Shown here one piece after another: positions 1 to 64,000 of a stretch of 64,000 nucleotides of DNA (position 1 is the stretch's first letter; each line of letters opens with the position of its first letter). The notes beneath the pieces are model-generated. The model worked only from the letters and a program-made list of their open reading frames with translations, was not told the DNA's origin and did not search any database. The DNA lies in contig QKAW01000040.1 of assembly GCA_003247135.1 (NCBI GenBank), positions 62,001 through 126,000 on the forward strand, written 5' to 3'. Source of the DNA: Spirochaetales bacterium. Its GTDB lineage: Bacteria > Spirochaetota > Spirochaetia > DSM-2461. Made by a program: the position numbers and the translations under genes.

Positions 1-1
1 T

Positions 2-406
2 TTTGTGAAGAAATATAATAAAAACAGAAAATATCTTAAATATCCTGCAATTACAGCCCAGGTAGTTGAAGAAGATGAAGAACATTATGGTTGTGCTGGT
101 GGTGGTACAGAAAGGTTTTATATAAATGCCAAAGGTGACGTTCAGCCATGTGAATTTCTAAATATTAGTTTTGGAAATGTGAAGGAAGAGAGTTTTTCTG
201 ATATTTATTCTAGAATGAGAGATGTTTTTAAAACACCAGGTACAAACTGGTTATGTGATAAATACTCATCATCTGTAAATGATAATTTCAAATTAAGTGG
301 TTCTCTCCCTTTAAATTTTAACAAGTCAAAAATGTTGTATTCAAAGTGGGACAGGGGAGATGCTACCCCCTTATTTTATAAAATTGAAAAAGAGTTGTTA
401 AATTAA
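2..406 (+). CDS. Radical SAM/SPASM protein, C-terminal fragment
   Basis: The reading frame is open to the left edge of the window, so this is the 3' end of a longer gene; the GTG at position 5 is only an internal codon. The visible 134 residues have the pattern of a SPASM-type C-terminal domain: a Cys-Ala-Gly-Gly-Gly segment, then FYINAKGDVQPCEF, then GNV with a serine/aspartate helix. This is the usual 'record the cysteine, then name the protein' layout of radical SAM enzymes that modify peptides or small substrates. The substrate cannot be inferred because the catalytic N-terminus lies outside the window. tcdA follows 71 nt downstream in the same direction. Confidence 0.7.
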   Translation, partial: FVKKYNKNRKYLKYPAITAQVVEEDEEHYGCAGGGTERFYINAKGDVQPCEFLNISFGNVKEESFSDIYSRMRDVFKTPGTNWLCDKYSSSVNDNFKLSGSLPLNFNKSKMLYSKWDRGDATPLFYKIEKELLN

Positions 407-477
407 GAGTTTTCTCTTGAAATTCTACCTATTAAGTATGATATAAACTAATATATGTTTTTGAATATGGGGGAGTT

Positions 478-1257
478 TTGGATATTAAATTTAATCGTCT
501 AGTAAGATTGACTGGAGAAGAAGTTTTTAATAACTTGCAAAATATAAAGGTAATTATCTTTGGTGTTGGTGGAGTAGGAAGCTGGTGTGCAGAATCTTTA
601 GTAAGATCCGGAATTGTAAACCTTACTATTGTTGATTCAGATCTTGTTTGTATTACGAATATAAACAGGCAGTTACAGGCAACAACAAAAACTATAGGTC
701 AGGTTAAAGTTGAGACTTTAAAACAGAGACTGCTTGAAATAAATCCAGCCGCAGACATAAATGCTTTAGAAATGATATATAGTCGAGAAACAAGGGATAA
801 ATTTAATTTAGATGAATATGACTATGTTATTGACGCTATTGACTCCTTAAGTTGTAAGGTCGAGCTTATACAACATGCTACATCATCTGATACAGTTCTT
901 TTCTCTTCATTCGGTGCTGCATCTAAAATAGATCCAGGGAGAATTAAGGTAAAACAGATTTGGGAGACTCATGGTTGCCCTCTTGGTAGACTAGTTAGAA
1001 ACAGAATAAAAAAAATGGGTGTTAAAAAGAAATTTTTATGTGTATTTAGCGATGAAGTTCTTCCTACCCATGATTTAAATATTGGCTGTGGTTCCGGGAA
1101 CTGTGTTTGCCCTAAAAAACAGGGGTGTGATGAGATCCACGAGTGGTGCAGTTCAAAAAAGCAGATAAATGGTTCTATAACTCATATAACGGGTATTTTT
1201 GGTTTAACTTTGGCAGGTTTGGTTATTCAGGATATAATGAAAAATACTAAGGTTTAA
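478..1257 (+). CDS. tcdA: tRNA threonylcarbamoyladenosine dehydratase TcdA (CsdL family)
   Basis: This is an E1-like/ThiF-fold enzyme that uses ATP to cyclise t6A37 of tRNA to ct6A. The nucleotide-binding GVGGVGSW motif is at residues 29-36, the acidic D53-x-D55 pair follows, and the NINRQ segment matches ThiF/MoeB/TcdA enzymes. The N-terminal FNRLVRLTG and the C-terminal NGSITHITGIFGLTLAG are typical of TcdA rather than of sulfur-carrier activating enzymes, and no ThiS/MoaD-type carrier is adjacent. Its 259 residues fit the family. The start is TTG behind a GGGGGAG tract with very short spacing, and no better in-frame start is visible. A second ThiF-fold protein at 47.9-48.6 kb belongs to the thiamine operon, so the two are functionally separate. 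Confidence 0.88.
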   Translation: MDIKFNRLVRLTGEEVFNNLQNIKVIIFGVGGVGSWCAESLVRSGIVNLTIVDSDLVCITNINRQLQATTKTIGQVKVETLKQRLLEINPAADINALEMIYSRETRDKFNLDEYDYVIDAIDSLSCKVELIQHATSSDTVLFSSFGAASKIDPGRIKVKQIWETHGCPLGRLVRNRIKKMGVKKKFLCVFSDEVLPTHDLNIGCGSGNCVCPKKQGCDEIHEWCSSKKQINGSITHITGIFGLTLAGLVIQDIMKNTKV

Positions 1258-1286
1258 AAAAAGCTCACCTGATGGTGAGCTTTTTT
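1256..1286. terminator. Bidirectional intrinsic terminator between tcdA and glnN
   Basis: The stem GCTCACC (1263-1269), loop TGAT and GGTGAGC (1274-1280) is flanked by an A-run on the left and a T-run on the right. It can therefore terminate both tcdA (plus) and glnN (minus), which converge here. Confidence 0.9.
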
Positions 1287-1304
1287 AGTTTTTAGATTAT
1301 CTAA

Positions 1305-3416
1305 TTAAAGTTTAAATAGAAGATCTTCATAAGAAGGGAATGGCCACATATCTCTATCTGTCATCACTTCTAATGCATCAACAAACTTTCTAACTTCTTT
1401 CATACATGATATAACATTTTTAGAGTAAAGTGTTGCTTGTTTTAATAAATCTTCCTCATCCTGAGCTTTAGCTAATTCTGTTTTTAATGACTCAACAGCT
1501 GTAAATACAGCAGCAAGATTATCACTTAAATCAGCAATTAACTTTTCTTGACCAGTTGTGTTAGCTTTAGGTAAAACTGATTTTAGCTCGATAACTGATG
1601 AAGTTAATGATGAAATATACTCAGATACTGCTGGAACGATGTATCTTGTTGCCATTTCAACATTTAAATTCGCCTCAATATTAATTTGCTGTGAATATTG
1701 CTCAAGGTAAATATTTTGTCTTGACTCAAGCTCCGCTTTTGTAAGAACTTTATGTTTTTCAAAAAGTTTTACAGCATAATCTTTTGTATATTCAGGAACA
1801 GCATCAACAGTTGTCTTTAAGTTTGCAAGTCCTCTTTTTTCAGCTTCTGGAATCCACTCTGCACCGTAACCATTACCATCAAAGATAATTCTGTTATGAT
1901 TTGTGTAACAATCTTTTACAATGTTAGCAACTTCTTTATTTACATCTGAAGCATTTGCTAATCTCTCTGCATAGTTTGTTAAAATATCTGCAACAATTGT
2001 ATTTAATACAACGTTTGGACCAGCTATAGACTGGCTTGAAGCTACCATTCTAAATTCGAACTTATTTATTGTAAATGCGAAAGGAGAAGTTCTGTTTCGA
2101 TCTGTTGCATCTTTAGGAAGTGCTGGAAGAGCACTAACACCCATTTCGAATTTATCACCTTTCTTGTTATTGATTGTCTCACCTTTAGATATTTTTTCGA
2201 TAATGTTAGTCAACTCTTTACCAAGGTAAATAGATATAACAGCAGGAGGTGCTTCATGCCCACCTAATCTATGGTCATTACCAGCACTTGCAGCACTTGC
2301 TCGTAAAAGTGGAGAATAAGTATCTACCGCTTCAATTATTGCAGAAAGGAAAACAAGGAACTGAGTATTTTGTTGTGGGTCTGACCCTGGAGAAAGAAGG
2401 TTAATCCCTGTATCTGTAGCTAAAGACCAGTTATTGTGTTTACCTGAACCATTAACACCAGCAAATGGTTTTTCATGCAATAAACAAACCATACCATGTC
2501 TGTTTGCAACTCTTTTCATAGTCTCCATTGTTAATTGGTTTCTATCTGTAGCTATGTTAGCAGAGTCGTAGATAGGTGCTAGTTCAAACTGGTTTGGTGC
2601 AACTTCGTTGTGTTGTGTTTTTGCACTTATACCAAGTTTCCATAACTCATGGTTTAACTCTTTCATATAGCTTGCTACTCTATCTTTAATAACTCCAAAA
2701 TAGTGGTCGCTTAACTCTTGTCCTTTTGATGGCATTGCACCAAATACAGTTCTACCTGCTAACATTAGATCAGGTCTTTTTTCAAAAAACTCTTTATCAA
2801 CTAAAAAGTACTCTTGCTCAGGACCAACAGATGCAGTAACTTTTGTAGCAGTTGTGTCACCTAATGCACTTAAAACTTTTAAAGAAGCAGTGTTTACAGC
2901 TTCCATAGATTTTAGTAGAGGAACTTTTTTGTCCAGAGCTTCACCTGTATATGAGAAGAATGCTGTAGGAATACAAAGAGTAATTCCTGTTTGATCCTCT
3001 TTTAAGAAAGCTGGAGAAGATACATCCCAAGCAGTATAACCTCTTGCTTCATAGGTATCTCTTAAACCTCCGTTAGGGAATGATGATGCATCTGGTTCAC
3101 CTTTAATAAGTTCTTTACCAGAGAATTCCATCATAATTGATCCATCTGAATCCGGATCAATAAAAGAGTCATGTTTTTCAGCTGTTGTTCCAGTTAATGG
3201 TTGAAACCAGTGAGAAAAGTGAGTTGCACCTTTGGAAATTGCCCAGTCTTTCATAGCTGTTGCAACAACATCAGCAGTCTCTTTACTTAATTCCATCTCA
3301 CCTTTTTCTACCATTAACATCTCTTTGTAGATAGTTTTTGGTAGTTTTTCTTTCATTACGCTTTTACTGAAACAGTTAGAACCGTACATCTCTTCTAAAT
3401 TAACATTGTTACTCAT
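1305..3416 (-). CDS. glnN: Type III glutamine synthetase GlnN
   Basis: ATP-dependent synthesis of glutamine from glutamate and ammonia, in the cytoplasm. At 703 residues it has the length of the GSIII (GlnN) family, not the ~450-residue GSI. Visible catalytic-core segments are PEQEYFLVD (metal-binding glutamate strand), QHNEVAPNQFELAPIY, HEKPFAGVNGSGKHNNWS (ammonia/metal and ATP site) and the GSIII-type NDHRLGGHEAPPAVIS. The ATG has GGGAG-type Shine-Dalgarno spacing. Transcription is probably sigma-54 dependent: an exact -24/-12 element lies at 3473-3490 and palindromic putative activator sites lie further upstream. It is downstream of, and collinear with, amtB-glnK and the NifA-like regulator, completing an uptake-sensing-assimilation module. 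Confidence 0.96.
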   Translation of the reverse strand: MSNNVNLEEMYGSNCFSKSVMKEKLPKTIYKEMLMVEKGEMELSKETADVVATAMKDWAISKGATHFSHWFQPLTGTTAEKHDSFIDPDSDGSIMMEFSGKELIKGEPDASSFPNGGLRDTYEARGYTAWDVSSPAFLKEDQTGITLCIPTAFFSYTGEALDKKVPLLKSMEAVNTASLKVLSALGDTTATKVTASVGPEQEYFLVDKEFFEKRPDLMLAGRTVFGAMPSKGQELSDHYFGVIKDRVASYMKELNHELWKLGISAKTQHNEVAPNQFELAPIYDSANIATDRNQLTMETMKRVANRHGMVCLLHEKPFAGVNGSGKHNNWSLATDTGINLLSPGSDPQQNTQFLVFLSAIIEAVDTYSPLLRASAASAGNDHRLGGHEAPPAVISIYLGKELTNIIEKISKGETINNKKGDKFEMGVSALPALPKDATDRNRTSPFAFTINKFEFRMVASSQSIAGPNVVLNTIVADILTNYAERLANASDVNKEVANIVKDCYTNHNRIIFDGNGYGAEWIPEAEKRGLANLKTTVDAVPEYTKDYAVKLFEKHKVLTKAELESRQNIYLEQYSQQINIEANLNVEMATRYIVPAVSEYISSLTSSVIELKSVLPKANTTGQEKLIADLSDNLAAVFTAVESLKTELAKAQDEEDLLKQATLYSKNVISCMKEVRKFVDALEVMTDRDMWPFPSYEDLLFKL

Positions 3417-3472
3417 ATCCTACTCCCAAATAAATATTTGATTTAAGTTTTATTTCATTATTTAGCCATAAT

Positions 3473-3490
3473 AAGCATTTTTCATGCCAA
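3473..3490 (-). promoter_or_regulatory. Sigma-54 (-24/-12) promoter of glnN
   Basis: Read on the minus strand the sequence is TTGGCATGAAAAATGCTT. The invariant GG (-25/-24) and GC (-13/-12) are exactly 12 bp apart, as RpoN requires. The predicted start is near 3463, giving a leader of about 46 nt that includes the glnN ribosome binding site. Confidence 0.8.
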
Positions 3491-3609
3491 TTGGCAGTTT
3501 TCTTTATCATATTTTAATGCTTCAATTTTAATTTATTATATAATAATAAGTTAGAGTTGTTGCAATAAACAAAATATACTGTTTTTGTTTAAACAATATA
3601 ATAGTTGTC

Positions 3610-3623
3610 ATACATATTTGTAA
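3610..3623. promoter_or_regulatory. Putative activator site 1 (glnN side, weak copy)
   Basis: ATACATATTTGTAA keeps the TACA-N4-TGTA core of the motif but lacks the outer C/G pair. Its centre is about 129 bp upstream of the glnN -24 box. Confidence 0.4.
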
Positions 3624-3649
3624 GTTTTTATTAAATATTCAGTAAAACC

Positions 3650-3663
3650 CTACAAATATGTAG
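3650..3663. promoter_or_regulatory. Putative activator site 2 (glnN side)
   Basis: CTACAAATATGTAG is an inverted repeat CTACA-N4-TGTAG. Its centre lies about 169 bp upstream of the glnN -24 box and 40 bp (about four helical turns) from site 1. Confidence 0.6.
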
Positions 3664-3710
3664 TTATGTGTTGTTTCAATATGTGTTTTTACAAACCTGC
3701 TATGTAAATA

Positions 3711-3724
3711 CTACATTAATGTAG
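3711..3724. promoter_or_regulatory. Putative activator site 3 (glnN side, perfect palindrome)
   Basis: CTACATTAATGTAG is a perfect 14-bp palindrome, about 230 bp upstream of the glnN -24 box and just past the stop codon of the NifA-like regulator. Two close relatives of it sit upstream of amtB. Confidence 0.6.
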
Positions 3725-3737
3725 TAAATTTGTAAAA

Positions 3738-5360
3738 CTACTTATTTAAAAAGTGTGAATTTTGTAATCCATATTTAACGACTCTTGTTCCTATTTGTCG
3801 TTCTGTTATACCTAAACTTCTTGCAGCAGCAGCTCTATTCCCTTTAGTATTTTTTAACGTTTCAATTAACATCTCTTTTTCAAGAGCCTCAACAGCTTCC
3901 TGAAGGGTAGAAGTATTTTGTGTTCCAGAAGATTCTGCAGATTGAAGACTTGGAGGGAGATGATAAGCATGTATAACATCATCCGAACTTAAAAGAACAG
4001 CTCTTTCTATACTGTTTTCAAGTTCCCTAACATTTCCTGGCCAGTGATAAGAAGTAAACAGCTCTATTGCTCCAGATGATATTCTTTTTACATTCTTGTT
4101 GTTCTTTTTATTATACTTCTCAATAAAGTGGTCACAGAGGGAAATAATATCTGTTTTTCTCTCTCTAATAGGAGGAATTATAATTGGAAATACATTTAAT
4201 CTATAAAAGAGATCCTCTCTAAATGAGCCTTTCTCTATCTCCTCTTCAAGATTTCTGTTTGTAGCAGTAATTATACGAACATCCACTTTAATCAAGTTAG
4301 AACCACCAACACGCTCAATTTCTCTCTCTTGTAAAACCCGTAAAAGTTTTACTTGTATCATAGGTGATAACTCTCCAATCTCATCAAGAAAAATTGTTCC
4401 ACCATCAGCTAGTTCAAATCTACCTTTTCGACTGTTTAATGCTCCGGTAAATGCTCCTTTCTCATGTCCAAATAGTTCACTCTCTATAAGGTTTTCAGGT
4501 AAAGCTGCACAGTTAACTTTTATAAATGGTTTGGATGCCCTTAAAGAGTTGTAATGAATCGCATGAGCTACCAGCTCTTTCCCTGTTCCACTCTCACCTC
4601 TAATAAGAACAGTCGCTTCACTTTTGGATACTTGATTTATTAATGTAAAAACATCCTGCATCGCCTGTGATGATCCTATCATATTATCAGGTTTATATGA
4701 TGCTTGAAGCTGCTTATGTAGTCTTTTATTCTCATCTAGTAATCGTTGATTCTTTTCAACAATCTTCTGTCTGTTGTGTAAATGCTTTGCAATCATAGAG
4801 CACATTATTGATAAAAGCTTTAAATCTTCATCAATATCTTCAAGGTTTTCATAAATTTTATCCATGCTAAAAGCACCAATTGTTTCATGTCCATGAATTA
4901 CTGGTACACAGATAAATGATACTCTGTTATTTCCCTGTATTCTTCTCTGTTTTGTTTTATCTAAAAAATCATTGGACTCTTTTAGGTCTTTAACAACAAT
5001 TGGTGATCCTGATTGAATTACTTTTCCTGTAATTCCTTCACCAGGTTTGTAGGTCGTTTTTCTCTGTTGTGTTTCGGTTAAGTGAACAGAGGTCTCAATA
5101 GATATTTCATTTGTTTCACGATTTAGTAAAACAAGAGTTCCATGCTTCATTGATAATCGGTCATTGAGTTTGTCCAGAATTGGAGAAATAATTTCATGTA
5201 AATCTCTACTTTCATCCAATGTCTGGCTTATTTCAAAGAGTAGTGTTAGTTCTTCAATTTTTTGTCTGTAATGAGTCGATTTAATAGGCATAGTAGTAAT
5301 TATGTGATTTTGTGGAAATAATTTCAATATCAGTGAATTAATAGGTGGTGCTTTATGCAT
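3738..5360 (-). CDS. NifA-like sigma-54-dependent transcriptional activator
   Basis: This is an enhancer-binding protein of 540 residues in three parts. A GAF domain spans about residues 35-195. An AAA+ domain has Walker A GESGTGKE (255-262), the sigma-54-contacting GAFTGA loop (302-307) and Walker B-type DEIGEL (326-331). A Fis-type helix-turn-helix lies near 505-532 ([17 protein letters not shown]). A GAF-AAA-HTH layout without a receiver domain is that of NifA. NifA activity is often tuned by PII proteins, and glnK lies immediately upstream. No nif genes are in the window, so its visible likely targets are amtB-glnK and glnN, both preceded by sigma-54 promoters and shared palindromes. The ATG at 5360 has AAGGA six bases upstream, better than the later MPIKST methionine. 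Only 64 nt, mostly occupied by a terminator hairpin, separate it from glnK, so expression may depend on read-through. Confidence 0.9.
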
Positions 5361-5373
5361 AGAATATCCTTAT

Positions 5374-5408
5374 AAAATAACCTTCCCTAATGAGGGAAGG
5401 TTATTTTT
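5374..5408 (-). terminator. Intrinsic terminator or attenuator between glnK and the nifA-like gene
   Basis: AAAATAACCTTCCCT (5374-5388) pairs with its exact complement at 5393-5407 around a 4-nt loop, with T-rich flanks on both strands. On the minus strand the ribosome binding site of the regulator follows directly, so the hairpin probably sets the glnK:regulator transcript ratio rather than separating two independent units. Confidence 0.8.
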
Positions 5409-5424
5409 GTGTTAAAAAAAGTAT

Positions 5425-5766
5425 TTAACCGATTGCTTCTTCGCCAGTTTCACCGCTTCGGATTCTAATAGTCTCCTCAATAGGTAATATAAATATTTTT
5501 CCATCACCTATTGCCCCTGTTCTGGCTCCACGAATAATTGCATCAGTAGTCTTTTTTACAAAACTATCATTAACTGCAATTTCAATTCGCATTTTATCTA
5601 AAAGGTTTACTTCAGTTTCTACACCTCTGTATGATTCCGTAAAACCCTTCTGTTGACCGCATCCCTTAGAGTTTGTAACTGATATTTTATGAATACCATC
5701 TTTAAATAACTCCTGTTTCACATCATTTAACTTATATGGTTGTATATATGCTATTATCAATTTCAT
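5425..5766 (-). CDS. glnK: PII nitrogen-signal protein GlnK
   Basis: A trimeric PII sensor of 2-oxoglutarate and ATP/ADP that docks on AmtB and other targets. Its 113 residues are full length. The T-loop is [17 protein letters not shown] and the B-loop contains [11 protein letters not shown]. The residue at the uridylylation position 51 is threonine, not tyrosine, and position 49 is valine rather than the serine phosphorylated in cyanobacteria. Neither classical T-loop modification is therefore possible at the usual residue, and control is probably by ligand binding alone. It lies 15 nt after amtB in the standard amtB-glnK pair with its own AAGGAG ribosome binding site. Confidence 0.95.
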
Positions 5767-5781
5767 TATTAGCTCCTTCTA

Positions 5782-7095
5782 CTATACGTTATGGAATATT
5801 TGGAATCCAGGATATGACTCAGAACCATGTTCTTCCATATCAAGACCTTTAATCTCTTCATGATCTTTAACTCTTAATCCAATAGTCTTTTTAATAATTA
5901 GGAATAGAATACCTGAAGTTATAGTAACCCATAAAAATCCAGTTAAAACACCTAGAGCCTGAACACCAAGTAGACCTGCTCCTCCACCATAAAATAGACC
6001 CACTAAACCGTCGTCTGGTTTGTTAGCAAAAAGACCAACTGCAATTGTTCCAAATGCACCACACACTCCGTGTACAGATATAGCACCTACTGGATCATCA
6101 ATATGTAATTTTTTATCTATGAAATTAACAGAGAATACAACAATTATACCTGCTAATAACCCAATTATTATAGCCGCACCTGGTGTTACTGCCCATGTTC
6201 CAGCTGTTATACCTACTAGACCTGCTAATGCACCGTTTAATGACATTGATACGTCTGGTTTTCCCATTGAAATCCACATTGTAAACATTGCAGCTATTGC
6301 ACCTGCAGATGCCGCTAATGTAGTTGTAATAGCAACATGTGCTATAGATAAATCTGTTCCAGATAATGTAGATCCACAGTTAAATCCAAACCAACCGAAC
6401 CATAATATGAATACACCAAGTGCAGCTAATGGAAGATTGTGTCCAGGTATAGCTTTAACTTCGACCTTACCATCTTTTTTAATATATTTTCCAATTCTTG
6501 GTCCAAGAATAATTGCTCCCATTAAAGCAGCCCAACCACCAACTGAGTGAACAATTGTTGATCCTGCAAAATCATGGAATCCAAGTTCATTTAAGAAACC
6601 ACCACCCCAGGTAAAGCTACCAAATACAGGGTAAATAAGTCCTGAAATTACAACAGAGTATACAAGGTATGCATTGAATTTTGTTCTTTCAGCCATAGCA
6701 CCTGATACTATTGTTGCTGCTGTTGCAGCAAAAACTACCTGAAATATCCAGTCTCTTAGCACTGATGAGTCTTCAGAAAACAAAAAGAGGTTACTTCCAA
6801 ATCCACCGTATGACGCACCATACATAATTGCCCAACCTACGGCCCAGAAGATTAAAGAACCTCCTGCGAAATCCATAAGGTTTTTCATAATGATGTTACC
6901 AGCATTTTTTGGTCTTGTTAAACCGATCTCTACCATAGCAAATCCTGCTTGCATAAAGAATACTAATGCTGCGGCTAAAGTTAGCCAAATCATGTCCATA
7001 GAAGATAATAAAAGTTCAATAGAACTTGCATCATCTGCGAATGCTGAAGTTCCTATACCCAGCAACAAAAAAATTGGTAAAATAATTTTTTTCAT
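5782..7095 (-). CDS. amtB: Ammonium transporter AmtB
   Basis: An inner-membrane ammonium channel of 437 residues. An N-terminal signal peptide (MKKIILPIFLLLGIG...AFA) precedes about 11 hydrophobic segments. Family signatures are AALVFFMQAGFAMVEIG near the N-terminus, STIVHSVGGWAALMGA with the conserved Asp-Phe-Ala-Gly before it, and DDPVGAISVHGVCGAFGT with the pore-lining histidine. The C-terminal cytoplasmic tail that binds GlnK is present. The start has GGAGG five bases upstream. The promoter is an almost ideal sigma-54 element at 7121-7137. First gene of the amtB-glnK-(nifA-like) transcript. Confidence 0.96.
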   Translation of the reverse strand: MKKIILPIFLLLGIGTSAFADDASSIELLLSSMDMIWLTLAAALVFFMQAGFAMVEIGLTRPKNAGNIIMKNLMDFAGGSLIFWAVGWAIMYGASYGGFGSNLFLFSEDSSVLRDWIFQVVFAATAATIVSGAMAERTKFNAYLVYSVVISGLIYPVFGSFTWGGGFLNELGFHDFAGSTIVHSVGGWAALMGAIILGPRIGKYIKKDGKVEVKAIPGHNLPLAALGVFILWFGWFGFNCGSTLSGTDLSIAHVAITTTLAASAGAIAAMFTMWISMGKPDVSMSLNGALAGLVGITAGTWAVTPGAAIIIGLLAGIIVVFSVNFIDKKLHIDDPVGAISVHGVCGAFGTIAVGLFANKPDDGLVGLFYGGGAGLLGVQALGVLTGFLWVTITSGILFLIIKKTIGLRVKDHEEIKGLDMEEHGSESYPGFQIFHNV

Positions 7096-7120
7096 AATTT
7101 CCTCCGTGATACAAACTATA

Positions 7121-7137
7121 AAGCAAGTAGCGTGCCA
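7121..7137 (-). promoter_or_regulatory. Sigma-54 (-24/-12) promoter of amtB
   Basis: The minus strand reads TGGCACGCTACTTGCTT, which matches the RpoN consensus TGGCACG-N4-TTGCW at every conserved position. The predicted start is near 7111, leaving a short leader that just includes the ribosome binding site. Confidence 0.92.
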
Positions 7138-7271
7138 TCTTGTTAGAATTCATGGTTTTTCTAAGAGGTTTTTTTTGTTTAATTCTTTATTATGTAAGAA
7201 ATTATATTTTTACTTCTTTTTGATTTGCGAAATTTGTGTTTAAAAGTTTAGGCAAAGATAAATTTTTGATA

Positions 7272-7285
7272 TTACATTTATGTAG
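7272..7285. promoter_or_regulatory. Putative activator site 1 (amtB side)
   Basis: TTACATTTATGTAG differs from the perfect glnN-side palindrome at two positions. Its centre is about 142 bp upstream of the amtB -24 box, a normal distance for an enhancer-binding protein. Confidence 0.6.
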
Positions 7286-7301
7286 CTGGAATATTAACTT
7301 G

Positions 7302-7315
7302 GTACAATAATGTAG
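7302..7315. promoter_or_regulatory. Putative activator site 2 (amtB side)
   Basis: GTACAATAATGTAG shares the TACA....TGTAG pattern. It is spaced 30 bp (about three helical turns) from site 1 and centred about 172 bp upstream of the -24 box. Confidence 0.6.
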
Positions 7316-7330
7316 TTTTATATGAGGTTT

Positions 7331-7374
7331 TCCAGTAACGGTATCTGGACGTTTAATGGAATACCGTTACTGGA
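7331..7374. repeat. Nested inverted repeat in the amtB upstream region
   Basis: A perfect 14-bp stem (TCCAGTAACGGTAT at 7331-7344 with its complement at 7361-7374) surrounds a 16-nt loop. A second, overlapping inverted repeat TCCAG-N9-CTGGA (7331-7349) is nested at the left. It lies 24 bp past the stop codon of the Maf-type gene. There is no T-run on the minus strand, so it does not look like that gene's terminator. With the sigma-54 promoter and two activator sites, it is all I see in the 302-bp gap 7096-7397. Confidence 0.65.
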
Positions 7375-7397
7375 TATACAGAATTTTACGGAAGATG

Positions 7398-9197
7398 TTA
7401 AGATTCCTTTAGTTTTTTTTCTATTTTCTCTATTGAATGATCTATATATTTCAAGTGAAGGTTTCCAGTGGTTACAATTTTGTTGTACAGTTCACAGGAT
7501 ATTTGAAGTGCTTCAATTGGTGATGCGCTTAACTTATCGGAAATCTCATTAATAAATGGTTCTATAATAAAAGAGAGGGTTTGACTATGGCTGTAGTTGA
7601 TAATATTGTTATCCAATTGGGATAATTTTGATAATAGAATCCTAATGTCTTCACCTTGCATATATTTATCATATATTTGTTTGCAAAGTTTTGAAGCTTT
7701 ATTACCCATTGTCACTAATTGTTTTAGTTCTATGCTAAAGGATTCAGCAGCTTTTTGTATTGATGGAAGATATTCTGTATCATTTTCTCTATATAAAATA
7801 CTTAGTTTTTCATTTATCTCTTCTCTTTTAATGGCTTTATTAAGAATTTCATTTAGAGGCTTATATTCCATTCCATCTATTTTGCATCCAAAAGGTGAAA
7901 GATTGTAGCAGTTTTTTATGTTATTCAGCTTAAGTTTTTCCTTAAACCAATCAATATAAACACCCATTCTTTTGTCTGAAATAATATAATCTCCGTTATT
8001 GGATAGAACTTTTGTTGGGTAGCCGTTGTATATGTATTTAAAGGATTGGGTTTCAAGGGTGTTGGTTTTAGTTGATGTTATTAGCATGTTTTTTTCAAAA
8101 TAGCTTTTTTTATAGTGGGTTACATATCCGGGATATCCCAAATCTTGCCCAATAAAATAAATTTCAGAAAGTCCGAGTTTTAAAGCAAAATCCCAGATGT
8201 TTGTACTAACTGAACCTCCTGAGGCAATATTCGCAAATTGAGGTCTATGTTTTTCAAAATACTTTCCAAGTGGAAAAGTTGAATGGGTAAAATAGACTCT
8301 GTTTTTAAATTCTCGGATTGCTGATTGTTGTATAGATGAGTCTGCAATTAAAATTGTTTTATCTGTTTTTACACCCTCCAGGTGTCTTGCATTCCAGTAT
8401 TGAGAATCTATACTCATCACAAAATCCGGCTCTATCCCTTCGTCTAGTAGGGACTGCAACGCAGTATCAACAGCGAGTATAAGAAATCGTTCCTGAATTT
8501 CCTTTAGATAAGGCATAATTATTTCCATACTCGGACCTGCGGAGACAATAATTCCTGGTATTCCATTAAATTTAGAAAATATTGCAGAAATATCAGACTT
8601 ATACCCAATATATGGAAGATTTTTGCTCTGGTTTTTTACCCATAATTTACCAAATTTTATTAGTGTATTTCTATTTATATTAATTCGCTCTTTGTAAAGC
8701 CTGATAATCGTTTGTAGTTCATTAAAAAACTCGATATCAAGTGAAACTCTGTTGGCTAGTTGCAGATATTCAACTTTTTTTATTTTTAGAGGTTGAAGAA
8801 ATGCTTTTATTTCCTGGGGAGAGTTTCCAATTATTAAAAAAACATTTTTGTTAAGAATGATTTCCGTGAAATCTCTTGCTTTTAATCCATCTATAAAAAG
8901 ATTGTAATCGGGTTCAAAAATTACTATCTTGCTTTGAGGGTACAATTCTATTGCGGCTTCGATATGGTAACCCAATCCAAAACCCGCAGCTACAATTAAG
9001 TCAGACCTGTTAATTTCATTGGATATTTTATACCCCTCTTTTACTGGGTCAAACTTTGAGTGGAGATATTTTCCTTTATAGACAATAGTTGGTTCACCAC
9101 TTTTTGCTGAAACAATTTCTGCTACTTGTTTATCAATTTCCACAAATTTAAAATTGCTGTATCTTTTATTAATGGCTAATATATTTTTTTCTATCAT
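7398..9197 (-). CDS. Maf-type (DUF115/MptE-like) motility-associated glycosyltransferase
   Basis: A 599-residue cytoplasmic protein with the bipartite architecture of motility accessory factors. The N-terminal part contains DLIVAAGFGLGYHIEAAI and IVIFEPDYNLF, a nucleotide-binding-like fold. A central MptE-like DUF115 core contains GIIVSAGPSMEIIMPYL, AVDTALQSLLDEGIEPDFV and YFIGQDLGYPG. Proteins of this family transfer nonulosonic acids to flagellins in other bacteria, and spirochaetes commonly carry them. The substrate here is unproven and no flagellin is nearby. It overlaps the preceding FtsI-like gene by four bases (ATGA), so the two are translationally coupled, which is unexpected for a flagellar gene and a septal peptidoglycan enzyme. 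Confidence 0.75.
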   Translation of the reverse strand: MIEKNILAINKRYSNFKFVEIDKQVAEIVSAKSGEPTIVYKGKYLHSKFDPVKEGYKISNEINRSDLIVAAGFGLGYHIEAAIELYPQSKIVIFEPDYNLFIDGLKARDFTEIILNKNVFLIIGNSPQEIKAFLQPLKIKKVEYLQLANRVSLDIEFFNELQTIIRLYKERININRNTLIKFGKLWVKNQSKNLPYIGYKSDISAIFSKFNGIPGIIVSAGPSMEIIMPYLKEIQERFLILAVDTALQSLLDEGIEPDFVMSIDSQYWNARHLEGVKTDKTILIADSSIQQSAIREFKNRVYFTHSTFPLGKYFEKHRPQFANIASGGSVSTNIWDFALKLGLSEIYFIGQDLGYPGYVTHYKKSYFEKNMLITSTKTNTLETQSFKYIYNGYPTKVLSNNGDYIISDKRMGVYIDWFKEKLKLNNIKNCYNLSPFGCKIDGMEYKPLNEILNKAIKREEINEKLSILYRENDTEYLPSIQKAAESFSIELKQLVTMGNKASKLCKQIYDKYMQGEDIRILLSKLSQLDNNIINYSHSQTLSFIIEPFINEISDKLSASPIEALQISCELYNKIVTTGNLHLKYIDHSIEKIEKKLKES

Positions 9198-11047
9198 TTA
9201 AACTCTAAAACAACGATTGTATTTTCGTCTATTGGAGTTCCAGGTACAGGAGATTGATTATAAACAACACCATTACCCTGGATTTTGTACTTTATATTTT
9301 TTGCATTTAGTGAATTAATTACAACTCTTTTTGATAATCCTTTAAAATCAGGTAGTTCTTTTCCAATTTTGATACTGTTTTCTTCAATCTTGTTTATTGA
9401 TCCAACTCTATGAATTGGAGAGGACTCTGTAGGAATATTAAGGTAATTGGTAAAATCATCCACAAGATTTTTAACTACTGGAACTGCTAATTTACTACCA
9501 TAAATAGAGCTGCCTTTTGGATTTTCTATTACAACATATATTATTACTTCCGGATTTTCTGTAGGAAAAATTGCAAGGGCAGAAGCTATAAATCGATCAT
9601 CATAATATTTACCTGTTTCAGGATTTGTAATTTGTGATGTTCCTGTTTTGGTTGATATATTTAAACCTTCAATTTTGGTAAGTCTTCCTGTACCACGCTC
9701 TGTTGTGGCTTTCATCATTTTAAGAACTGATGTTGCAACGTCAGGGGATATAACCTCCCTTAAGGGCTCTCTGCTGTACTCTTTTTTTGTTACTCCGTCC
9801 TGTGTTGTAATTTTTTTGACTATATGGGGTTTTAGTATAACTCCACTATTAGTTAGAGCAGTAGCAGCTGATACTATTTGCATTGCAGATACACTAATTT
9901 CCTGTCCCATTGATATTGTTGGTTTACTTCTTACTGACCAATCTGTAGGATCTCTAAGAATTCCATTACTCTCTCCATTAAAGGTTATCCCTGTCTGGTT
10001 TCCAAAACCAAAATTTCTTAGAGTTCTGTATAACTCTTTAGATGAAACTAATTCTGAGGCCTGTGCAGTTCCATCATTACATGAATAAACAAGTATATCT
10101 TCTGCGGATACATATCCATGGTTCCCTAAACAGTTTATCGTTACATTATCCTCTTCATTAAAATATACACCATCACAGAAAAACTCAGTGTTAACATCAA
10201 TTCCATCGAGTTCAAGAAATGATGCTACTGAAAATACTTTGTAAACTGACCCTGGTTCATATGACATCTGGGTTATTCGATTTGTACGCTCACTTTCTGT
10301 ATATAGATTAAAATTATTCGGATCATATGTAGGGTAAGATACATAACTTAGAACCTCACCGTTTTTTGCATCCATTGATATAACTGAGACTGAATCTGCA
10401 AAATTTAATTCGTAGGCTTCTTTTGCTGCTACAGCAGTAAAATACTGAAGATTTATATCGATTGTCAGTAGTACATTATGTCCATACTCCTGTTTATCAG
10501 ATGATTTTATCTGTTTTGGTGATAATGGGCCATTTAATGTATATTCAATGCCATCTAAACCTATATTGTCGTATCCTACATATCCGGTTATATGTGCCGT
10601 TAACTCACCTTCAGGGTAGGAACGACCAAATTCTCTCTCAATTCTTATACCCTTAAGTTTTTCCTGGGATATTAATTCCTCAATTTTAGCAGCAGCTTCT
10701 TCTGTAATCTGTCTTTTTATATAAAAGTAACTGCTCTCTCTTTTTTTAGTAAGATGATCGTATATTGTCTCTTCATCAATTTTTAGTATTGGAGAAAGTA
10801 ATTGCGCACTCTCTCTTTCATTTTTAATCTCTGTTACCCAGCCTGCTAGTGAAGGGACATCTTTTTGAAAAGCCAGAATCCTTCCATTTCTGTCCAGAAT
10901 ATTACCTCGAGCTATCCGGGGGATTTCTGGTGGCACAGGACTTTTTCCAATAACCATTACTCTAAAAAAATTAAAAAATATGATTATTGCTACACTTAGT
11001 GCAATAACTTTAATTACGTCTATTCTTTTTAGTGTAATTGATTTCAA
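9194..11047 (-). CDS. ftsI: Class B penicillin-binding protein (FtsI/PBP2-like) with a PASTA domain
   Basis: A peptidoglycan D,D-transpeptidase of 617 residues anchored by one N-terminal membrane segment (about 12-32). A dimerisation domain with the RGNILDRNGR motif follows. The transpeptidase triad is S267-V-Y-K270, S322-C-N324 and K467-T-G469. A C-terminal PASTA domain occupies about 565-617, as in Gram-positive-type PBP2x/SpoVD and many spirochaete FtsI proteins. AGGAGA precedes the ATG. It is divergent from the LysM/M23-like gene (73-bp gap) and overlaps the Maf-type gene. Assignment to septal rather than elongation synthesis rests on the PASTA domain and is moderately sure. Confidence 0.85.
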   Translation of the reverse strand: MKSITLKRIDVIKVIALSVAIIIFFNFFRVMVIGKSPVPPEIPRIARGNILDRNGRILAFQKDVPSLAGWVTEIKNERESAQLLSPILKIDEETIYDHLTKKRESSYFYIKRQITEEAAAKIEELISQEKLKGIRIEREFGRSYPEGELTAHITGYVGYDNIGLDGIEYTLNGPLSPKQIKSSDKQEYGHNVLLTIDINLQYFTAVAAKEAYELNFADSVSVISMDAKNGEVLSYVSYPTYDPNNFNLYTESERTNRITQMSYEPGSVYKVFSVASFLELDGIDVNTEFFCDGVYFNEEDNVTINCLGNHGYVSAEDILVYSCNDGTAQASELVSSKELYRTLRNFGFGNQTGITFNGESNGILRDPTDWSVRSKPTISMGQEISVSAMQIVSAATALTNSGVILKPHIVKKITTQDGVTKKEYSREPLREVISPDVATSVLKMMKATTERGTGRLTKIEGLNISTKTGTSQITNPETGKYYDDRFIASALAIFPTENPEVIIYVVIENPKGSSIYGSKLAVPVVKNLVDDFTNYLNIPTESSPIHRVGSINKIEENSIKIGKELPDFKGLSKRVVINSLNAKNIKYKIQGNGVVYNQSPVPGTPIDENTIVVLEFK

Positions 11048-11120
11048 AAAATTCTCCTAAAATGTATTTTATATTAATATTTCTTCTTGGTCTTGTCGAT
11101 ACTATTTTCCAGAGGAATAT

Positions 11121-12155
11121 ATGGTAATATCTTTAGAATCACAAAACGTTAAGTTGAAGAGAAACTTTTATCTCCCGGGATTTAACTTAATCAGCAAAAA
11201 AAATGATATTAGAAAAAACAGAAATTTAAAACTGCCAGAAATATCCTACAACCTTTTTTATCTACCTTTTTTTTTAAGCCTGATTATATTTTCATTTATT
11301 TTTTCAAGAGGTGTAAACCCGGTTATTAGGAGAGATACATCTTATGGGGACTTAAATAGTATCACATTACCGGATAATGGCGCAGATATTGTATTTAAAA
11401 ATCTAATTGAATCCAGAGACAATTATGCAAATAATAAACATTTTTATGAGGATTATTACTATAAAGGTGATACCTTGTCCTCTCTGGCAACAAAGTATGG
11501 GGTTTCTATTGAGACAATTCTGCATGTAAATAAAATAAATGACGTAAATAAGATTGTAGAGTATACTAAACTGCAAATTCCTAATATCGATGGTTTTATG
11601 CATGTTGTAACTACAAAAGATACATTAGAGTCTTTAAGTATTAAATACGGAGTATCAATTAAAGATATTTTTGTAGTAAATGATTTAAAATCTGAAAATA
11701 TCGGGAATCTGGATAGGGTTTATATCCCCGGGATTAATCCTGTTAATTATGGATGGCATTCTAATATTGACAGTTTTTTTATCTATCCTATAAACGGTTT
11801 TATATCCAAAAGGTATGGAGTATTTACTAATAAAATAACTGGTATTAGCGACTTCTACCATGGAGTGGATTTCTCACCAATCGATAAACTGGATGTAAAA
11901 GCCAGTAAGTCGGGTTTTGTATCCAGAATTGGGTATAGTCCCAGTTATGGTAATTATATCTATCTGGATCACAGTGGTGGATACAGGACTTTATATGCTC
12001 ATATCGATCATATAGATGTCTCTCTTCACCAGAAGGTGGCACAAGGGGAGATTATAGGGAAACTTGAGGAAAACAGTAATAGTGATGTTGTTAAACTGTT
12101 TTTCTCAATATTAAACAGGGATGAAACAGTAAATCCCGAGTTATATCTAAAATAG
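11121..12155 (+). CDS. LysM and degenerate M23 (LytM-like) envelope protein
   Basis: A 344-residue membrane-anchored protein. Residues 1-45 are basic and the transmembrane segment follows (about 48-64). Two LysM peptidoglycan-binding domains lie near 107-152 and 158-204. A C-terminal LytM/M23-fold domain lies near 214-335. The M23 zinc site looks destroyed: the first motif, normally H-x-G-x-D, is Y246-H-G-V-D250, and the final H-x-H of the usual HLHFEI strand is K325-L-F327. YAHIDH resembles the middle histidine motif. This suggests a non-catalytic domain like those of EnvC or NlpD that activate amidases. Its divergent pairing with an FtsI-like gene supports a role in division or cell separation, by inference. 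Confidence 0.8.
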   Translation: MVISLESQNVKLKRNFYLPGFNLISKKNDIRKNRNLKLPEISYNLFYLPFFLSLIIFSFIFSRGVNPVIRRDTSYGDLNSITLPDNGADIVFKNLIESRDNYANNKHFYEDYYYKGDTLSSLATKYGVSIETILHVNKINDVNKIVEYTKLQIPNIDGFMHVVTTKDTLESLSIKYGVSIKDIFVVNDLKSENIGNLDRVYIPGINPVNYGWHSNIDSFFIYPINGFISKRYGVFTNKITGISDFYHGVDFSPIDKLDVKASKSGFVSRIGYSPSYGNYIYLDHSGGYRTLYAHIDHIDVSLHQKVAQGEIIGKLEENSNSDVVKLFFSILNRDETVNPELYLK

Positions 12156-12165
12156 GAGAGTTAAA

Positions 12166-12300
12166 ATGAAAAAAATAATTATAGTACTACTTATATTAAT
12201 AACATTGTCGCTGATTTTTAATGTATCTGCTTTTAGTAATGAATCTAAGTTAAAAATCGAATCAGAAAAAGGGATTATTGAGATAGATCCACTATATTAA
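12166..12300 (+). CDS. Small exported peptide (44 residues)
   Basis: A short ORF with a good ribosome binding site (AGGAG overlapping the stop of the previous gene, eight bases before ATG). It encodes a basic start, a hydrophobic segment (IIIVLLILITLSLIF) and an apparent VSA cleavage site, leaving about 20 charged residues ending in a TAA. It is ten bases behind the LysM/M23-like gene, so probably co-transcribed. I recognise no family. It could be a real small secreted or membrane peptide, or the remnant of a longer exported protein. Confidence 0.55.
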   Translation: MKKIIIVLLILITLSLIFNVSAFSNESKLKIESEKGIIEIDPLY

Positions 12301-12538
12301 GAGCTAAAACATCCTTTAATTAACATTTTTGTAAAAAAAATAAAAAAAATTTTTGAAGAAAAAATAGAAAAAAAAGTCTTAAACCATGCAACAACCCACT
12401 CTAATTTTGTACTAATTTTGTCTTTGTCAAGAATGCTCTTAAATTAAAATAATTACTAAAATGACACTATTTTAGAAATTGTCATAATAAAAAATGTGTA
12501 GTATAGTTAATTAAGAAGCTAGGCAATAGGAGTTATTA
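12301..12538. other. Intergenic region upstream of korD, AT-rich
   Basis: No gene. Visible elements are a phased direct repeat CTAATTTTGT at 12401-12410 and 12412-12421, two inverted repeats around the -35 box (CTAAAAT-N6-ATTTTAG at 12456-12475 and ATGACA-N13-TGTCAT at 12461-12485), and the promoter described separately. Confidence 0.5.
12479..12507 (+). promoter_or_regulatory. Sigma-70-type promoter of the kor/vor operon
   Basis: -35 TTGTCA (12479-12484), 17-bp spacer, -10 TATAGT (12502-12507). The inverted repeat ATGACA...TGTCAT overlaps the -35 box and could be a repressor operator. Confidence 0.6.
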
Positions 12539-12751
12539 ATGCGAGGTAAACCCGTAATAAATACTGAAAAATGTAAAGGTTGTGAACTCTGTATATATTC
12601 ATGTCCAAAAGACATTTTAAGGATGTCTGAAGAAACAAATAAAAAAGGTGTGAACTACTCAGTTTGCATTGATGAATCCAAGTGTATTGCATGTAAAATG
12701 TGTGCAATAACATGTCCTGATAATGTTATCGAGATAATTAAGTTTAAGTAG
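12539..12751 (+). CDS. korD: 2-oxoacid:ferredoxin oxidoreductase, delta (ferredoxin-like) subunit
   Basis: A 70-residue bis-[4Fe-4S] protein with two complete clusters of the form C-x2-C-x2-C-x3-C (CKGCELCIYSCP and CIACKMCAITCP). First gene of a four-subunit operon in the order delta, alpha, beta, gamma, typical of 2-oxoglutarate (Kor) and branched-chain 2-oxoacid (Vor) oxidoreductases. It passes electrons from the TPP-containing beta subunit to ferredoxin. An AGGAG ribosome binding site precedes the ATG. Confidence 0.88.
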   Translation: MRGKPVINTEKCKGCELCIYSCPKDILRMSEETNKKGVNYSVCIDESKCIACKMCAITCPDNVIEIIKFK

Positions 12752-12759
12752 GAATTGTT

Positions 12760-13800
12760 ATGAAAAATAAAATATTAATGAAAGGAAACGAAGCAGCGGC
12801 AGAAGCTGCTGTAATTGCAGGTTGTCGATACTATTTTGGGTATCCAATAACACCGCAGAATGAAATTCCCGAGTATATGTCAAAAAGATTGCCTGAAGTA
12901 GGTGGTACTTTTATACAGGCCGAGAGTGAAACCGCAGCAATAAATATGGTTTTTGGTGCTTCAGCTGCAGGTGCAAGAAGTATGACAAGTTCTTCATCTC
13001 CAGGTATAAGTTTAAAACAGGAGGGAATTTCCTATCTAGCTGCAGCACAGTTGCCATGTGTAGTAATTAATGTTTCAAGAGGTGGTCCAGGACTTGGAAA
13101 TATTGCTGGAAGTCAGGGTGACTACTTTCAGGCAACTAGAGGTGGTGGTCATGGGGATTACAGAACTATTGTATTGGCTCCAGCGAACTGTCAGGAAATT
13201 GCTGATTTAACTTTAGAAGCCTTTGACTTAGCTGATGAATACAGAATGGTGGTAATGATTTTGGCTGATGGATTTTTAGGTCAGATGTCAGAACCAGTTG
13301 TATTACCAAAACCTTCAGGGAAGACATTTTCTAAAGAATGGGCTGTTGGAATCGGCAATAAAAACAAAGTTGCATCTCTAATTTTATCCCCGGAAGATGG
13401 ATTAACCAAGCATAACTACGTACTTAAAGATATTTATGACAGAGTAGAAGAGAGTGTTATAAAATACGAAGAGTATATGATTGAGGATGCAGATTATATT
13501 CTCTGTGCATACGGTTCTTCTGCCAGAATTTGCAAGCAGGCAATTCAGGAACTAAGGGCTCAGGGCATAAAAGTTGGAAGCTTTAGACCAATAACTTTAT
13601 GGCCATTTCCTTATAAGGAGCTTAAAAAAGCAACTGAAGGTAAAAAAAGAGTATTAACAGTTGAAATGAGTTTTGGTCAGATGCTGGAAGATGTTAAACT
13701 TTCTGTAAATGGAACAATTCCTGTTGATTTCTATGGAATTCCTGGTGGAATGATACCAACACCGGAAGAGATTGTTGAAAGGATAAAAAGCTATGAATAA
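12760..13800 (+). CDS. korA: 2-oxoacid:ferredoxin oxidoreductase, alpha subunit
   Basis: A 346-residue alpha subunit of a 2-oxoacid oxidoreductase that oxidatively decarboxylates a 2-oxoacid to its acyl-CoA. Family segments visible are KGNEAAAEAAVIAGCRYYFGYPITPQ near the N-terminus, SETAAINMVFGASAAGAR, and the domain-II FRPITLWPFP. Separate alpha and beta chains with a small delta ferredoxin fit KOR or VOR; PFOR is usually one long chain. The substrate (2-oxoglutarate versus branched-chain 2-oxoacids) cannot be settled by eye. It overlaps the beta subunit gene by eight bases. Confidence 0.88.
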   Translation: MKNKILMKGNEAAAEAAVIAGCRYYFGYPITPQNEIPEYMSKRLPEVGGTFIQAESETAAINMVFGASAAGARSMTSSSSPGISLKQEGISYLAAAQLPCVVINVSRGGPGLGNIAGSQGDYFQATRGGGHGDYRTIVLAPANCQEIADLTLEAFDLADEYRMVVMILADGFLGQMSEPVVLPKPSGKTFSKEWAVGIGNKNKVASLILSPEDGLTKHNYVLKDIYDRVEESVIKYEEYMIEDADYILCAYGSSARICKQAIQELRAQGIKVGSFRPITLWPFPYKELKKATEGKKRVLTVEMSFGQMLEDVKLSVNGTIPVDFYGIPGGMIPTPEEIVERIKSYE

Positions 13801-14542
13801 TGAGGAATTAATATATACAAAATCCAAGAGTATGACACAGAGGGAGACACATTACTGTCCTGGCTGTACCCATGGTGTTGTTCATAAACTTATTGCAGAA
13901 TCACTGGATGAGATTGGGATGGTAGATAATGCGATTGTTATTGCGCCAGTTGGGTGTGCAGTATTAATTTATGATTATCTGGCCCTAGATGGAGTTGAGG
14001 CTGCCCATGGAAGAGCACCAGCAGTAGCAACTGGTATTAAAAGGGTACATCCAGATAAACTTGTTATCTCTTATCAGGGAGATGGAGATCTTCTAGCCAT
14101 TGGGATGGGAGAAACCATTCATGCCGCAAATAGGGGAGAGAATATAACTGTTATTTTTGTAAATAATGCAATATATGGTATGACTGGTGGGCAAATGGCT
14201 CCAACAACTATGCCTGGACAAAAAACAACAACTACTCAAAGTGGTAGGGAACCAGATGATGTAGGTATGCCAATTAGAGCCTGTGAAATTATTAATACAT
14301 TGGATAGACCTGTTTATATTGAAAGAGTTAGTTGCCATAATCCTGCAAATATAAATAAAGCAAAAAAAGCAATAAAGAAAGCACTGTTAAACCAGAAAGA
14401 GGGAAAAGGTTACTCTTTTGTGGAAGTTTTGGCTACGTGTCCAACAAACTGGGGCTTAACACCTAAAAAATCCTATGAATGGCTGGAGTCAACTATGATA
14501 CCTTACTATCCGTTAGGTGTATTTAGGGATAAGGAGGAGTAG
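13793..14542 (+). CDS. korB: 2-oxoacid:ferredoxin oxidoreductase, beta subunit (TPP-binding)
   Basis: The 249-residue thiamine-diphosphate-binding subunit. YCPGCTHGVVHKL carries a C-x2-C at the N-terminus, YQGDGDLLAIGMGE is the GDG...-type Mg/TPP motif, and NNAIYGMTGGQMAPTT completes the TPP pocket. It reads through from korA with an overlap and is followed at once by the gamma subunit. The enzyme needs TPP, and the thiamine biosynthesis operon is in the same window. Confidence 0.9.
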   Translation: MNNEELIYTKSKSMTQRETHYCPGCTHGVVHKLIAESLDEIGMVDNAIVIAPVGCAVLIYDYLALDGVEAAHGRAPAVATGIKRVHPDKLVISYQGDGDLLAIGMGETIHAANRGENITVIFVNNAIYGMTGGQMAPTTMPGQKTTTTQSGREPDDVGMPIRACEIINTLDRPVYIERVSCHNPANINKAKKAIKKALLNQKEGKGYSFVEVLATCPTNWGLTPKKSYEWLESTMIPYYPLGVFRDKEE

Positions 14543-14546
14543 CAAA

Positions 14547-15083
14547 ATGGAAAAAATAATATTTGCCGGATTTGGAGGGCAAGGTGTAATCTCTGCAGGA
14601 AAATTACTGGCTATAGCATCTATGCGTGAAGGTAAGGAAGTCTCCCATATTCCATCTTATGGAGCAGAAATGAGAGGAGGAACAGCTAACTGTGCTGTTG
14701 TTGTATCTGATGATGAAATTGCATCTGCAATTGTTCATAAACCCACAATTTGTATAGTTTTAAACGAGCCATCACTGGATAAGTTTGAATCATTAATCGA
14801 ATCCGGAGGGATACTTATTTATAACTCATCAATAATAAACAGGAAACCCCAAAGGGAAGATATAAAAATTTACAGTATTCCATGTAATGATATATCAGAA
14901 CATAATGGTTCTATAAGAGCTGCAAATATGGCAGCACTGGGCGCATTACTAAAAGTAAAACCGGAATTGGCTACAATGGAGAGTATGAAAATGGCTCTTG
15001 TAGAAGGAATTTCAGAAAGAAATCATAAATTTAATCCAACAAACATTAAAGTGATGGAAGAAGCCTACTCATATCTTAAATAA
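14547..15083 (+). CDS. korC: 2-oxoacid:ferredoxin oxidoreductase, gamma subunit
   Basis: A 178-residue gamma subunit with the signature FAGFGGQGVISAGKLLA at the N-terminus and PSYGAEMRGGTANC. The start is taken at the ATG at 14547, eight bases after AAGGAGGAG, rather than at an upstream GTA/ATG within the korB tail. Last gene of the operon; an intrinsic terminator follows. Confidence 0.9.
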   Translation: MEKIIFAGFGGQGVISAGKLLAIASMREGKEVSHIPSYGAEMRGGTANCAVVVSDDEIASAIVHKPTICIVLNEPSLDKFESLIESGGILIYNSSIINRKPQREDIKIYSIPCNDISEHNGSIRAANMAALGALLKVKPELATMESMKMALVEGISERNHKFNPTNIKVMEEAYSYLK

Positions 15084-15086
15084 TCA

Positions 15087-15121
15087 GAAGGGATATTACT
15101 CCATATCCCTTCCTATTTTTT
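15087..15121 (+). terminator. Intrinsic terminator of the kor/vor operon, inside the asparaginase 3' end
   Basis: GAAGGGATAT (15087-15096) pairs perfectly with ATATCCCTTC (15103-15112) around a 6-nt loop and is followed by CTATTTTTT. The right arm encodes the last codons of the convergent asparaginase gene. Confidence 0.85.
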
Positions 15122-16064
15122 CATAAAAGTGTGTTTCAAAATCACCTTCTCTACCTAAGGCATACATTAGTTTCTGTGTTGCAGCACTAAGTGTTAAATC
15201 AAAACCCGGGAGTGCACCTGCTTCTCTAGCAGCAAATCCTGTCTGATATTGCTCTAAAATTGTCGATCCTTTTGTGCAGGAAGTTACAATAATAACTCTC
15301 TTCCCTAAGTTTACTATTTTTTCTATTGATGAAATTAGTCTTGTTTGTAAGTTTCCTGTTCCGTAACCAACTATAATTACACCTTTAATTGAATTATCTT
15401 CAATACAGTATTTTAAAAGATCAGTTTCTCCGCCTGAAACCTGATGTATAACCACCACACCAGTCTCAAAATTTGTAAAAAATCTGGGATACCCTGGATA
15501 CCTTTTTATTCGGTTTTCATTTAATTTTATATTAACACCAAGTTCTCCAATGTAAGGTGATCTTGGTGAATTAAAGGCATTAAAACCTTCAACATTCTCT
15601 TTAAAAGATCTGCAACCTCTAATTATTCTATCACCAAAACAGATAGCAATTTCACCAATATCATCTGTAGCAGCCTTAACTGAGTAGTACAAATTATTCA
15701 TACCATCTGGACCTGGGGCAAACATTGGTAATTGTGCACCTGTAAGAACAATAGGCTTGCCAAGATTTTGAATCATATAATTTAGGGCACATGCTGTATC
15801 TGCCATGGTATCTGTTCCGTGGGTAATAACAAAACCATCAAAATCCTTATAATTTCTCTCAATTTCATTAGCAATTTTAATACGAATTTCATGAGTCATA
15901 TCGGTGCTGTCAATTCTTTCAATTAAAATGTAATTAATGTTTGCAACTTCTTTTAATCTAGGAACTATTTTTACAATATCTGCTACACCAGGAATAAGTG
16001 CCCCATTTACACCTTTTTCCTGACTAATTGTTCCACCTGTATCTAATATTAAAATTTTTTTCAT
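15096..16064 (-). CDS. ansA: L-asparaginase, type I
   Basis: Hydrolyses asparagine to aspartate and ammonia. Its 322 residues fit cytoplasmic type I asparaginases, and no signal peptide is present. The catalytic threonine motif DTGGTIS has T12, and the second motif THGTDTM (81-87) holds the T84-D85 pair. VLTGAQLPM and the C-terminal Gly-Ala-Leu-Pro segment also match the family. There is no Shine-Dalgarno sequence; a TATAAT box lies six bases before the ATG, so the transcript may be leaderless. It could supply ammonium to the nitrogen module at the left of the window, but they are not linked. Confidence 0.92.
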   Translation of the reverse strand: MKKILILDTGGTISQEKGVNGALIPGVADIVKIVPRLKEVANINYILIERIDSTDMTHEIRIKIANEIERNYKDFDGFVITHGTDTMADTACALNYMIQNLGKPIVLTGAQLPMFAPGPDGMNNLYYSVKAATDDIGEIAICFGDRIIRGCRSFKENVEGFNAFNSPRSPYIGELGVNIKLNENRIKRYPGYPRFFTNFETGVVVIHQVSGGETDLLKYCIEDNSIKGVIIVGYGTGNLQTRLISSIEKIVNLGKRVIIVTSCTKGSTILEQYQTGFAAREAGALPGFDLTLSAATQKLMYALGREGDFETHFYEKIGRDME

Positions 16065-16070
16065 TTAAAT

Positions 16071-16076
16071 ATTATA
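16071..16076 (-). promoter_or_regulatory. -10 box of ansA placing the transcription start at the ATG
   Basis: The minus strand reads TATAAT then ATTTAA then ATG. No clear -35 (only TAGTTA at 16094-16099 with correct spacing). The expected start nucleotide is the A of the initiation codon. Confidence 0.45.
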
Positions 16077-16111
16077 ATATATAATATATCATTTAACTAC
16101 AGGGGGGAATA

Positions 16112-16765
16112 ATGAATAAATTACAACTATTGTTTATACTAATAATTGTAAATCTCGGTTTATTTTCGGAACATCTTGATAAATTGAATATTGCTTTAAG
16201 CAAACTTGAGTATGATAAAGACCTTTTTAGTTATGAGCTTGAAACAGAACAGATTAATAAGAATAAAAAAGATATTTCCAAAGTAATTTTTAATCCTGAT
16301 TCTGATCCTCAATACAAATTAGTTTTGAAAAATGGAAGTATTCCAACAGAAAGTGAAATAAAAGAGTTTTATAAAAATAGTAATAATAGTGGCAGGAATT
16401 CCGAATTTGAAGATATTTTAGGTGAAAGATACAATTTTGTAACAATCGAAGATGGTCTTGAACTATATGAATTTATTACAAAAAGAGATGTAATTCCTAA
16501 AAAAAAATCAAGAATGAATGGAAAATTATGGTTGAACCCGGATAGTGAGACTATATCAAGAATATTGATTTATAATAGTGATAAAATTGATATCACCCTT
16601 GGAGTGGAGTTAAATGTATTTACACTGGAATTTACTTTTAACGAATATTCAAGAGAGATCTCTGTTATAGATAATATGAATATGCATTTTTCTGGAAAAG
16701 CAGTCTTTCTTGAATTTGATCAAGAGAGTAGAAGCAAAATCTATAATTATACTATGTTAGATTAA
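16112..16765 (+). CDS. Exported protein of unknown function (possibly LolA-like)
   Basis: A 217-residue protein with an N-terminal signal sequence (MNKLQLLFILIIVNLGLFSE) and a GGGGGG ribosome binding site. The mature part alternates short beta-like strands with charged loops, with GKLWLNPDSETISRILIY and a closing strand pair, loosely reminiscent of LolA/LolB-type half-barrels, but no diagnostic motif is present. It sits two bases before the helicase gene, so the two are probably co-transcribed although their functions look unrelated. Confidence 0.6.
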   Translation: MNKLQLLFILIIVNLGLFSEHLDKLNIALSKLEYDKDLFSYELETEQINKNKKDISKVIFNPDSDPQYKLVLKNGSIPTESEIKEFYKNSNNSGRNSEFEDILGERYNFVTIEDGLELYEFITKRDVIPKKKSRMNGKLWLNPDSETISRILIYNSDKIDITLGVELNVFTLEFTFNEYSREISVIDNMNMHFSGKAVFLEFDQESRSKIYNYTMLD

Positions 16766-16767
16766 TA

Positions 16768-19065
16768 ATGAAAAAATATAGAATTTCAGTTAAAGACCTT
16801 GTGTCATATTATTTCCAATCCGGAGATCTAGGTGGGGGAGGTATTTTAAATTCCTCAAGAGCCCAAACTGGAATAGCTGAGCATAAAAAAGTACAGGAGA
16901 GTAGAGGCGAAGAGTATTTAAAGGAGTACAGTTTAAAATTGACTGTTGAGCATTTAAATATTTTTCTGGAGGTGTATGGACGAGCAGATGGTATATATAG
17001 CAACTCAGATCCAATTGTTATTGAAGAGATAAAAACTACAACAACAGATGAAGTCTCTGAGTCCCATTTAGCCCAGGCAAAGTTATATGGTTATCTATAC
17101 ATAGTTGAAAAAAATCTATTAGACATAAAAATTGAAATTATAAAAATTAAACTTCTTTATATTAATATAGAAACCCAAAAAACAGTTGAGATCGACAATC
17201 TTTTTACAAAAGATGAATTGAAGCTTTATTTTGAAAGCATAGTTAATCCCTATCTTGAGTATCTTAATAATAATTACATTAGAGAGAAAAAGAGAGATGA
17301 ATCACTAATTGAACTAAAATTTCCATTTTCAGAATTTAGAAGAGGGCAGAGGGAATTTTCTATAAATGTCTATAGAGCAATAAGAGATTCAAAGATTCTA
17401 TTCGCCAGGGCACCTACAGGAACAGGTAAATCTATAGCCACAATTTTTCCAGGATTAAAAGCAATGGGTGAGGAGTTGTGCAGCAAAATATTCTATTTAA
17501 CAGCAAAAACCGTTGGAAGGCATAATATTAGGGAGACAATAACTCTTTTAAGAGATCATGGTGCCAGGATTCGTTCTGTTATAATTACAGCAAAAGAGAA
17601 AATCTGCATAAATGATGAATTTAATTGTAACCCGGATAAGTGTAAATATGCTAAAGGATATTACGACAAAGTTGGTAAAGCACTACTGGAGCTAACCACA
17701 ATTGAGGATTTTTATGAAGATAACATAAAAAAAGCTGGATTTTTGTATAATATTTGCCCTTTTGAACTATCTCTGGATTTAACTAATCAGGCAGATATTA
17801 TTGTTTGTGACTACAACTATATTTTTGACCTCAGAGTGTACTTAAAAAGATATTTTGATGGAGGAAAAAGTGATTTTGTTTTACTTATTGATGAGGCACA
17901 TAATTTACCCGACAGACTAAGAAGCTCATATTCCTGTAAAATTTCCAGAGAAGAAGTAAGTCCTGTAATGGAACTTTTAAAAGAAGTTTCAAGTTCAGCT
18001 TATAAATCTTTGAAAAAATTAAACAAGTACCTATTGGAAATGATCAAAGAGATTGATTCAGAGTCTCTGGTTTACGAAAAAGTTCCGGAGGAGCTAATTA
18101 AGTTAGTTAAAGAGTTTATTGCATTATCTGAAACAGTCCTTTTATCGATTGAATTTAAAGGTAAAAACCTTTTTTTAGAATTATATTATAATTTTTTATT
18201 TTTTATCAAACTATTAGATTATTATAATGAGAGTAATAATTTTCTTCAGTTAAATACTGGGGGCTTAGGTATAGAAGTAGAAATTGTTTGTAATGATCCC
18301 TCACAAATATTTACTAAAATGCTTTTAAAAACAAATAGTCAAGTATTCTTTTCCGGCTCTTTACATCCATTAGATTATTATAAAAAAACATTAATAAAGG
18401 ACTGTAGTGTAGATTCTGTAAATATAAACTCCCCATTTAATTCCGATAGACTTAAAATAATTGCTAAAACAGATATTTTTACAACATATAAAGAGAGAGA
18501 TAAATACTATCAAAAAATTGCAGAATTAATAAAAGATGTTACCTCATTAAAAAAGGGGAACTACATTGCTTTTTTTCCTTCATACAGTTTTATGGAAGAA
18601 GTTTCTAAATATATGAATCAGGAATTACATATCCAGAAACCTTTTATGAGTGAATCAGAGAGGTCAGATTATATAAATGAGTTCAGTATAAGAAAAAAAT
18701 TACTGTCATTTGCTATCTTAGGAGGTCTTTTTGGGGAAGGAATAGATCTTGAAGGGGATAAATTAATAGGAGTTATTATTGTTGGGGTAGGTTTACCACA
18801 AATTTCAGTAAAAAACAGTTTAATTCAAAAGATATTTGATTATAATTATGCTTATGTCTATCCCGGATTTAATAAGGTGTTACAAGCTGTTGGTAGGGTT
18901 ATTAGAAATGAAAAAGATAGAGGAATTGCTTTATTAATTGATCATAGATTTAAACAAAAAGTGTATAAGGATTTATTTCCAAGAGAGTGGAGTAATATGA
19001 AATATATAAATAATAGTGCAGATATTAAAAATGAGATAGATAATTTCTGGAGTAATGATGATTGA
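16768..19065 (+). CDS. PD-(D/E)XK nuclease fused to an XPD/DinG-type iron-sulfur helicase
   Basis: A 765-residue fusion. Residues 1-165 resemble a Cas4/RecB-like nuclease: D74 in GRADGIY, then E87-x-K89 in IVIEEIKT, and a downstream helix with QAKLYGYLY. Residues 185-760 form a superfamily 2 DNA helicase: Walker A APTGTGKS (215-222), a four-cysteine Fe-S insert (C280, C287, C292, C330), DEAH at 375-378, and C-terminal motifs SGSLHPL and QAVGRVIRNEKDRG. Enzymes with this layout are thought to process DNA ends or branched DNA; the role here is inferred. It overlaps the following MBL-GGDEF gene by 11 bases, so translation is coupled. Confidence 0.85.
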   Translation: MKKYRISVKDLVSYYFQSGDLGGGGILNSSRAQTGIAEHKKVQESRGEEYLKEYSLKLTVEHLNIFLEVYGRADGIYSNSDPIVIEEIKTTTTDEVSESHLAQAKLYGYLYIVEKNLLDIKIEIIKIKLLYINIETQKTVEIDNLFTKDELKLYFESIVNPYLEYLNNNYIREKKRDESLIELKFPFSEFRRGQREFSINVYRAIRDSKILFARAPTGTGKSIATIFPGLKAMGEELCSKIFYLTAKTVGRHNIRETITLLRDHGARIRSVIITAKEKICINDEFNCNPDKCKYAKGYYDKVGKALLELTTIEDFYEDNIKKAGFLYNICPFELSLDLTNQADIIVCDYNYIFDLRVYLKRYFDGGKSDFVLLIDEAHNLPDRLRSSYSCKISREEVSPVMELLKEVSSSAYKSLKKLNKYLLEMIKEIDSESLVYEKVPEELIKLVKEFIALSETVLLSIEFKGKNLFLELYYNFLFFIKLLDYYNESNNFLQLNTGGLGIEVEIVCNDPSQIFTKMLLKTNSQVFFSGSLHPLDYYKKTLIKDCSVDSVNINSPFNSDRLKIIAKTDIFTTYKERDKYYQKIAELIKDVTSLKKGNYIAFFPSYSFMEEVSKYMNQELHIQKPFMSESERSDYINEFSIRKKLLSFAILGGLFGEGIDLEGDKLIGVIIVGVGLPQISVKNSLIQKIFDYNYAYVYPGFNKVLQAVGRVIRNEKDRGIALLIDHRFKQKVYKDLFPREWSNMKYINNSADIKNEIDNFWSNDD

Positions 19066-20797
19066 TTATAATAAAGCGGTTGAGATAGCCGACCGAGTGT
19101 GGTGGGTTGGAAGCTATCTTAAAGATGATATCTTTCAGTGTCATGTCTACTTAATTGAGAATGGAGATCAATCTATATTGATAGATCCTGGTTCTGTCCT
19201 CACATTTAAAGAGACTTTGAAAAAGATAAAATCAGTTACAACGTTGGAAAATATTAAATATATCGTCTGCCATCATCAGGATCCGGATATAACCGGAGCA
19301 CTGCCTTTGTTTGAAAAACTGATAAAAAGAGATGATGTTGTAATATATACCCATGCAAGAGCAATAAATTTATTAAAACATCTTGGATTAAAAACCCCAT
19401 TTAAGTGTGTAGAGGCAAATGGATGGGTACTTGTTGCAGGCTCTAGAAAAGTTGAATTTATTTTCACTCCATATATGCATTTTCCTGGAGCTTTTTGCAC
19501 ATATGATAGGGATAATCAGATTCTTTTTTCAAGTGATATTTTTGGTGGTTTTAGTAAAAACTGGTCTCTTTTTGCTAGGGATGAATCATATTTTGAGGAT
19601 ATGAGACTCTTTCATGAGCACTATATGCCGTCGAGAGATATTGTAGTTCATGCTTTGAATAGAGTAGAAACCTATCCTATAAAATTAATTGCGCCACAAC
19701 ACGGTTCAATAATTCCAGAAAATCTGATTAAAGGTACATTTAATTATATTAAGAATCTTGAATGCGGATTATATTTAATGACGCATACTTCAACAGATAT
19801 TAAAAAATTATCAAATCTCCATAAACTTTTAAAAGATTTTTTAGAGGTTCTTACAAGCTACACAGAATTTAAGGATATTATTTCTATGTGTCTTGTAAAA
19901 CTTAATGAAGCATTTAAATCTTCAATGATGAAATTTTATATTGATGATAATGGTCTAAAGCTTTTTTATACAACAGATAGTAGTCATAGAGATAGTCTGC
20001 AACCTCTACTCAACACTCTGTTTGATCAATTAAAGAGTGGAAAAGTTACTAATTGGATTAAGCATGATTCAAGCTATCTCTATATAGGAGATAATTTGGA
20101 GCTTACCAAATATGTAGTTCTTCCTCTTTATGATAATGAAAAATGTCAAAATATAGGGTTAGCACTGTTTTACATTCCATTTTTGAATGAAATAGATAAT
20201 GAAACAAAATCCACTCTAATCGAAATCTCAAAACCACTAAGTGTTGCAATAGAGAGAGAGATTCTGTTTAGAAGTCTGGACAATGAACGGGAGAAATTTT
20301 ACATCCAATCCACCAAGGATCCATTGACAGGTCTATTTACCAGGTATTATATGCGGCAAACCGTCGTAAAACTTCTATCAATACATAATAGGAATGAGAG
20401 TGCCTCATTTGCAATTATGATGCTGGATATCGATTTTTTTAAAAAAATAAATGACAACTTTGGGCATAGTGTAGGGGATCTTGTTCTAAAAAAAGTAGGA
20501 AAGGTAATAATTGAGGAGTGCCGTATTGGGGATATACCAGTCAGGTTTGGTGGTGAAGAATTTTTAATTTTTGCCGAGAGCAGTTCCTTAAAACAGGCTT
20601 GCGCTGCAGCACAAAGGATTAGAGCTAGAATTGAAGAGAGTGATTTTTCAAAATTGATAGGTGATAACAATGTTACAGTCAGTATAGGTGTTGTCTTTCA
20701 TAAACAGGAAGAGAGTCTGGATCATGTTATTGAGCGAGCTGACTCTGTTTTATATAAAGCAAAAAAACAGGGTAGAAACAGAGTCTTATGTGATTAA
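19055..20797 (+). CDS. Flavodiiron-like MBL domain fused to a GGDEF diguanylate cyclase
   Basis: A 580-residue probable signalling enzyme. Residues 1-240 are a metallo-beta-lactamase fold of the flavodiiron/ODP kind: H73-H-Q-D76-P-D78, then MHFPGA, LFSSDIFGG and APQHGS supply further His/Asp ligands, without a flavodoxin domain. A GAF-like middle (about 250-405) is followed by a GGDEF domain with G499-G-E-E-F503 and an intact inhibitory-site R490-I-G-D493. The cyclase should be active and product-inhibited. The MBL part probably senses oxygen or iron, by analogy with the diiron ODP of Treponema. It overlaps the helicase gene upstream and shares its stop-codon bases with the convergent symporter gene. 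Confidence 0.85.
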   Translation: MMIDYNKAVEIADRVWWVGSYLKDDIFQCHVYLIENGDQSILIDPGSVLTFKETLKKIKSVTTLENIKYIVCHHQDPDITGALPLFEKLIKRDDVVIYTHARAINLLKHLGLKTPFKCVEANGWVLVAGSRKVEFIFTPYMHFPGAFCTYDRDNQILFSSDIFGGFSKNWSLFARDESYFEDMRLFHEHYMPSRDIVVHALNRVETYPIKLIAPQHGSIIPENLIKGTFNYIKNLECGLYLMTHTSTDIKKLSNLHKLLKDFLEVLTSYTEFKDIISMCLVKLNEAFKSSMMKFYIDDNGLKLFYTTDSSHRDSLQPLLNTLFDQLKSGKVTNWIKHDSSYLYIGDNLELTKYVVLPLYDNEKCQNIGLALFYIPFLNEIDNETKSTLIEISKPLSVAIEREILFRSLDNEREKFYIQSTKDPLTGLFTRYYMRQTVVKLLSIHNRNESASFAIMMLDIDFFKKINDNFGHSVGDLVLKKVGKVIIEECRIGDIPVRFGGEEFLIFAESSSLKQACAAAQRIRARIEESDFSKLIGDNNVTVSIGVVFHKQEESLDHVIERADSVLYKAKKQGRNRVLCD

Positions 20798-22128
20798 ATA
20801 CGTTCCAATGCTTCTTTGTAATATACTCTATTTATTGGATAAAACCTAAGTACAATTACACCTGCAATTATTAAAATTACAGGGATAGGTCCACATAAGA
20901 AGGATATTCCTTTTAACGCACTATCTGTTTGTGCAATAATTGATGAATTACTTATAGGGGGAATAAATCCGGTTTTATCAAGGGTAATACCTATTAATAG
21001 ACCTGCAAAAGCTTGACCACATTTCATAAGAAAGTTCCATATTGCATAATATATACCCTCTCTTCTTATTCCTGACCTTTTGGAATCCAATTCAATAACG
21101 TCGGGAATTATTGAGTGTGGCATAATATAGTGGGTTGAAAATCCAATTCCTGAAATGGAAATCAGAATAGTGGTAAAAACTGGTCCAAAAATGGGTGATA
21201 AAAAGTAGCTAACTAGAAGAGATAGTGCAAAAAAGCTCATCCCAATACTATAGCAAACACTTTTACTTACTCTCTTTGAAATCTTAAACCAAAAAAAGAA
21301 GGTAAAAAGAGAAACAAAAATTAGTCCAAATAGAGTAAACTCAAAATAGGTAGCAGCTTTGTGAATATATTTAAAATAATATAAAAAAGAACCTTGAATT
21401 ACTGTAACAGCTGTTACGAAAAGCATCCATGGAATAAGGGCAAATAAAAATTCTCTGTTTGTAAATGCATCATAGTATGACTCGATTACACCTTTTTGTT
21501 TTTTATATGCATCACAGTTCTTCTCTTTTACAGAAAATACCGTTATCCATGAACTAATAAGCATAATTAAACCCATAAAAAATGCCATTATAGTCCAACC
21601 GTGATTATTAAAACCAAAAAATTCAGCTAGTGGCCTTGCCAGAACTGCTAGTATAGTACCAAAAATTGCAAAACTCATTCTAATCATTGTCAGTTTTGTC
21701 TTCTCATTGTAATCACTGGTAAGTTCTGGTTGCAGAGACGAATATGGAATATTCACTAGAGTGTAAGATAGACATAAAAGACAGAAAAGCAGTGTTGCAA
21801 CAATAAATGTTATAAAAGAATTTTCAAACCTGGGTATAGAAAATGTTAGAATCATTGTAACAAATAAGAGCAGTGCTCCCCAAAATATAAATGGTCTTCT
21901 TCTTCCATGGCGACTTTTTGATCTGTCTGAAAAGGAGCTTACAATTGGATCAGTAACTGCATCACAAATTTTTCCAATCATCATTGCAGCTCCAGCCATA
22001 GTTCCTGATAGTCCAAGTTGTTCTGTTAGAAAGAATATAAAAATAAATCCGATTAAGGAGAAAAATAAATTTCCTCCTAAATCCCCTACTGAGAATCCAT
22101 ATAAAGTTTTCCGATCTAGTTCTGACAT
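20794..22128 (-). CDS. MFS sugar:cation symporter of the GPH (MelB-like) family
   Basis: A 444-residue membrane protein with about 12 hydrophobic segments. GKICDAVTDPIVSSFSDRSKSRHGRRRPFIFWG is typical of glycoside-pentoside-hexuronide:cation symporters, with the conserved aspartates in helix II and the RxGRRRP loop. Substrate unknown; no glycosidase or sugar regulator is adjacent. AGGAAT precedes the ATG. It converges on the MBL-GGDEF gene with overlapping stop codons and no terminator hairpin between them. Confidence 0.82.
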   Translation of the reverse strand: MSELDRKTLYGFSVGDLGGNLFFSLIGFIFIFFLTEQLGLSGTMAGAAMMIGKICDAVTDPIVSSFSDRSKSRHGRRRPFIFWGALLLFVTMILTFSIPRFENSFITFIVATLLFCLLCLSYTLVNIPYSSLQPELTSDYNEKTKLTMIRMSFAIFGTILAVLARPLAEFFGFNNHGWTIMAFFMGLIMLISSWITVFSVKEKNCDAYKKQKGVIESYYDAFTNREFLFALIPWMLFVTAVTVIQGSFLYYFKYIHKAATYFEFTLFGLIFVSLFTFFFWFKISKRVSKSVCYSIGMSFFALSLLVSYFLSPIFGPVFTTILISISGIGFSTHYIMPHSIIPDVIELDSKRSGIRREGIYYAIWNFLMKCGQAFAGLLIGITLDKTGFIPPISNSSIIAQTDSALKGISFLCGPIPVILIIAGVIVLRFYPINRVYYKEALERI

Positions 22129-22170
22129 TATTATTCCTAAAAAAATTGATAATTTATTGTTTAGCAGATT

Positions 22171-22761
22171 CTAAATATTTTCAATAAAATTCGACTTTAT
22201 TTTGTCAAATAGTTCCGGGAAATTATCTGAAGTTGGGAAGTAATAGAGTTTGTTACAGTAATCTATTAAATTCTTATCCCTTATTAATTGAAGAAGATTA
22301 AAAAAGTCCCCTTCATACTCTATTTCCAGATGTAATGAATCTGGTAAAATGTTGGAAGTTTTACCTTCCAATAATTCTCCGGGACAATTCTCTGTAGGTT
22401 TAGTATAAAAATAATTTACATCTTTTGTTTTAGTATCAAACTCTTTACTATAGGGTGCCAATATACATACAAGAGGCTTTTTGTAAGGGTGAAGGGAACA
22501 ATAACCCTTTAGAACCATCTCTTCATTCAAGTCATTTATTAAAAATGGACAAAATTTATATGGAACAGTCTTAAACTTTATCTGAGGTATATATACACCA
22601 TTCTGCCCTATAGATAGTTTAACAAATCCCTTATCAAAAAGTTCCTTTGTATTTTTAAGAGATAAATGTCTTGCCATTTTAAAAAGATCGTAAATATTTA
22701 AATTAATTATCATTTCGCCGGAACAACAATCACCACAACATCTGCAATTAAAAAAATCCAT
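22171..22761 (-). CDS. YkgJ-family cysteine-cluster protein
   Basis: A 196-residue protein whose N-terminus is CRCCGDCCSG, followed by FCPFL, GYCSLHPYKKPLVC and a late cysteine (ENCPGE). This C-x2-C-x2-C-C...C arrangement is that of the YkgJ/Fli(B)-like zinc- or iron-chelating family, whose function is largely unknown although some members are associated with lysine methylation of flagellin. No Shine-Dalgarno is seen; the promoter spacing predicts a leaderless mRNA. Divergent from ispG. Confidence 0.75.
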   Translation of the reverse strand: MDFFNCRCCGDCCSGEMIINLNIYDLFKMARHLSLKNTKELFDKGFVKLSIGQNGVYIPQIKFKTVPYKFCPFLINDLNEEMVLKGYCSLHPYKKPLVCILAPYSKEFDTKTKDVNYFYTKPTENCPGELLEGKTSNILPDSLHLEIEYEGDFFNLLQLIRDKNLIDYCNKLYYFPTSDNFPELFDKIKSNFIENI

Positions 22762-22767
22762 TGATGG

Positions 22768-22796
22768 ATAATAATATATCGAAACACTATATGCAA
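22768..22796 (-). promoter_or_regulatory. Promoter of the ykgJ-like gene (leaderless spacing)
   Basis: On the minus strand: TTGCAT (-35), 17-bp spacer, TATTAT (-10), CCATCA, then ATG. The -35 is a weak match but the geometry is the same as for ansA and coaD. Confidence 0.45.
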
Positions 22797-22850
22797 TAAA
22801 CTAATATAAATGTAGTTGCCGATAAATAAAAAAAGATTTAAAGTTTGATT

Positions 22851-23897
22851 ATGAGAACAAAAGTTATAAATGTTGGAAATATCCAGATAGGTGGTGGTAA
22901 TCCTATTTCCATTCAGACAATGTGGGATGAACCTGTAAAAACAGTTGATAAGGATTTAATCAACAGGCTCAATGATATACAGTCAGTTGGTTGCGATATT
23001 ATACGCTTTGCTGTTCCTACAATAAATGATGTTCCAGTAATTGGTGAAATAGCTAAAAAAATTACTATGCCTGTAGTAGCAGATATTCATTTCGATTATA
23101 AAATAGCTTTAGAATGCATGAATTATCCTATAGCAAAAATTCGTATAAATCCCGGAAATATAGGAGCAAGATGGAAAGTTGAAGAGGTCTTAAAAAAGGC
23201 AACTGATAAGAATATTCCTATAAGAGTTGGTATTAATGGGGGGTCCCTGCCTTCTGATTTGCGAAGTTATTCAAATTTATCCCAAGCTCTTGTTACTGCT
23301 GCAGAGAGGGAGATGGAATTTTTTGATTCAGTTAATTTTAATAATTTTCTGGTTTCGTTAAAAGCATCAAATATTGAGGATGGATATCTGGCAAATAAGG
23401 TATTCTCACAAAAATATAATACACCTCTTCATTTGGGAATTACAGAAGCTGGTTCATTAATTCCTTCAGTTGTTAAATCTTCACTATTTTTATACCGTCT
23501 TTTGAGTGAAGGAATTGGAGATACTATTAGAATTTCAATTTCCGATAATCCTTTAAAAGAGATTTATGCAGCTAATGAGATTTTATCTGCACTAAAACTT
23601 AATAAACGAGAGAGAGTTAATCTTATATCTTGTCCAAAATGTGGAAGATCAACATTTGATACCCATGAGTTTACCACTCTTGTCCAAAAAAAATTGGCAA
23701 CTGTAAATAAAAATATATCTGTAGCTGTCATGGGTTGTACTGTAAATGGCCCCCAGGAAGCTAAGCATGCAGATTTAGGAATAACAGGATCAGGAAATAC
23801 AATACTGATTTTTAAATCCGGGGAGATTATTAAAAGAGTAACAAAGGAAGAAGCTTTAGATGTATTTATTCAGGAGATAGATAATTTTGAAAAATAA
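22851..23897 (+). CDS. ispG: (E)-4-hydroxy-3-methylbut-2-enyl-diphosphate synthase IspG (GcpE)
   Basis: Penultimate step of the MEP isoprenoid pathway, reducing cyclic ME-cPP with a [4Fe-4S] enzyme. Its 348 residues match the short bacterial form. IQTMWDEPVKTVD at the N-terminus, VADIHFDYKIAL, KIRINPGNIG and the cluster cysteines in ISCPKCGRSTFD and VAVMGCTVNGPQEA are all present. The usual motif residue threonine/serine in 'MTNT' is replaced by W in TMWDEP. ATG at 22851 is preferred over a TTG two codons earlier. Ribosome binding is weak. The following TPR gene overlaps by 11 bases. Confidence 0.92.
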   Translation: MRTKVINVGNIQIGGGNPISIQTMWDEPVKTVDKDLINRLNDIQSVGCDIIRFAVPTINDVPVIGEIAKKITMPVVADIHFDYKIALECMNYPIAKIRINPGNIGARWKVEEVLKKATDKNIPIRVGINGGSLPSDLRSYSNLSQALVTAAEREMEFFDSVNFNNFLVSLKASNIEDGYLANKVFSQKYNTPLHLGITEAGSLIPSVVKSSLFLYRLLSEGIGDTIRISISDNPLKEIYAANEILSALKLNKRERVNLISCPKCGRSTFDTHEFTTLVQKKLATVNKNISVAVMGCTVNGPQEAKHADLGITGSGNTILIFKSGEIIKRVTKEEALDVFIQEIDNFEK

Positions 23898-24771
23898 TCT
23901 CATAGTTTTTTATTTAATATTTGTTTTACTGTCAATATCTTCTCTGGAGGATAAACCATTATGGGTTGAATTTCAGGAAGCTAAGGATCTATATGAAAGG
24001 GGTGATTTTCAGGAGGCTCTAGGATTTTATCTGGATGTAACCAAAAGCAATACCCCTTATCCTGAAGCTGAGTATATGATTGGTCTACTCTATCTTGAAG
24101 AGGGTGAGTTGGCCCTTGCAAAAGAGCAGGTTAAAAAAGCAATATCTCTTTCTCATTATTTGCAGTTTCCGGAAGAACTTCTGGAGTATAGGTATAAACT
24201 TGCCCAAATATATCTTCTTCAGGAGGATTATGACAATTATATACTTACTCTGAATGAGATAATTGGTCGAGAAGAGATAGATCTTGCTGAGGTTAGGGAT
24301 CAGAAGGCATACTTTGATACACTTATAGATTCTGGATTAAACAGAGTTCTACATCTATACAGAAAAAAAGCAGATAATGTTTTGGATGCACGAGTAAAAC
24401 TTGGCTATTATTATAACAGTATTGGAAAATATAAAGAGTCTGTAAACTATCTCCTGTCTCCACTTATAGCCTTTATTTCTGAAGTGATAGATGATAATAT
24501 TCTGATTGATAGAGAGTATATTTTTACTTCGGTTGAAATTTTCTTAAAAGAAATTTCTAATAATAAACGAGCTTTAAACTATTTTAATGAGCATGAAGTT
24601 TTTAAGGTTTTCTATTATACTGGAGAATCACTTTATGGTATGGATCAAACTGAAAGAGCTTTTGAAATTTGGAATTTTTTAGCTGAAAGTAGTATTGATT
24701 CCATGTGGATTAATAAAGCAAGGCAACAATTGGATAATCCCGTAGTCGAGGATTGGAAAATTATCTACTAA
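23887..24771 (+). CDS. Exported TPR-repeat protein
   Basis: 294 residues with a short signal sequence ([20 protein letters not shown]) and TPR-like helix pairs, clearest at about 25-100 ([45 protein letters not shown]) and again near 160-190. Start is TTG inside the end of ispG. It probably acts as a periplasmic scaffold; no enzyme motif is visible. uvrA follows with its ribosome binding site just past this stop codon. Confidence 0.7.
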
Positions 24772-24785
24772 TAAAGGTACTTATA

Positions 24786-27602
24786 GTGAAAAATATTATA
24801 ATTAAAGGTGCTAGAGAGCATAATTTAAAAAATGTGGATCTTGTTCTTCCCAGAGATAAGATGATAGTAATTTCAGGAAAGAGCGGTAGTGGAAAGTCAT
24901 CCCTTGCTTTTGATACAATCTTTGCAGAAGGGCAGAGAAGATATGTTGAGTCTCTATCTGCTTATGCTAGGCAATTTTTAGGAAAGGCAAATAAACCGGA
25001 TCTGGATTACATTGAGGGGTTATCACCAGCAATTAGTATAGAGCAGAAAACAACAAGTAAAAATCCAAGATCCACAGTAGGTACAATTACTGAAATTTAT
25101 GATTATTTAAGACTTTTTTATGCCAGAATAGGTAAACCAAAGTGCCCTAATTGCGATATAGAGATTTACGAGCAATCAATTGACCAGATAATTGAGCAGG
25201 TGAAAAATAATCCTGATGGTGAAAAAATGTTAATCCTGGCTCCAGTAGTTAATGGGCGAAAAGGTGAACACAGAAAGGTTATTGAAGATGCAAAAAAATC
25301 TGGATTTACAAGAATTAGGGTTAATGGAGAGGTTTTACTTCTTGATGAGGAAATTTCACTCTCAAAACAAAAAAAGCATACTATTGAAATAGTAGTGGAC
25401 AGATTAAAACTTTCAGATGATGCAAGAAAAAGATTATCTGAGTCAATTGAAACAGCACTGGAAGTTTCTGGTGGAAGTGTAATAGTTTCATATATTGATA
25501 GAAATCAGGATGAATTTTTTTCCGAGCATAACTCTTGCCCAAACTGTGGGTTTAGTATGGAAGAGTTACAACCAAGACTATTTTCATTTAATAGTCCCTA
25601 CGGAGCCTGTCCAGCTTGTTCCGGTTTGGGACGAACAATGGATTTTGATCCAAAAAAGATTATTCCAGATAGATCTCTATCTTATAATCAGGGAGCTATA
25701 GTAACATCTAATCCCAAGGCATCATGGTTTAAATCAATTTTTAAAGGTCTCTCTCAGCACTATGGTTTCTCCCTTGACACCCCATTCAAAGATCTGGATC
25801 AAAAAATAATTGATGTAATCCTTTATGGAAGCAGTGATAATATTGAGGTTTTATACGAAAATAGAGAGAAAACCGGGCGTTATGAAATAAATAGACCCTA
25901 CGAAGGTGTAATTAGCGACTTAAGACGAAGGTATAAAGAGACAGCCAGTCAGGGAATGAGAGATTGGTATGAGCAGTTTATGCGGGATGAAATATGCGAT
26001 AAATGTAAGGGGAAAAGGTTAAAGCCGGAAGCCCTTTCGGTTTATATAAATGATAAAAATATAACAGATGTAACTTCATTTTCTGTTACCGATGCCATTG
26101 ATTTTTTTAATAACTGTAAACTTAATAAGTCTGAAACAATTATTGCAGAACAGATATTAAAAGAGATAAAAAACAGGCTAAGCTTTCTTCAAAGCGTAGG
26201 TTTACAGTATTTAAATTTAGACAGAAAAGCAGGAACTCTTTCCGGTGGAGAATCCCAGCGTATTAGATTGGCAACACAAATTGGGGCATCTCTAATGGGT
26301 GTTCTGTATATTCTGGATGAACCTACAATAGGTTTACATCAGAGGGACAATGATAGGTTATTGGCAACATTAGCTCATTTAAGGGATCTTGGAAATACTC
26401 TTATTGTAGTTGAGCATGATGAGCAGACAATAAAAATGGCGGATTATATTGTAGACATGGGTCCTGGTGCGGGTATTCATGGTGGGGCAGTTGTTGCTCA
26501 GGGAACCTATGATGAAATACTTTGTAATCCAGATAGTCCAACCGGGCAATTTTTAAGTGGTGCAGTTACTATAGATACCCCAAAAACAAGAAGAGAGGGC
26601 AATGGTAAAAATATATCTATTATTGGAGCAACTGAAAACAATCTTAAAAATATTGATGTAACCTTTGATTTAGGAAAATTAAATATAATTACGGGAGTTT
26701 CAGGTTCCGGGAAGTCAACATTATTGTCCCAGATTCTCTATCCAGCTCTTGCAAATGCCCTACACCGATCAACCCATGACATTGGAAAATATAGGGAGAT
26801 TCAAGGACTTGAAAATGTTGATAAGGTAATTAATATCGATCAAAGTCCAATTGGTAGAACTCCAAGGAGTAATCCCGCAACCTATGTGGGTGTTTTTAAC
26901 TTTATTAGAGATCTATTTGCAACACTACCTGAGTCAAAAGTTCGGGGATATAAAGCTGGAAGATTCTCATTCAATGTTAAAGGCGGACGTTGTGAACACT
27001 GTGGTGGTGGAGGAACAAAAAAGATCGAAATGCATTTTCTTCCAGATGTTTATGTACAGTGTGATGTATGCAAAGGAAAGAGATTTAATACAGAAACCCT
27101 GAATGTTCGTTATAAAGGAAAAAATATAAATGAAGTTCTTGAGATGTCTATAGAGGAAGCATCGGAGTTCTTTAAAAATATCCCACCGATTAAGAAAAAA
27201 CTAGATACACTGCTTTCTGTAGGGTTAGGATATATTAATCTTGGACAATCAGCATTAACCCTTTCTGGTGGTGAAGCCCAAAGGGTTAAACTGGCACTGG
27301 AACTATCAAAAAGAAGTACCGGGAAAACAATTTACATAATAGATGAGCCAACAACAGGTCTTCATTTTGCAGATGTAAAACTTTTAATGGAAGTTATTCA
27401 ATCCCTGGTTGATAAAGGAAATACAGCTATTCTTATTGAACATAACCTTGATGTAATAAAATGTGCAGACAGAATAATAGATCTAGGGCCAGAAGGTGGA
27501 GATCATGGTGGAATGGTTGTTGCAACAGGAACTCCTGAAGAGATAGTAAAATGCAAAGAGTCCTATACCGGATTTTATCTTAAAGATTTTCTAGGTAGCT
27601 AA
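24786..27602 (+). CDS. uvrA: Excinuclease ABC subunit A (UvrA)
   Basis: The damage-recognition ATPase of nucleotide excision repair, 938 residues from GTG at 24786 (AAAGG eight bases upstream; an in-frame ATG 11 codons earlier lies in the previous gene and lacks family similarity). Two ABC modules are complete: Walker [10 protein letters not shown] near 31 and GVSGSGKST in the second half, with signature motifs [12 protein letters not shown] and [12 protein letters not shown]. Zinc modules CPNCGF...CPACSG and CEHCGGGG...CDVCKGKRF are present, as are the insertion-domain [15 protein letters not shown] and the EHN/EHD switch segments. Confidence 0.97.
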
Positions 27603-27603
27603 A

Positions 27604-30600
27604 CTGAAAAAGTTACTTCTGGTTTTCTCATTTTTATTTTTTCTCAATGGGCTATACTCAATTGATGAGGAGAGCAATCAGGAATTAACCCTGGATGAGA
27701 AAGCTATATTAAGGGATATTGAAACTTCATCACTTTCTGAACTAACAATATGGGCTCAAAGTCTTGAACTTCCATTAAGTAAAAATGAAGACTCATTAAA
27801 ACGTACCCTGGCACGATACTACAAACTTGATTTATCGCAAAATATAAAAAATAAAGATGCAAAAACTCTGCTGATAAACAGGGCTGAGTTATCCACATAC
27901 TATAATATAGAAGAGATAGATCAGGATATTGCAGAGTTTGAAGGGCGAGTTGAGATTGTAATTGATGATTCTGAGCAGAAAATAAAACACTCTATTATTG
28001 CAGATAAAATTAGCTATAACAGAACATTAAATAATGTTACTGCTATTGGAAATGTTGAATATGTCAAAACGGAGCAGGGTAAACCGGAAACGGTAACAGC
28101 AGAGTCTATGACCTTCGATATCGATAACTGGAAAGGATCACTATTAAAATGTGTTTCAAAACAGGAAAAGGATATTAAGAAAGAAAAAACAGTTTTTTAT
28201 TATGTAACAGGTGAGATAAAAAAGAGTGATACAGATGTAATGGGAATGAATAATGTAACAATTCAAACTGTTGAAGGTTCCCCATTTTTTAATATAAGTG
28301 CGTATGATTTGTGGATGCTGGATTCTTCAGACTTTGTGATTATTTCACCATTTATCAAAATAGGTCACGTACCTGTATTCTGGGCTCCATTTTACTATCA
28401 TTCTGATAATAACCTCTATTTTAATCCAGTTTATGGAATTAAAAACAGGGAGGGGATAACATTTCAAAATACAATTTACTTTATGGGAAAAAAAACGGTT
28501 AAGAAAGGAGAAAATGATTTTTCATTTTTATCCTTCGATAATGGTCAGGCATCAACAAATCTGGAACTGAATGGTTTAACATTGGTTCCATCCAAGGATA
28601 AGGAGAAGTACAACGGGGATTACAGCAAACTGATGGTTGACTATTACTCAAATCTGGGACTTTTTATAGGAAATAAAACATCTTTAAATTTCGATTCAAT
28701 CAAAAGTAAAATTGAGATTGAAGGAGGACTTGGTTTTTCAAGAAATATAGACGAGGTAACCGGTGTTGTATATAATAATGATAAATCAGAGTGGAATAGC
28801 TCATATATTCTTAATGAAAAATATCCTTTCAGGTACCTTTTGTATCTAAAATTAACATCTCCTATCATAAAATTGGATTTAAAATCTATGTCAGATGGCA
28901 ATTTCAGAAATGATTTTTTTAAAAGAACAGAGGATTTTAAATGGCTTGATTATTTTACCAGTCAACTGGATGATGGAATTGAATCATTTACCAATAGTAG
29001 TTCAAAAGAGGTTTACACAAGGGACTTAAGTCTTGAACCAATTATTAGTCAGTATAATATTAGTTTAAATATAAATAATTTTTCTCCACAAACGAATATA
29101 ATAAAACCATTTCTTGACAGCTTTCAGTTAGATTTTCAGGATTTTAAAGTTGATTTTTACTCCAAAACTGATACAAATATTGATAAGAAGTATGATCCTT
29201 CCTATAAATTTTTCTATCCGGAACGTCTCACTATTCCTGTTGCTCTGAGTTTTAGTGGAAGAATATTTGATACGTCATATAACTTTAAAGAAAATGTAAA
29301 TTCAACAAAGAAGGAAATTTATAAATTTGATAATCCACTATTTGATGTTGAAAACCCAATGCAGGAAAAAGCAAGTGGTAGTGAAGATAAAAAAAATGAA
29401 GAAAATCCACTGGAAATAAAAGCACCGGAAATTTTAAAAAATGAAACAGTCAACCAAAAAAAAGTTAGTCTTGTAAACAGCAAGCTGAGTTATAATATAA
29501 AACTGCCATATACCTTAAACGGGAAATGGAAAAATAGTGATTGGAAAACTTTAAGTGATATTAATTACGAATTGACAGATGAGGATTTGCAGTACAATTT
29601 TGATCCAAATTCATTATTAAATTTTGATTTTAATCTTTATGATTCTTTATTGACTATAAGTGATTCATTAAAAGGGAACATATATGGTAAATCCTATATT
29701 AAAAACAATGATCAGTTGAATATAATTGATTTGTACAGGTGGAATAAAACACTCCTTGAGAATAATCTCAGTATTAAACTTTCACTACTTAAAATACTAC
29801 CTGAAATAAAAAATCAAACACTAATTGTCTCCTACGATTTAAACAATCCATTGTATAAAAAGAGTTTCGATGAAGATGCTTATAAGCTAACAGATAAGAG
29901 TGAGCCAGTTTATAAAACAGAAGAGAATTTGTGGACTAAGGATTTTGTAAACAAAAATGAGATGAATATTAATTATACCATGAATGAATCTCCATTTAAT
30001 ACAAAAGTTACTTATAATAGGAAATTGCCTCCACTGGATGAAGAAGATAATATTAAATTTCAGGAAATAATAAAATTTGATATCCAGGATCTAATCGAAA
30101 ATATAAGTGAGTCAACCCTAGGTTATTTAAAAAAGAATTCTGAAAATGAGTTATCAGAAATAGTCTCAGCAAGTCAAAAATACAGCATCAGTTTATTTAA
30201 TTGGAAATCAGAAATAGAGTTAGGATTTAAGCAGAGCGATAAGTTTATTGATGTCGAAAAAAATAAGGATGATTTTGAATTTGATCCAGTTAAACTTTCA
30301 AGTTCATATAAAATAGACAAGATTCTTGATCTCTCATTGCAGGTTAATTACAATATAGAAGATGACAGATGGGATTATTATCAGGGAAAAGCAAAAGTTT
30401 ATGATTTTTCAATATCCCTTAACTCAATATTTCAAAAGCCTTTAAAGTGGGATGTATCAAATAATAGATGGATAACCCTTGATTCCGAAGAAGAAGTATT
30501 AGTTCCCAATATATTAACTTTAGAGCATGATTTAAATATTAAAAAGATGTATTTATGGAAAAACAGAATAACTCTTGATATTAAAACAAACTTAAGCATA

Positions 30601-31053
30601 AAAAAAGAGTTTGTCAGAATTGATAAATCGTCATTAAGATATTCTCTTGTTTTTGAGCTGGATATATTTGAATTTCTTAATTTAAAGTTTAGCTCAACAT
30701 CATCCAATAACTCCCTATTTCAGTATTTTACCCCGGAGAGGGAAAAACTCGGATTAAATTATGACAAGAATATTTTTGAAGATCTTATCAGATCTTTTAA
30801 CTTTTTTAACACAAAGGATAGAGAGGAGTCTAATTTTAATCTCTATTCAATTAATATCGATGCCATTTATAAAATGCCTGATTGGAATCTGGTTTTCAAT
30901 TATTCCGGAAAACCAAAGATTGTTGAAGAAGAGTACAAATGGTATCAGGTTTTTTCCTTTTTTGTGGAATGGAAACCACTATCTCTAGTACGGTCTAATA
31001 TTGAGAATAAGGATGAGAATTGGTCAGTAACTACATCATCAAAAAAACAATAA
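27604..31053 (+). CDS. LptD/OstA-like outer-membrane protein with an apparent CTG start
   Basis: The frame is open from just after an in-frame stop at 27592 to 31053, and no ATG, GTG or TTG occurs in the first 168 codons. The only sensible start is CTG at 27604, seven bases after AGGT and giving a clear signal peptide (KKLLLVFSFLFFLNGLYS). The product is 1149 residues. Residues 100-200 form the OstA/LptA-like beta-jellyroll (GRVEIVIDD, ITAIGNVEY-type strands). From about 270 the LptD pattern appears (FFNISAYDLWMLDSSDF, IKIGHVPVFWAPFYY), and the rest is strand-rich beta-barrel. LptD exports LPS, but many spirochaetes have LptD-like proteins without classical LPS, so the cargo is uncertain. Starting at the ATG at 28108 would delete the signal peptide and jellyroll. 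Confidence 0.82.
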   Translation: MKKLLLVFSFLFFLNGLYSIDEESNQELTLDEKAILRDIETSSLSELTIWAQSLELPLSKNEDSLKRTLARYYKLDLSQNIKNKDAKTLLINRAELSTYYNIEEIDQDIAEFEGRVEIVIDDSEQKIKHSIIADKISYNRTLNNVTAIGNVEYVKTEQGKPETVTAESMTFDIDNWKGSLLKCVSKQEKDIKKEKTVFYYVTGEIKKSDTDVMGMNNVTIQTVEGSPFFNISAYDLWMLDSSDFVIISPFIKIGHVPVFWAPFYYHSDNNLYFNPVYGIKNREGITFQNTIYFMGKKTVKKGENDFSFLSFDNGQASTNLELNGLTLVPSKDKEKYNGDYSKLMVDYYSNLGLFIGNKTSLNFDSIKSKIEIEGGLGFSRNIDEVTGVVYNNDKSEWNSSYILNEKYPFRYLLYLKLTSPIIKLDLKSMSDGNFRNDFFKRTEDFKWLDYFTSQLDDGIESFTNSSSKEVYTRDLSLEPIISQYNISLNINNFSPQTNIIKPFLDSFQLDFQDFKVDFYSKTDTNIDKKYDPSYKFFYPERLTIPVALSFSGRIFDTSYNFKENVNSTKKEIYKFDNPLFDVENPMQEKASGSEDKKNEENPLEIKAPEILKNETVNQKKVSLVNSKLSYNIKLPYTLNGKWKNSDWKTLSDINYELTDEDLQYNFDPNSLLNFDFNLYDSLLTISDSLKGNIYGKSYIKNNDQLNIIDLYRWNKTLLENNLSIKLSLLKILPEIKNQTLIVSYDLNNPLYKKSFDEDAYKLTDKSEPVYKTEENLWTKDFVNKNEMNINYTMNESPFNTKVTYNRKLPPLDEEDNIKFQEIIKFDIQDLIENISESTLGYLKKNSENELSEIVSASQKYSISLFNWKSEIELGFKQSDKFIDVEKNKDDFEFDPVKLSSSYKIDKILDLSLQVNYNIEDDRWDYYQGKAKVYDFSISLNSIFQKPLKWDVSNNRWITLDSEEEVLVPNILTLEHDLNIKKMYLWKNRITLDIKTNLSIKKEFVRIDKSSLRYSLVFELDIFEFLNLKFSSTSSNNSLFQYFTPEREKLGLNYDKNIFEDLIRSFNFFNTKDREESNFNLYSINIDAIYKMPDWNLVFNYSGKPKIVEEEYKWYQVFSFFVEWKPLSLVRSNIENKDENWSVTTSSKKQ

Positions 31054-31159
31054 AGCTTGACTATATAGTTTTTTTTTATTTAAATGATTTTAATGGGAAA
31101 ATTATTTATTATGAATTTTAAAAAATATCTGATATATTCTTATTTTAATAAGAGGGGAA

Positions 31160-33328
31160 ATGAAAAATAAATTTTATTTAAAGGATTTTACTAATTATCT
31201 AAAGAAAAACAGTCTGTTTACAAATATTTTTGTTCTTATGACATTTTTAATATCAGTAATTATAATTCTGTTTTTCAACTATTTTATTGATGCTTTTTTT
31301 ACCTTTGATATTGAAAACTACTTAGTAGGCCAGCCTGCCAAAAAAGATTATGTTTTGAAATCAGACTTCAGTTATTTTAATGAGTTTGAAACAAAAATAG
31401 CCCAGGATGTAGTTGAACAACTGGTTTTGCCTGTTTACAGGATTGATAACGAAATTACCCTTGAAGCAATTTCAGAGTTAAAGAAATTCTATGAAACTGT
31501 TCAACAACTTTCTAAAAACGAAAGGGATCCACTCTTAATGGAAGAAGTTTTTAATAAATATATTCCAGATCTCTTTACCAGGGATGAAATTAGGCAAATT
31601 AGCAAGCTGGATCTCTCTCTCTTCTTTTCATTACTCATCTTTGAGCAGAAAAAGATTTTAAATAGAGGCTATATTTCTAAATCCAGTATTAGTAATGGTG
31701 CTGGTCTCATAAATGTTATATCCATGAATACAAATAAAATTGAAACAGAGAATGTTAGTGCTATTTCAGTTTTAAAATCTGTAGATATAAGTGTTAATAT
31801 TCCTTTAGAATTTAATCCATATTTTCATAAATTACTTAGCAGTTTTTTAAAAGTTAACTGTTTTTATGATCAAAATCAAACCAAGTTTAATAAAAATCTT
31901 GCTTTGGAAAATGTAGAACCTGTAATTGATAAGTATAGAAATGGAGAAACACTGGTTAAAAAAAATATGGTTGTTAGTGCTGAAATATATAAAAAGATTC
32001 AGCACGCTGAAATACTTGTAAAAAAGAATACATTATCAAACCTCTTGCTGGTAATTGGCTATGTTGCTGTTATTTATCTCTCTGGCTTTGTTCTCTTTTC
32101 AAACAGTTTCATACAGCGTAAATTGAAAGAAAGTGATGTAATACTATTAACTAGTGTGACTCTCTTTTTTATTATTACAGCTACTCTTCTTCACTATTTT
32201 ATGAGTAAAAATTATATCTATCTATATCCCTTAATACTCCCAACAATGCTAATTTCAATGTTAATGACATTTTTACTAGGGAATAAAGTTGGTCTTTATA
32301 TTTCAATTCTTTTATCATTTTTTGTTTTATTGATTTCAAACTTTAATATTTATGATTTTCTTTTAACATTGGGGATGTCAATTTTATCCACAATAATTGT
32401 TCATGATGCAGAAAAGAGAATAGATTTACTAAAATCAAGTGGAGAACTGGCTCTTTTGCAAATAATTGTAGTGGTATTTATGCTTTTAATAGGGTTAGTT
32501 GAATCAGATAATATACCCTTGTTTCTAATTGTAAGTGTAACAACATCCCTACTTTCCGGTATTCTTACCTTAGCTTTATTACCACTTTCAGAACATTTTC
32601 TAAAAATTTCAACTGCATTTCAGTTAGCTGAACTTTGCGATTTGAATACTCCTCTTTTAAAAAGTATGCTTATAAAGGCTCCTGGAACCTATGCTCACTC
32701 AATAGCTGTAGCAAATATGGCTGAATCTGCAGCCCAACATATTGGAGCAAATGCACTTCTTGCAAAAGCCGGCGGGTATTATCATGATATTGGTAAAATT
32801 GATCAGCCTCATTACTTTATCGAGAATCAGAAAGGTGGAAAAAATCTTCATGATGATATGAAGCCAACTCTATCGGTTGCTGTTATAAAATCCCATGTTA
32901 AACTTGGTATTGAGAAGGGTAAAAATATTGGTCTCCCTGGAGAGATTATAAGTATTATTGAGCAGCATCACGGTAAAGGGGCAATTGCGTATTTTCTTGA
33001 AAAAGCAAAAAAAGAGAATAAAAGTGGTCTTATTCTAACGGAAGATTTTGGTTATTCTGGTCCAAATCCTCAAAGCCCGGAAGCAGCTATTGTAATGCTT
33101 GCGGATAGTGTAGAAGCTGCTGTTCGATCACTGAAGAGTCCTACAATATCTCAATTGGAGAAATTTGTCTGGGATTTAATTCTAAATAAACTGAAAGAGG
33201 GGATGCTGGATGCTTGCGGTTTAACCCTTTCTGACCTAACTACAATCAAAGATTCATTTATAAATACATTAATGGGGCACTATCATTCAAGGATAGAGTA
33301 CCCATCGGGAGAAAAAGATAATGAATGA
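31160..33328 (+). CDS. pgpH: 7TM-HD cyclic di-AMP phosphodiesterase, PgpH family
   Basis: 722 residues. An N-terminal membrane segment (about 20-45), an extracytoplasmic domain (about 50-285) and seven close hydrophobic segments (about 290-470) are followed by a cytoplasmic HD domain. The HD residues are in GTYAHSIAVANMAE, GGYYHDIGK, KSHVKLG and IEQHHGKG. In Firmicutes PgpH hydrolyses c-di-AMP. The next gene is ybeY, overlapping by eight bases; the pgpH-ybeY pair is found in many bacteria. AAGAGGGG precedes the ATG. Confidence 0.92.
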   Translation: MKNKFYLKDFTNYLKKNSLFTNIFVLMTFLISVIIILFFNYFIDAFFTFDIENYLVGQPAKKDYVLKSDFSYFNEFETKIAQDVVEQLVLPVYRIDNEITLEAISELKKFYETVQQLSKNERDPLLMEEVFNKYIPDLFTRDEIRQISKLDLSLFFSLLIFEQKKILNRGYISKSSISNGAGLINVISMNTNKIETENVSAISVLKSVDISVNIPLEFNPYFHKLLSSFLKVNCFYDQNQTKFNKNLALENVEPVIDKYRNGETLVKKNMVVSAEIYKKIQHAEILVKKNTLSNLLLVIGYVAVIYLSGFVLFSNSFIQRKLKESDVILLTSVTLFFIITATLLHYFMSKNYIYLYPLILPTMLISMLMTFLLGNKVGLYISILLSFFVLLISNFNIYDFLLTLGMSILSTIIVHDAEKRIDLLKSSGELALLQIIVVVFMLLIGLVESDNIPLFLIVSVTTSLLSGILTLALLPLSEHFLKISTAFQLAELCDLNTPLLKSMLIKAPGTYAHSIAVANMAESAAQHIGANALLAKAGGYYHDIGKIDQPHYFIENQKGGKNLHDDMKPTLSVAVIKSHVKLGIEKGKNIGLPGEIISIIEQHHGKGAIAYFLEKAKKENKSGLILTEDFGYSGPNPQSPEAAIVMLADSVEAAVRSLKSPTISQLEKFVWDLILNKLKEGMLDACGLTLSDLTTIKDSFINTLMGHYHSRIEYPSGEKDNE

Positions 33329-33782
33329 TATAGCTTTAATGTATCAAAATATAGATAAAAAAGAGTGGGAGTCTAAATATTGGGATTTCATAGAAGAGTT
33401 ACTAAAAGAGTTGAATATTGACAATTGGGAATTTTCAATTACACTTTGCGATAACACCTATATACATGAACTAAACAGAGAATACAGAAATCAGGATAAA
33501 CCTACAGATGTTATAACTTTTGTTATGTCTGATGAGCCATTCCCGGTAACTGATGATGATGAGCAACTATATAGTGCAGGTGATATCATTATCTCTCTTG
33601 ATACTGTTCTGGAAAATAGCGAGTATTTTAAAGTTGATTATCAGCAAGAGTTAAAAAGAGTCACCATACATGGAATTTTACATCTTATGGGGTTAGACCA
33701 TGAAACAAATAATGAGGATGAAGAGATGCTTGTAAAGCAGGAAAAGATATTGGATAAGTTTTCAAATAAGGATATTTTTTGA
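33321..33782 (+). CDS. ybeY: Endoribonuclease YbeY (rRNA maturation factor)
   Basis: A zinc-dependent RNase of 153 residues acting on 16S rRNA 3' processing and ribosome quality control. The metal motif HGILHLMGLDHE supplies the three histidines of H-G-x-L-H-L-x-G-y-D-H. The N-terminal ITLCDNTYIHELNREYRNQDKPTDVITF matches the family. Placed between pgpH and a CBS/CorC gene, a common order. Confidence 0.95.
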   Translation: MNDIALMYQNIDKKEWESKYWDFIEELLKELNIDNWEFSITLCDNTYIHELNREYRNQDKPTDVITFVMSDEPFPVTDDDEQLYSAGDIIISLDTVLENSEYFKVDYQQELKRVTIHGILHLMGLDHETNNEDEEMLVKQEKILDKFSNKDIF

Positions 33783-33785
33783 TCT

Positions 33786-34544
33786 ATGAAGATTTTAAAA
33801 AGATTTTTTAATAATGGTACACCTTCTTCTGCTGAAGAGACAAATCTTGAAACCCAGACAATGATAAATGGAATTGTAGAGCTTTCTGATACATCAGTTA
33901 AAGATGTTTATGTACCAAGAATTGATGTTGTGTTTATATCAGAAGACTCAACATTAGAAAATGTAATAAAAATAATGGAGGAGAGTGGGCACTCAAGGTT
34001 CCCTGTATATAAAGATACTTTAGATGAAATAATCGGTATACTTTATATAAAAGACCTTTTAATATATATACATAAACTAACAAATAAAAGTGACTTTAAT
34101 ATTTCAGATGTTATACGAAAGCCATATTTTGTTCCTGAATCAAAAAAACTTGATTCATTATTGAAAGAGTTTAAAAGACTTCATGTTCATATTGCTATAG
34201 CAGTAGATGAGTATGGAGGAGTTTCCGGAATTGTCTCAATGGAAGATATAATTGAAGAGATTGTTGGAGACATTCAGGATGAATTTGACAATGAAATTGA
34301 GGAGATAATAAAGGTTGATAATAAAACCTGGTTATGTGATGCAAGAGCTAATATAGAAGATATTAACCAAAAACTTGATTTAGAGATAGACAATTCCGAT
34401 GTGGAGACAATTGGAGGATATGTCTTTAACTTAATAGGGGAAATACCTGTAAAATTTGAGAAAGTTGATACACCTGAATTGACAATAGTTATAACAGATG
34501 TAGACGGACATAAAATAAAAAGGGTTAAATTGGTAAAAAAATGA
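33786..34544 (+). CDS. CBS-pair protein of the CorC/HlyC type
   Basis: 252 residues: two CBS domains (about 45-100 and 115-165, with VYVPRIDVVFISEDSTLENVI, HSRFPVYKD and IAIAVDEYGGVSGIVSMEDIIEEIVGDIQDE), then a CorC_HlyC transporter-associated domain (about 175-250). There is no membrane DUF21 region, so this is the soluble CorC form, proposed to act in magnesium/cobalt efflux. It overlaps the downstream TPR gene at ATGA. Confidence 0.88.
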   Translation: MKILKRFFNNGTPSSAEETNLETQTMINGIVELSDTSVKDVYVPRIDVVFISEDSTLENVIKIMEESGHSRFPVYKDTLDEIIGILYIKDLLIYIHKLTNKSDFNISDVIRKPYFVPESKKLDSLLKEFKRLHVHIAIAVDEYGGVSGIVSMEDIIEEIVGDIQDEFDNEIEEIIKVDNKTWLCDARANIEDINQKLDLEIDNSDVETIGGYVFNLIGEIPVKFEKVDTPELTIVITDVDGHKIKRVKLVKK

Positions 34545-36508
34545 AAAAAAAATTATTCCTGATTCAATTTTTATATCTAGTTGTAGCCTTAAATAGTGTG
34601 ACAATTCATGATTTTATTGAATCAGGTAATAAGAATTTTATTAAACAGGATTATTATAAAGCTGTAGAACAGTACAAAGAGGCTTTGAAGATAAATCCTG
34701 AGGATATCAGATCCAACAGAGGCCTTTCTGACTCTTTTTTTATGCTTGGAGAGTATGATGAAGCTCTTTTATATATTGACAAGTGCATATCACTTGATAG
34801 AAAAAATCTTGAACTGTTAAATAATAAAGCCAGAATACTTACTGCTTTGGAGCAATACCCGGATGCTGCTGAAATATATCAGGAAGTTATCGAAAAAGAG
34901 ATGTATAATGTTGGTGCCCAGAGTGGATTAGCCGAACTCAGGCTAGTAAATGGTGATGTTAAAGGATCTTTGTTTGAGTTTGAAAAGATTCTTAAATTCT
35001 CACCTAATAGTAGAAGGTTATTATTATCCCTGGTTTTAATAAATGATAGGCAAAAAAACTTTATTAAGGCGGATGAGTTAATTCAGAAGGCAATTCAACT
35101 TTATCCTTTAGATCCGGTTGTGCTTGAAACATCTGTTAGACATTACATTTTAAAGAAAAGCTATAACGGTGCACTTTTATATATGGATGAACTTGCAAAA
35201 TCTTCTAGTAATCCAGATATAATGCTGCTGCATGCAGAACTCCTCGTATACTTGGAAAAGCTGGAGGAAGCGTTGGATATCCTTACAGAATATATGAAAA
35301 TTGAGAAAGATAATCCGGAAGCTTACTATTTGGGAACACTTATATTTAACAGAATAAATGAACAGGATAAGGCACTATCTTTGATAAAAAGAGGACTGGA
35401 TTTACGACCAGATGAAGAGATTTATCGTTTTTTTGGTGAACAAATAATGAACGATTATTTTCTTTTTAAGGATGAAAAAAGAGAGAATTACTCAAGCTGG
35501 TACTACGAACAGGGTAAACTGCTTGAAAGTCAATATTTCTATGAAAAGGCCAAGACTTACTATTCCAGAGGATTGGACCTGGACCCATTTTCAAAAAAGT
35601 TGAGACTTGCTTATGCGAACATACTCAAAAAACTGGGTTACAGGGAGAGATATATAAAGGAACTTGAGCTGGTAAATAGCCAGAATAACCAGGATCCGGA
35701 AGTTACTGAGACTCTTTTGATTGAGGATAGTATTCCAAAAGCTCCATTATATACTAAGTGGGGTGAAGAGAAATGGAACAGTGATAATCACTTTTCAGTT
35801 TCAGCATTTATAAATGTAGAATCTCAGGAAAAGAATCTAAACTCTTCGAATGTTATATTGGATATTGCTAGCAGATTTCTTTCGAGCCAGGTAAAATTTT
35901 ATAATGATAAGATTGATCTTTTTAGTGGTAATTTCTCAGATGCCTTTAATGATGCTAGAAGTATAGATAGTGATTATTTTCTTATAATAAATTTCAACGA
36001 GGGAAGCAGAACATTTTCACTGCAAGGGACACTGCACCTAACTAAAAGTGGAAGAGAAATTAAAAAAATAAGTTATTTAAAAACTGGGAATAACAGGATA
36101 TTTAACTGCTTTGATAATTTAGCAAAGGATCTGGATAACTTCTTTCCTGTAGTTGGTTCAGTAATTGATATAAAAAGTGATGAAATTCTTATAAATATAG
36201 GAAAAATGAATGGTGTAGAAACAGAAACTCAGTTTGATGTAATTAAAAAAGGTAGTTACAACTTAATTCCTGATCTCCCTTATATAAATTTTGATAAGGA
36301 AAAATATCTTGGAAGAATGAAGGTTAATTCTGTTGGAGAAGCAATGAGTGAGGGAGTTTTTACAGCAAACAGCAGTTTTAATCTTCTTAACATAGGAGAT
36401 AATGTTGTAATATTAAATAATTCAGAAGATGACAATAGCAGTAAATATCTTGAGACCCATGGTATAATTGATACAGAATTAATATCGCAGCTCTTACAAG
36501 TTAATTAA
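34541..36508 (+). CDS. Large exported TPR-repeat protein
   Basis: 655 residues with an N-terminal signal sequence (KKKLFLIQFLYLVVALNSV). Tandem TPR units run from about 28 to 380 (for example DYYKAVEQYKEALKINPEDIRS, GEYDEALLYIDKCISLD). The C-terminal 260 residues contain beta-like segments (HFSVSAFINVESQ, VGSVIDIKSDEILINIGKMNGVE) and no repeats. The ATGA overlap with the CBS/CorC gene indicates translational coupling. No enzymatic motif; a periplasmic or envelope scaffold is likely. Confidence 0.75.
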   Translation: MKKKLFLIQFLYLVVALNSVTIHDFIESGNKNFIKQDYYKAVEQYKEALKINPEDIRSNRGLSDSFFMLGEYDEALLYIDKCISLDRKNLELLNNKARILTALEQYPDAAEIYQEVIEKEMYNVGAQSGLAELRLVNGDVKGSLFEFEKILKFSPNSRRLLLSLVLINDRQKNFIKADELIQKAIQLYPLDPVVLETSVRHYILKKSYNGALLYMDELAKSSSNPDIMLLHAELLVYLEKLEEALDILTEYMKIEKDNPEAYYLGTLIFNRINEQDKALSLIKRGLDLRPDEEIYRFFGEQIMNDYFLFKDEKRENYSSWYYEQGKLLESQYFYEKAKTYYSRGLDLDPFSKKLRLAYANILKKLGYRERYIKELELVNSQNNQDPEVTETLLIEDSIPKAPLYTKWGEEKWNSDNHFSVSAFINVESQEKNLNSSNVILDIASRFLSSQVKFYNDKIDLFSGNFSDAFNDARSIDSDYFLIINFNEGSRTFSLQGTLHLTKSGREIKKISYLKTGNNRIFNCFDNLAKDLDNFFPVVGSVIDIKSDEILINIGKMNGVETETQFDVIKKGSYNLIPDLPYINFDKEKYLGRMKVNSVGEAMSEGVFTANSSFNLLNIGDNVVILNNSEDDNSSKYLETHGIIDTELISQLLQVN

Positions 36509-37606
<1,098 letters not shown>

Positions 37607-37632
37607 TAAAATTACTATAAAAGGAGATAAGG

Positions 37633-38814
37633 ATGAGCCTTACTACTGTTAAAGATATAGATTTAACTAATAAGCGTGTCCTTGTCCGGGTTGACTTTAA
37701 TGTTCCTTTAAAAGACGGGAAGATTACAGATGATACAAGAATGGTAAGTGCTCTGCCTACTCTAAATTATATTTTAGAGCAGGACGGAGCTTCTCTTGTT
37801 GTTATGAGTCACCTAGGCAGGCCTACAGAAGATAGAGAAGCAAAATACAGCTTAAGCCAATTAAAGGATCATCTTGCTAAATTAACAGGAAGAAATGTTA
37901 TTATGGCTCCAGACTGTATTGGTGATGATGTTGAAGCTTTAGCAAAGGATTTAAAAGCAGGAGAAATTCTTCTTCTTGAAAATACTAGATATTATAAAGC
38001 TGAAACTAAAAATGATGCAGATTTTGCAAAAAAACTTTCTGCAGTTGCTGATGTATATGTTAATGATGCTTTTGGTGCAGCACACAGAGCTCATGCGTCT
38101 ACAGAGGGTGTAACTAAGTATTTACCATCATGTGCCGGATTCTTAATGGAGAAAGAGTGTTCATTCTTTGATAAAGTATTAACAGCTCCAGAGAAACCAT
38201 TTGTTGCAATAATTGGTGGTGCTAAAGTATCTTCAAAAATTACAGTTCTTGAATCAATGCTTGATAAATGTTCTACTTTCGTAATCGGTGGTGGAATGGC
38301 TTATACTTTCATGAAGGTATTAGGACAAGATATCGGTAAATCAATGTTTGAAGAGGATTTTCTTGATACTGCTAAAAAGTTCCTTGATGATGCTAAAAAA
38401 GCTGGTGTAGAAATTATACTGCCAATTGACCATGTTTGTGCAAAAGAGTTTGGTGAAAACGCTGAACCAATTGCTGTTGATAGTGTAAATATTCCATCAG
38501 ACTTAATGGCTCTTGATGTTGGTCCTAAAACTTCTGAATTGGTAAAATCAAGAATTCTTGAAGCTAAGATGATTGTTTGGAATGGTCCAATGGGTGTTTT
38601 CGAATTTGATAACTTTGCAAGAGGAACTAAAGATGTAGCATCTTATGTTGCACAGTGTAAAGGTATAACTGTTGTTGGTGGAGGAGACTCTGTAGCTGCA
38701 GTAAATAAATTTGGATTCGCAGATCAAATAGATCATGTTTCAACAGGTGGTGGAGCGTCTCTAGAGTACCTAGAGGGAAAAGTTTTACCTGGTGTTGTTG
38801 CATTAAAAAAATAA
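37633..38814 (+). CDS. pgk: Phosphoglycerate kinase
   Basis: Transfers phosphate from 1,3-bisphosphoglycerate to ADP. 393 residues. Conserved segments include VLVRVDFNVPLKDGKITDDTR, SHLGRPTE, LLLENTRYY, NDAFGAAHRAHAST, AIIGGAKVSSKI and VVGGGDSVAAVN with the nucleotide-binding GGGAS near the end. AAGGAGAT precedes the ATG. An intrinsic terminator follows. Confidence 0.97.
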   Translation: MSLTTVKDIDLTNKRVLVRVDFNVPLKDGKITDDTRMVSALPTLNYILEQDGASLVVMSHLGRPTEDREAKYSLSQLKDHLAKLTGRNVIMAPDCIGDDVEALAKDLKAGEILLLENTRYYKAETKNDADFAKKLSAVADVYVNDAFGAAHRAHASTEGVTKYLPSCAGFLMEKECSFFDKVLTAPEKPFVAIIGGAKVSSKITVLESMLDKCSTFVIGGGMAYTFMKVLGQDIGKSMFEEDFLDTAKKFLDDAKKAGVEIILPIDHVCAKEFGENAEPIAVDSVNIPSDLMALDVGPKTSELVKSRILEAKMIVWNGPMGVFEFDNFARGTKDVASYVAQCKGITVVGGGDSVAAVNKFGFADQIDHVSTGGGASLEYLEGKVLPGVVALKK

Positions 38815-38821
38815 TATTTTG

Positions 38822-38850
38822 AGCTGAAAGTATAACTTTCAGCTTTTCTT
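38822..38850 (+). terminator. Intrinsic terminator or attenuator between pgk and tpiA
   Basis: AGCTGAAAGT (38822-38831), ATA loop, ACTTTCAGCT (38835-38844), then TTTTCTTTTT. tpiA begins 32 bp further on with no obvious promoter of its own, so this hairpin may lower rather than abolish tpiA expression. Confidence 0.8.
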
Positions 38851-38881
38851 TTTAAATCAAATCATAGAAATCGAGGATTAC

Positions 38882-39634
38882 ATGAGAAAAACATTTATTG
38901 CTGGTAACTGGAAAATGAACAAGACTCCTTCAGAAGCTGTAGCTTTTGCTAAGGAATTGGTAAAATCTTTAAAAGATTCTGATACAAAATTAATGATTGC
39001 TCCTTCTACAGCAGCATTAGCACCGGTTGCAGATGTAATTAAAGGTTCAAACATAATTTTAGGTGCTCAAAATATGGCATCTGTAGAAGATGGTGCACAT
39101 ACAGGTGAAACATCAGTTTTAATGCTTAAAGATTTAGGTGTTGAAGCTGTAATTTTAGGCCATTCCGAGAGAAGAGCAATATATGGTGAATCTGATGAGC
39201 TTATTAACGCTAAAGTAAAATTAGCAATTAAACATGGTTTAACAGCTGTTTTCTGTATTGGTGAAACTCTTGAAGAGAGAGAGGCTGGAAAAGCTGAAAC
39301 TGTTTGTTTCGATCAAACTGAAAAAGGTTTAAAAGATGTATCAGCTGCAGAGATGGATAAAGTTGTTATAGCTTATGAGCCGGTATGGGCAATTGGAACT
39401 GGAAAAACTGCATCTCCTGAGGATGCTCAAGCAATACATAAGGCAATTAGAGGGAAAATTGAACAACTTTATTCAAAAGAAGTTGCAGAAAAGGTAATTA
39501 TCCAGTATGGTGGATCTGTTAAGCCTTCTAATGTTAAAGACTTAATGGCACAAGCTGATATTGATGGTGGACTAATTGGTGGTGCATCACTTGAAGTTGA
39601 ATCATTTACAGCATTGGCTAATTATAACAAATAA
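38882..39634 (+). CDS. tpiA: Triosephosphate isomerase
   Basis: Interconverts dihydroxyacetone phosphate and glyceraldehyde 3-phosphate. 250 residues, a TIM barrel with N-terminal AGNWKMNKT (catalytic Asn/Lys), ILGHSERR (catalytic His), AYEPVWAIGTGKTA (catalytic Glu) and the phosphate-binding QYGGSVKP and GGLIGGASL. GAGG precedes the ATG. Continues the gap-pgk-tpiA-secG order common in bacteria. Confidence 0.97.
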   Translation: MRKTFIAGNWKMNKTPSEAVAFAKELVKSLKDSDTKLMIAPSTAALAPVADVIKGSNIILGAQNMASVEDGAHTGETSVLMLKDLGVEAVILGHSERRAIYGESDELINAKVKLAIKHGLTAVFCIGETLEEREAGKAETVCFDQTEKGLKDVSAAEMDKVVIAYEPVWAIGTGKTASPEDAQAIHKAIRGKIEQLYSKEVAEKVIIQYGGSVKPSNVKDLMAQADIDGGLIGGASLEVESFTALANYNK

Positions 39635-39655
39635 AAATAAAAACTGGAGAATGAA

Positions 39656-40003
39656 ATGGAATTTGTTTCAACTCTACTATTAGTACTGTTTATAATTGTA
39701 GCAGTTTTATTAGTGGCAATGGTATTATTACAGGATGATCAAGGCGAAGGTCTTGGTGGTGTTTTTGGTGGATCTGGTTCATCACCATTTGGTGCAAAAT
39801 CAGGTAATGTATTAGTGAAGACTACAACAGTTCTTGGGGTTCTTTTTTTTGTTACATCACTTGGACTGGCTTGGGTTTCAAGAACACAGAGTGATGATGA
39901 TATTTTAAAAGCTGCAATTAGAGCTGAAATTCAAAGTGAAGAGGGAAGCAACTTTTGGGTTGAAGATCCTGAAACTTCTACAGAAAAATCAGAGACAGAA
40001 TAA
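39656..40003 (+). CDS. secG: Protein translocase subunit SecG
   Basis: An inner-membrane component of the SecYEG channel. 115 residues with two hydrophobic segments (about 4-25 and 58-77). The family segment QDDQGEGLGGVFGGSGSSPFGAKSGN links them, and an acidic C-terminal tail follows. The tpiA-secG order is widely conserved. A GGAG ribosome binding site precedes the ATG, and a strong terminator follows. Confidence 0.93.
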   Translation: MEFVSTLLLVLFIIVAVLLVAMVLLQDDQGEGLGGVFGGSGSSPFGAKSGNVLVKTTTVLGVLFFVTSLGLAWVSRTQSDDDILKAAIRAEIQSEEGSNFWVEDPETSTEKSETE

Positions 40004-40006
40004 TTG

Positions 40007-40031
40007 AAGGGGGTAATCCCCCCTTTTTTTT
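40007..40031 (+). terminator. Intrinsic terminator after secG
   Basis: AAGGGGG (40007-40013), TAAT loop, CCCCC, then a run of eight T from 40024. Ends the glycolytic operon. Confidence 0.9.
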
Positions 40032-40048
40032 GTTTATAAGGAAAATAG

Positions 40049-40459
40049 ATGAGAGTTTGTATTGTTTATAGCAGTGTAAATAATAAAAAAATTGAAGAAT
40101 TTGCTTCAGCTTTAAAAATTGGTATTGAGCAACAACCAAAAACAGTTGTTGATATAATCAATATAGATAAAGAGAGTGAAAAAAAACTTACCGGGTATAA
40201 ATACCTTTTGTTTGGTTGCTCAAAGAGTTCATTGTTTGGATCTAAACTGAGTGATTCATTTAAAAATTATATAAAAAACTGTGGTAGTATAACAGGAAAA
40301 CATACATTTGCTTTTACAACTAAGGGTTTAAGAAGTCAGAAATTTCTTGTAAATCTAATGGCTGGATTAGAAAGTCAGGGTGTATTGCTTAAAACATCTG
40401 CAATTATTAATTCAACTGAAGAAGCTAAAGTTATTGGAAGTAAATTACATATAAAGTAG
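40049..40459 (+). CDS. Flavodoxin-like protein
   Basis: 136 residues with a flavodoxin-type start (MRVCIVYSSVNNKKIEEFASAL) and a phosphate-loop-like YSSVNNKK. A second strand YKYLLFGCSKS is followed by SKLSDSFKNYI and KHTFAFTTKGL. It lacks the clear Gly-Asp aromatic segments of true electron-transfer flavodoxins, so FMN binding is plausible but unproven. The PpiC-type foldase gene starts 10 bp after it. Confidence 0.6.
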   Translation: MRVCIVYSSVNNKKIEEFASALKIGIEQQPKTVVDIINIDKESEKKLTGYKYLLFGCSKSSLFGSKLSDSFKNYIKNCGSITGKHTFAFTTKGLRSQKFLVNLMAGLESQGVLLKTSAIINSTEEAKVIGSKLHIK

Positions 40460-40469
40460 TGGAGTTAAA

Positions 40470-41507
40470 ATGAAAAAAATAGCAATTTTAATATTAACAA
40501 TGTTCTGTATTTCAGCAATTTATTCTGCAAATGCTTTTGATGCAGTTGTTGCTCAGGTTAAGCTGACAAAAACTGAATTAATTAAATTAAGTTATGTTGA
40601 TGAGAAGTTGAAACTTGCTCAGGAGCAGATTGGGCGAGAATTTACTGCTGAAGAAAAAGATTTTATATTAGATTCAATAATTAATAATGAACTGTTGAAG
40701 CAAGCTGCAGCAAGAGAAGGAATTAAAGTAACTGAAGATATAGTAATTCAGATGTTAAAGCAGCAGGTTGGTGGAGTAGCAACTGACGCACAGATAAAAA
40801 AAGCAGTTGAGGATCAGTACAAACAGCCATGGGCTCAAGTTTCAAAAGCTCTAATTGAACAATTAATGTTACAAGAGTATGTAAAAGTTGCTGGTGCAGA
40901 GGATTTTAAAAAGTATCAAGTGGCTCCAAAGCAGTCGGATATTAATGATTTTTATAATAGTAATAAGACTAAATTTGTTAATCCTGACATGGTACGAGTA
41001 AATCATATCTTCTTTTCAACTCAAGGAAAAACAGAGAGTGAAAAGAGTACCATAAAGAAAAAAGCTGAAGATTCGCTAGCCTTAATAAAAAAAGGGGCAA
41101 AAACATTCGATGAACTGGTTCAAGAAGTGAGTGATGATAGAAATTCAGCACTTAATGGCGGAGAGTTAGGCTTTTTATCCAGAGATGAAGCAAATACTGT
41201 TCAACTTTTAGGGTTGGATTTTATTAATAAAATGTTTAATTTACCTATGGAACAGGTTAGTGGTGTTTATCAGTCAAATTCCGGTTATCATATTGTTGAA
41301 GTTACTGAAAAAAGAAGTGCACGATTATTAAAACTTACAGATCCTGTAAATCCGACTACAGCTATGAGTGTTGAGCAGTACATTGTTCAGAATCTTCAGC
41401 AGCAAATGGCAACACAGGCTTTTAGTCAGGTAACAGAAATAATAATTGAGAGACTGAAAAAAGAAGCTGTTATAAAGATTATTGATAAAAGTATACCTTG
41501 GAAATAA
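40470..41507 (+). CDS. Exported PpiC-type peptidyl-prolyl isomerase (SurA/PrsA-like foldase)
   Basis: 345 residues. A signal peptide (MKKIAILILTMFCISAIYSANA) is followed by a SurA-like N-terminal helical chaperone region (about 25-160) with FILDSIINNELLKQAAAREGIKVT. A parvulin rotamase domain lies near 172-275 (VRVNHIFFSTQ, FDELVQEVSDDRNSALNGGELGFLSRDE, NSGYHIVEV). No lipobox, so soluble periplasmic. It probably helps folding of outer-membrane proteins. A good GGAG ribosome binding site precedes the ATG. Confidence 0.88.
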   Translation: MKKIAILILTMFCISAIYSANAFDAVVAQVKLTKTELIKLSYVDEKLKLAQEQIGREFTAEEKDFILDSIINNELLKQAAAREGIKVTEDIVIQMLKQQVGGVATDAQIKKAVEDQYKQPWAQVSKALIEQLMLQEYVKVAGAEDFKKYQVAPKQSDINDFYNSNKTKFVNPDMVRVNHIFFSTQGKTESEKSTIKKKAEDSLALIKKGAKTFDELVQEVSDDRNSALNGGELGFLSRDEANTVQLLGLDFINKMFNLPMEQVSGVYQSNSGYHIVEVTEKRSARLLKLTDPVNPTTAMSVEQYIVQNLQQQMATQAFSQVTEIIIERLKKEAVIKIIDKSIPWK

Positions 41508-41511
41508 AAAA

Positions 41512-41928
41512 GTGGAACAACATCGTCATAAGGCAAGAGAACTTGCCTTTAAAGCGTTGTATAGCTGGGAGCTAAATAAAAAAACAGTATTTACCGATAT
41601 TTTAAATATTGAGTATGAATATAACATTGAAAATATAACTTCAGATTTTGGAGTCTCTTTATTTAATGGTGTTATAAGTAATATTACTTATATTGATGAT
41701 CTGATAAAAAATAAGGCTGAGCATTGGATGATTGAAAGGTTAGAAAAAGTTGACCTTTCAATACTGAGATTGAGTATATTCTCACTAATGTTTCAACCGG
41801 AAATACCCTATGTGGTAACTATTGATGAAGCAATAAATATTTCAAGAACTTTTAGTTCAGATAAATCGTATAAGTTTATTAATGGAATTCTTGACTCGGT
41901 TATTAATGATTTAGGAGTTAAAAATTAA
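41512..41928 (+). CDS. nusB: Transcription antitermination factor NusB
   Basis: 138 residues from GTG at 41512, giving the family N-terminus EQHRHKARELAFKALYSWE. An in-frame upstream ATT/ATG region at 41482 lies inside the foldase gene and is not family-like. The body is helical with VDLSILRLSIFSLMFQPEIPYVVTIDEAINISRTF and KFINGILDSVI. NusB with NusE (S10) supports rRNA antitermination. It lies five bases after the foldase stop. Confidence 0.9.
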   Translation: MEQHRHKARELAFKALYSWELNKKTVFTDILNIEYEYNIENITSDFGVSLFNGVISNITYIDDLIKNKAEHWMIERLEKVDLSILRLSIFSLMFQPEIPYVVTIDEAINISRTFSSDKSYKFINGILDSVINDLGVKN

Positions 41929-43684
41929 AATAAGAAAGAATCTGCTTGTTACATTAATATCTCTATTAGTACTTATAGTATTGCTCGGTGTTACACTTAT
42001 AATTGTTACAATAAAAAGTAGCAACAATATTGAAGATAAAATAGTTATGGTTGACACCCTTATTAAAGATAATCAGACAGATGAAGCTACAAAATTATTA
42101 AATAAAATCAGCAAAAAAGCACCAGACAGATATAGTTTTTATAGACTTATAAAAAGATCAATAGAAATATCTGAAGTAACAGATGATTATCAGATTATGG
42201 CAAATATCACTTTTGCTGCATTAAATAAATTTCCTGGTAATGAAGACCTGTATGCTTACTATGTAATGGCTCTATTAAAAACCGGGAAATATTCAGAAGC
42301 CTATAATATTGCAATTGATAATCTTGTATCTGCGGAATATAAGCCTCTTTTAGCACAATCTCTACTCTATTTTGAAAACAAAACACCAGAATTATTAACA
42401 ATTCTTGAATATATAGAGAGTCGTAAAGAGCCATCATTTTTTGAGTATTTGGCACATCTTTTAAATAATAATGAATTGTTAATTGATGCAGTATTGCTCT
42501 GGGCAAATAATGGAGAGATAGAAAAAGCCTATACTTTGTTAAATGAAATAAAAGAGCCAAATGCAGAGTTAAAGGCTTTACTCGCCTATGACAGTGGTAG
42601 AGAGAGTGAAGCATTATTAAAATTGCTTGAATTACCAGAAAGTGATTCAATTAAATACTCTAATTTATTGTTGATTGCGGATATTTTTTTTATGAAGGAG
42701 AACTGGGCAAGAAGTAAATTTTACTACGATAAAGCCATTCAGGTTAATAAATCAGGTTCTGCTCCATACTTAAATATAGCTTCAATATATTTAAAATCAG
42801 ACAGTATAAAAAAAGCTATTTTATTTTTACAGAATGGAATTGATGATTTTGATAAGAATATACAATCCATAAAATTGAATATAATGAATATTGAAGAAGA
42901 TATTGAAAATTTAACTGATATAAATGAGAAGAAATTAAATGAGAAACTTTTAGATAAGGCAAAAGGGGAGTTGAAAGCTCTTAGTAATGATTATAAAGAT
43001 ATTATTTTACTCTTTTATCATTTAAACAAGATAATAAATACAGATGAAACAGTTAAAATTCTTGAAAATTACAGAGAAAATTTTGAAAAAGATGGTAAAA
43101 TTGAGTTACTTTACCTAAAGGAACAGAAAGAGTTTTTGGACCCTGATCTCTTCGAGTCAAAACTGTGGAAATTATTAAATGAAGATATTGAAAATAGGAC
43201 AGTATCTGAATATCTAATATGGTATTTATTAGGAGTTGAAAATTATAAGGATATAAATCTAGTTCTTGAACGAAGTAAACATAGATTTCCGGATGAAAAC
43301 TGGACTAATTACTACTATGGAATTTTATCTGGATTAAATAAGGATTACTCAAAGGCAATTGAGTACTTTTCAATGTCGGATATTGATGTAAGCAGCTGGG
43401 AATTATTGTATAATACAGGTGTTATTGAGATGGCTAGAAAAAATTATTCAGAAGCACTGACACTTTTTAACAAGAGTATTATACTCCTCGTTCAAGAAAA
43501 TTTTATTGATAATAGGGATAAATACCTATCTCAAATAAAAACTAAACTTGCTCAGGTATTAATCAGTTTGAATGATACGGATGAAGCTATTAGGGTTTTA
43601 AATAGTGCATATGAATTGGATCCTACTAATTACACAAGCGACTTATTAAAATCTGTATATTTAAATTTACAAGAGAGTAAATAG
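41924..43684 (+). CDS. Membrane-anchored TPR protein with an apparent ATT start
   Basis: The frame opens after a stop at 41912. With ATT at 41924 as initiator the protein is 586 residues and begins IKIRKNLLVTLISLLVLIVL, a clean basic-then-hydrophobic membrane anchor. GGAG lies six bases before ATT, ideal spacing, and the ATT overlaps the nusB stop. The only standard in-frame start nearby is TTG at 41981, which has no Shine-Dalgarno and cuts the membrane segment in half. The rest is helical TPR-like repeats over about 40-300 and 430-570 (ALLKTGKYSEAYNIA, YNTGVIEMARKNYSEALTLFNKS) with a charged coil near 300-370. No enzymatic motif. Confidence 0.72.
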   Translation: MKIRKNLLVTLISLLVLIVLLGVTLIIVTIKSSNNIEDKIVMVDTLIKDNQTDEATKLLNKISKKAPDRYSFYRLIKRSIEISEVTDDYQIMANITFAALNKFPGNEDLYAYYVMALLKTGKYSEAYNIAIDNLVSAEYKPLLAQSLLYFENKTPELLTILEYIESRKEPSFFEYLAHLLNNNELLIDAVLLWANNGEIEKAYTLLNEIKEPNAELKALLAYDSGRESEALLKLLELPESDSIKYSNLLLIADIFFMKENWARSKFYYDKAIQVNKSGSAPYLNIASIYLKSDSIKKAILFLQNGIDDFDKNIQSIKLNIMNIEEDIENLTDINEKKLNEKLLDKAKGELKALSNDYKDIILLFYHLNKIINTDETVKILENYRENFEKDGKIELLYLKEQKEFLDPDLFESKLWKLLNEDIENRTVSEYLIWYLLGVENYKDINLVLERSKHRFPDENWTNYYYGILSGLNKDYSKAIEYFSMSDIDVSSWELLYNTGVIEMARKNYSEALTLFNKSIILLVQENFIDNRDKYLSQIKTKLAQVLISLNDTDEAIRVLNSAYELDPTNYTSDLLKSVYLNLQESK

Positions 43685-43693
43685 AGGTTCAAT

Positions 43694-44986
43694 ATGAAAA
43701 AAATTACTAATTCACTAATAATTCTGTTATTAATGATATTAACATCTTGTATTTCAACCCAGAGTCAGTTAGAAAAAAGTTATATTTCACTGTCTAGAAA
43801 TGTGCTTCCATCTGTTGTTGAAATTATATCTGTTGGAATTAATAGTGAATCTAATGATAAATGGAAGGATTTTTTTCATGATCAGGAAGATTTTAAAAAA
43901 GAGGACTTAAATACCGGTGTAGGTTCCGGTGTAATTTCACATAAGGATGGGAATAAGTATTTTATTATTACAAATAGACACGTAGTAGGTGATTTGGAAA
44001 AGGTCTCTGTTTTACTTTATAATAATGACTTATTAGATGGCGATGTTATTGGTTATGATGACAGGTTTGATCTTGCAGTTGTTGTAATTGAATCTGAGCT
44101 TAATCTTAAAGTTGCAAAGTTATCAAAATCCGGATCATTACAAGTAGGTCAATTTGTAGCAGCACTCGGTAGTCCTATGAGCTATGTTCAGTCCGTATCA
44201 ATGGGAATAATTAGTAATTTAGGCAGATTTGGTGGTCCAAAAGAGAATCTTAGTAATTATATTCAGACTGATGCTGCAATTAATCATGGAAATTCAGGTG
44301 GTCCGCTTGTAAATATGAGGGGAGAAGTTATTGGAATTAATACATGGATATCTTCACCTACCAGTGGAAATATTGGTTTGGGGTTTGCAATGCCTATTGA
44401 AAATATCTATCCTTCTTTTATCAGTATTGTTGAAACCGGTAAGGTTAGAATAGGATGGCTTGGAGTTAGCACCTATGGAATTCCAGATACCCAACAATAC
44501 AAGGGGTATAAAGGGGCCTTTGTTAATCAGGTAGTTATTGATTCTCCAGCATATAATATTGGTATTAAACCTGGAGATCTAATAATAAAGGTAAATGATT
44601 ATGAAATTCGTAATTCAGAGGATATGTTTTTAAGAATTTCACTTTTAAAGCCTGATGATATTGCCAAAATTTCTATCATACGGTATTCTGACAATCTCGA
44701 ATTTTCTGTCTATTTAGGTGAGAGTAATTCAAATGTGCTTGAGACATCAAAAAATGTTTTTCCAGGATTTGTGTTAGTCGAAAAAGATAGTAGACTTAAT
44801 ATTTTGCAGATATTACCAAAGTCAGCCGGTTTAATCGCCGGATTTAAAAAGGGTGATATAATAAAAAAGGTTAATGGATTTTCTGTTACTTTTATAGATC
44901 AATTTTATAGTAATATAAAAAAAGGTTCAAATCTCGTTACAATTGAGAGAGAGAGTAAAGATTTAGAAATTGAGTTAAACTATTAA
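43694..44986 (+). CDS. HtrA/Deg-like serine protease lipoprotein with two PDZ domains
   Basis: 430 residues. A lipoprotein signal ends at LTSC (Cys19). The trypsin-like domain has a complete triad: H96 in TNRHVVGD, D126 in RFDLAVV and S201 in GNSGGPL. PDZ-like domains follow at about 250-345 (SPAYNIGIKPGDLIIKVNDYEI) and 355-428 (PKSAGLIAGFKKGDIIKKVNG). Envelope quality control is the usual role. Anchoring by lipid rather than a membrane helix is common in spirochaetes. AGAGG lies before the ATG. Confidence 0.9.
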   Translation: MKKITNSLIILLLMILTSCISTQSQLEKSYISLSRNVLPSVVEIISVGINSESNDKWKDFFHDQEDFKKEDLNTGVGSGVISHKDGNKYFIITNRHVVGDLEKVSVLLYNNDLLDGDVIGYDDRFDLAVVVIESELNLKVAKLSKSGSLQVGQFVAALGSPMSYVQSVSMGIISNLGRFGGPKENLSNYIQTDAAINHGNSGGPLVNMRGEVIGINTWISSPTSGNIGLGFAMPIENIYPSFISIVETGKVRIGWLGVSTYGIPDTQQYKGYKGAFVNQVVIDSPAYNIGIKPGDLIIKVNDYEIRNSEDMFLRISLLKPDDIAKISIIRYSDNLEFSVYLGESNSNVLETSKNVFPGFVLVEKDSRLNILQILPKSAGLIAGFKKGDIIKKVNGFSVTFIDQFYSNIKKGSNLVTIERESKDLEIELNY

Positions 44987-44995
44987 GAGGATGTT

Positions 44996-45592
44996 ATGAA
45001 AAAAGATTTTGTTAGTTTTGTTGAAATGAGAAATAAAATATTAAAACTAGTACATAGAATTCATAGTGAGGGTTTTATACCCGATGTTATCTATCTTTCC
45101 CTTCGTGGAGGAGCATACATGGGTAATATTATGAGTGAGTATTATAAAATTGTAAAAAAAGATGACAGACCTGTTCTTTTTGCAGCTGTAGTAGCCAGAT
45201 CCTATACCGGGGTTCGGGAACAGAGTAAAGTCTTGATTGACGGTTGGACTTACTCTCCGACACATTTAAGAACAGGAGATAAAATTCTTTTTGTTGATGA
45301 TATTTTTGATACAGGAAGAACTTTAAATCATTTAGTTGAAGTTATTCTTGATAAGGGTATACCTAGAGAGGATATAAAAGTAGCAGTTTATGATTATAAG
45401 GTTTTTCCGGATAAGGAACAGTTACCTATTCAGCCAGATTATTATTGTAATAAACATATAGTAACAGAAAATAGTGAGAATCCATGGATTCATTATATGT
45501 CCCATGAGTTAGTAGGATTAACTAAAGAAGAGTTTCTTGAGAACTATGTAAAATATGATGAGGAATTATCTGAACTTGCAGATATATTTTGA
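44996..45592 (+). CDS. Purine phosphoribosyltransferase (Hpt/Xpt-like)
   Basis: 198 residues of the type I PRTase fold. The PRPP loop is LFVDDIFDTGRTL, and DVIYLSLRGGAYMGNIMSEY is the first core strand. This kind of protein salvages hypoxanthine, guanine or xanthine; the base cannot be chosen by eye. AGAGG precedes the ATG nine bases after the protease gene. A terminator follows. Confidence 0.8.
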   Translation: MKKDFVSFVEMRNKILKLVHRIHSEGFIPDVIYLSLRGGAYMGNIMSEYYKIVKKDDRPVLFAAVVARSYTGVREQSKVLIDGWTYSPTHLRTGDKILFVDDIFDTGRTLNHLVEVILDKGIPREDIKVAVYDYKVFPDKEQLPIQPDYYCNKHIVTENSENPWIHYMSHELVGLTKEEFLENYVKYDEELSELADIF

Positions 45593-45601
45593 TTTTATGT
45601 T

Positions 45602-45630
45602 GGGGCTGTAAATGTCAGCCCCTTTCTTTT
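45602..45630 (+). terminator. Intrinsic terminator after the phosphoribosyltransferase gene
   Basis: GGGGCTG (45602-45608), loop TAAATGT, CAGCCCC (45616-45622), then TTTCTTTT. The convergent thiC stop codon lies right at its T-run. Confidence 0.85.
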
Positions 45631-46930
45631 ATGCAATATTTACACTATTTCCACTTAAAATATCATTCATGTTTTTTACTGCACACATCTCACCGCACAT
45701 AGTACAAGTATTCTCCTTTTCAGGAACACTGGATTCACGGTATCTTCTTGCCTTATCGGGATCAATGGCTAACTTTATCATGGAATCCCAATCTAAATCG
45801 GCTCTTGCTTTACTCATTAAGTGATCCTTTTCTATAGCACCTTTAAATCCTCTTGCCACATCACCTGCATGAGCCGCTATTCTGGCAGCCATAATTCCAT
45901 CAATCATATCTTGCTCATCAGGAAGTCGTAAATGCTCTGCAGGTGTTACATAGCATAAAAAATCCGCCCCGGAAGAAGCAGCGATAGCACCACCAATTGC
46001 ACTAGTTATATGATCATAACCCGGTGCAATATCCGTTACTAATGGACCTAAAACGTAAAAAGGTGCATTATGCAGCAATTTTTTAGCAAGAATCATATTA
46101 GTTTTTACTTCGTTTAATGGAATATGCCCAGGGCCTTCAACCATTACCTGAACATTTTTTTCCCAAGCTCTTTTAGTTAACTCTCCCAGGGTTATTAATT
46201 CTTCAATCTGAGATGCATCGGTTGCATCATGGATAGAACCAGGTCTACAACCATCTCCTAAGCTGATTGTTACATCATATTGGTAAAGTATATCAAGAAA
46301 CTCATCGTAGAATTCATAAAAAGGGTTTTCATTTCCTGTCATTTCCATCCAGGCAAATAGAAGGGAACCACCCCTAGATACTATATTTGTTAATCTTTTA
46401 TTTCTTTTAACCCTTTGAGCAGTTTTTCTGTTTAGACCAGCATGAATTGTCATAAAATCAATTCCGTCTTTAGCATGATCAATAACACATTTCAGGAAAT
46501 CATCTTTGGTAAGATCTTTTAAAGCTTTTCCACTATTTCCAATCATATCATACATAGGAACAGTCCCCAGCATACATGGGGAAATATTTACAAGATTTTG
46601 TCTAAAACTTCTAGTATCTCCCCAACAACTAAGATCCATAATTGCATCAACATCTAACTCAATTGCTTTATTTGCCTTTTTAAGTTCTCTCTCTTCTTCC
46701 GGGCAATCTTTAGAGATTCCCAAATTGACATTTATTTTTGTTGATGAAAAAGTTCCAATTGCTTTTGGCTTTATATTCTTATGATTAATATTACAAGGTA
46801 TAATCATTCTACCTGCAGATATCTCTTCAATAATAATATCTATTGAAATATTTTCATTTAATGAAACATATTTCATCTCATCTGTAATAATACCTTTTCT
46901 TGCTGCTTCCATTTGTGTTTTATACTTCAT
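45629..46930 (-). CDS. thiC: Phosphomethylpyrimidine synthase ThiC
   Basis: The radical SAM enzyme that converts aminoimidazole ribotide to HMP-phosphate, the pyrimidine half of thiamine. 433 residues, the length of bacterial forms lacking the N-terminal extension. Visible are [72 protein letters not shown] and the C-terminal cluster motif [15 protein letters not shown] before the ATG sits inside the end of thiE. Last gene of the thi operon. Confidence 0.97.
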
Positions 46931-47960
46931 TGTATTTCTCCTTTATTATTTTCATTAAACCCGAAACTTTATCCTGAATCCTCAAACTTGATGTAATTTC
47001 TGAAACAATTGCAACAGAAGTTGCTCCTCTTTTTATAATCTCATGCAGGTTATGTTCCTTAATTCCTCCAATTGCAACAAATGGAATATCTGTGTTTTCG
47101 ACTACCCATTCTAAATATGTATAACCTACAGGATCACAAACATTTACCTTTGTTTTGGTGGAAAAGATTGGTCCTACTCCAATATAATCAACCCCGCTTT
47201 TTATTGCTATTTTTGCCTGTTCAGGACTATGGGTTGAAAGGCCAATTATTTTATTGAACCCAAGTAGCTTTCTTACTTCTTTAACTGGCAGATCATCCTG
47301 ACCAATATGTACTCCATCTGCATCCACTAGAAGTGCTATATCAACATGATCATTTATAATAAATAGTATACCGGCTTCTTTGGTCAGTTTTCTTATTTCA
47401 ATGCATTCTAAAAATTTTTCTGTAATTGATAAATTTTTTTCTCTGTATTGAATAATTTTAATTCCAGCCTTAATCATCTCTTTAACAACTTCTATATTAC
47501 TTCTACCTGCGGAGCTTTCAAGATATGTAATACCATATAGGGGAGGTAGAGTAAATTTTTTCTGACTAATATAGCTTATAATCTCTTTTTCTATAGAGTA
47601 TGTCTGGTAACGTAGCTGCTCAAAATCTACTTGAGGTCTTTCAGGTGAGCATTTGGAAATCTCTTCTAAACTTCTTAGGCCTTCCTGAACTCGTTTGAAA
47701 TTTCTACTGATTAAAGATTTTAAATTAATGTCATTTTCTAGTTTCATTTCAGTTGTCATACTTGGTCCAAAATCTGATATTGAATCTCTGTTTTCAAGAA
47801 GTTCAATATCGTAGTCTTTATACCCATCACGAATTGAGTGTCTCAGTTTTTTTAGTTTTCTTGTAACAGGTTCGCATTTGAATTTAAACCTGAAAATGTC
47901 TTCAAGTACTCTGTAACCTTCACAAACTCTATTAATATTACAATCAAGAATTCTGGTCAT
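46920..47960 (-). CDS. thiE: ThiD2-like domain fused to thiamine-phosphate synthase ThiE
   Basis: 346 residues. The C-terminal part (about 140-340) is ThiE, joining HMP-PP and thiazole phosphate: [48 protein letters not shown] and [15 protein letters not shown]. The N-terminal part (about 1-130) has [20 protein letters not shown], the pattern of the N-terminal domain often fused to ThiE that has been proposed as an alternative HMP-phosphate kinase, ThiD2. No separate ThiD is in the operon, which fits this domain supplying the kinase step. The ATG lies in the end of thiF behind GGGGGG. Confidence 0.88.
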
Positions 47961-48567
47961 CTATCCCCCCTAATGTATACTCCAAAATAACTGCAGCCTG
48001 TTTTGCTGCAGCTATTGAGACTCCAGGACTTAAAGGAGAGATTCCATCTTCTGTATCAGATTTTAAATCTCCAATAATACAAAGGTTTTCCTTTACCTTA
48101 TGGATTTTTATCTCTTCAACATTCCACAAATTACCTAATCCTGATGCAGCAACATATTTTTTATTGTCTAAAATATTTTCAAGAAAGATCTGTTTACTTC
48201 TGGTATTATCAAAACACTCGGTAACTATATTGCATTCATTGAAAATAGATTTAATATTCTCTGATGTTAAATTTAGTTTATGAGTTGTAACATTTATATC
48301 AGGGTTAATTTTTAGTAAATTTTCTTTAAGTGTAGAGCTTTTATCTTTTCCAATTTGATTAATAAAAAAGAATTGCCTATTTAAATTTGTGTTTTCTATA
48401 TCATCATGGTCAACAAGAATAAAGTCCCTGTATCCAAGTCGAACCAGATTATGTGCTAGGTTTGAGCCTAAACCTCCACAGCCTGCGATCCCGATTTTAG
48501 ATTTCCCAATCTCTGATAACTGTTTTTTATTTAAATATTTTAAAAGTCCTTTTTCCATTATATTCAT
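47944..48567 (-). CDS. thiF: Sulfur-carrier adenylyltransferase ThiF
   Basis: Activates the C-terminus of ThiS for sulfur transfer. 207 residues from the ATG at 48567, which forms an ATGA overlap with the thiH stop; a TTG four codons earlier is possible. Nucleotide-binding IGIAGCGGLGSNLAHNL, VDHDDIENTNLNRQ and TECFDNTRSKQ are present. It is the short ThiF form without the C-terminal zinc/cysteine region of E. coli ThiF. Function is secured by its position in thiSGHF-E-C. Confidence 0.9.
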   Translation of the reverse strand: MNIMEKGLLKYLNKKQLSEIGKSKIGIAGCGGLGSNLAHNLVRLGYRDFILVDHDDIENTNLNRQFFFINQIGKDKSSTLKENLLKINPDINVTTHKLNLTSENIKSIFNECNIVTECFDNTRSKQIFLENILDNKKYVAASGLGNLWNVEEIKIHKVKENLCIIGDLKSDTEDGISPLSPGVSIAAAKQAAVILEYTLGGIDDQNS

Positions 48568-49667
48568 ATAGTAACCCAATCCTTGTATACAGGTTGGTAA
48601 CCTTTTGCTTTTATCGATGCATGAAATTCTTCTACAGTTCGTTTATCTGAAGTTTCGAACTGGTTAATTCCATCATTTTTTATATGACCTCCAACCTTCG
48701 TTTTAGATTCTGCAGACATCTTTGTCACTCCAAGTGGTATCAGGTTATCTCTGAGACATTCACTCTCTCTGGTGGATATGGATATACCTCCTTTTTGAAT
48801 AAAAAGTCTGAAAGCTATAATAAACTTTGCAAGTTGTTTGTCTGATACTTCAATGCCAGTCTGATAACCTCCAGTAGCTTCTTTTATTCTGGGTAAAGAG
48901 ATGGATACATTAACTCCTGGAAATTTTTTCTGGATATAACTGCAGTGTAGACCTGCCAGAAAAAAATCTTTTATTGGTTCAGAAAGGCCTAGTAATACAC
49001 CCAGATTCAGACTTCTGATTCCAGCTTCTGCAGCTCTTTCGGGAGCATTTAATCTAAAATCATAATCACTCTTTTCCCCGGAAAGATGCACTTTTTTGTA
49101 AGTTTCACAATTATATGTTTCCTGGTAAAGTGTTACATTCTCAACACCTAAATCTGCTAAAGTTGAATATTCATCAGATGTCATAGAGTACATCTCTATT
49201 GATATTGATGAAAAATACTTTCTGGCAATTAAAACTGCACTTTTTATATAGTTTATAGAAGTTTTTACACGGTCACCCCCTGTAAGTAAAAGAATGTGCT
49301 TTAACCCTTTTTCTGATATTGACATACACTCATTCTCGATCTCCTTTAAACTAAGAATATCTCTTTCAATTCTGTTATCTCTATTAAATCCACAATATAT
49401 GCATCTATTAGTGCAAAAATTGGATAAGTAGAGTGGGGTATATATCTGGATAGTTTTACCAAATTCATTAACAGTTCTTTTATGAGCCTTTTGAGCTAAT
49501 TTTTCTAAAAAAGAGTCACTAGCAGGAGTTAAGAGTGTAAGAAAATCAGTATCAGTTAAATAGTCTTTATGTAATATATCTTCTATTATATTTTTATTAC
49601 TGGTCTTTATAAATTTATCGAAATCAAAACTGCCCCATTTATCCAAAATACTTTTAAAATTACTCAT
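48564..49667 (-). CDS. thiH: 2-iminoacetate synthase ThiH
   Basis: A radical SAM tyrosine lyase providing dehydroglycine for the thiazole, the anaerobic alternative to the glycine oxidase ThiO. 367 residues. The cluster motif is CTNRCIYC (C-x3-C-x2-C) in [20 protein letters not shown], with ILLLTGGD and VTLYQETYN downstream. Use of ThiH fits an oxygen-sensitive lifestyle. It overlaps thiG by eight bases. Confidence 0.95.
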
Positions 49668-50430
49668 GTAGAAATCCTGTAAGTGGGCTTGAGGCTACTG
49701 CATACTCAGTTTTTGTTCCCAACCCGGCAAGAAAGGCTTTTCTTCCAGCATCTATAGCATTGCTAAAAGCTTCAGCCATTAAAACTGGATTTGGGCTGGA
49801 TGCTATAGCTGTATTTATAAGACAAGCTGATGCTCCCATCTCCATTACAAGAGCTGCATCCGAAGGCTTTCCAATTCCTGCATCTACTATTACAGGAAGA
49901 TTAATCTGATCAATTAAAATTTTAATCATCTCTTTACACTGAATACCTCTATTACTACCTATTGGACTTCCAAGTGGCATTACTGCAGCAGCCCCGGCAT
50001 CAATCAGACTTCTTCCCAGATATAAGTCTGCATTTATATAAGGTAAAACAACAAAGCCTTCACTAGCTAAAATCTCAGTAGCTTTTAGTGTCTCATATCC
50101 ATCGGGTAATAGATATTTATTATCAGATATAACTTCAATTTTAACCCAGTTCCCACATCCAGATGCTCTGGCTATTCTTGCAATCTTAACTGCTTCAAGG
50201 GCATTTCTTGCACCAGAAGTATTGGGTAGTAGTTTCATATGCTTGGGAATGTAATCCATTAGTGATTTATGCTTAGAGTTTAAATCTACTCTTCGTAAAG
50301 CAACAGTAATTATTTCGGAACCTGAAACTTCAGATATTTCAGGAATAATAGAGTCACAAGAGTATTTACCACTGCCTGTTAATAATCTTGACTTAAAATA
50401 TTCATTACCAATTTTTAACAGATCATTCAT
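49660..50430 (-). CDS. thiG: Thiazole synthase ThiG
   Basis: Forms thiazole phosphate from deoxyxylulose phosphate, dehydroglycine and ThiS-thiocarboxylate. 256 residues from the ATG at 50430, six bases after GGAGG; a GTG at 50442 inside thiS is less likely. [47 protein letters not shown] and [22 protein letters not shown] are all present. Confidence 0.95.
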
Positions 50431-50431
50431 A

Positions 50432-50632
50432 TCAGCCTCCACCTACAATTGATAAAATATCAATAGTGGAACCATCAGATGGTTCAAAAGATGAATAACT
50501 GTTTTTTACAATAATTTCCTGATTAACAAGCACAATAATTTTATCTGGATTCAAATTATAATGAGAAATAATTGATAAAATATTGGGTTTTACATCAAAG
50601 GATAAAGTGTTTGCATTTACTAACAATTTCAT
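50432..50632 (-). CDS. thiS: Sulfur carrier protein ThiS
   Basis: A 66-residue ubiquitin-fold carrier ending in the required Gly-Gly (here IVGGG), adenylated by ThiF and charged with sulfur. First gene of the thi operon, behind the TPP riboswitch. AGGAGA precedes the ATG. Confidence 0.92.
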
Positions 50633-50675
50633 GGTTTCTCCTATTTGCTATAGGGGGTATGAACCTGAAAAAACC

Positions 50676-50713
50676 AAAAAAAAAAAGGCTTTTGAATAAC
50701 ATCCAAAAGCCTT
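50676..50713 (-). terminator. Riboswitch-controlled intrinsic terminator upstream of thiS
   Basis: On the minus strand a stem (GGCTTTTG with CAAAAGCC, extended by A-T pairs) is followed by a run of 11 T. It lies between the TPP aptamer and thiS, so it is the expression platform. Confidence 0.9.
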
Positions 50714-50740
50714 ATATATCAATAAAAAAATTAATATTTT

Positions 50741-50822
50741 TAGGCTTCCCTACGACAGTATTAACTGTATCAGGTTCAAAGGGTCAGTATTTAACTTCTC
50801 AGCCTATATAGGCTCCCCTAGC
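50741..50822 (-). ncRNA. TPP riboswitch (THI element)
   Basis: The minus strand carries the conserved core of the thiamine pyrophosphate aptamer: GGGGAGCC, GGCTGAGA, GACCCTTTGAACCTGAT and the closing GTTAATACTG...CGTAGGGAAGCC. With the terminator downstream it should switch the thiSGHF-thiD2E-thiC operon off when TPP is abundant. Confidence 0.96.
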
Positions 50823-50909
50823 ATTTAATTAAACTTAATATCTTTTAATTATTTAATCAATACCATTTTTTGTTGTATAATTTATAATATCACTGAAAAA
50901 GGAGTCTTT

Positions 50910-51179
50910 TTGGAAGAAGTTGAAGGAATATCCAGATTAAATGAGGTTCTTTATATAATAAGAAACGAGAAAGGGAAGATTGATAAAGTTTTAGATGTAA
51001 ATTTAAATGAAGTTGATAAAACTATGCTATACAAATCATTTATGATAAGAGTTGAAAAAGGCGGATTTTATTACAAAGATGAGTTTATAGAAATGGAAAA
51101 TATATTGGAAGTAATGAAAAAAAGAGCTTTAGGATATCAGCGTAGAAGAAAAGGGCACAGTTTTGATTCTATTTTGTAA
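50910..51179 (+). CDS. Small hypothetical protein upstream of the HDOD gene
   Basis: 89 residues from TTG at 50910, five bases after AAAAAGGAG. Charged and helical, ending in a basic tail (KKRALGYQRRRKGHS). No signal peptide, no membrane segment and no motif I recognise. Two TATAAT boxes (50876-50881, 50883-50888) lie just upstream. It shares a transcript with the HDOD gene (14-bp gap) and may act with it. Confidence 0.6.
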   Translation: MEEVEGISRLNEVLYIIRNEKGKIDKVLDVNLNEVDKTMLYKSFMIRVEKGGFYYKDEFIEMENILEVMKKRALGYQRRRKGHSFDSIL

Positions 51180-51193
51180 GGAGGTGTACTAAA

Positions 51194-52033
51194 TTGGATG
51201 ATTTCTCAAAATATTTAAATGATCTACCTGTAATCCCGGATGTTGCATTAAAGATAATTTCTTTTGCAGAAGACAATATTGATATATCATTTAATGATTT
51301 GGAAGAGCTAATCAGGATAGATACCGCAATAACATCAAAAATTCTGAAAGTAGCCAACTCTGCTATGTATGCCAGACAAAATCAGATAAAAAGTTTGCAA
51401 AAAGCAATCTCACTTCTGGGTTTTAAGACGATAAAAAGTCTTGTTCTAATAATTTCTGCAACATCAGCATTTAAACCTGAGGGTAATCAACCTTTTTTTA
51501 AGGACTTCTGGACTAACTCGGTTCTAACAGCTTTTTATGCTAAGGAGTTAGCAGCAATTCTTTTTGATAGTGATACCGCTGAAGATGTTTTTCTTGCGGG
51601 TTTGATTCATAAAATTGGTCAAGTAGCTCTTTATAGACATAATAAAGAGTATTATAGGTATATAAAAACAGAGAGTGATTTATTAAATATTACTGATATT
51701 GAAGAATTTTATTTTAAAGTAAATCATAAAGAGTTAGGAAGTAAAATACTAAAAACATGGTCTTTCCCGGAGTTATTAGTTGATTGTGCCAGGGAGTATG
51801 GTTCAAATAATGTAGTATCCAGGTATAAAAAAGAGATTATTTTAGTATCTTTAGGAGAAATTATGGCAAATGAGGAGAGCTACAACACTGAGCTCTTTAG
51901 TAATATACCCTTTGAAAATTCCTGGTTTAAATTTTTAGGCATGACAGAGGATTATTTTCTTAGTATAAAAAAAGATATTATCCAAACAGTAAAAAATAGT
52001 GACGATTTTAAGGATTGTAAAAATCTTTTTTAA
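51194..52033 (+). CDS. HDOD-domain signalling protein
   Basis: 279 residues from TTG at 51194, eight bases after AAGGAGG. The HDOD domain covers about 5-200: LPVIPDVALKIISFAEDNIDISFNDLEELIRIDTAITSKILKVANSAMY, with KAISLLGFKTIKSLVL and FLAGLIHKIGQVAL (an HD-like histidine but no full HD pair). HDOD proteins are signalling or regulatory and usually lack phosphodiesterase activity. Its stop lies nine bases from the convergent PelB-like gene without a hairpin. Confidence 0.85.
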   Translation: MDDFSKYLNDLPVIPDVALKIISFAEDNIDISFNDLEELIRIDTAITSKILKVANSAMYARQNQIKSLQKAISLLGFKTIKSLVLIISATSAFKPEGNQPFFKDFWTNSVLTAFYAKELAAILFDSDTAEDVFLAGLIHKIGQVALYRHNKEYYRYIKTESDLLNITDIEEFYFKVNHKELGSKILKTWSFPELLVDCAREYGSNNVVSRYKKEIILVSLGEIMANEESYNTELFSNIPFENSWFKFLGMTEDYFLSIKKDIIQTVKNSDDFKDCKNLF

Positions 52034-52042
52034 TCATTTAAG

Positions 52043-55000
52043 TTAAAATATTGTTTTGAACATTGATATATTAAAACCAATTGATGCCTGAAATGACCAA
52101 TAGTCTGGTTCAATACTGTTTGAGAATGAACCGGACCCAAATAATTTTAAGAATATATTTCTATTATCTTTATTAAAAGACAAAAGCAGATCTCCGTCAG
52201 TAGCAAAGCTCGATACTGATTCTCTTCCAAGTTTGTCTATATATATACCGGCACCTAATCTCGAATTAATACTAAAAACTCCCCCCATAAGTCCAATAAA
52301 ACTGGATACTGTCCCTCCTATTTTGGAAACAAAAACACTATCAGGAGTGTAGTAGAGGTTTTTTTTGATTATATCTGAATTTTCATAGGTTGTAGAGTTA
52401 TATATTTGTAATGTTGTCCAAGGATTTTTTGCCAATAATAACCCAACAACAAAATCCTGAGCTAAGGTGTATATATTATTATTATCATTATATCCGCTTC
52501 TGTTATCCAAGCTAAAATAAGTTCTAAATGATAAGGAATTAATATTTCCTGCATTTGACAGAGGAAAATAACCTGATATGGAGTATTTTTGTGCAATAGA
52601 ATTAATATTTTTTATATTATTAGGAATTGTTTCATGCAAAATACCTTGCTCAAGGGCAATATTTACAGAAAAATTATTTATATTATTATTTAACTTTAAA
52701 TTTATGTATGGATAAATAATATTTGATGAAAGTATATCTGCAATATCAAAACTGCTGTTTGGAAGAATCTCATTATACTTGTTATTGTAAATTGTTGCTC
52801 CAAACCCGGGTTCCACTAATGTTTTATTCTCAAAAAGTGAAATTTGAGAATTTATCATAAAAGTATCAACTTTGTACTTTCTGGGAGCGCCAATTTCACT
52901 CCATTTGTAGTAGATATATGAATTCTCTTTCCATACAGGAGATATTTTAAACCATGATTTAATATTAAAATCTGTTGTAAATTCAGATTTGTAATCAACT
53001 CTGTTACTATCTGTAAAATATTCCAGATTTCCACTACTTAAGTCAGGATGTTGGGAAGATAAATTATTAAACATTGATGCTGCACTTTTAAAATCGGAAT
53101 CAATTCTGTACACTCCTTCGTAACTTTCCAAAGCTTCTTTCCAACTGCCTGTAAGTTGCTGAAGTCTTCCAATTTTAAAATTTGTTGTAGTATTAAATGG
53201 ATCTATTGAAATTACCAGATTGAATTGCTCTAGTGCTTTACTATACTCCTCTTGCTGAAGGTAGTAGTCTCCAATATTATACCTTATTAAATAGGTATTT
53301 TCCTGATGATTATATATAGCTCTTGTTAACTTATTACTTATTAAGAGGATTACTTCATCTGTCTTATTTTTTAATGATTTCTGAAGAGTAATTACTTTTC
53401 TTTGCTCACTGCCAATTAGTTCAATTATTGATGGAATATTTTTTAGAAAATCATCATTAAGTTCTATAACAGGAGAAATATCAGAATTAAGCTTATTTAT
53501 AAATTCCTGCTCTGCTATCATTCCTGGGTATAAAAAAGATAGTTCTGTAAGTGCCACTTTATCTGGTTCAATATTATTCCACAACTTTTTGTGATATTCC
53601 AGCAAACTGTTTTGAGTGAAGATCTCATCAGAATTGTTTATATCCCTCTTTTTTTTATTTTTTGATTTAAAAACAAGATGTACCCTCTCCAGAATATTAT
53701 TTGCAATCTCACTACTGGACTGCACTTCCGAAACTTCTTCAAGTTCTGAAATTAGATAGTTTAGATTCAACCTCCAATTGTTTTGCATTGTTAGGTTTGA
53801 AAATATAGTTTCAAGCTCATTTTCTTGACTAATAATATCTTTATACATCGAGTTAATTAATTTAAATTCCTCATTAACTATAAAACTTCTACCAAGAGTA
53901 ATATTAAGTCTGTTAATTATTTCATTTAGTAATGATTTTGATTCTTCTATCTCAGAATTATTAATAATACTTGTTCTATATTTAATTATAGCATTTAATA
54001 GTTCATTTTTTAAATTTGTCAAATCCTCATAACTGTTATTTATATATATATCAATATATTTAAGGATATCGTAATATATAAAGAGATCTATAGATTCTTT
54101 TTCAAATTGAGCCATACTCAGGGAATGATTAATAGTTAGTATTGATTTATATTCCAGTATGGCTTTATCAACAATTCCATTCCAAAAATATGTTTGTACA
54201 AGCAGCTCTCTCTGATCCAGATTTGTTGGATCAAGCTCAATACTATTTTCCAGTTCTTCTATATAGTGATCTCTCAACGAAGCCTGTTTTCTTGTATAAT
54301 CCAGTATTTTTGCCAGTTCATCAGATATTGTAAAAATAGACTCAATTTTATTAATTGTTAGATTTGAATTTTCAATATCTCCTAAACTGCTGTATATCTT
54401 TTCAAGTTCCAGATATAGCTGAATAATATCAGGATATTCTCTAATTTTGTTATTATAAAACTTAACAGCATAATCCGGGTATCCGTTTATTCGATAGATA
54501 GAAGCAATATTTTTTATTTTATCGACATCATCATTACTACTGTTCTCTATTGTAGACAGTATATCCAACCCCTCCTGAATATTTGAATTCCACAAATAGG
54601 TTAAAGCTAGATTAATTTTTAAAGAGTTGCTATCTGGGAATACTGAGAGGCCTCTATTGAAAATATCTATAGATTTGTTCAATTCTCCAATCCATGCTGC
54701 AATTTTTCCAGCCTCTTCCCAAACAGCTAAATTCTCAGGGTATAGCTCTAAATAACTCTCATAATCCCGAATTCCTCGATCATTCTCACCACTCCATATT
54801 CTGCTTTTTGCAAGAAGCAGTTTAGCATCTCTGTTTTTAGGATCAATCTGTAGTATTCTTGTAAGCATCTTAATGGCATTTAGGTAATCACCTATTAAAA
54901 TGTATATATGGGAAAGAGACATATAACTTGGTGTCGAATTGGGGTTATTTTTTATAATATTCTGATAATATGAGATACTGTTAAAGGCATTATCTATTGC

Positions 55001-55618
55001 TCTGTTATTCATATCTTTTGGGAAAACATCAGGGGTTAATCCCGGATTAGTTTCATCGCCATTAAATAAGAAAAAACTATCTAAGTAGAAATAAAATTTA
55101 CCATCGAAACGTCTTTTTTCCTTAACTTCAAATCTGACTTTATGATACCCTTTTTCAAGATCGAAATTTTCAGTTTTTATCCAGTAGAGACCTGGAGCAT
55201 ATGCTTCAACAACATTTACATCCTCCCTATAAATATTTACTATCTTATCATCAATAACTAGAGTAAATGGGGAGGAGTAGGAAGGATAAATGTCCTCTTT
55301 AGTTCCTGGTGGTGTACCTGAATACCAGAAGTTGTAATTTCCTGGGTCATCAATATAAATTACATATTCAGAAAAATAAGCATTAGATTTGTAATTACTA
55401 TTGTAAGTATTTAGCTGTAATGTTCTTTGACTTGATGCACTGTAATTCAAAGTCGGAGAAGTTGAAAAATTAGTTACTATAGCATTTTCTGCTTCATAAT
55501 ATATCAGATTTTTATTACTTTCAGGTAATACAGGGATATATTTTTGTTGAGAGAAAATATTAGATGTAAAAATAGATAGCAGGGATGTGAATATGGCAAG
55601 TTGTTTAATTTTTTTCAT
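52043..55618 (-). CDS. PelB-like outer-membrane protein: sugar-binding-like domain, TPRs, beta-barrel
   Basis: 1191 residues, close to the length of P. aeruginosa PelB, the TPR-beta-barrel exporter of Pel polysaccharide. Domains in order: signal peptide (1-23); a beta-sandwich of about 35-190 starting IYYEAENAIVT, a carbohydrate-binding-module-like opening (CBM6/35 style EAENA), with YHKVRFEVKEKRR...FYLDSFFLF; TPR arrays at about 225-400 and 790-860; a long helical middle; and from about 890 alternating beta strands ending in ...QASIGFNISMFKTIF with a terminal phenylalanine, typical of an outer-membrane barrel. It is divergent from pelD with only 45 bp between the two starts. Identity as PelB is by architecture and context; the N-terminal sugar-binding domain is not part of known PelB. 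Confidence 0.72.
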   Translation of the reverse strand: MKKIKQLAIFTSLLSIFTSNIFSQQKYIPVLPESNKNLIYYEAENAIVTNFSTSPTLNYSASSQRTLQLNTYNSNYKSNAYFSEYVIYIDDPGNYNFWYSGTPPGTKEDIYPSYSSPFTLVIDDKIVNIYREDVNVVEAYAPGLYWIKTENFDLEKGYHKVRFEVKEKRRFDGKFYFYLDSFFLFNGDETNPGLTPDVFPKDMNNRAIDNAFNSISYYQNIIKNNPNSTPSYMSLSHIYILIGDYLNAIKMLTRILQIDPKNRDAKLLLAKSRIWSGENDRGIRDYESYLELYPENLAVWEEAGKIAAWIGELNKSIDIFNRGLSVFPDSNSLKINLALTYLWNSNIQEGLDILSTIENSSNDDVDKIKNIASIYRINGYPDYAVKFYNNKIREYPDIIQLYLELEKIYSSLGDIENSNLTINKIESIFTISDELAKILDYTRKQASLRDHYIEELENSIELDPTNLDQRELLVQTYFWNGIVDKAILEYKSILTINHSLSMAQFEKESIDLFIYYDILKYIDIYINNSYEDLTNLKNELLNAIIKYRTSIINNSEIEESKSLLNEIINRLNITLGRSFIVNEEFKLINSMYKDIISQENELETIFSNLTMQNNWRLNLNYLISELEEVSEVQSSSEIANNILERVHLVFKSKNKKKRDINNSDEIFTQNSLLEYHKKLWNNIEPDKVALTELSFLYPGMIAEQEFINKLNSDISPVIELNDDFLKNIPSIIELIGSEQRKVITLQKSLKNKTDEVILLISNKLTRAIYNHQENTYLIRYNIGDYYLQQEEYSKALEQFNLVISIDPFNTTTNFKIGRLQQLTGSWKEALESYEGVYRIDSDFKSAASMFNNLSSQHPDLSSGNLEYFTDSNRVDYKSEFTTDFNIKSWFKISPVWKENSYIYYKWSEIGAPRKYKVDTFMINSQISLFENKTLVEPGFGATIYNNKYNEILPNSSFDIADILSSNIIYPYINLKLNNNINNFSVNIALEQGILHETIPNNIKNINSIAQKYSISGYFPLSNAGNINSLSFRTYFSLDNRSGYNDNNNIYTLAQDFVVGLLLAKNPWTTLQIYNSTTYENSDIIKKNLYYTPDSVFVSKIGGTVSSFIGLMGGVFSINSRLGAGIYIDKLGRESVSSFATDGDLLLSFNKDNRNIFLKLFGSGSFSNSIEPDYWSFQASIGFNISMFKTIF

Positions 55619-55666
55619 ATAATACCTCTACAATTACTATATAATTAATTATAGTGGTATTATATG
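55616..55666. promoter_or_regulatory. Symmetric divergent control region between the PelB-like gene and pelD
   Basis: CATATAATACCTCTA (55616-55630) is the reverse complement of TAGTGGTATTATATG (55652-55666) except at one position. Each arm holds the start codon and ribosome binding site of one gene. The centre (ACTATA-N8-TATAGT, 55636-55655) holds a TATAAT box on each strand (55640-55645 plus, 55648-55653 minus). Confidence 0.7.
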
Positions 55667-57085
55667 AGTGATAGTAGTAAAAATAAAATTTTTATAGAGC
55701 TTTTAATCTCCAGTTTGACAATATATGCAATAAGCTTGTTTTTTACTGATAATCCAGGGCTTTATAAGAATAATTATATATTGTATTGGTTAATCCCTTT
55801 AGTCTTTACACTATTTTATGGAAAAAAAGTAATTTTTATATCATTATTAGCATCACTAATTACTCTATCACTGACTTTTACAACATTTTATATCATTTAT
55901 GAATATAACAAAATGAGTTATCACTTATATTTATACCTTCAGCCACTACCATTATCTCTGTCAATAATTATATTTCTACTCTATCTATCTACCCTAATAT
56001 TGTCCAAATATACAATATCAATTGATAAACTAAATAAAAGAGTTAAGAAATTATCTCTGGAAAGTTTATACTATAAAAGGGCTACAAAGGCTCTTGAAAT
56101 TGTGAATAATGAGTATGAGTTACAACTGACAAGATCCCAGGACTCTATTACAGCACTTTATAGGCAACTGGATAAGTTAAATAAGTTAAATTCGCAATTT
56201 GTTTTATCAACTTTTTTAGAGACAATACAAATGTTTATTGGAATAAAGAAAGCAACAATTAGAGCTTATAATCTACTTGAATCCAAATTGGAATTGGTCT
56301 CCTCAATAGGATATGAGGATAGAGAACCAGAAAGATTTCTGGATTTAAATGGAACAGTGGAAGGTTTTGTATTTAGAAATAATCAATTTTTTAGTATAAG
56401 AAAAATTAAAGATTTTCAGTCTCTGGTTCTAAGCCAAGCAAAAAACAATATATTAACAGTTCCAATAAGTATTGATAGGAAAGTTTGGGGAATCCTCAAT
56501 ATTGAAGATATGCCTTTTGAAAAATATAGCCGATACAGTGAGCAATTAATTCATATAATCGTAAATTTAACAGAGCCAACATTAAAAAAAGCACTGGATT
56601 ATGAAAGTATGGTTCAGCATCAGGATCTTGATAGTGCAACTGGTTTACCTATGTTTACTCAATTCTATACACTTCTTGAAGAGAAACAGAAATTAACATG
56701 GAAAGATGGAAGCTCTTTATCAGTAATAATTTTTGAAATAAAGAATATGGCAGAACTACTGGCCCTCTATAATTATGTTGATATTATGGTTTTATTTAAG
56801 GAAAATCTTTTATCTGTGTTTAATGACTCAAGCCATGATTTTCTTTTTTTTAAGTATAAGGAGAGTAATCAGATAGTAATGGTTTCAACAAACCTTGATC
56901 TTGATGGTATATCTTTTTATCTAGTTAAAATTTTCAAGAAATTCAGTAAAAAGGAGCTTTTAATAGACGATTCAAAGGTTATGATTGATATTGCCGTTGG
57001 TTATAGCACTCAAAAATATCAAAAAGTTTCAACGGATTCACTATTAGCAGAAGCTGAGAATCTTCTTGAGATTAGTAAGATATAG
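55664..57085 (+). CDS. pelD: PelD-like membrane receptor (4 TM, GAF, degenerate GGDEF)
   Basis: 473 residues. Four hydrophobic segments (about 10-115), a coiled coil (about 118-170), a GAF domain (about 175-310) and a degenerate GGDEF domain (about 320-473) that starts as DSATGLPMFTQFYTLL but carries KYKESNQ where a GGDEF motif would be. PelD of Pseudomonas binds c-di-GMP through an RxxD site next to this position to switch on Pel synthesis; here the local sequence is DSSHDFLFFKYKES, with no RxxD. Placement before pelF and pelG makes the PelD assignment firm even though ligand binding is doubtful. Confidence 0.82.
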   Translation: MSDSSKNKIFIELLISSLTIYAISLFFTDNPGLYKNNYILYWLIPLVFTLFYGKKVIFISLLASLITLSLTFTTFYIIYEYNKMSYHLYLYLQPLPLSLSIIIFLLYLSTLILSKYTISIDKLNKRVKKLSLESLYYKRATKALEIVNNEYELQLTRSQDSITALYRQLDKLNKLNSQFVLSTFLETIQMFIGIKKATIRAYNLLESKLELVSSIGYEDREPERFLDLNGTVEGFVFRNNQFFSIRKIKDFQSLVLSQAKNNILTVPISIDRKVWGILNIEDMPFEKYSRYSEQLIHIIVNLTEPTLKKALDYESMVQHQDLDSATGLPMFTQFYTLLEEKQKLTWKDGSSLSVIIFEIKNMAELLALYNYVDIMVLFKENLLSVFNDSSHDFLFFKYKESNQIVMVSTNLDLDGISFYLVKIFKKFSKKELLIDDSKVMIDIAVGYSTQKYQKVSTDSLLAEAENLLEISKI

Positions 57086-57088
57086 AGT

Positions 57089-57856
57089 ATGACAATTTAT
57101 AATTTTTTTGTAAGAATTCTATCATTATCATCACCAAAAACCCCAAATACAGCAATAGCAGGTATAAAGAAAGGAATACTTCCAAAGGAATCTTTTATAA
57201 ATTCATCTCTTTTTTTAAATTCCCCTTTTGATTCTTTTGGTAAGGCGGAAACCTTAACAGAGGCAGAGGATTTTGACAGACTAGTAGAGCTGGAGAGGAT
57301 ACTATCTAAAAAAAATATAGATTTGGAAACGGAAATTGTTCTTTTTAAAACATTAAACGAGTTAGTTGAGCATATAAACCCAGAGATAGCTCTTTTCGCT
57401 GCAGAGAGTATTAACAGTATTGAGAATCGCTATAACAAGGATATATATGAATTAAAAAGAAGAGTAGATGATAAGACTCTATTGGATCTTATTAAGGTTA
57501 TAGACCTGATTAAACTATATTACAGGTATGGAACAATTAATGAAAAAAAGGAAGATTTAAAAAGAGTTTATTATACCGAAGCTTTAAACTATATAGAGAA
57601 GAGTAATATTGATGCCAGTAGCGATGTTTTTTTGCTTAAAATAGTGATAAAAATTTATAATTATTTCAAATTCTACAGTAAAGCTAAAGTGTTAGTGACA
57701 TCTGCAAAAATTGAGTATTGGCAAATTATGCTAATGCTTATTGAGATAGAATTTGAAGCAAGAAATTTTGATAATTTATATCATATTATAGATGGTATAG
57801 ATATAGATCGAATTCCCTTGGAATTTCAGGATAGGATAAACCTATGGAAGAGATAA
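57089..57856 (+). CDS. PelE-position cytosolic repeat protein
   Basis: 255 residues, helical, no convincing membrane segment. The order DLETEIVLFKTLNELVEHINPEIALFAAESINSIEN and several later helix pairs suggest a TPR/HEAT-like scaffold. In known pel operons PelE sits between PelD and PelF and links them, but it usually starts with membrane helices, absent here. It may be a reduced PelE equivalent or a different partner. pelF overlaps its end by 13 bases. Confidence 0.55.
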   Translation: MTIYNFFVRILSLSSPKTPNTAIAGIKKGILPKESFINSSLFLNSPFDSFGKAETLTEAEDFDRLVELERILSKKNIDLETEIVLFKTLNELVEHINPEIALFAAESINSIENRYNKDIYELKRRVDDKTLLDLIKVIDLIKLYYRYGTINEKKEDLKRVYYTEALNYIEKSNIDASSDVFLLKIVIKIYNYFKFYSKAKVLVTSAKIEYWQIMLMLIEIEFEARNFDNLYHIIDGIDIDRIPLEFQDRINLWKR

Positions 57857-59256
57857 AAAGGTTAAAAGTTTGTTTAACCCTCGAAGGATCTTATCCTTTT
57901 ATTACAGGGGGTGTAAGTGCATGGATTCATGATTTAATTCTAGGATTACCTAAGATAGATTTTATCCTGTTTACTATTTCTCCAAAGGAGAATCAAAGCC
58001 TTAGGTATACCCTTCCTAAAAATGTAGTAGAACATATAGATATCGTAATTAGCAGCAAAATTAATCATCAAGTAAAGATTGGAAAGAAAAAAGAGAAAGA
58101 TATTCTAAAGATGCTTATTAAGGGGTATAAAGAACATGAGAATATTAGTCAATATATCGTAGATATTATAAATAATACTCCTGAAGGCTATTCAGTATTC
58201 AATAATTTTATTAATAGTGATGAAGGTTGGGATTTGATTGTAAAAGATAGTATTAAAAGAAATCCAGCATACTCTTTTTCTGATTATTTTTGGGCCTGGA
58301 AATCCAGTTATGATCTACTTTTTAATATTATCTCCCAAAAGATGCCAAAAGCTGATATCTATCATGCTGTTAGTACAGGTTTCGCTGGTGTTGCGGCGCT
58401 GTGTGGAAAGTTAAGAAATAAAAAACCTATGCTGCTTTCAGAACATGGACTATATCATAAAGAGAGGGAGATGGAGATTCGAAGGGCAACATTTGTTAAA
58501 GGATATCAAAGGGATATATGGATTGAGATGTATTATAATCTCAGTAGAGCCTGTTATTCGAATTCAGATATAATCACAAGTTTATTTGAGTTAAACAGGC
58601 AGTATCAAATTCAGTTGGGTGCTGATCCATTGAACTGTTATGTTACACCTAATGGTATCGATATTGAGAAATTTAAGGTAAAAAGAGTTCCCAAGAGTGG
58701 TTTTCATATAGGTTTGGTAGGCAGAGTTGTTCCAATAAAAGATATAAAAACTTTTATTAAGATGTCAAAAATACTATCCCAAAGAATTCCTGAAGTCCAT
58801 TTCTACTGTATCGGCCCTACAGATGAAGACCCATATTACTTCTCCGAATGTAAAAATTTGGTCTATAGCCTTGGTCTTGATGATTTTTTTACCTTTACCG
58901 GTCGTGTTAATGTTCTCGATTACTACTGTTTTTTAAATGTTATGCTTTTAACAAGCATTAGAGAAGCTCAACCCTTGGTAATACTGGAGGGATGGCTCGC
59001 AAATATACCAGTTGTTTCTACTAAAGTTGGAAATGTGCCAGAGATGCTAGATTATGATGAAAGATTTTTAGCTTCATCAAAGGATTTTCAAAAACTGGCA
59101 GATTCAGTTCTTTATATTTATAATAATCCAGAACGAATAGATGAAATAAACAATAAAAACAGACTTAAAGTAGAAAATTTTTACAACAAAGAGAAACTTC
59201 ATGCCAAATACATGGATATTTATAAAAAACTGGAGCATATAAAATGGCAGGAATAG
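57844..59256 (+). CDS. pelF: Pel polysaccharide glycosyltransferase PelF
   Basis: 470-residue GT4-family GT-B enzyme, cytoplasmic. N-terminal LTLEGSYPFITGGVSAWIHD and MLLSEHGLYHKEREMEI are the family marks of PelF; the donor site has GLVGRVVPIKDIKTFI and SIREAQPLVILEG with the E-x7-E pair. PelF uses UDP-GlcNAc in Pseudomonas. ATG behind AGGATAAA inside the previous gene. Confidence 0.92.
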   Translation: MEEIKRLKVCLTLEGSYPFITGGVSAWIHDLILGLPKIDFILFTISPKENQSLRYTLPKNVVEHIDIVISSKINHQVKIGKKKEKDILKMLIKGYKEHENISQYIVDIINNTPEGYSVFNNFINSDEGWDLIVKDSIKRNPAYSFSDYFWAWKSSYDLLFNIISQKMPKADIYHAVSTGFAGVAALCGKLRNKKPMLLSEHGLYHKEREMEIRRATFVKGYQRDIWIEMYYNLSRACYSNSDIITSLFELNRQYQIQLGADPLNCYVTPNGIDIEKFKVKRVPKSGFHIGLVGRVVPIKDIKTFIKMSKILSQRIPEVHFYCIGPTDEDPYYFSECKNLVYSLGLDDFFTFTGRVNVLDYYCFLNVMLLTSIREAQPLVILEGWLANIPVVSTKVGNVPEMLDYDERFLASSKDFQKLADSVLYIYNNPERIDEINNKNRLKVENFYNKEKLHAKYMDIYKKLEHIKWQE

Positions 59257-60611
59257 GATTTGAATTAAAAAAAATTATTAGTGAAAACTCTATAAGTTCA
59301 TTCTTTAAAGCATCTGCAAGTGGTATTTTTATAGTATCTGGTCCATGGTTATTATCAATATTGACACTTTCTGTTATATCATTAATAACAGCAAATTACA
59401 GTAATGGTATAATTTCACAGTTTTTTGGAATTCTGGTTTATGTAAATGCATTTTCTTTAATCATTACTGGTGGGCTTCATTATATTATTACAAGAATTTT
59501 CTCTGATTACATATTTGAAAAAAGGGTTAATTACGCTCTCTCCTTTATTTTGATAAATGGCATATTTATTGCTATAATTACCTTTATTCTAACAATGCTT
59601 TTTTTAGTGCTTGCCAGCGGGCTGAAACTATCAAATATGACGTTATCTTTAATAATTGCTTTTCAGGTCTGTGTAACAAATTTTCTCTGGATAATTCTCA
59701 TTTTTGTTACTTATTTAAAATGGTATAAAAATATTTTGCTATCATTTATTGCAGGAATAGTTCTGATAATAATATGTTTGGTTACGGAATCTGAAATTAA
59801 TCTAAATAATTTACTTATGTATTACACATTTGGAAATTTTTTAACCCTTTTATCCCTTATTTCTATATCATGTAAAAGTTACAAACCTGAAAGAATCTCA
59901 TCCTATGAGGTTATTAAAGTAATTATGAGATATTTTTCAAAATATAAATATTTACTACTAACAGGTTTTTTCTACTATGTTTCCTTCTGGATCGATAAAA
60001 TTTTAAACTGGTATTTTATTGGGGAATATATTGATGGATTGAAAATTAAACTTTTAACAAGCTATGATCTGTCAATGTATATAGCAAATCTTACAATTAT
60101 TCCTGGTATGGTTTTTTTTATAATTAATACTGAAACCAGTTTCTTTATTGGAATCAAAAAATTTATTCTTTCTCTGACTATAAGTGACTATAAAACTATT
60201 AGGGGAAAAAGAAATGAGTTATATGAATCTTCAATGCAGAATATTAAATTACAGAGTCAGTTGCAGTTTATATTATCACTCTCTTTATCTTTAATATCCT
60301 ATAAAATTTTACCCCAATATCATGTAATTCTGATAATTGCTATATGGGCTGTTAATTTTCAATTAATAGTTTTTACCTATATGAATTTTTTATTTTATCT
60401 TGAACGTTATTACCACTGTTTTTTAATTGTATTCAGTATTACTCTAATAAATATATCATTATATTTTGTTATTTTACTCTCTCCAATAAATAATATCCCT
60501 GGACTCTCCTACCTATTAGCTAATGCTTTTGGTGTGTATATATGTAAAAAGATTTATTTTTACGATGCCAGTAGAATAGATAGATATATTTACTCTGAAA
60601 ATAGTAATTAG
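59244..60611 (+). CDS. pelG: Pel polysaccharide membrane transporter PelG
   Basis: 455 residues, about 12 hydrophobic segments, starting MAGIGFELKKI, the hallmark N-terminus of PelG, a MOP/MATE-fold protein that works with PelF in the inner membrane. GGAG lies nine bases before the ATG, inside the end of pelF (13-base overlap). The pelF-pelG pair is the conserved core of every Pel locus. Confidence 0.92.
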   Translation: MAGIGFELKKIISENSISSFFKASASGIFIVSGPWLLSILTLSVISLITANYSNGIISQFFGILVYVNAFSLIITGGLHYIITRIFSDYIFEKRVNYALSFILINGIFIAIITFILTMLFLVLASGLKLSNMTLSLIIAFQVCVTNFLWIILIFVTYLKWYKNILLSFIAGIVLIIICLVTESEINLNNLLMYYTFGNFLTLLSLISISCKSYKPERISSYEVIKVIMRYFSKYKYLLLTGFFYYVSFWIDKILNWYFIGEYIDGLKIKLLTSYDLSMYIANLTIIPGMVFFIINTETSFFIGIKKFILSLTISDYKTIRGKRNELYESSMQNIKLQSQLQFILSLSLSLISYKILPQYHVILIIAIWAVNFQLIVFTYMNFLFYLERYYHCFLIVFSITLINISLYFVILLSPINNIPGLSYLLANAFGVYICKKIYFYDASRIDRYIYSENSN

Positions 60612-60635
60612 TTTTAATAAAACAGGTTCTTTCAA

Positions 60636-60664
60636 TTGATTTTTTAATAAACCCATCATAGAAT
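60636..60664 (+). promoter_or_regulatory. Promoter of the lipoprotein gene after pelG
   Basis: TTGATT (60636-60641), 17-bp spacer, TAGAAT (60659-60664). The start near 60671 leaves room for the AAGGAG ribosome binding site. Confidence 0.5.
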
Positions 60665-60688
60665 TTTAAGTGTATAAGGAGTTTAACT

Positions 60689-62101
60689 ATGAAATTTTTA
60701 TCTATAATAGGAATAATATTTTTTTTAAGTTGTTCAATTGGAACAACAACTACTCAAAGAGATGATAGTTTAATAAAAGATGATCTTATTAATCTACCCT
60801 TATATATTCCGGCTATTGAGGCAGGAATAAGTGTAGCTAACGAAGTAGAGATTGATAATGTTCAAAGGGCTTTAGATCCAACACAAGTAACGGTTGATGA
60901 TTCATCTATAATGGTTGATTATTTTGGAACCAATTGGCAGACAACTCCCAGAACTCCAGATGAAGTGTTTCAGGCAAAAGGGACTTCAGGTCAGACTTTA
61001 CGAATTCCCGAGAGTGGTTTAATAAAAGGTTTATATGGAAAGGTAAATAATGATTTTTACTTAACAATGGAAAATATAGGTACTTCTAAATACATTTTAA
61101 CACTTTTTATCTATCCCAGAGATATTTTTAATATAAAATATCAAGAGATTGAATATGTGTTAGACGAGACTAATAGTGGTGCCGCCTGGGCATGGGATTG
61201 GTTTAATATTAGGGGGAAAAATAGATTATATACCAGTGAAATAACATATTTTAGAGATGGTAGCTATAGTGAAAGAAGTTCAGACCCAGAATCTGGTTCA
61301 GTTTTATATACTGATGTAAAAAGCAAGGCTCCAGAATTAGATAATTCGGCCTCAATTACAGGGGTTCTTGGAAGTATAGACAATTACACTATTCCCAAAA
61401 AAATACCAAGATTTACAACAGAAAGTGGTCAGTTCAGCTCATATACAAAATCTATTATAAGAGGTGGAAGCGATATATTTCTTGCGGATGAATATTATTC
61501 GGAAGATAGCAGGTATAGTTACAGTGTCATATATTTGGAAGCTCAGAAACAGAAAAATATCGAAGAGAATGTTACAAGATACATTGAAGATAGAGAAAAT
61601 AATAGTGTAAAAATTCTTTCTTTGAATACGAATGGAGATTACTATACTGAAATCAATGGGATATTTAAGACCACCGATAGTTTTCAATCAGAAAACCATG
61701 TATGGTATACCTCTCCTGTTTCAACACTGAACACTAGTACATCAAATTCTATATATAATAACTTATCAAAAGCCACAGATTATGAAACAACTCATTTATA
61801 CAATGGTGTAATGAAGCAGTATTGGGGTAATAATGGTGTAGAGTATAGTTATTCAGTTAACACCTATACCGGGGACATTGTTATGCAGTTTAGTTCTAAT
61901 CTTAATAGATCAATAGATCCAGTGTTTAATCTTAAGGACATTTCTTCAATTACAATTGGATCAGAAAGTTTACCTTGGTCATTTTCTGGAAAATATGAAT
62001 TGGGTTCTTTAAAAGGTATATATAAATATGAAAATTACAGTGCAGATGTTATTATTTATTTAAATGGAATAGAAATTAACGGGAAAAAATATAATTGGTA
62101 A
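60689..62101 (+). CDS. Lipoprotein of unknown function downstream of pelG
   Basis: 470 residues. The signal ends in LSC (Cys15, IIFFLSCSIGT). The mature part is strand-rich with many Ser/Thr/Asn/Tyr residues (WAWDWFNIRGKNRLYTSE, NHVWYTSP) and no recognised domain. It is much larger than PelC, the lipoprotein ring of the Pel exporter. It has its own promoter and terminator, so a link to Pel is by position only. Confidence 0.65.
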   Translation: MKFLSIIGIIFFLSCSIGTTTTQRDDSLIKDDLINLPLYIPAIEAGISVANEVEIDNVQRALDPTQVTVDDSSIMVDYFGTNWQTTPRTPDEVFQAKGTSGQTLRIPESGLIKGLYGKVNNDFYLTMENIGTSKYILTLFIYPRDIFNIKYQEIEYVLDETNSGAAWAWDWFNIRGKNRLYTSEITYFRDGSYSERSSDPESGSVLYTDVKSKAPELDNSASITGVLGSIDNYTIPKKIPRFTTESGQFSSYTKSIIRGGSDIFLADEYYSEDSRYSYSVIYLEAQKQKNIEENVTRYIEDRENNSVKILSLNTNGDYYTEINGIFKTTDSFQSENHVWYTSPVSTLNTSTSNSIYNNLSKATDYETTHLYNGVMKQYWGNNGVEYSYSVNTYTGDIVMQFSSNLNRSIDPVFNLKDISSITIGSESLPWSFSGKYELGSLKGIYKYENYSADVIIYLNGIEINGKKYNW

Positions 62102-62126
62102 AAAAATCCCCGGAAGGGGATTTTTT
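62101..62126. terminator. Bidirectional intrinsic terminator
   Basis: AAAAAATCCCC (62101-62111), GGAA loop, GGGGATTTTTT (62116-62126). Ends both the plus-strand lipoprotein gene and the convergent HEAT-like gene, whose stop codon lies at its edge. Confidence 0.9.
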
Positions 62127-62802
62127 ATCTGATATTTCTTAATACTTCAATAGCTTTATCTGTTACAACTTGAATATATCCACTATCCGGTAGAGTCATA
62201 CTTGAAAGTAATTCAAATATTTTATTATTGTTAATCTCAACACCGTTATTGTTTAGGTTTTCTACAGCAATTAGAAATGCATAAGCAAAGTTGTGATCCC
62301 TCGCACTACCGTTTACTTCCATTAGTCTGGCAACAGTATCAACAACTGTATCCGGATCAGCTACAGTATTTTTAGATATAGACACAATTATTTCTGAAAG
62401 AACCATTGATTCAGTCTCAATATCACCTAATTCTATTAAAGCATCAGCAGCTTGCTGAGTATTAATATTACCTAAAAGTTTTGCTGATTTCTGTCTGATA
62501 ATAGGAAAATTGTTAATTATTCTACCATTACTTGTTGAAATAATCCCTGTTCCTTCTGAACCCAGATTTGTAATAATTCTCATTACAAAAGGATCATCGC
62601 CATTTAATCTTCCTTCTTCATTCATAGCTGTAAGATCATCTATAGCCATACCCTTTAAATCTCTACTAGGAGAAGAAGCTTGACTATCAATTATTCTAGT
62701 CTCTGCAGAAACCTTTAGATAGAGATCTTCAACTGTTTCCTCTTGAGAAAAGATAAAAAATGATGTTGTTAGTAATAAACCTATTAATATTGTACTTTTC
62801 AA
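62125..62802 (-). CDS. Exported HEAT-repeat-like protein
   Basis: 225 residues from TTG at 62802, which has GGAG six bases upstream and gives a clean signal peptide (LKSTILIGLLLTTSFFIFSQ). An ATG four codons earlier lacks a Shine-Dalgarno because the GGAG lies within its codons. Mature residues form helical pairs like HEAT/armadillo repeats (RQKSAKLLGNINTQQAADALIELGDIE, MVLSEIIVSISKNTV). Periplasmic; function unknown. Confidence 0.68.
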   Translation of the reverse strand: MKSTILIGLLLTTSFFIFSQEETVEDLYLKVSAETRIIDSQASSPSRDLKGMAIDDLTAMNEEGRLNGDDPFVMRIITNLGSEGTGIISTSNGRIINNFPIIRQKSAKLLGNINTQQAADALIELGDIETESMVLSEIIVSISKNTVADPDTVVDTVARLMEVNGSARDHNFAYAFLIAVENLNNNGVEINNNKIFELLSSMTLPDSGYIQVVTDKAIEVLRNIR

Positions 62803-62875
62803 TGTTAACTCCATACGATGATATAATATTTAATTATATACCATCTTCAAATAAAATAACTAGCTTTTTTTAATA

Positions 62876-63454
62876 CTAATCTGAGATGATCCACTCGGAA
62901 TTATCTCTTACTAGAATATAAACAACAAATTTTGTGTCATTTTTTATAGTAAATGCTTTAATAGTATTTTCATCAATGAATTGAATTTCATCTATTACAA
63001 CATTAGATCTGCTAGGTACAACTACATAATTAAAATAGTCTCTAAGAACTTTCAATTTTATACCTAAATCTTTCAAAGTTGGATTTTCAGACAGTTTTTG
63101 CAGATACTCTTTATCTCCATAGGATGAAATATAGGATTCCGATAGATATTTTTTCCAATTAACAAAATCCCGTGATGATATAATTTTATTTAAATTTGAT
63201 ATTAAAACTTCAATTTCATCAAAAGTTTTAACATATTCCTCTTCAGTAACAGTAAAAACTTCCGGCTCTGCCGGTGGTAATTCCGGGATTTCTACTTCCT
63301 CGGGTTGTTCTACAACTTCTTCAACCACAATCTCTTCCGGTTCCGGTTCCGGTTCCTTAACTATAATTTGCTCTTCAACGGTTTCCACTTTAGGAGTTAA
63401 GCATGAGTTAAAAAATATAATAATAAATAAAGTTACATAAATCAGTTTTTTCAT
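62876..63454 (-). CDS. Lipoprotein with a Pro/Glu-rich linker
   Basis: 192 residues. Signal ends in FNSC (Cys18). Residues 20-75 are a repetitive Glu/Pro/Val linker (EEQIIVKEPEPEPEEIV), which could span a periplasmic gap. The C-terminal 110 residues are a small alpha-beta domain (FVNWKKYLSESYISSYG, VVIDEIQFIDENTIKAFT, WIIS), NTF2-like in pattern. Similar lipoproteins occur in other spirochaetes, but I cannot assign a role. Promoter geometry predicts an almost leaderless mRNA. Confidence 0.7.
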   Translation of the reverse strand: MKKLIYVTLFIIIFFNSCLTPKVETVEEQIIVKEPEPEPEEIVVEEVVEQPEEVEIPELPPAEPEVFTVTEEEYVKTFDEIEVLISNLNKIISSRDFVNWKKYLSESYISSYGDKEYLQKLSENPTLKDLGIKLKVLRDYFNYVVVPSRSNVVIDEIQFIDENTIKAFTIKNDTKFVVYILVRDNSEWIISD

Positions 63455-63461
63455 AATATTA

Positions 63462-63491
63462 AAAATAGCATTAATTGTATCCTATTGTCAA
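63462..63491 (-). promoter_or_regulatory. Promoter of the Pro/Glu-linker lipoprotein
   Basis: On the minus strand: TTGACA (63491-63486), 18-bp spacer, TATTTT (63467-63462), then seven bases to the ATG. Its -35 overlaps that of the divergent coaD promoter. Confidence 0.55.
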
Positions 63492-63513
63492 AAAAAAGTA
63501 GTAGTGATATTTT
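63485..63513 (+). promoter_or_regulatory. Promoter of coaD (leaderless spacing)
   Basis: TTGTCA (63485-63490), 17-bp spacer, TATTTT (63508-63513), TAAAAT, then ATG. The start nucleotide should be the A of the initiation codon, and no Shine-Dalgarno is present. Confidence 0.55.
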
Positions 63514-63519
63514 TAAAAT

Positions 63520-63993
63520 ATGATAAAAGTGCTATTTCCAGGAACATTTGATCCTCCAACAAAAGGTCACTTACATATAATAAATAGATGTGCCAAACTA
63601 TTTGATCATGTAACTGTTTTGGTTGGTGTGAATCCTGAAAAAAAAAATATGTTCAGTGGAGAAACAAGAGTTAAATTAATTAGTGAAATGATTACTGAAT
63701 TTTCCAATGTAAGTGTTGATTATTATAATGGACTTGTTGTAGAATACGCAAAGCTTCATGATATAACTATAATTATAAAAGGGTTAAGAAATAGTGCTGA
63801 TTACAATTATGAATCTGAGCTGGAATCTGCTAATCGAATAGTATCCGATGATGTAGAAACTATTTACATTAATGCCCGTGAAGATTTAACTGGAGTAAAA
63901 TCATCTCTGGTAAAAGAATTATTTAGATATAGTGTTGATATATCATCTCTTGTAACACCAAATGTGTATAAGGCAATGAGAGGTCAACAATAA
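63520..63993 (+). CDS. coaD: Phosphopantetheine adenylyltransferase CoaD
   Basis: Transfers AMP to 4'-phosphopantetheine in coenzyme A synthesis. 157 residues, complete. FPGTFDPPTKGHLHII carries the T/H-x-G-H nucleotidyltransferase motif, VTVLVGVNPEKKNMFS and IIKGLRNSADYNYESE match the substrate site, and KSSLVKELF is the variant of the ISSSLVRE motif. The usual MAxxN is ESANRIV here. No Shine-Dalgarno; probably leaderless. It ends eight bases before the window edge. Confidence 0.92.
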   Translation: MIKVLFPGTFDPPTKGHLHIINRCAKLFDHVTVLVGVNPEKKNMFSGETRVKLISEMITEFSNVSVDYYNGLVVEYAKLHDITIIIKGLRNSADYNYESELESANRIVSDDVETIYINAREDLTGVKSSLVKELFRYSVDISSLVTPNVYKAMRGQQ

Positions 63994-64000
63994 TTATATT

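Follow-up and report, generated by a model that had tools for sequence, protein, structure and literature searches.

A Pel-type exopolysaccharide locus of spirochaetes with a predicted CBM6/35-type domain on its exporter

A Pel-type module was identified in the window, a stretch of 64,000 nt from a Spirochaetales bacterium, in which genes for PelF, PelG, a PelE-like and a PelD-like protein lie next to the gene of an exporter with a predicted CBM6/35-type N-terminal domain. The module is a class of loci rather than a single case, and in the collections searched it is restricted to spirochaetes. The reading that we propose, with a probability of about two in three, is a Spirochaetota-specific, synthase-dependent secretion of a Pel-type exopolysaccharide through PelF, PelG, the exporter and a lipoprotein designated X; it was derived from sequence and predicted structure. 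In this pathway, PelF (a clear member of its family) would polymerize a hexosamine polymer, presumably from GalNAc, and PelG together with the PelD-like and PelE-like proteins would, by homology, carry it across the inner membrane. The periplasmic chain would then be captured by the N-terminal domain of the exporter, the fold of which is of the CBM6/35 type, led along the TPR superhelix, and let out through the 16-strand barrel, a function proposed by analogy with BcsC, PgaA and PelB.

Organization and distribution of the locus

The window belongs to a 2.69-Mb MAG (G000, contig 23; 71% complete). The features of the locus are as follows.

50910-51179, plus strand: protein of 89 aa, encoded ahead of the HDOD gene and shared with the near relative L077; its connection with the module is uncertain
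51194-52033, plus strand: HDOD-domain protein (PF08668, 4e-47), convergent with the exporter gene across a 9-bp gap
52043-55618, minus strand: exporter B, 1191 aa (signal peptide by eye, CBM6/35-type sandwich, TPRs, 16-strand barrel)
52061-53044, minus strand: 16-strand beta-barrel of B, residues 859-1186 (AF2, Foldseek)
53048-53287, minus strand: C-terminal TPR pair of B, about residues 778-857, adjoining the barrel (Pfam TPR_2 and others, AF2)
54119-54982, minus strand: N-terminal TPR region of B, residues 213-500 (Pfam TPR families)
55049-55534, minus strand: CBM6/CBM35-type beta-sandwich of B, residues 29-190 (AF2, Foldseek, alignments)
55619-55663, no strand: 45-bp intergenic gap between the divergent exporter and pelD-like genes (coordinates)
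55664-57085, plus strand: PelD-like protein, 473 aa (membrane helices by eye, GAF, degenerate GGDEF)
57089-57856, plus strand: PelE-like cytoplasmic helical protein, 255 aa (hhalign)
57844-59256, plus strand: PelF glycosyltransferase (GT4), 470 aa (NF038011, PF11997)
59244-60611, plus strand: PelG inner-membrane polymer exporter, 455 aa (PF16933)
60689-62101, plus strand: X lipoprotein, 470 aa, Pel-associated (lipobox, linkage)

The pelD-like and pelE-like genes are separated by 3 bp, and the pelE-like/pelF and pelF/pelG pairs overlap by 13 bp each. The initial annotation of this DNA had placed pelD, a gene in the pelE position, pelF and pelG opposite a divergent 1191-residue gene, and both the positions and the order of these genes were confirmed. 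Its limits of 52043-60611 do include them, but were drawn too narrowly, as the HDOD gene and the X gene also belong to the locus. Promoter-like sites in the region were no more frequent than chance would give (77 against an expected 77).

The two central proteins were assigned with high scores. PelF reached 333 bits with the NCBIfam equivalog NF038011 (cut-off 100; E 3e-99) and also matched PF11997 (E 1.5e-70), and PelG matched PF16933 with 219.7 bits against a gathering cut-off of 29 (E 9.2e-65). A canonical pelABCDEFG operon elsewhere in the genome was considered and rejected, given that a second PelG was not found in the 71% of the genome that is available.

For the distribution of the exporter, one genome from each of 84,980 species was scanned with two short peptide patterns as seeds, a design that very divergent relatives could escape. 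Sixty loci were obtained; 58 were genuine relatives, every one of them carrying the label of Spirochaetota or of an unclassified MAG, and the two weak matches in other phyla were chance-like. The earlier idea of a spirochaete form of Pel secretion is thus upheld for the set of PelF, PelG, PelE-like and PelD-like proteins with the exporter. Among 148 related genomes, the exporter N-domain was present in 43 and PelG above its cut-off in 49, with both in 42, the N-domain without PelG in one and PelG without the N-domain in seven (Fisher 2e-28, odds ratio 588; most of these genomes are incomplete MAGs and the counts are not independent of phylogeny). A larger version of the exporter, of ∼1640-1690 aa, was found outside the class in a wider sample of the phylum. 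Pel has so far been studied in Proteobacteria and Gram-positives, and spirochaetes gain here a conserved exopolysaccharide machine; two surveys of pel operons do not mention spirochaetes, and a search of the open literature for the two together gave a single general review.

The exporter and its N-terminal domain

The beginning of the exporter looks, by eye, like a cleavable signal peptide, and the sandwich domain follows directly. This domain was predicted as a beta-sandwich with a pLDDT of 90.3 (AF2, 56 aligned sequences), and its best Foldseek match was the CBM6 of 2cdp, which binds agarose (E 2.3e-6, TMt 0.73); among the 50 PDB matches listed, most were CBM6/CBM35-type modules or proteins and enzymes that carry them. 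The carbohydrate-binding-like sandwich of the initial annotation is therefore a CBM6/35-type fold. At the level of family profiles, Pfam CBM_6 matched 7 of the 56 members weakly (best E 0.0011, in a relative), the gathering score was not reached, and the window copy gave no CBM_6 match. Residues E42, E44, D180, W146 and R169 are invariant, and the first three resemble the structural calcium site of CBM6/35 modules. The domain is also the best conserved part of the exporter, with identities to the window copy of 30–65% as against 17–49% in the C-terminal part. From fold and conservation, we infer that it probably binds sugar.

It may be asked whether the domain instead docks a partner, such as PelG, the X lipoprotein or the DUF2194 deacetylase of sister loci, or peptidoglycan. 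CBM6/35-type folds can have roles other than sugar binding, the high conservation would be expected of a protein–protein interface, and the domain is kept in loci with and without the deacetylase. However, the nearest solved folds bind polysaccharides (2cdp with neoagarohexaose, 2w47 with anhydrogalacturonic acid), and the conserved loops rich in aromatic and charged residues (W98, W146, R169 and loop 102-117) would be typical of ligand sites, so docking is regarded as unlikely, if credible. A role of the domain as a substitute for the missing deacetylase was rejected, because every exporter beside DUF2194 carries it as well.

The C-terminal part was predicted with a pLDDT of 93.5 as TPR helices followed by a 16-strand barrel. 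The barrel matched BcsC (9b8h, E 1.8e-11), the PgaA barrel (4y25, E 5.5e-9, TMt 0.82) and PelBC (9h80, E 1.3e-7), and the PelB barrel likewise has 16 strands (PMC12141448). With TPRs and a 16-strand barrel like those of BcsC, PgaA and PelB, the protein is therefore an exporter of the synthase-dependent class. Structure prediction and fold search, which had been suggested against PelB and CBMs, thus recovered both, and the description of the 1191-residue protein as PelB-like was sustained as to class; nevertheless, the match of the barrel to BcsC and PgaA equals or exceeds that to PelB, the nearest solved exporter being BcsC, and the term is correct by genetic company, not by nearest fold. The BcsC and PgaA equivalogs, NF008520 and TIGR03939, gave 14.5 bits (cut-off 858) and 20.3 bits (cut-off 366.65), respectively, far below what these families require, and sequence profiles of the exporter recovered essentially TPR proteins from the PDB.

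Two layouts, the deacetylase and the X lipoprotein

Loci of this class occur in two layouts. In the co-directional layout, the order is HDOD-D-E-F-G-B-DUF2194; in the divergent layout, which is that of the window locus, the exporter lies opposite the pelD-like gene, the X gene follows pelG, and DUF2194 is usually missing. DUF2194 (PF09960) was present in 13/13 co-directional and 1/21 divergent genomes (p 1.5e-8; G013 was scored from a truncated gene), and X in 3/13 and 20/21, respectively, counts that carry a phylogenetic dependence, since the co-directional layout makes up nearly one clade. In the co-directional genomes, DUF2194 mostly lies directly behind the exporter, and in some on a contig other than that of the exporter. 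The protein of these sister loci (PF09960, E 1.8e-88) aligned with B. cereus PelADA (PDB 9ZAU) at E 3e-47, including the motifs YIDD, HGYNH and HPDD; by sequence, it is a member of the PelADA family (CE26) with its motifs kept.

The co-directional clade also takes in g3, a genus from the family of the window, which groups there with family f23; this suggests horizontal exchange. A few loci of the divergent type (L092, L133) have DUF2194 directly behind the exporter; DUF2194 may accordingly be ancestral and have been lost in the divergent lineage, a direction of change that depends on the root of the tree.

No deacetylase or GH114 hydrolase gene, and hence no PelA-type enzyme, is encoded in the window locus. 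PF09960 (DUF2194) and PF03537 (GH114) gave no match in the window genome (71% complete), in its congener G002 or in G005, a genome of one contig, and a search with a DUF2194 protein as query found nothing in the window genome, while the family model does match relatives among the 148 genomes. The genome search for pelA that had been called for was therefore negative for these two families within the available sequence. Likewise, no small lipoprotein recurred near the module in the survey of neighbors as a candidate for PelC, which, together with the locus itself, agrees with the initial remark that PelA and PelC are absent nearby.

These results bear on the product, which might be ordinary, partly deacetylated Pel, with an ornamented exporter and with the deacetylase of divergent-layout genomes encoded elsewhere. 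In P. aeruginosa and B. cereus, deacetylation is indispensable either for the export of Pel or for biofilm (PMC10269871, PMC13254593). PF01522 (CE4) had three matches in the window genome, and 13 of the 14 genomes searched had one or more; among those of the window genome is a 251-aa lipoprotein with complete-looking motifs (LDDGP, HSRNH, RPP and LVLHN). A NodB protein of ∼770 aa (774 aa) is, moreover, common in the class. On the other hand, CE4 is ubiquitous (11/14 control genomes), the CE4 genes of the window genome are unlinked to the module, and the congener G002, which has the module and is 81% complete, yielded no CE4. The NodB protein was rejected as an unlinked substitute for PelA, because it occurs in 96/148 genomes with or without Pel (odds ratio 6, against 588 for exporter and PelG); it was not found in the window's genus. 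The barrel strands of exporters beside DUF2194 are anionic (mean net charge -7.7), whereas those of the others, the window copy (-1) and most divergent members included, are near neutral (mean -1.7). As the difference falls from a raw p of 1e-5 (45-sequence subset) to p = 0.06 with phylogenetic contrasts, it is only suggestive, but the charges would fit a cationic polymer beside DUF2194 and a neutral one in the other exporters. On this evidence, an ordinary Pel product is doubtful rather than implausible.

A non-deacetylated polymer, raised as a possibility at the outset, is not a trait of the spirochaete form as a whole, because the co-directional relatives encode a PelADA-type deacetylase. 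For the window, the idea agrees with the lack of a PelA-type enzyme in the locus, but it is unproven, since unlinked CE4 deacetylases exist in the genome. A fuller scenario, in which the divergent lineage lost the Pel deacetylase and the anionic lining of the barrel, exports a neutral, fully acetylated polymer, and holds it by the CBM-like domain and a lectin-type X instead of by charge, is rather improbable at present. The sister loci that encode the deacetylase, an enzyme essential elsewhere, and those that lack it form a natural comparison in which polymer recognition and the need for deacetylation in export are therefore testable.

The X lipoprotein is an undescribed, Pel-associated family. 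Its lipobox cysteine is invariant among the aligned members, neither a Pfam match nor a relative in the PDB was found for the family, and 6 of the 22 aligned members have a LamG/ConA-like lectin domain, C-terminal by alignment (best E 2.8e-19). X was found in 30/148 genomes, 29 of them PelG-positive. Membership of the iterative profile still rose in the final round (from 24 to 48), and drift is unlikely because nearly all matches lie beside the module. In the proposed pathway, this product of the gene behind pelG is likely to hold or shape the polymer at the outer membrane, where lipobox, linkage and the lectin domains of some members point to a sugar-binding role.

The Pel proteins and comparison with known systems

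In the PelF tree, the proteins of the module form one clade (support 99/98), set apart by a long branch from other PelFs and distinct from the B. cereus-like loci of other spirochaete families. The PelE-like protein is distantly homologous to the proteins in the PelE place of these B. cereus-like loci (hhalign 98.9%, E 1.3e-17, last 174 columns) and is without their N-terminal membrane part of ∼150 residues. The PelD-like protein gave profile matches to GGDEF chains at 4e-6, no match to the PelD-specific model PF16963 (PelD_GGDEF) and a non-significant match (0.42) to PelD in the PDB. A survey of operons warns that divergent pel loci are not bound to one polymer (PMC7112194). That the machinery is only Pel-like and makes a polymer of a different sugar, as this warning, the PelF branch, the unmatched PelD model and the closeness of the exporter to BcsC and PgaA would allow, is rather improbable in view of the PelF and PelG scores above cut-off and of the PelADA homologue in sister loci, an enzyme of alpha-1,4-GalNAc (PMC13254593).

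With the pelABCDEFG system of P. aeruginosa (PelBC, 9H80), the window locus shares PelF, PelG, the PelE-like and PelD-like proteins and an exporter with TPRs and a 16-strand barrel. It differs in the CBM6/35-type domain and the cleavable-looking signal peptide of the exporter, where an uncleaved membrane helix has been proposed for the N terminus of P. aeruginosa PelB (PMC12141448), in the lack of PelA or a recognizable PelC beside the locus, of RxxD in PelD and of the membrane helices of PelE, and in its HDOD and X genes and divergent layout. The B. cereus system, pelDEA(DA)FG (PelADA, CE26/CBM114, 9ZAU), has the same set of PelD, E, F and G; its PelADA has homologues in the co-directional sister loci and none in the window locus, which in turn has an outer-membrane exporter and a lipoprotein and does not conserve the RxxD c-di-GMP site. 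BcsC (cellulose) and PgaA (PNAG) provide the best barrel folds and likewise combine TPRs and barrel on one chain, but the window exporter has the N-terminal CBM-like domain, falls far below their family models and has PelFG as neighbors. CBM6/CBM35 modules share the fold and the E-x-E...D motif pattern, whereas here the Pfam match is weak and confined to 7/56 members, and the carrier is an exporter, not a glycoside hydrolase. AlgX/AlgK of alginate likewise combine a polymer-binding module with a TPR scaffold where the exporter opens to the periplasm (PMC9734138); there the CBM is on a separate modifying enzyme, and in the window the CBM-like domain is on the exporter itself. New here are thus a domain of chain-binding type, with binding predicted, built into the exporter, and the accessory lipoprotein family.

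Control of the module also appears to differ. The RxxD motif of PelD is the c-di-GMP site in P. aeruginosa and B. cereus and is required there (PMC7112168), and no RxxD I-site before the GGDEF-equivalent position was conserved in the alignment of 44 PelD-like homologues; as this usual site is absent, control is probably different, perhaps through the HDOD protein. The HDOD gene is a conserved neighbor of the exporter or pelD and adjoins the module in 24 of the 46 loci of the first set, many of the remaining loci ending at contig borders.

Possible exchange of the Pel module between lineages

The PelF proteins of the co-directional loci L032, L034, L036 and L038, which belong to genus g3 of the window's own family, clustered with those of family f23 rather than with those of the divergent loci of their own family. 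This clustering suggests that the Pel module has been exchanged horizontally.

Exporter homologues and pel loci in related spirochaetes

Additional homologues of the outer-membrane exporter (1034 and 971 aa) were observed near the full-length exporter in loci L088 and L097; these were not accompanied by PelFG and are possibly paralogues serving another polymer. In L128, L129 and L134, a homologue of ∼1640 aa was located immediately behind a TPR lipoprotein gene and flagellar genes resembling flgK, flgL, fliW and csrA, and it was accompanied by the PelADA-type deacetylase DUF2194 in L128 and L129.

A Bacillus cereus-like pel locus was found in other spirochaete families (L049, L050, L051 and L052), with the order PelE-PelF-PelG and a divergently oriented DUF2194 gene, which was accompanied by a PelD-like gene in L050. 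PelG in these loci was considerably lengthened at its C terminus, its open frames spanning 570–840 aa, and no outer-membrane exporter of the window's family was seen near them.

NodB-type protein and TPP riboswitch

A secreted-looking protein of ∼770 aa with a C-terminal NodB-type deacetylase domain was detected in 96 of the 148 genomes of the class searched, both with and without Pel, and was not found in the window's genus. One example is:

L159, 1005–3329: ∼770-aa NodB-type protein (homologues in 95 other genomes)

The window also contains a riboswitch, directly followed by a terminator-like stem:

50730–50829, minus strand: TPP riboswitch (RF00059, 82.8 bits)

It lies upstream of a minus-strand gene set (47944–50442), which by sequence resembles the thiazole biosynthesis genes thiG, thiH and thiF.
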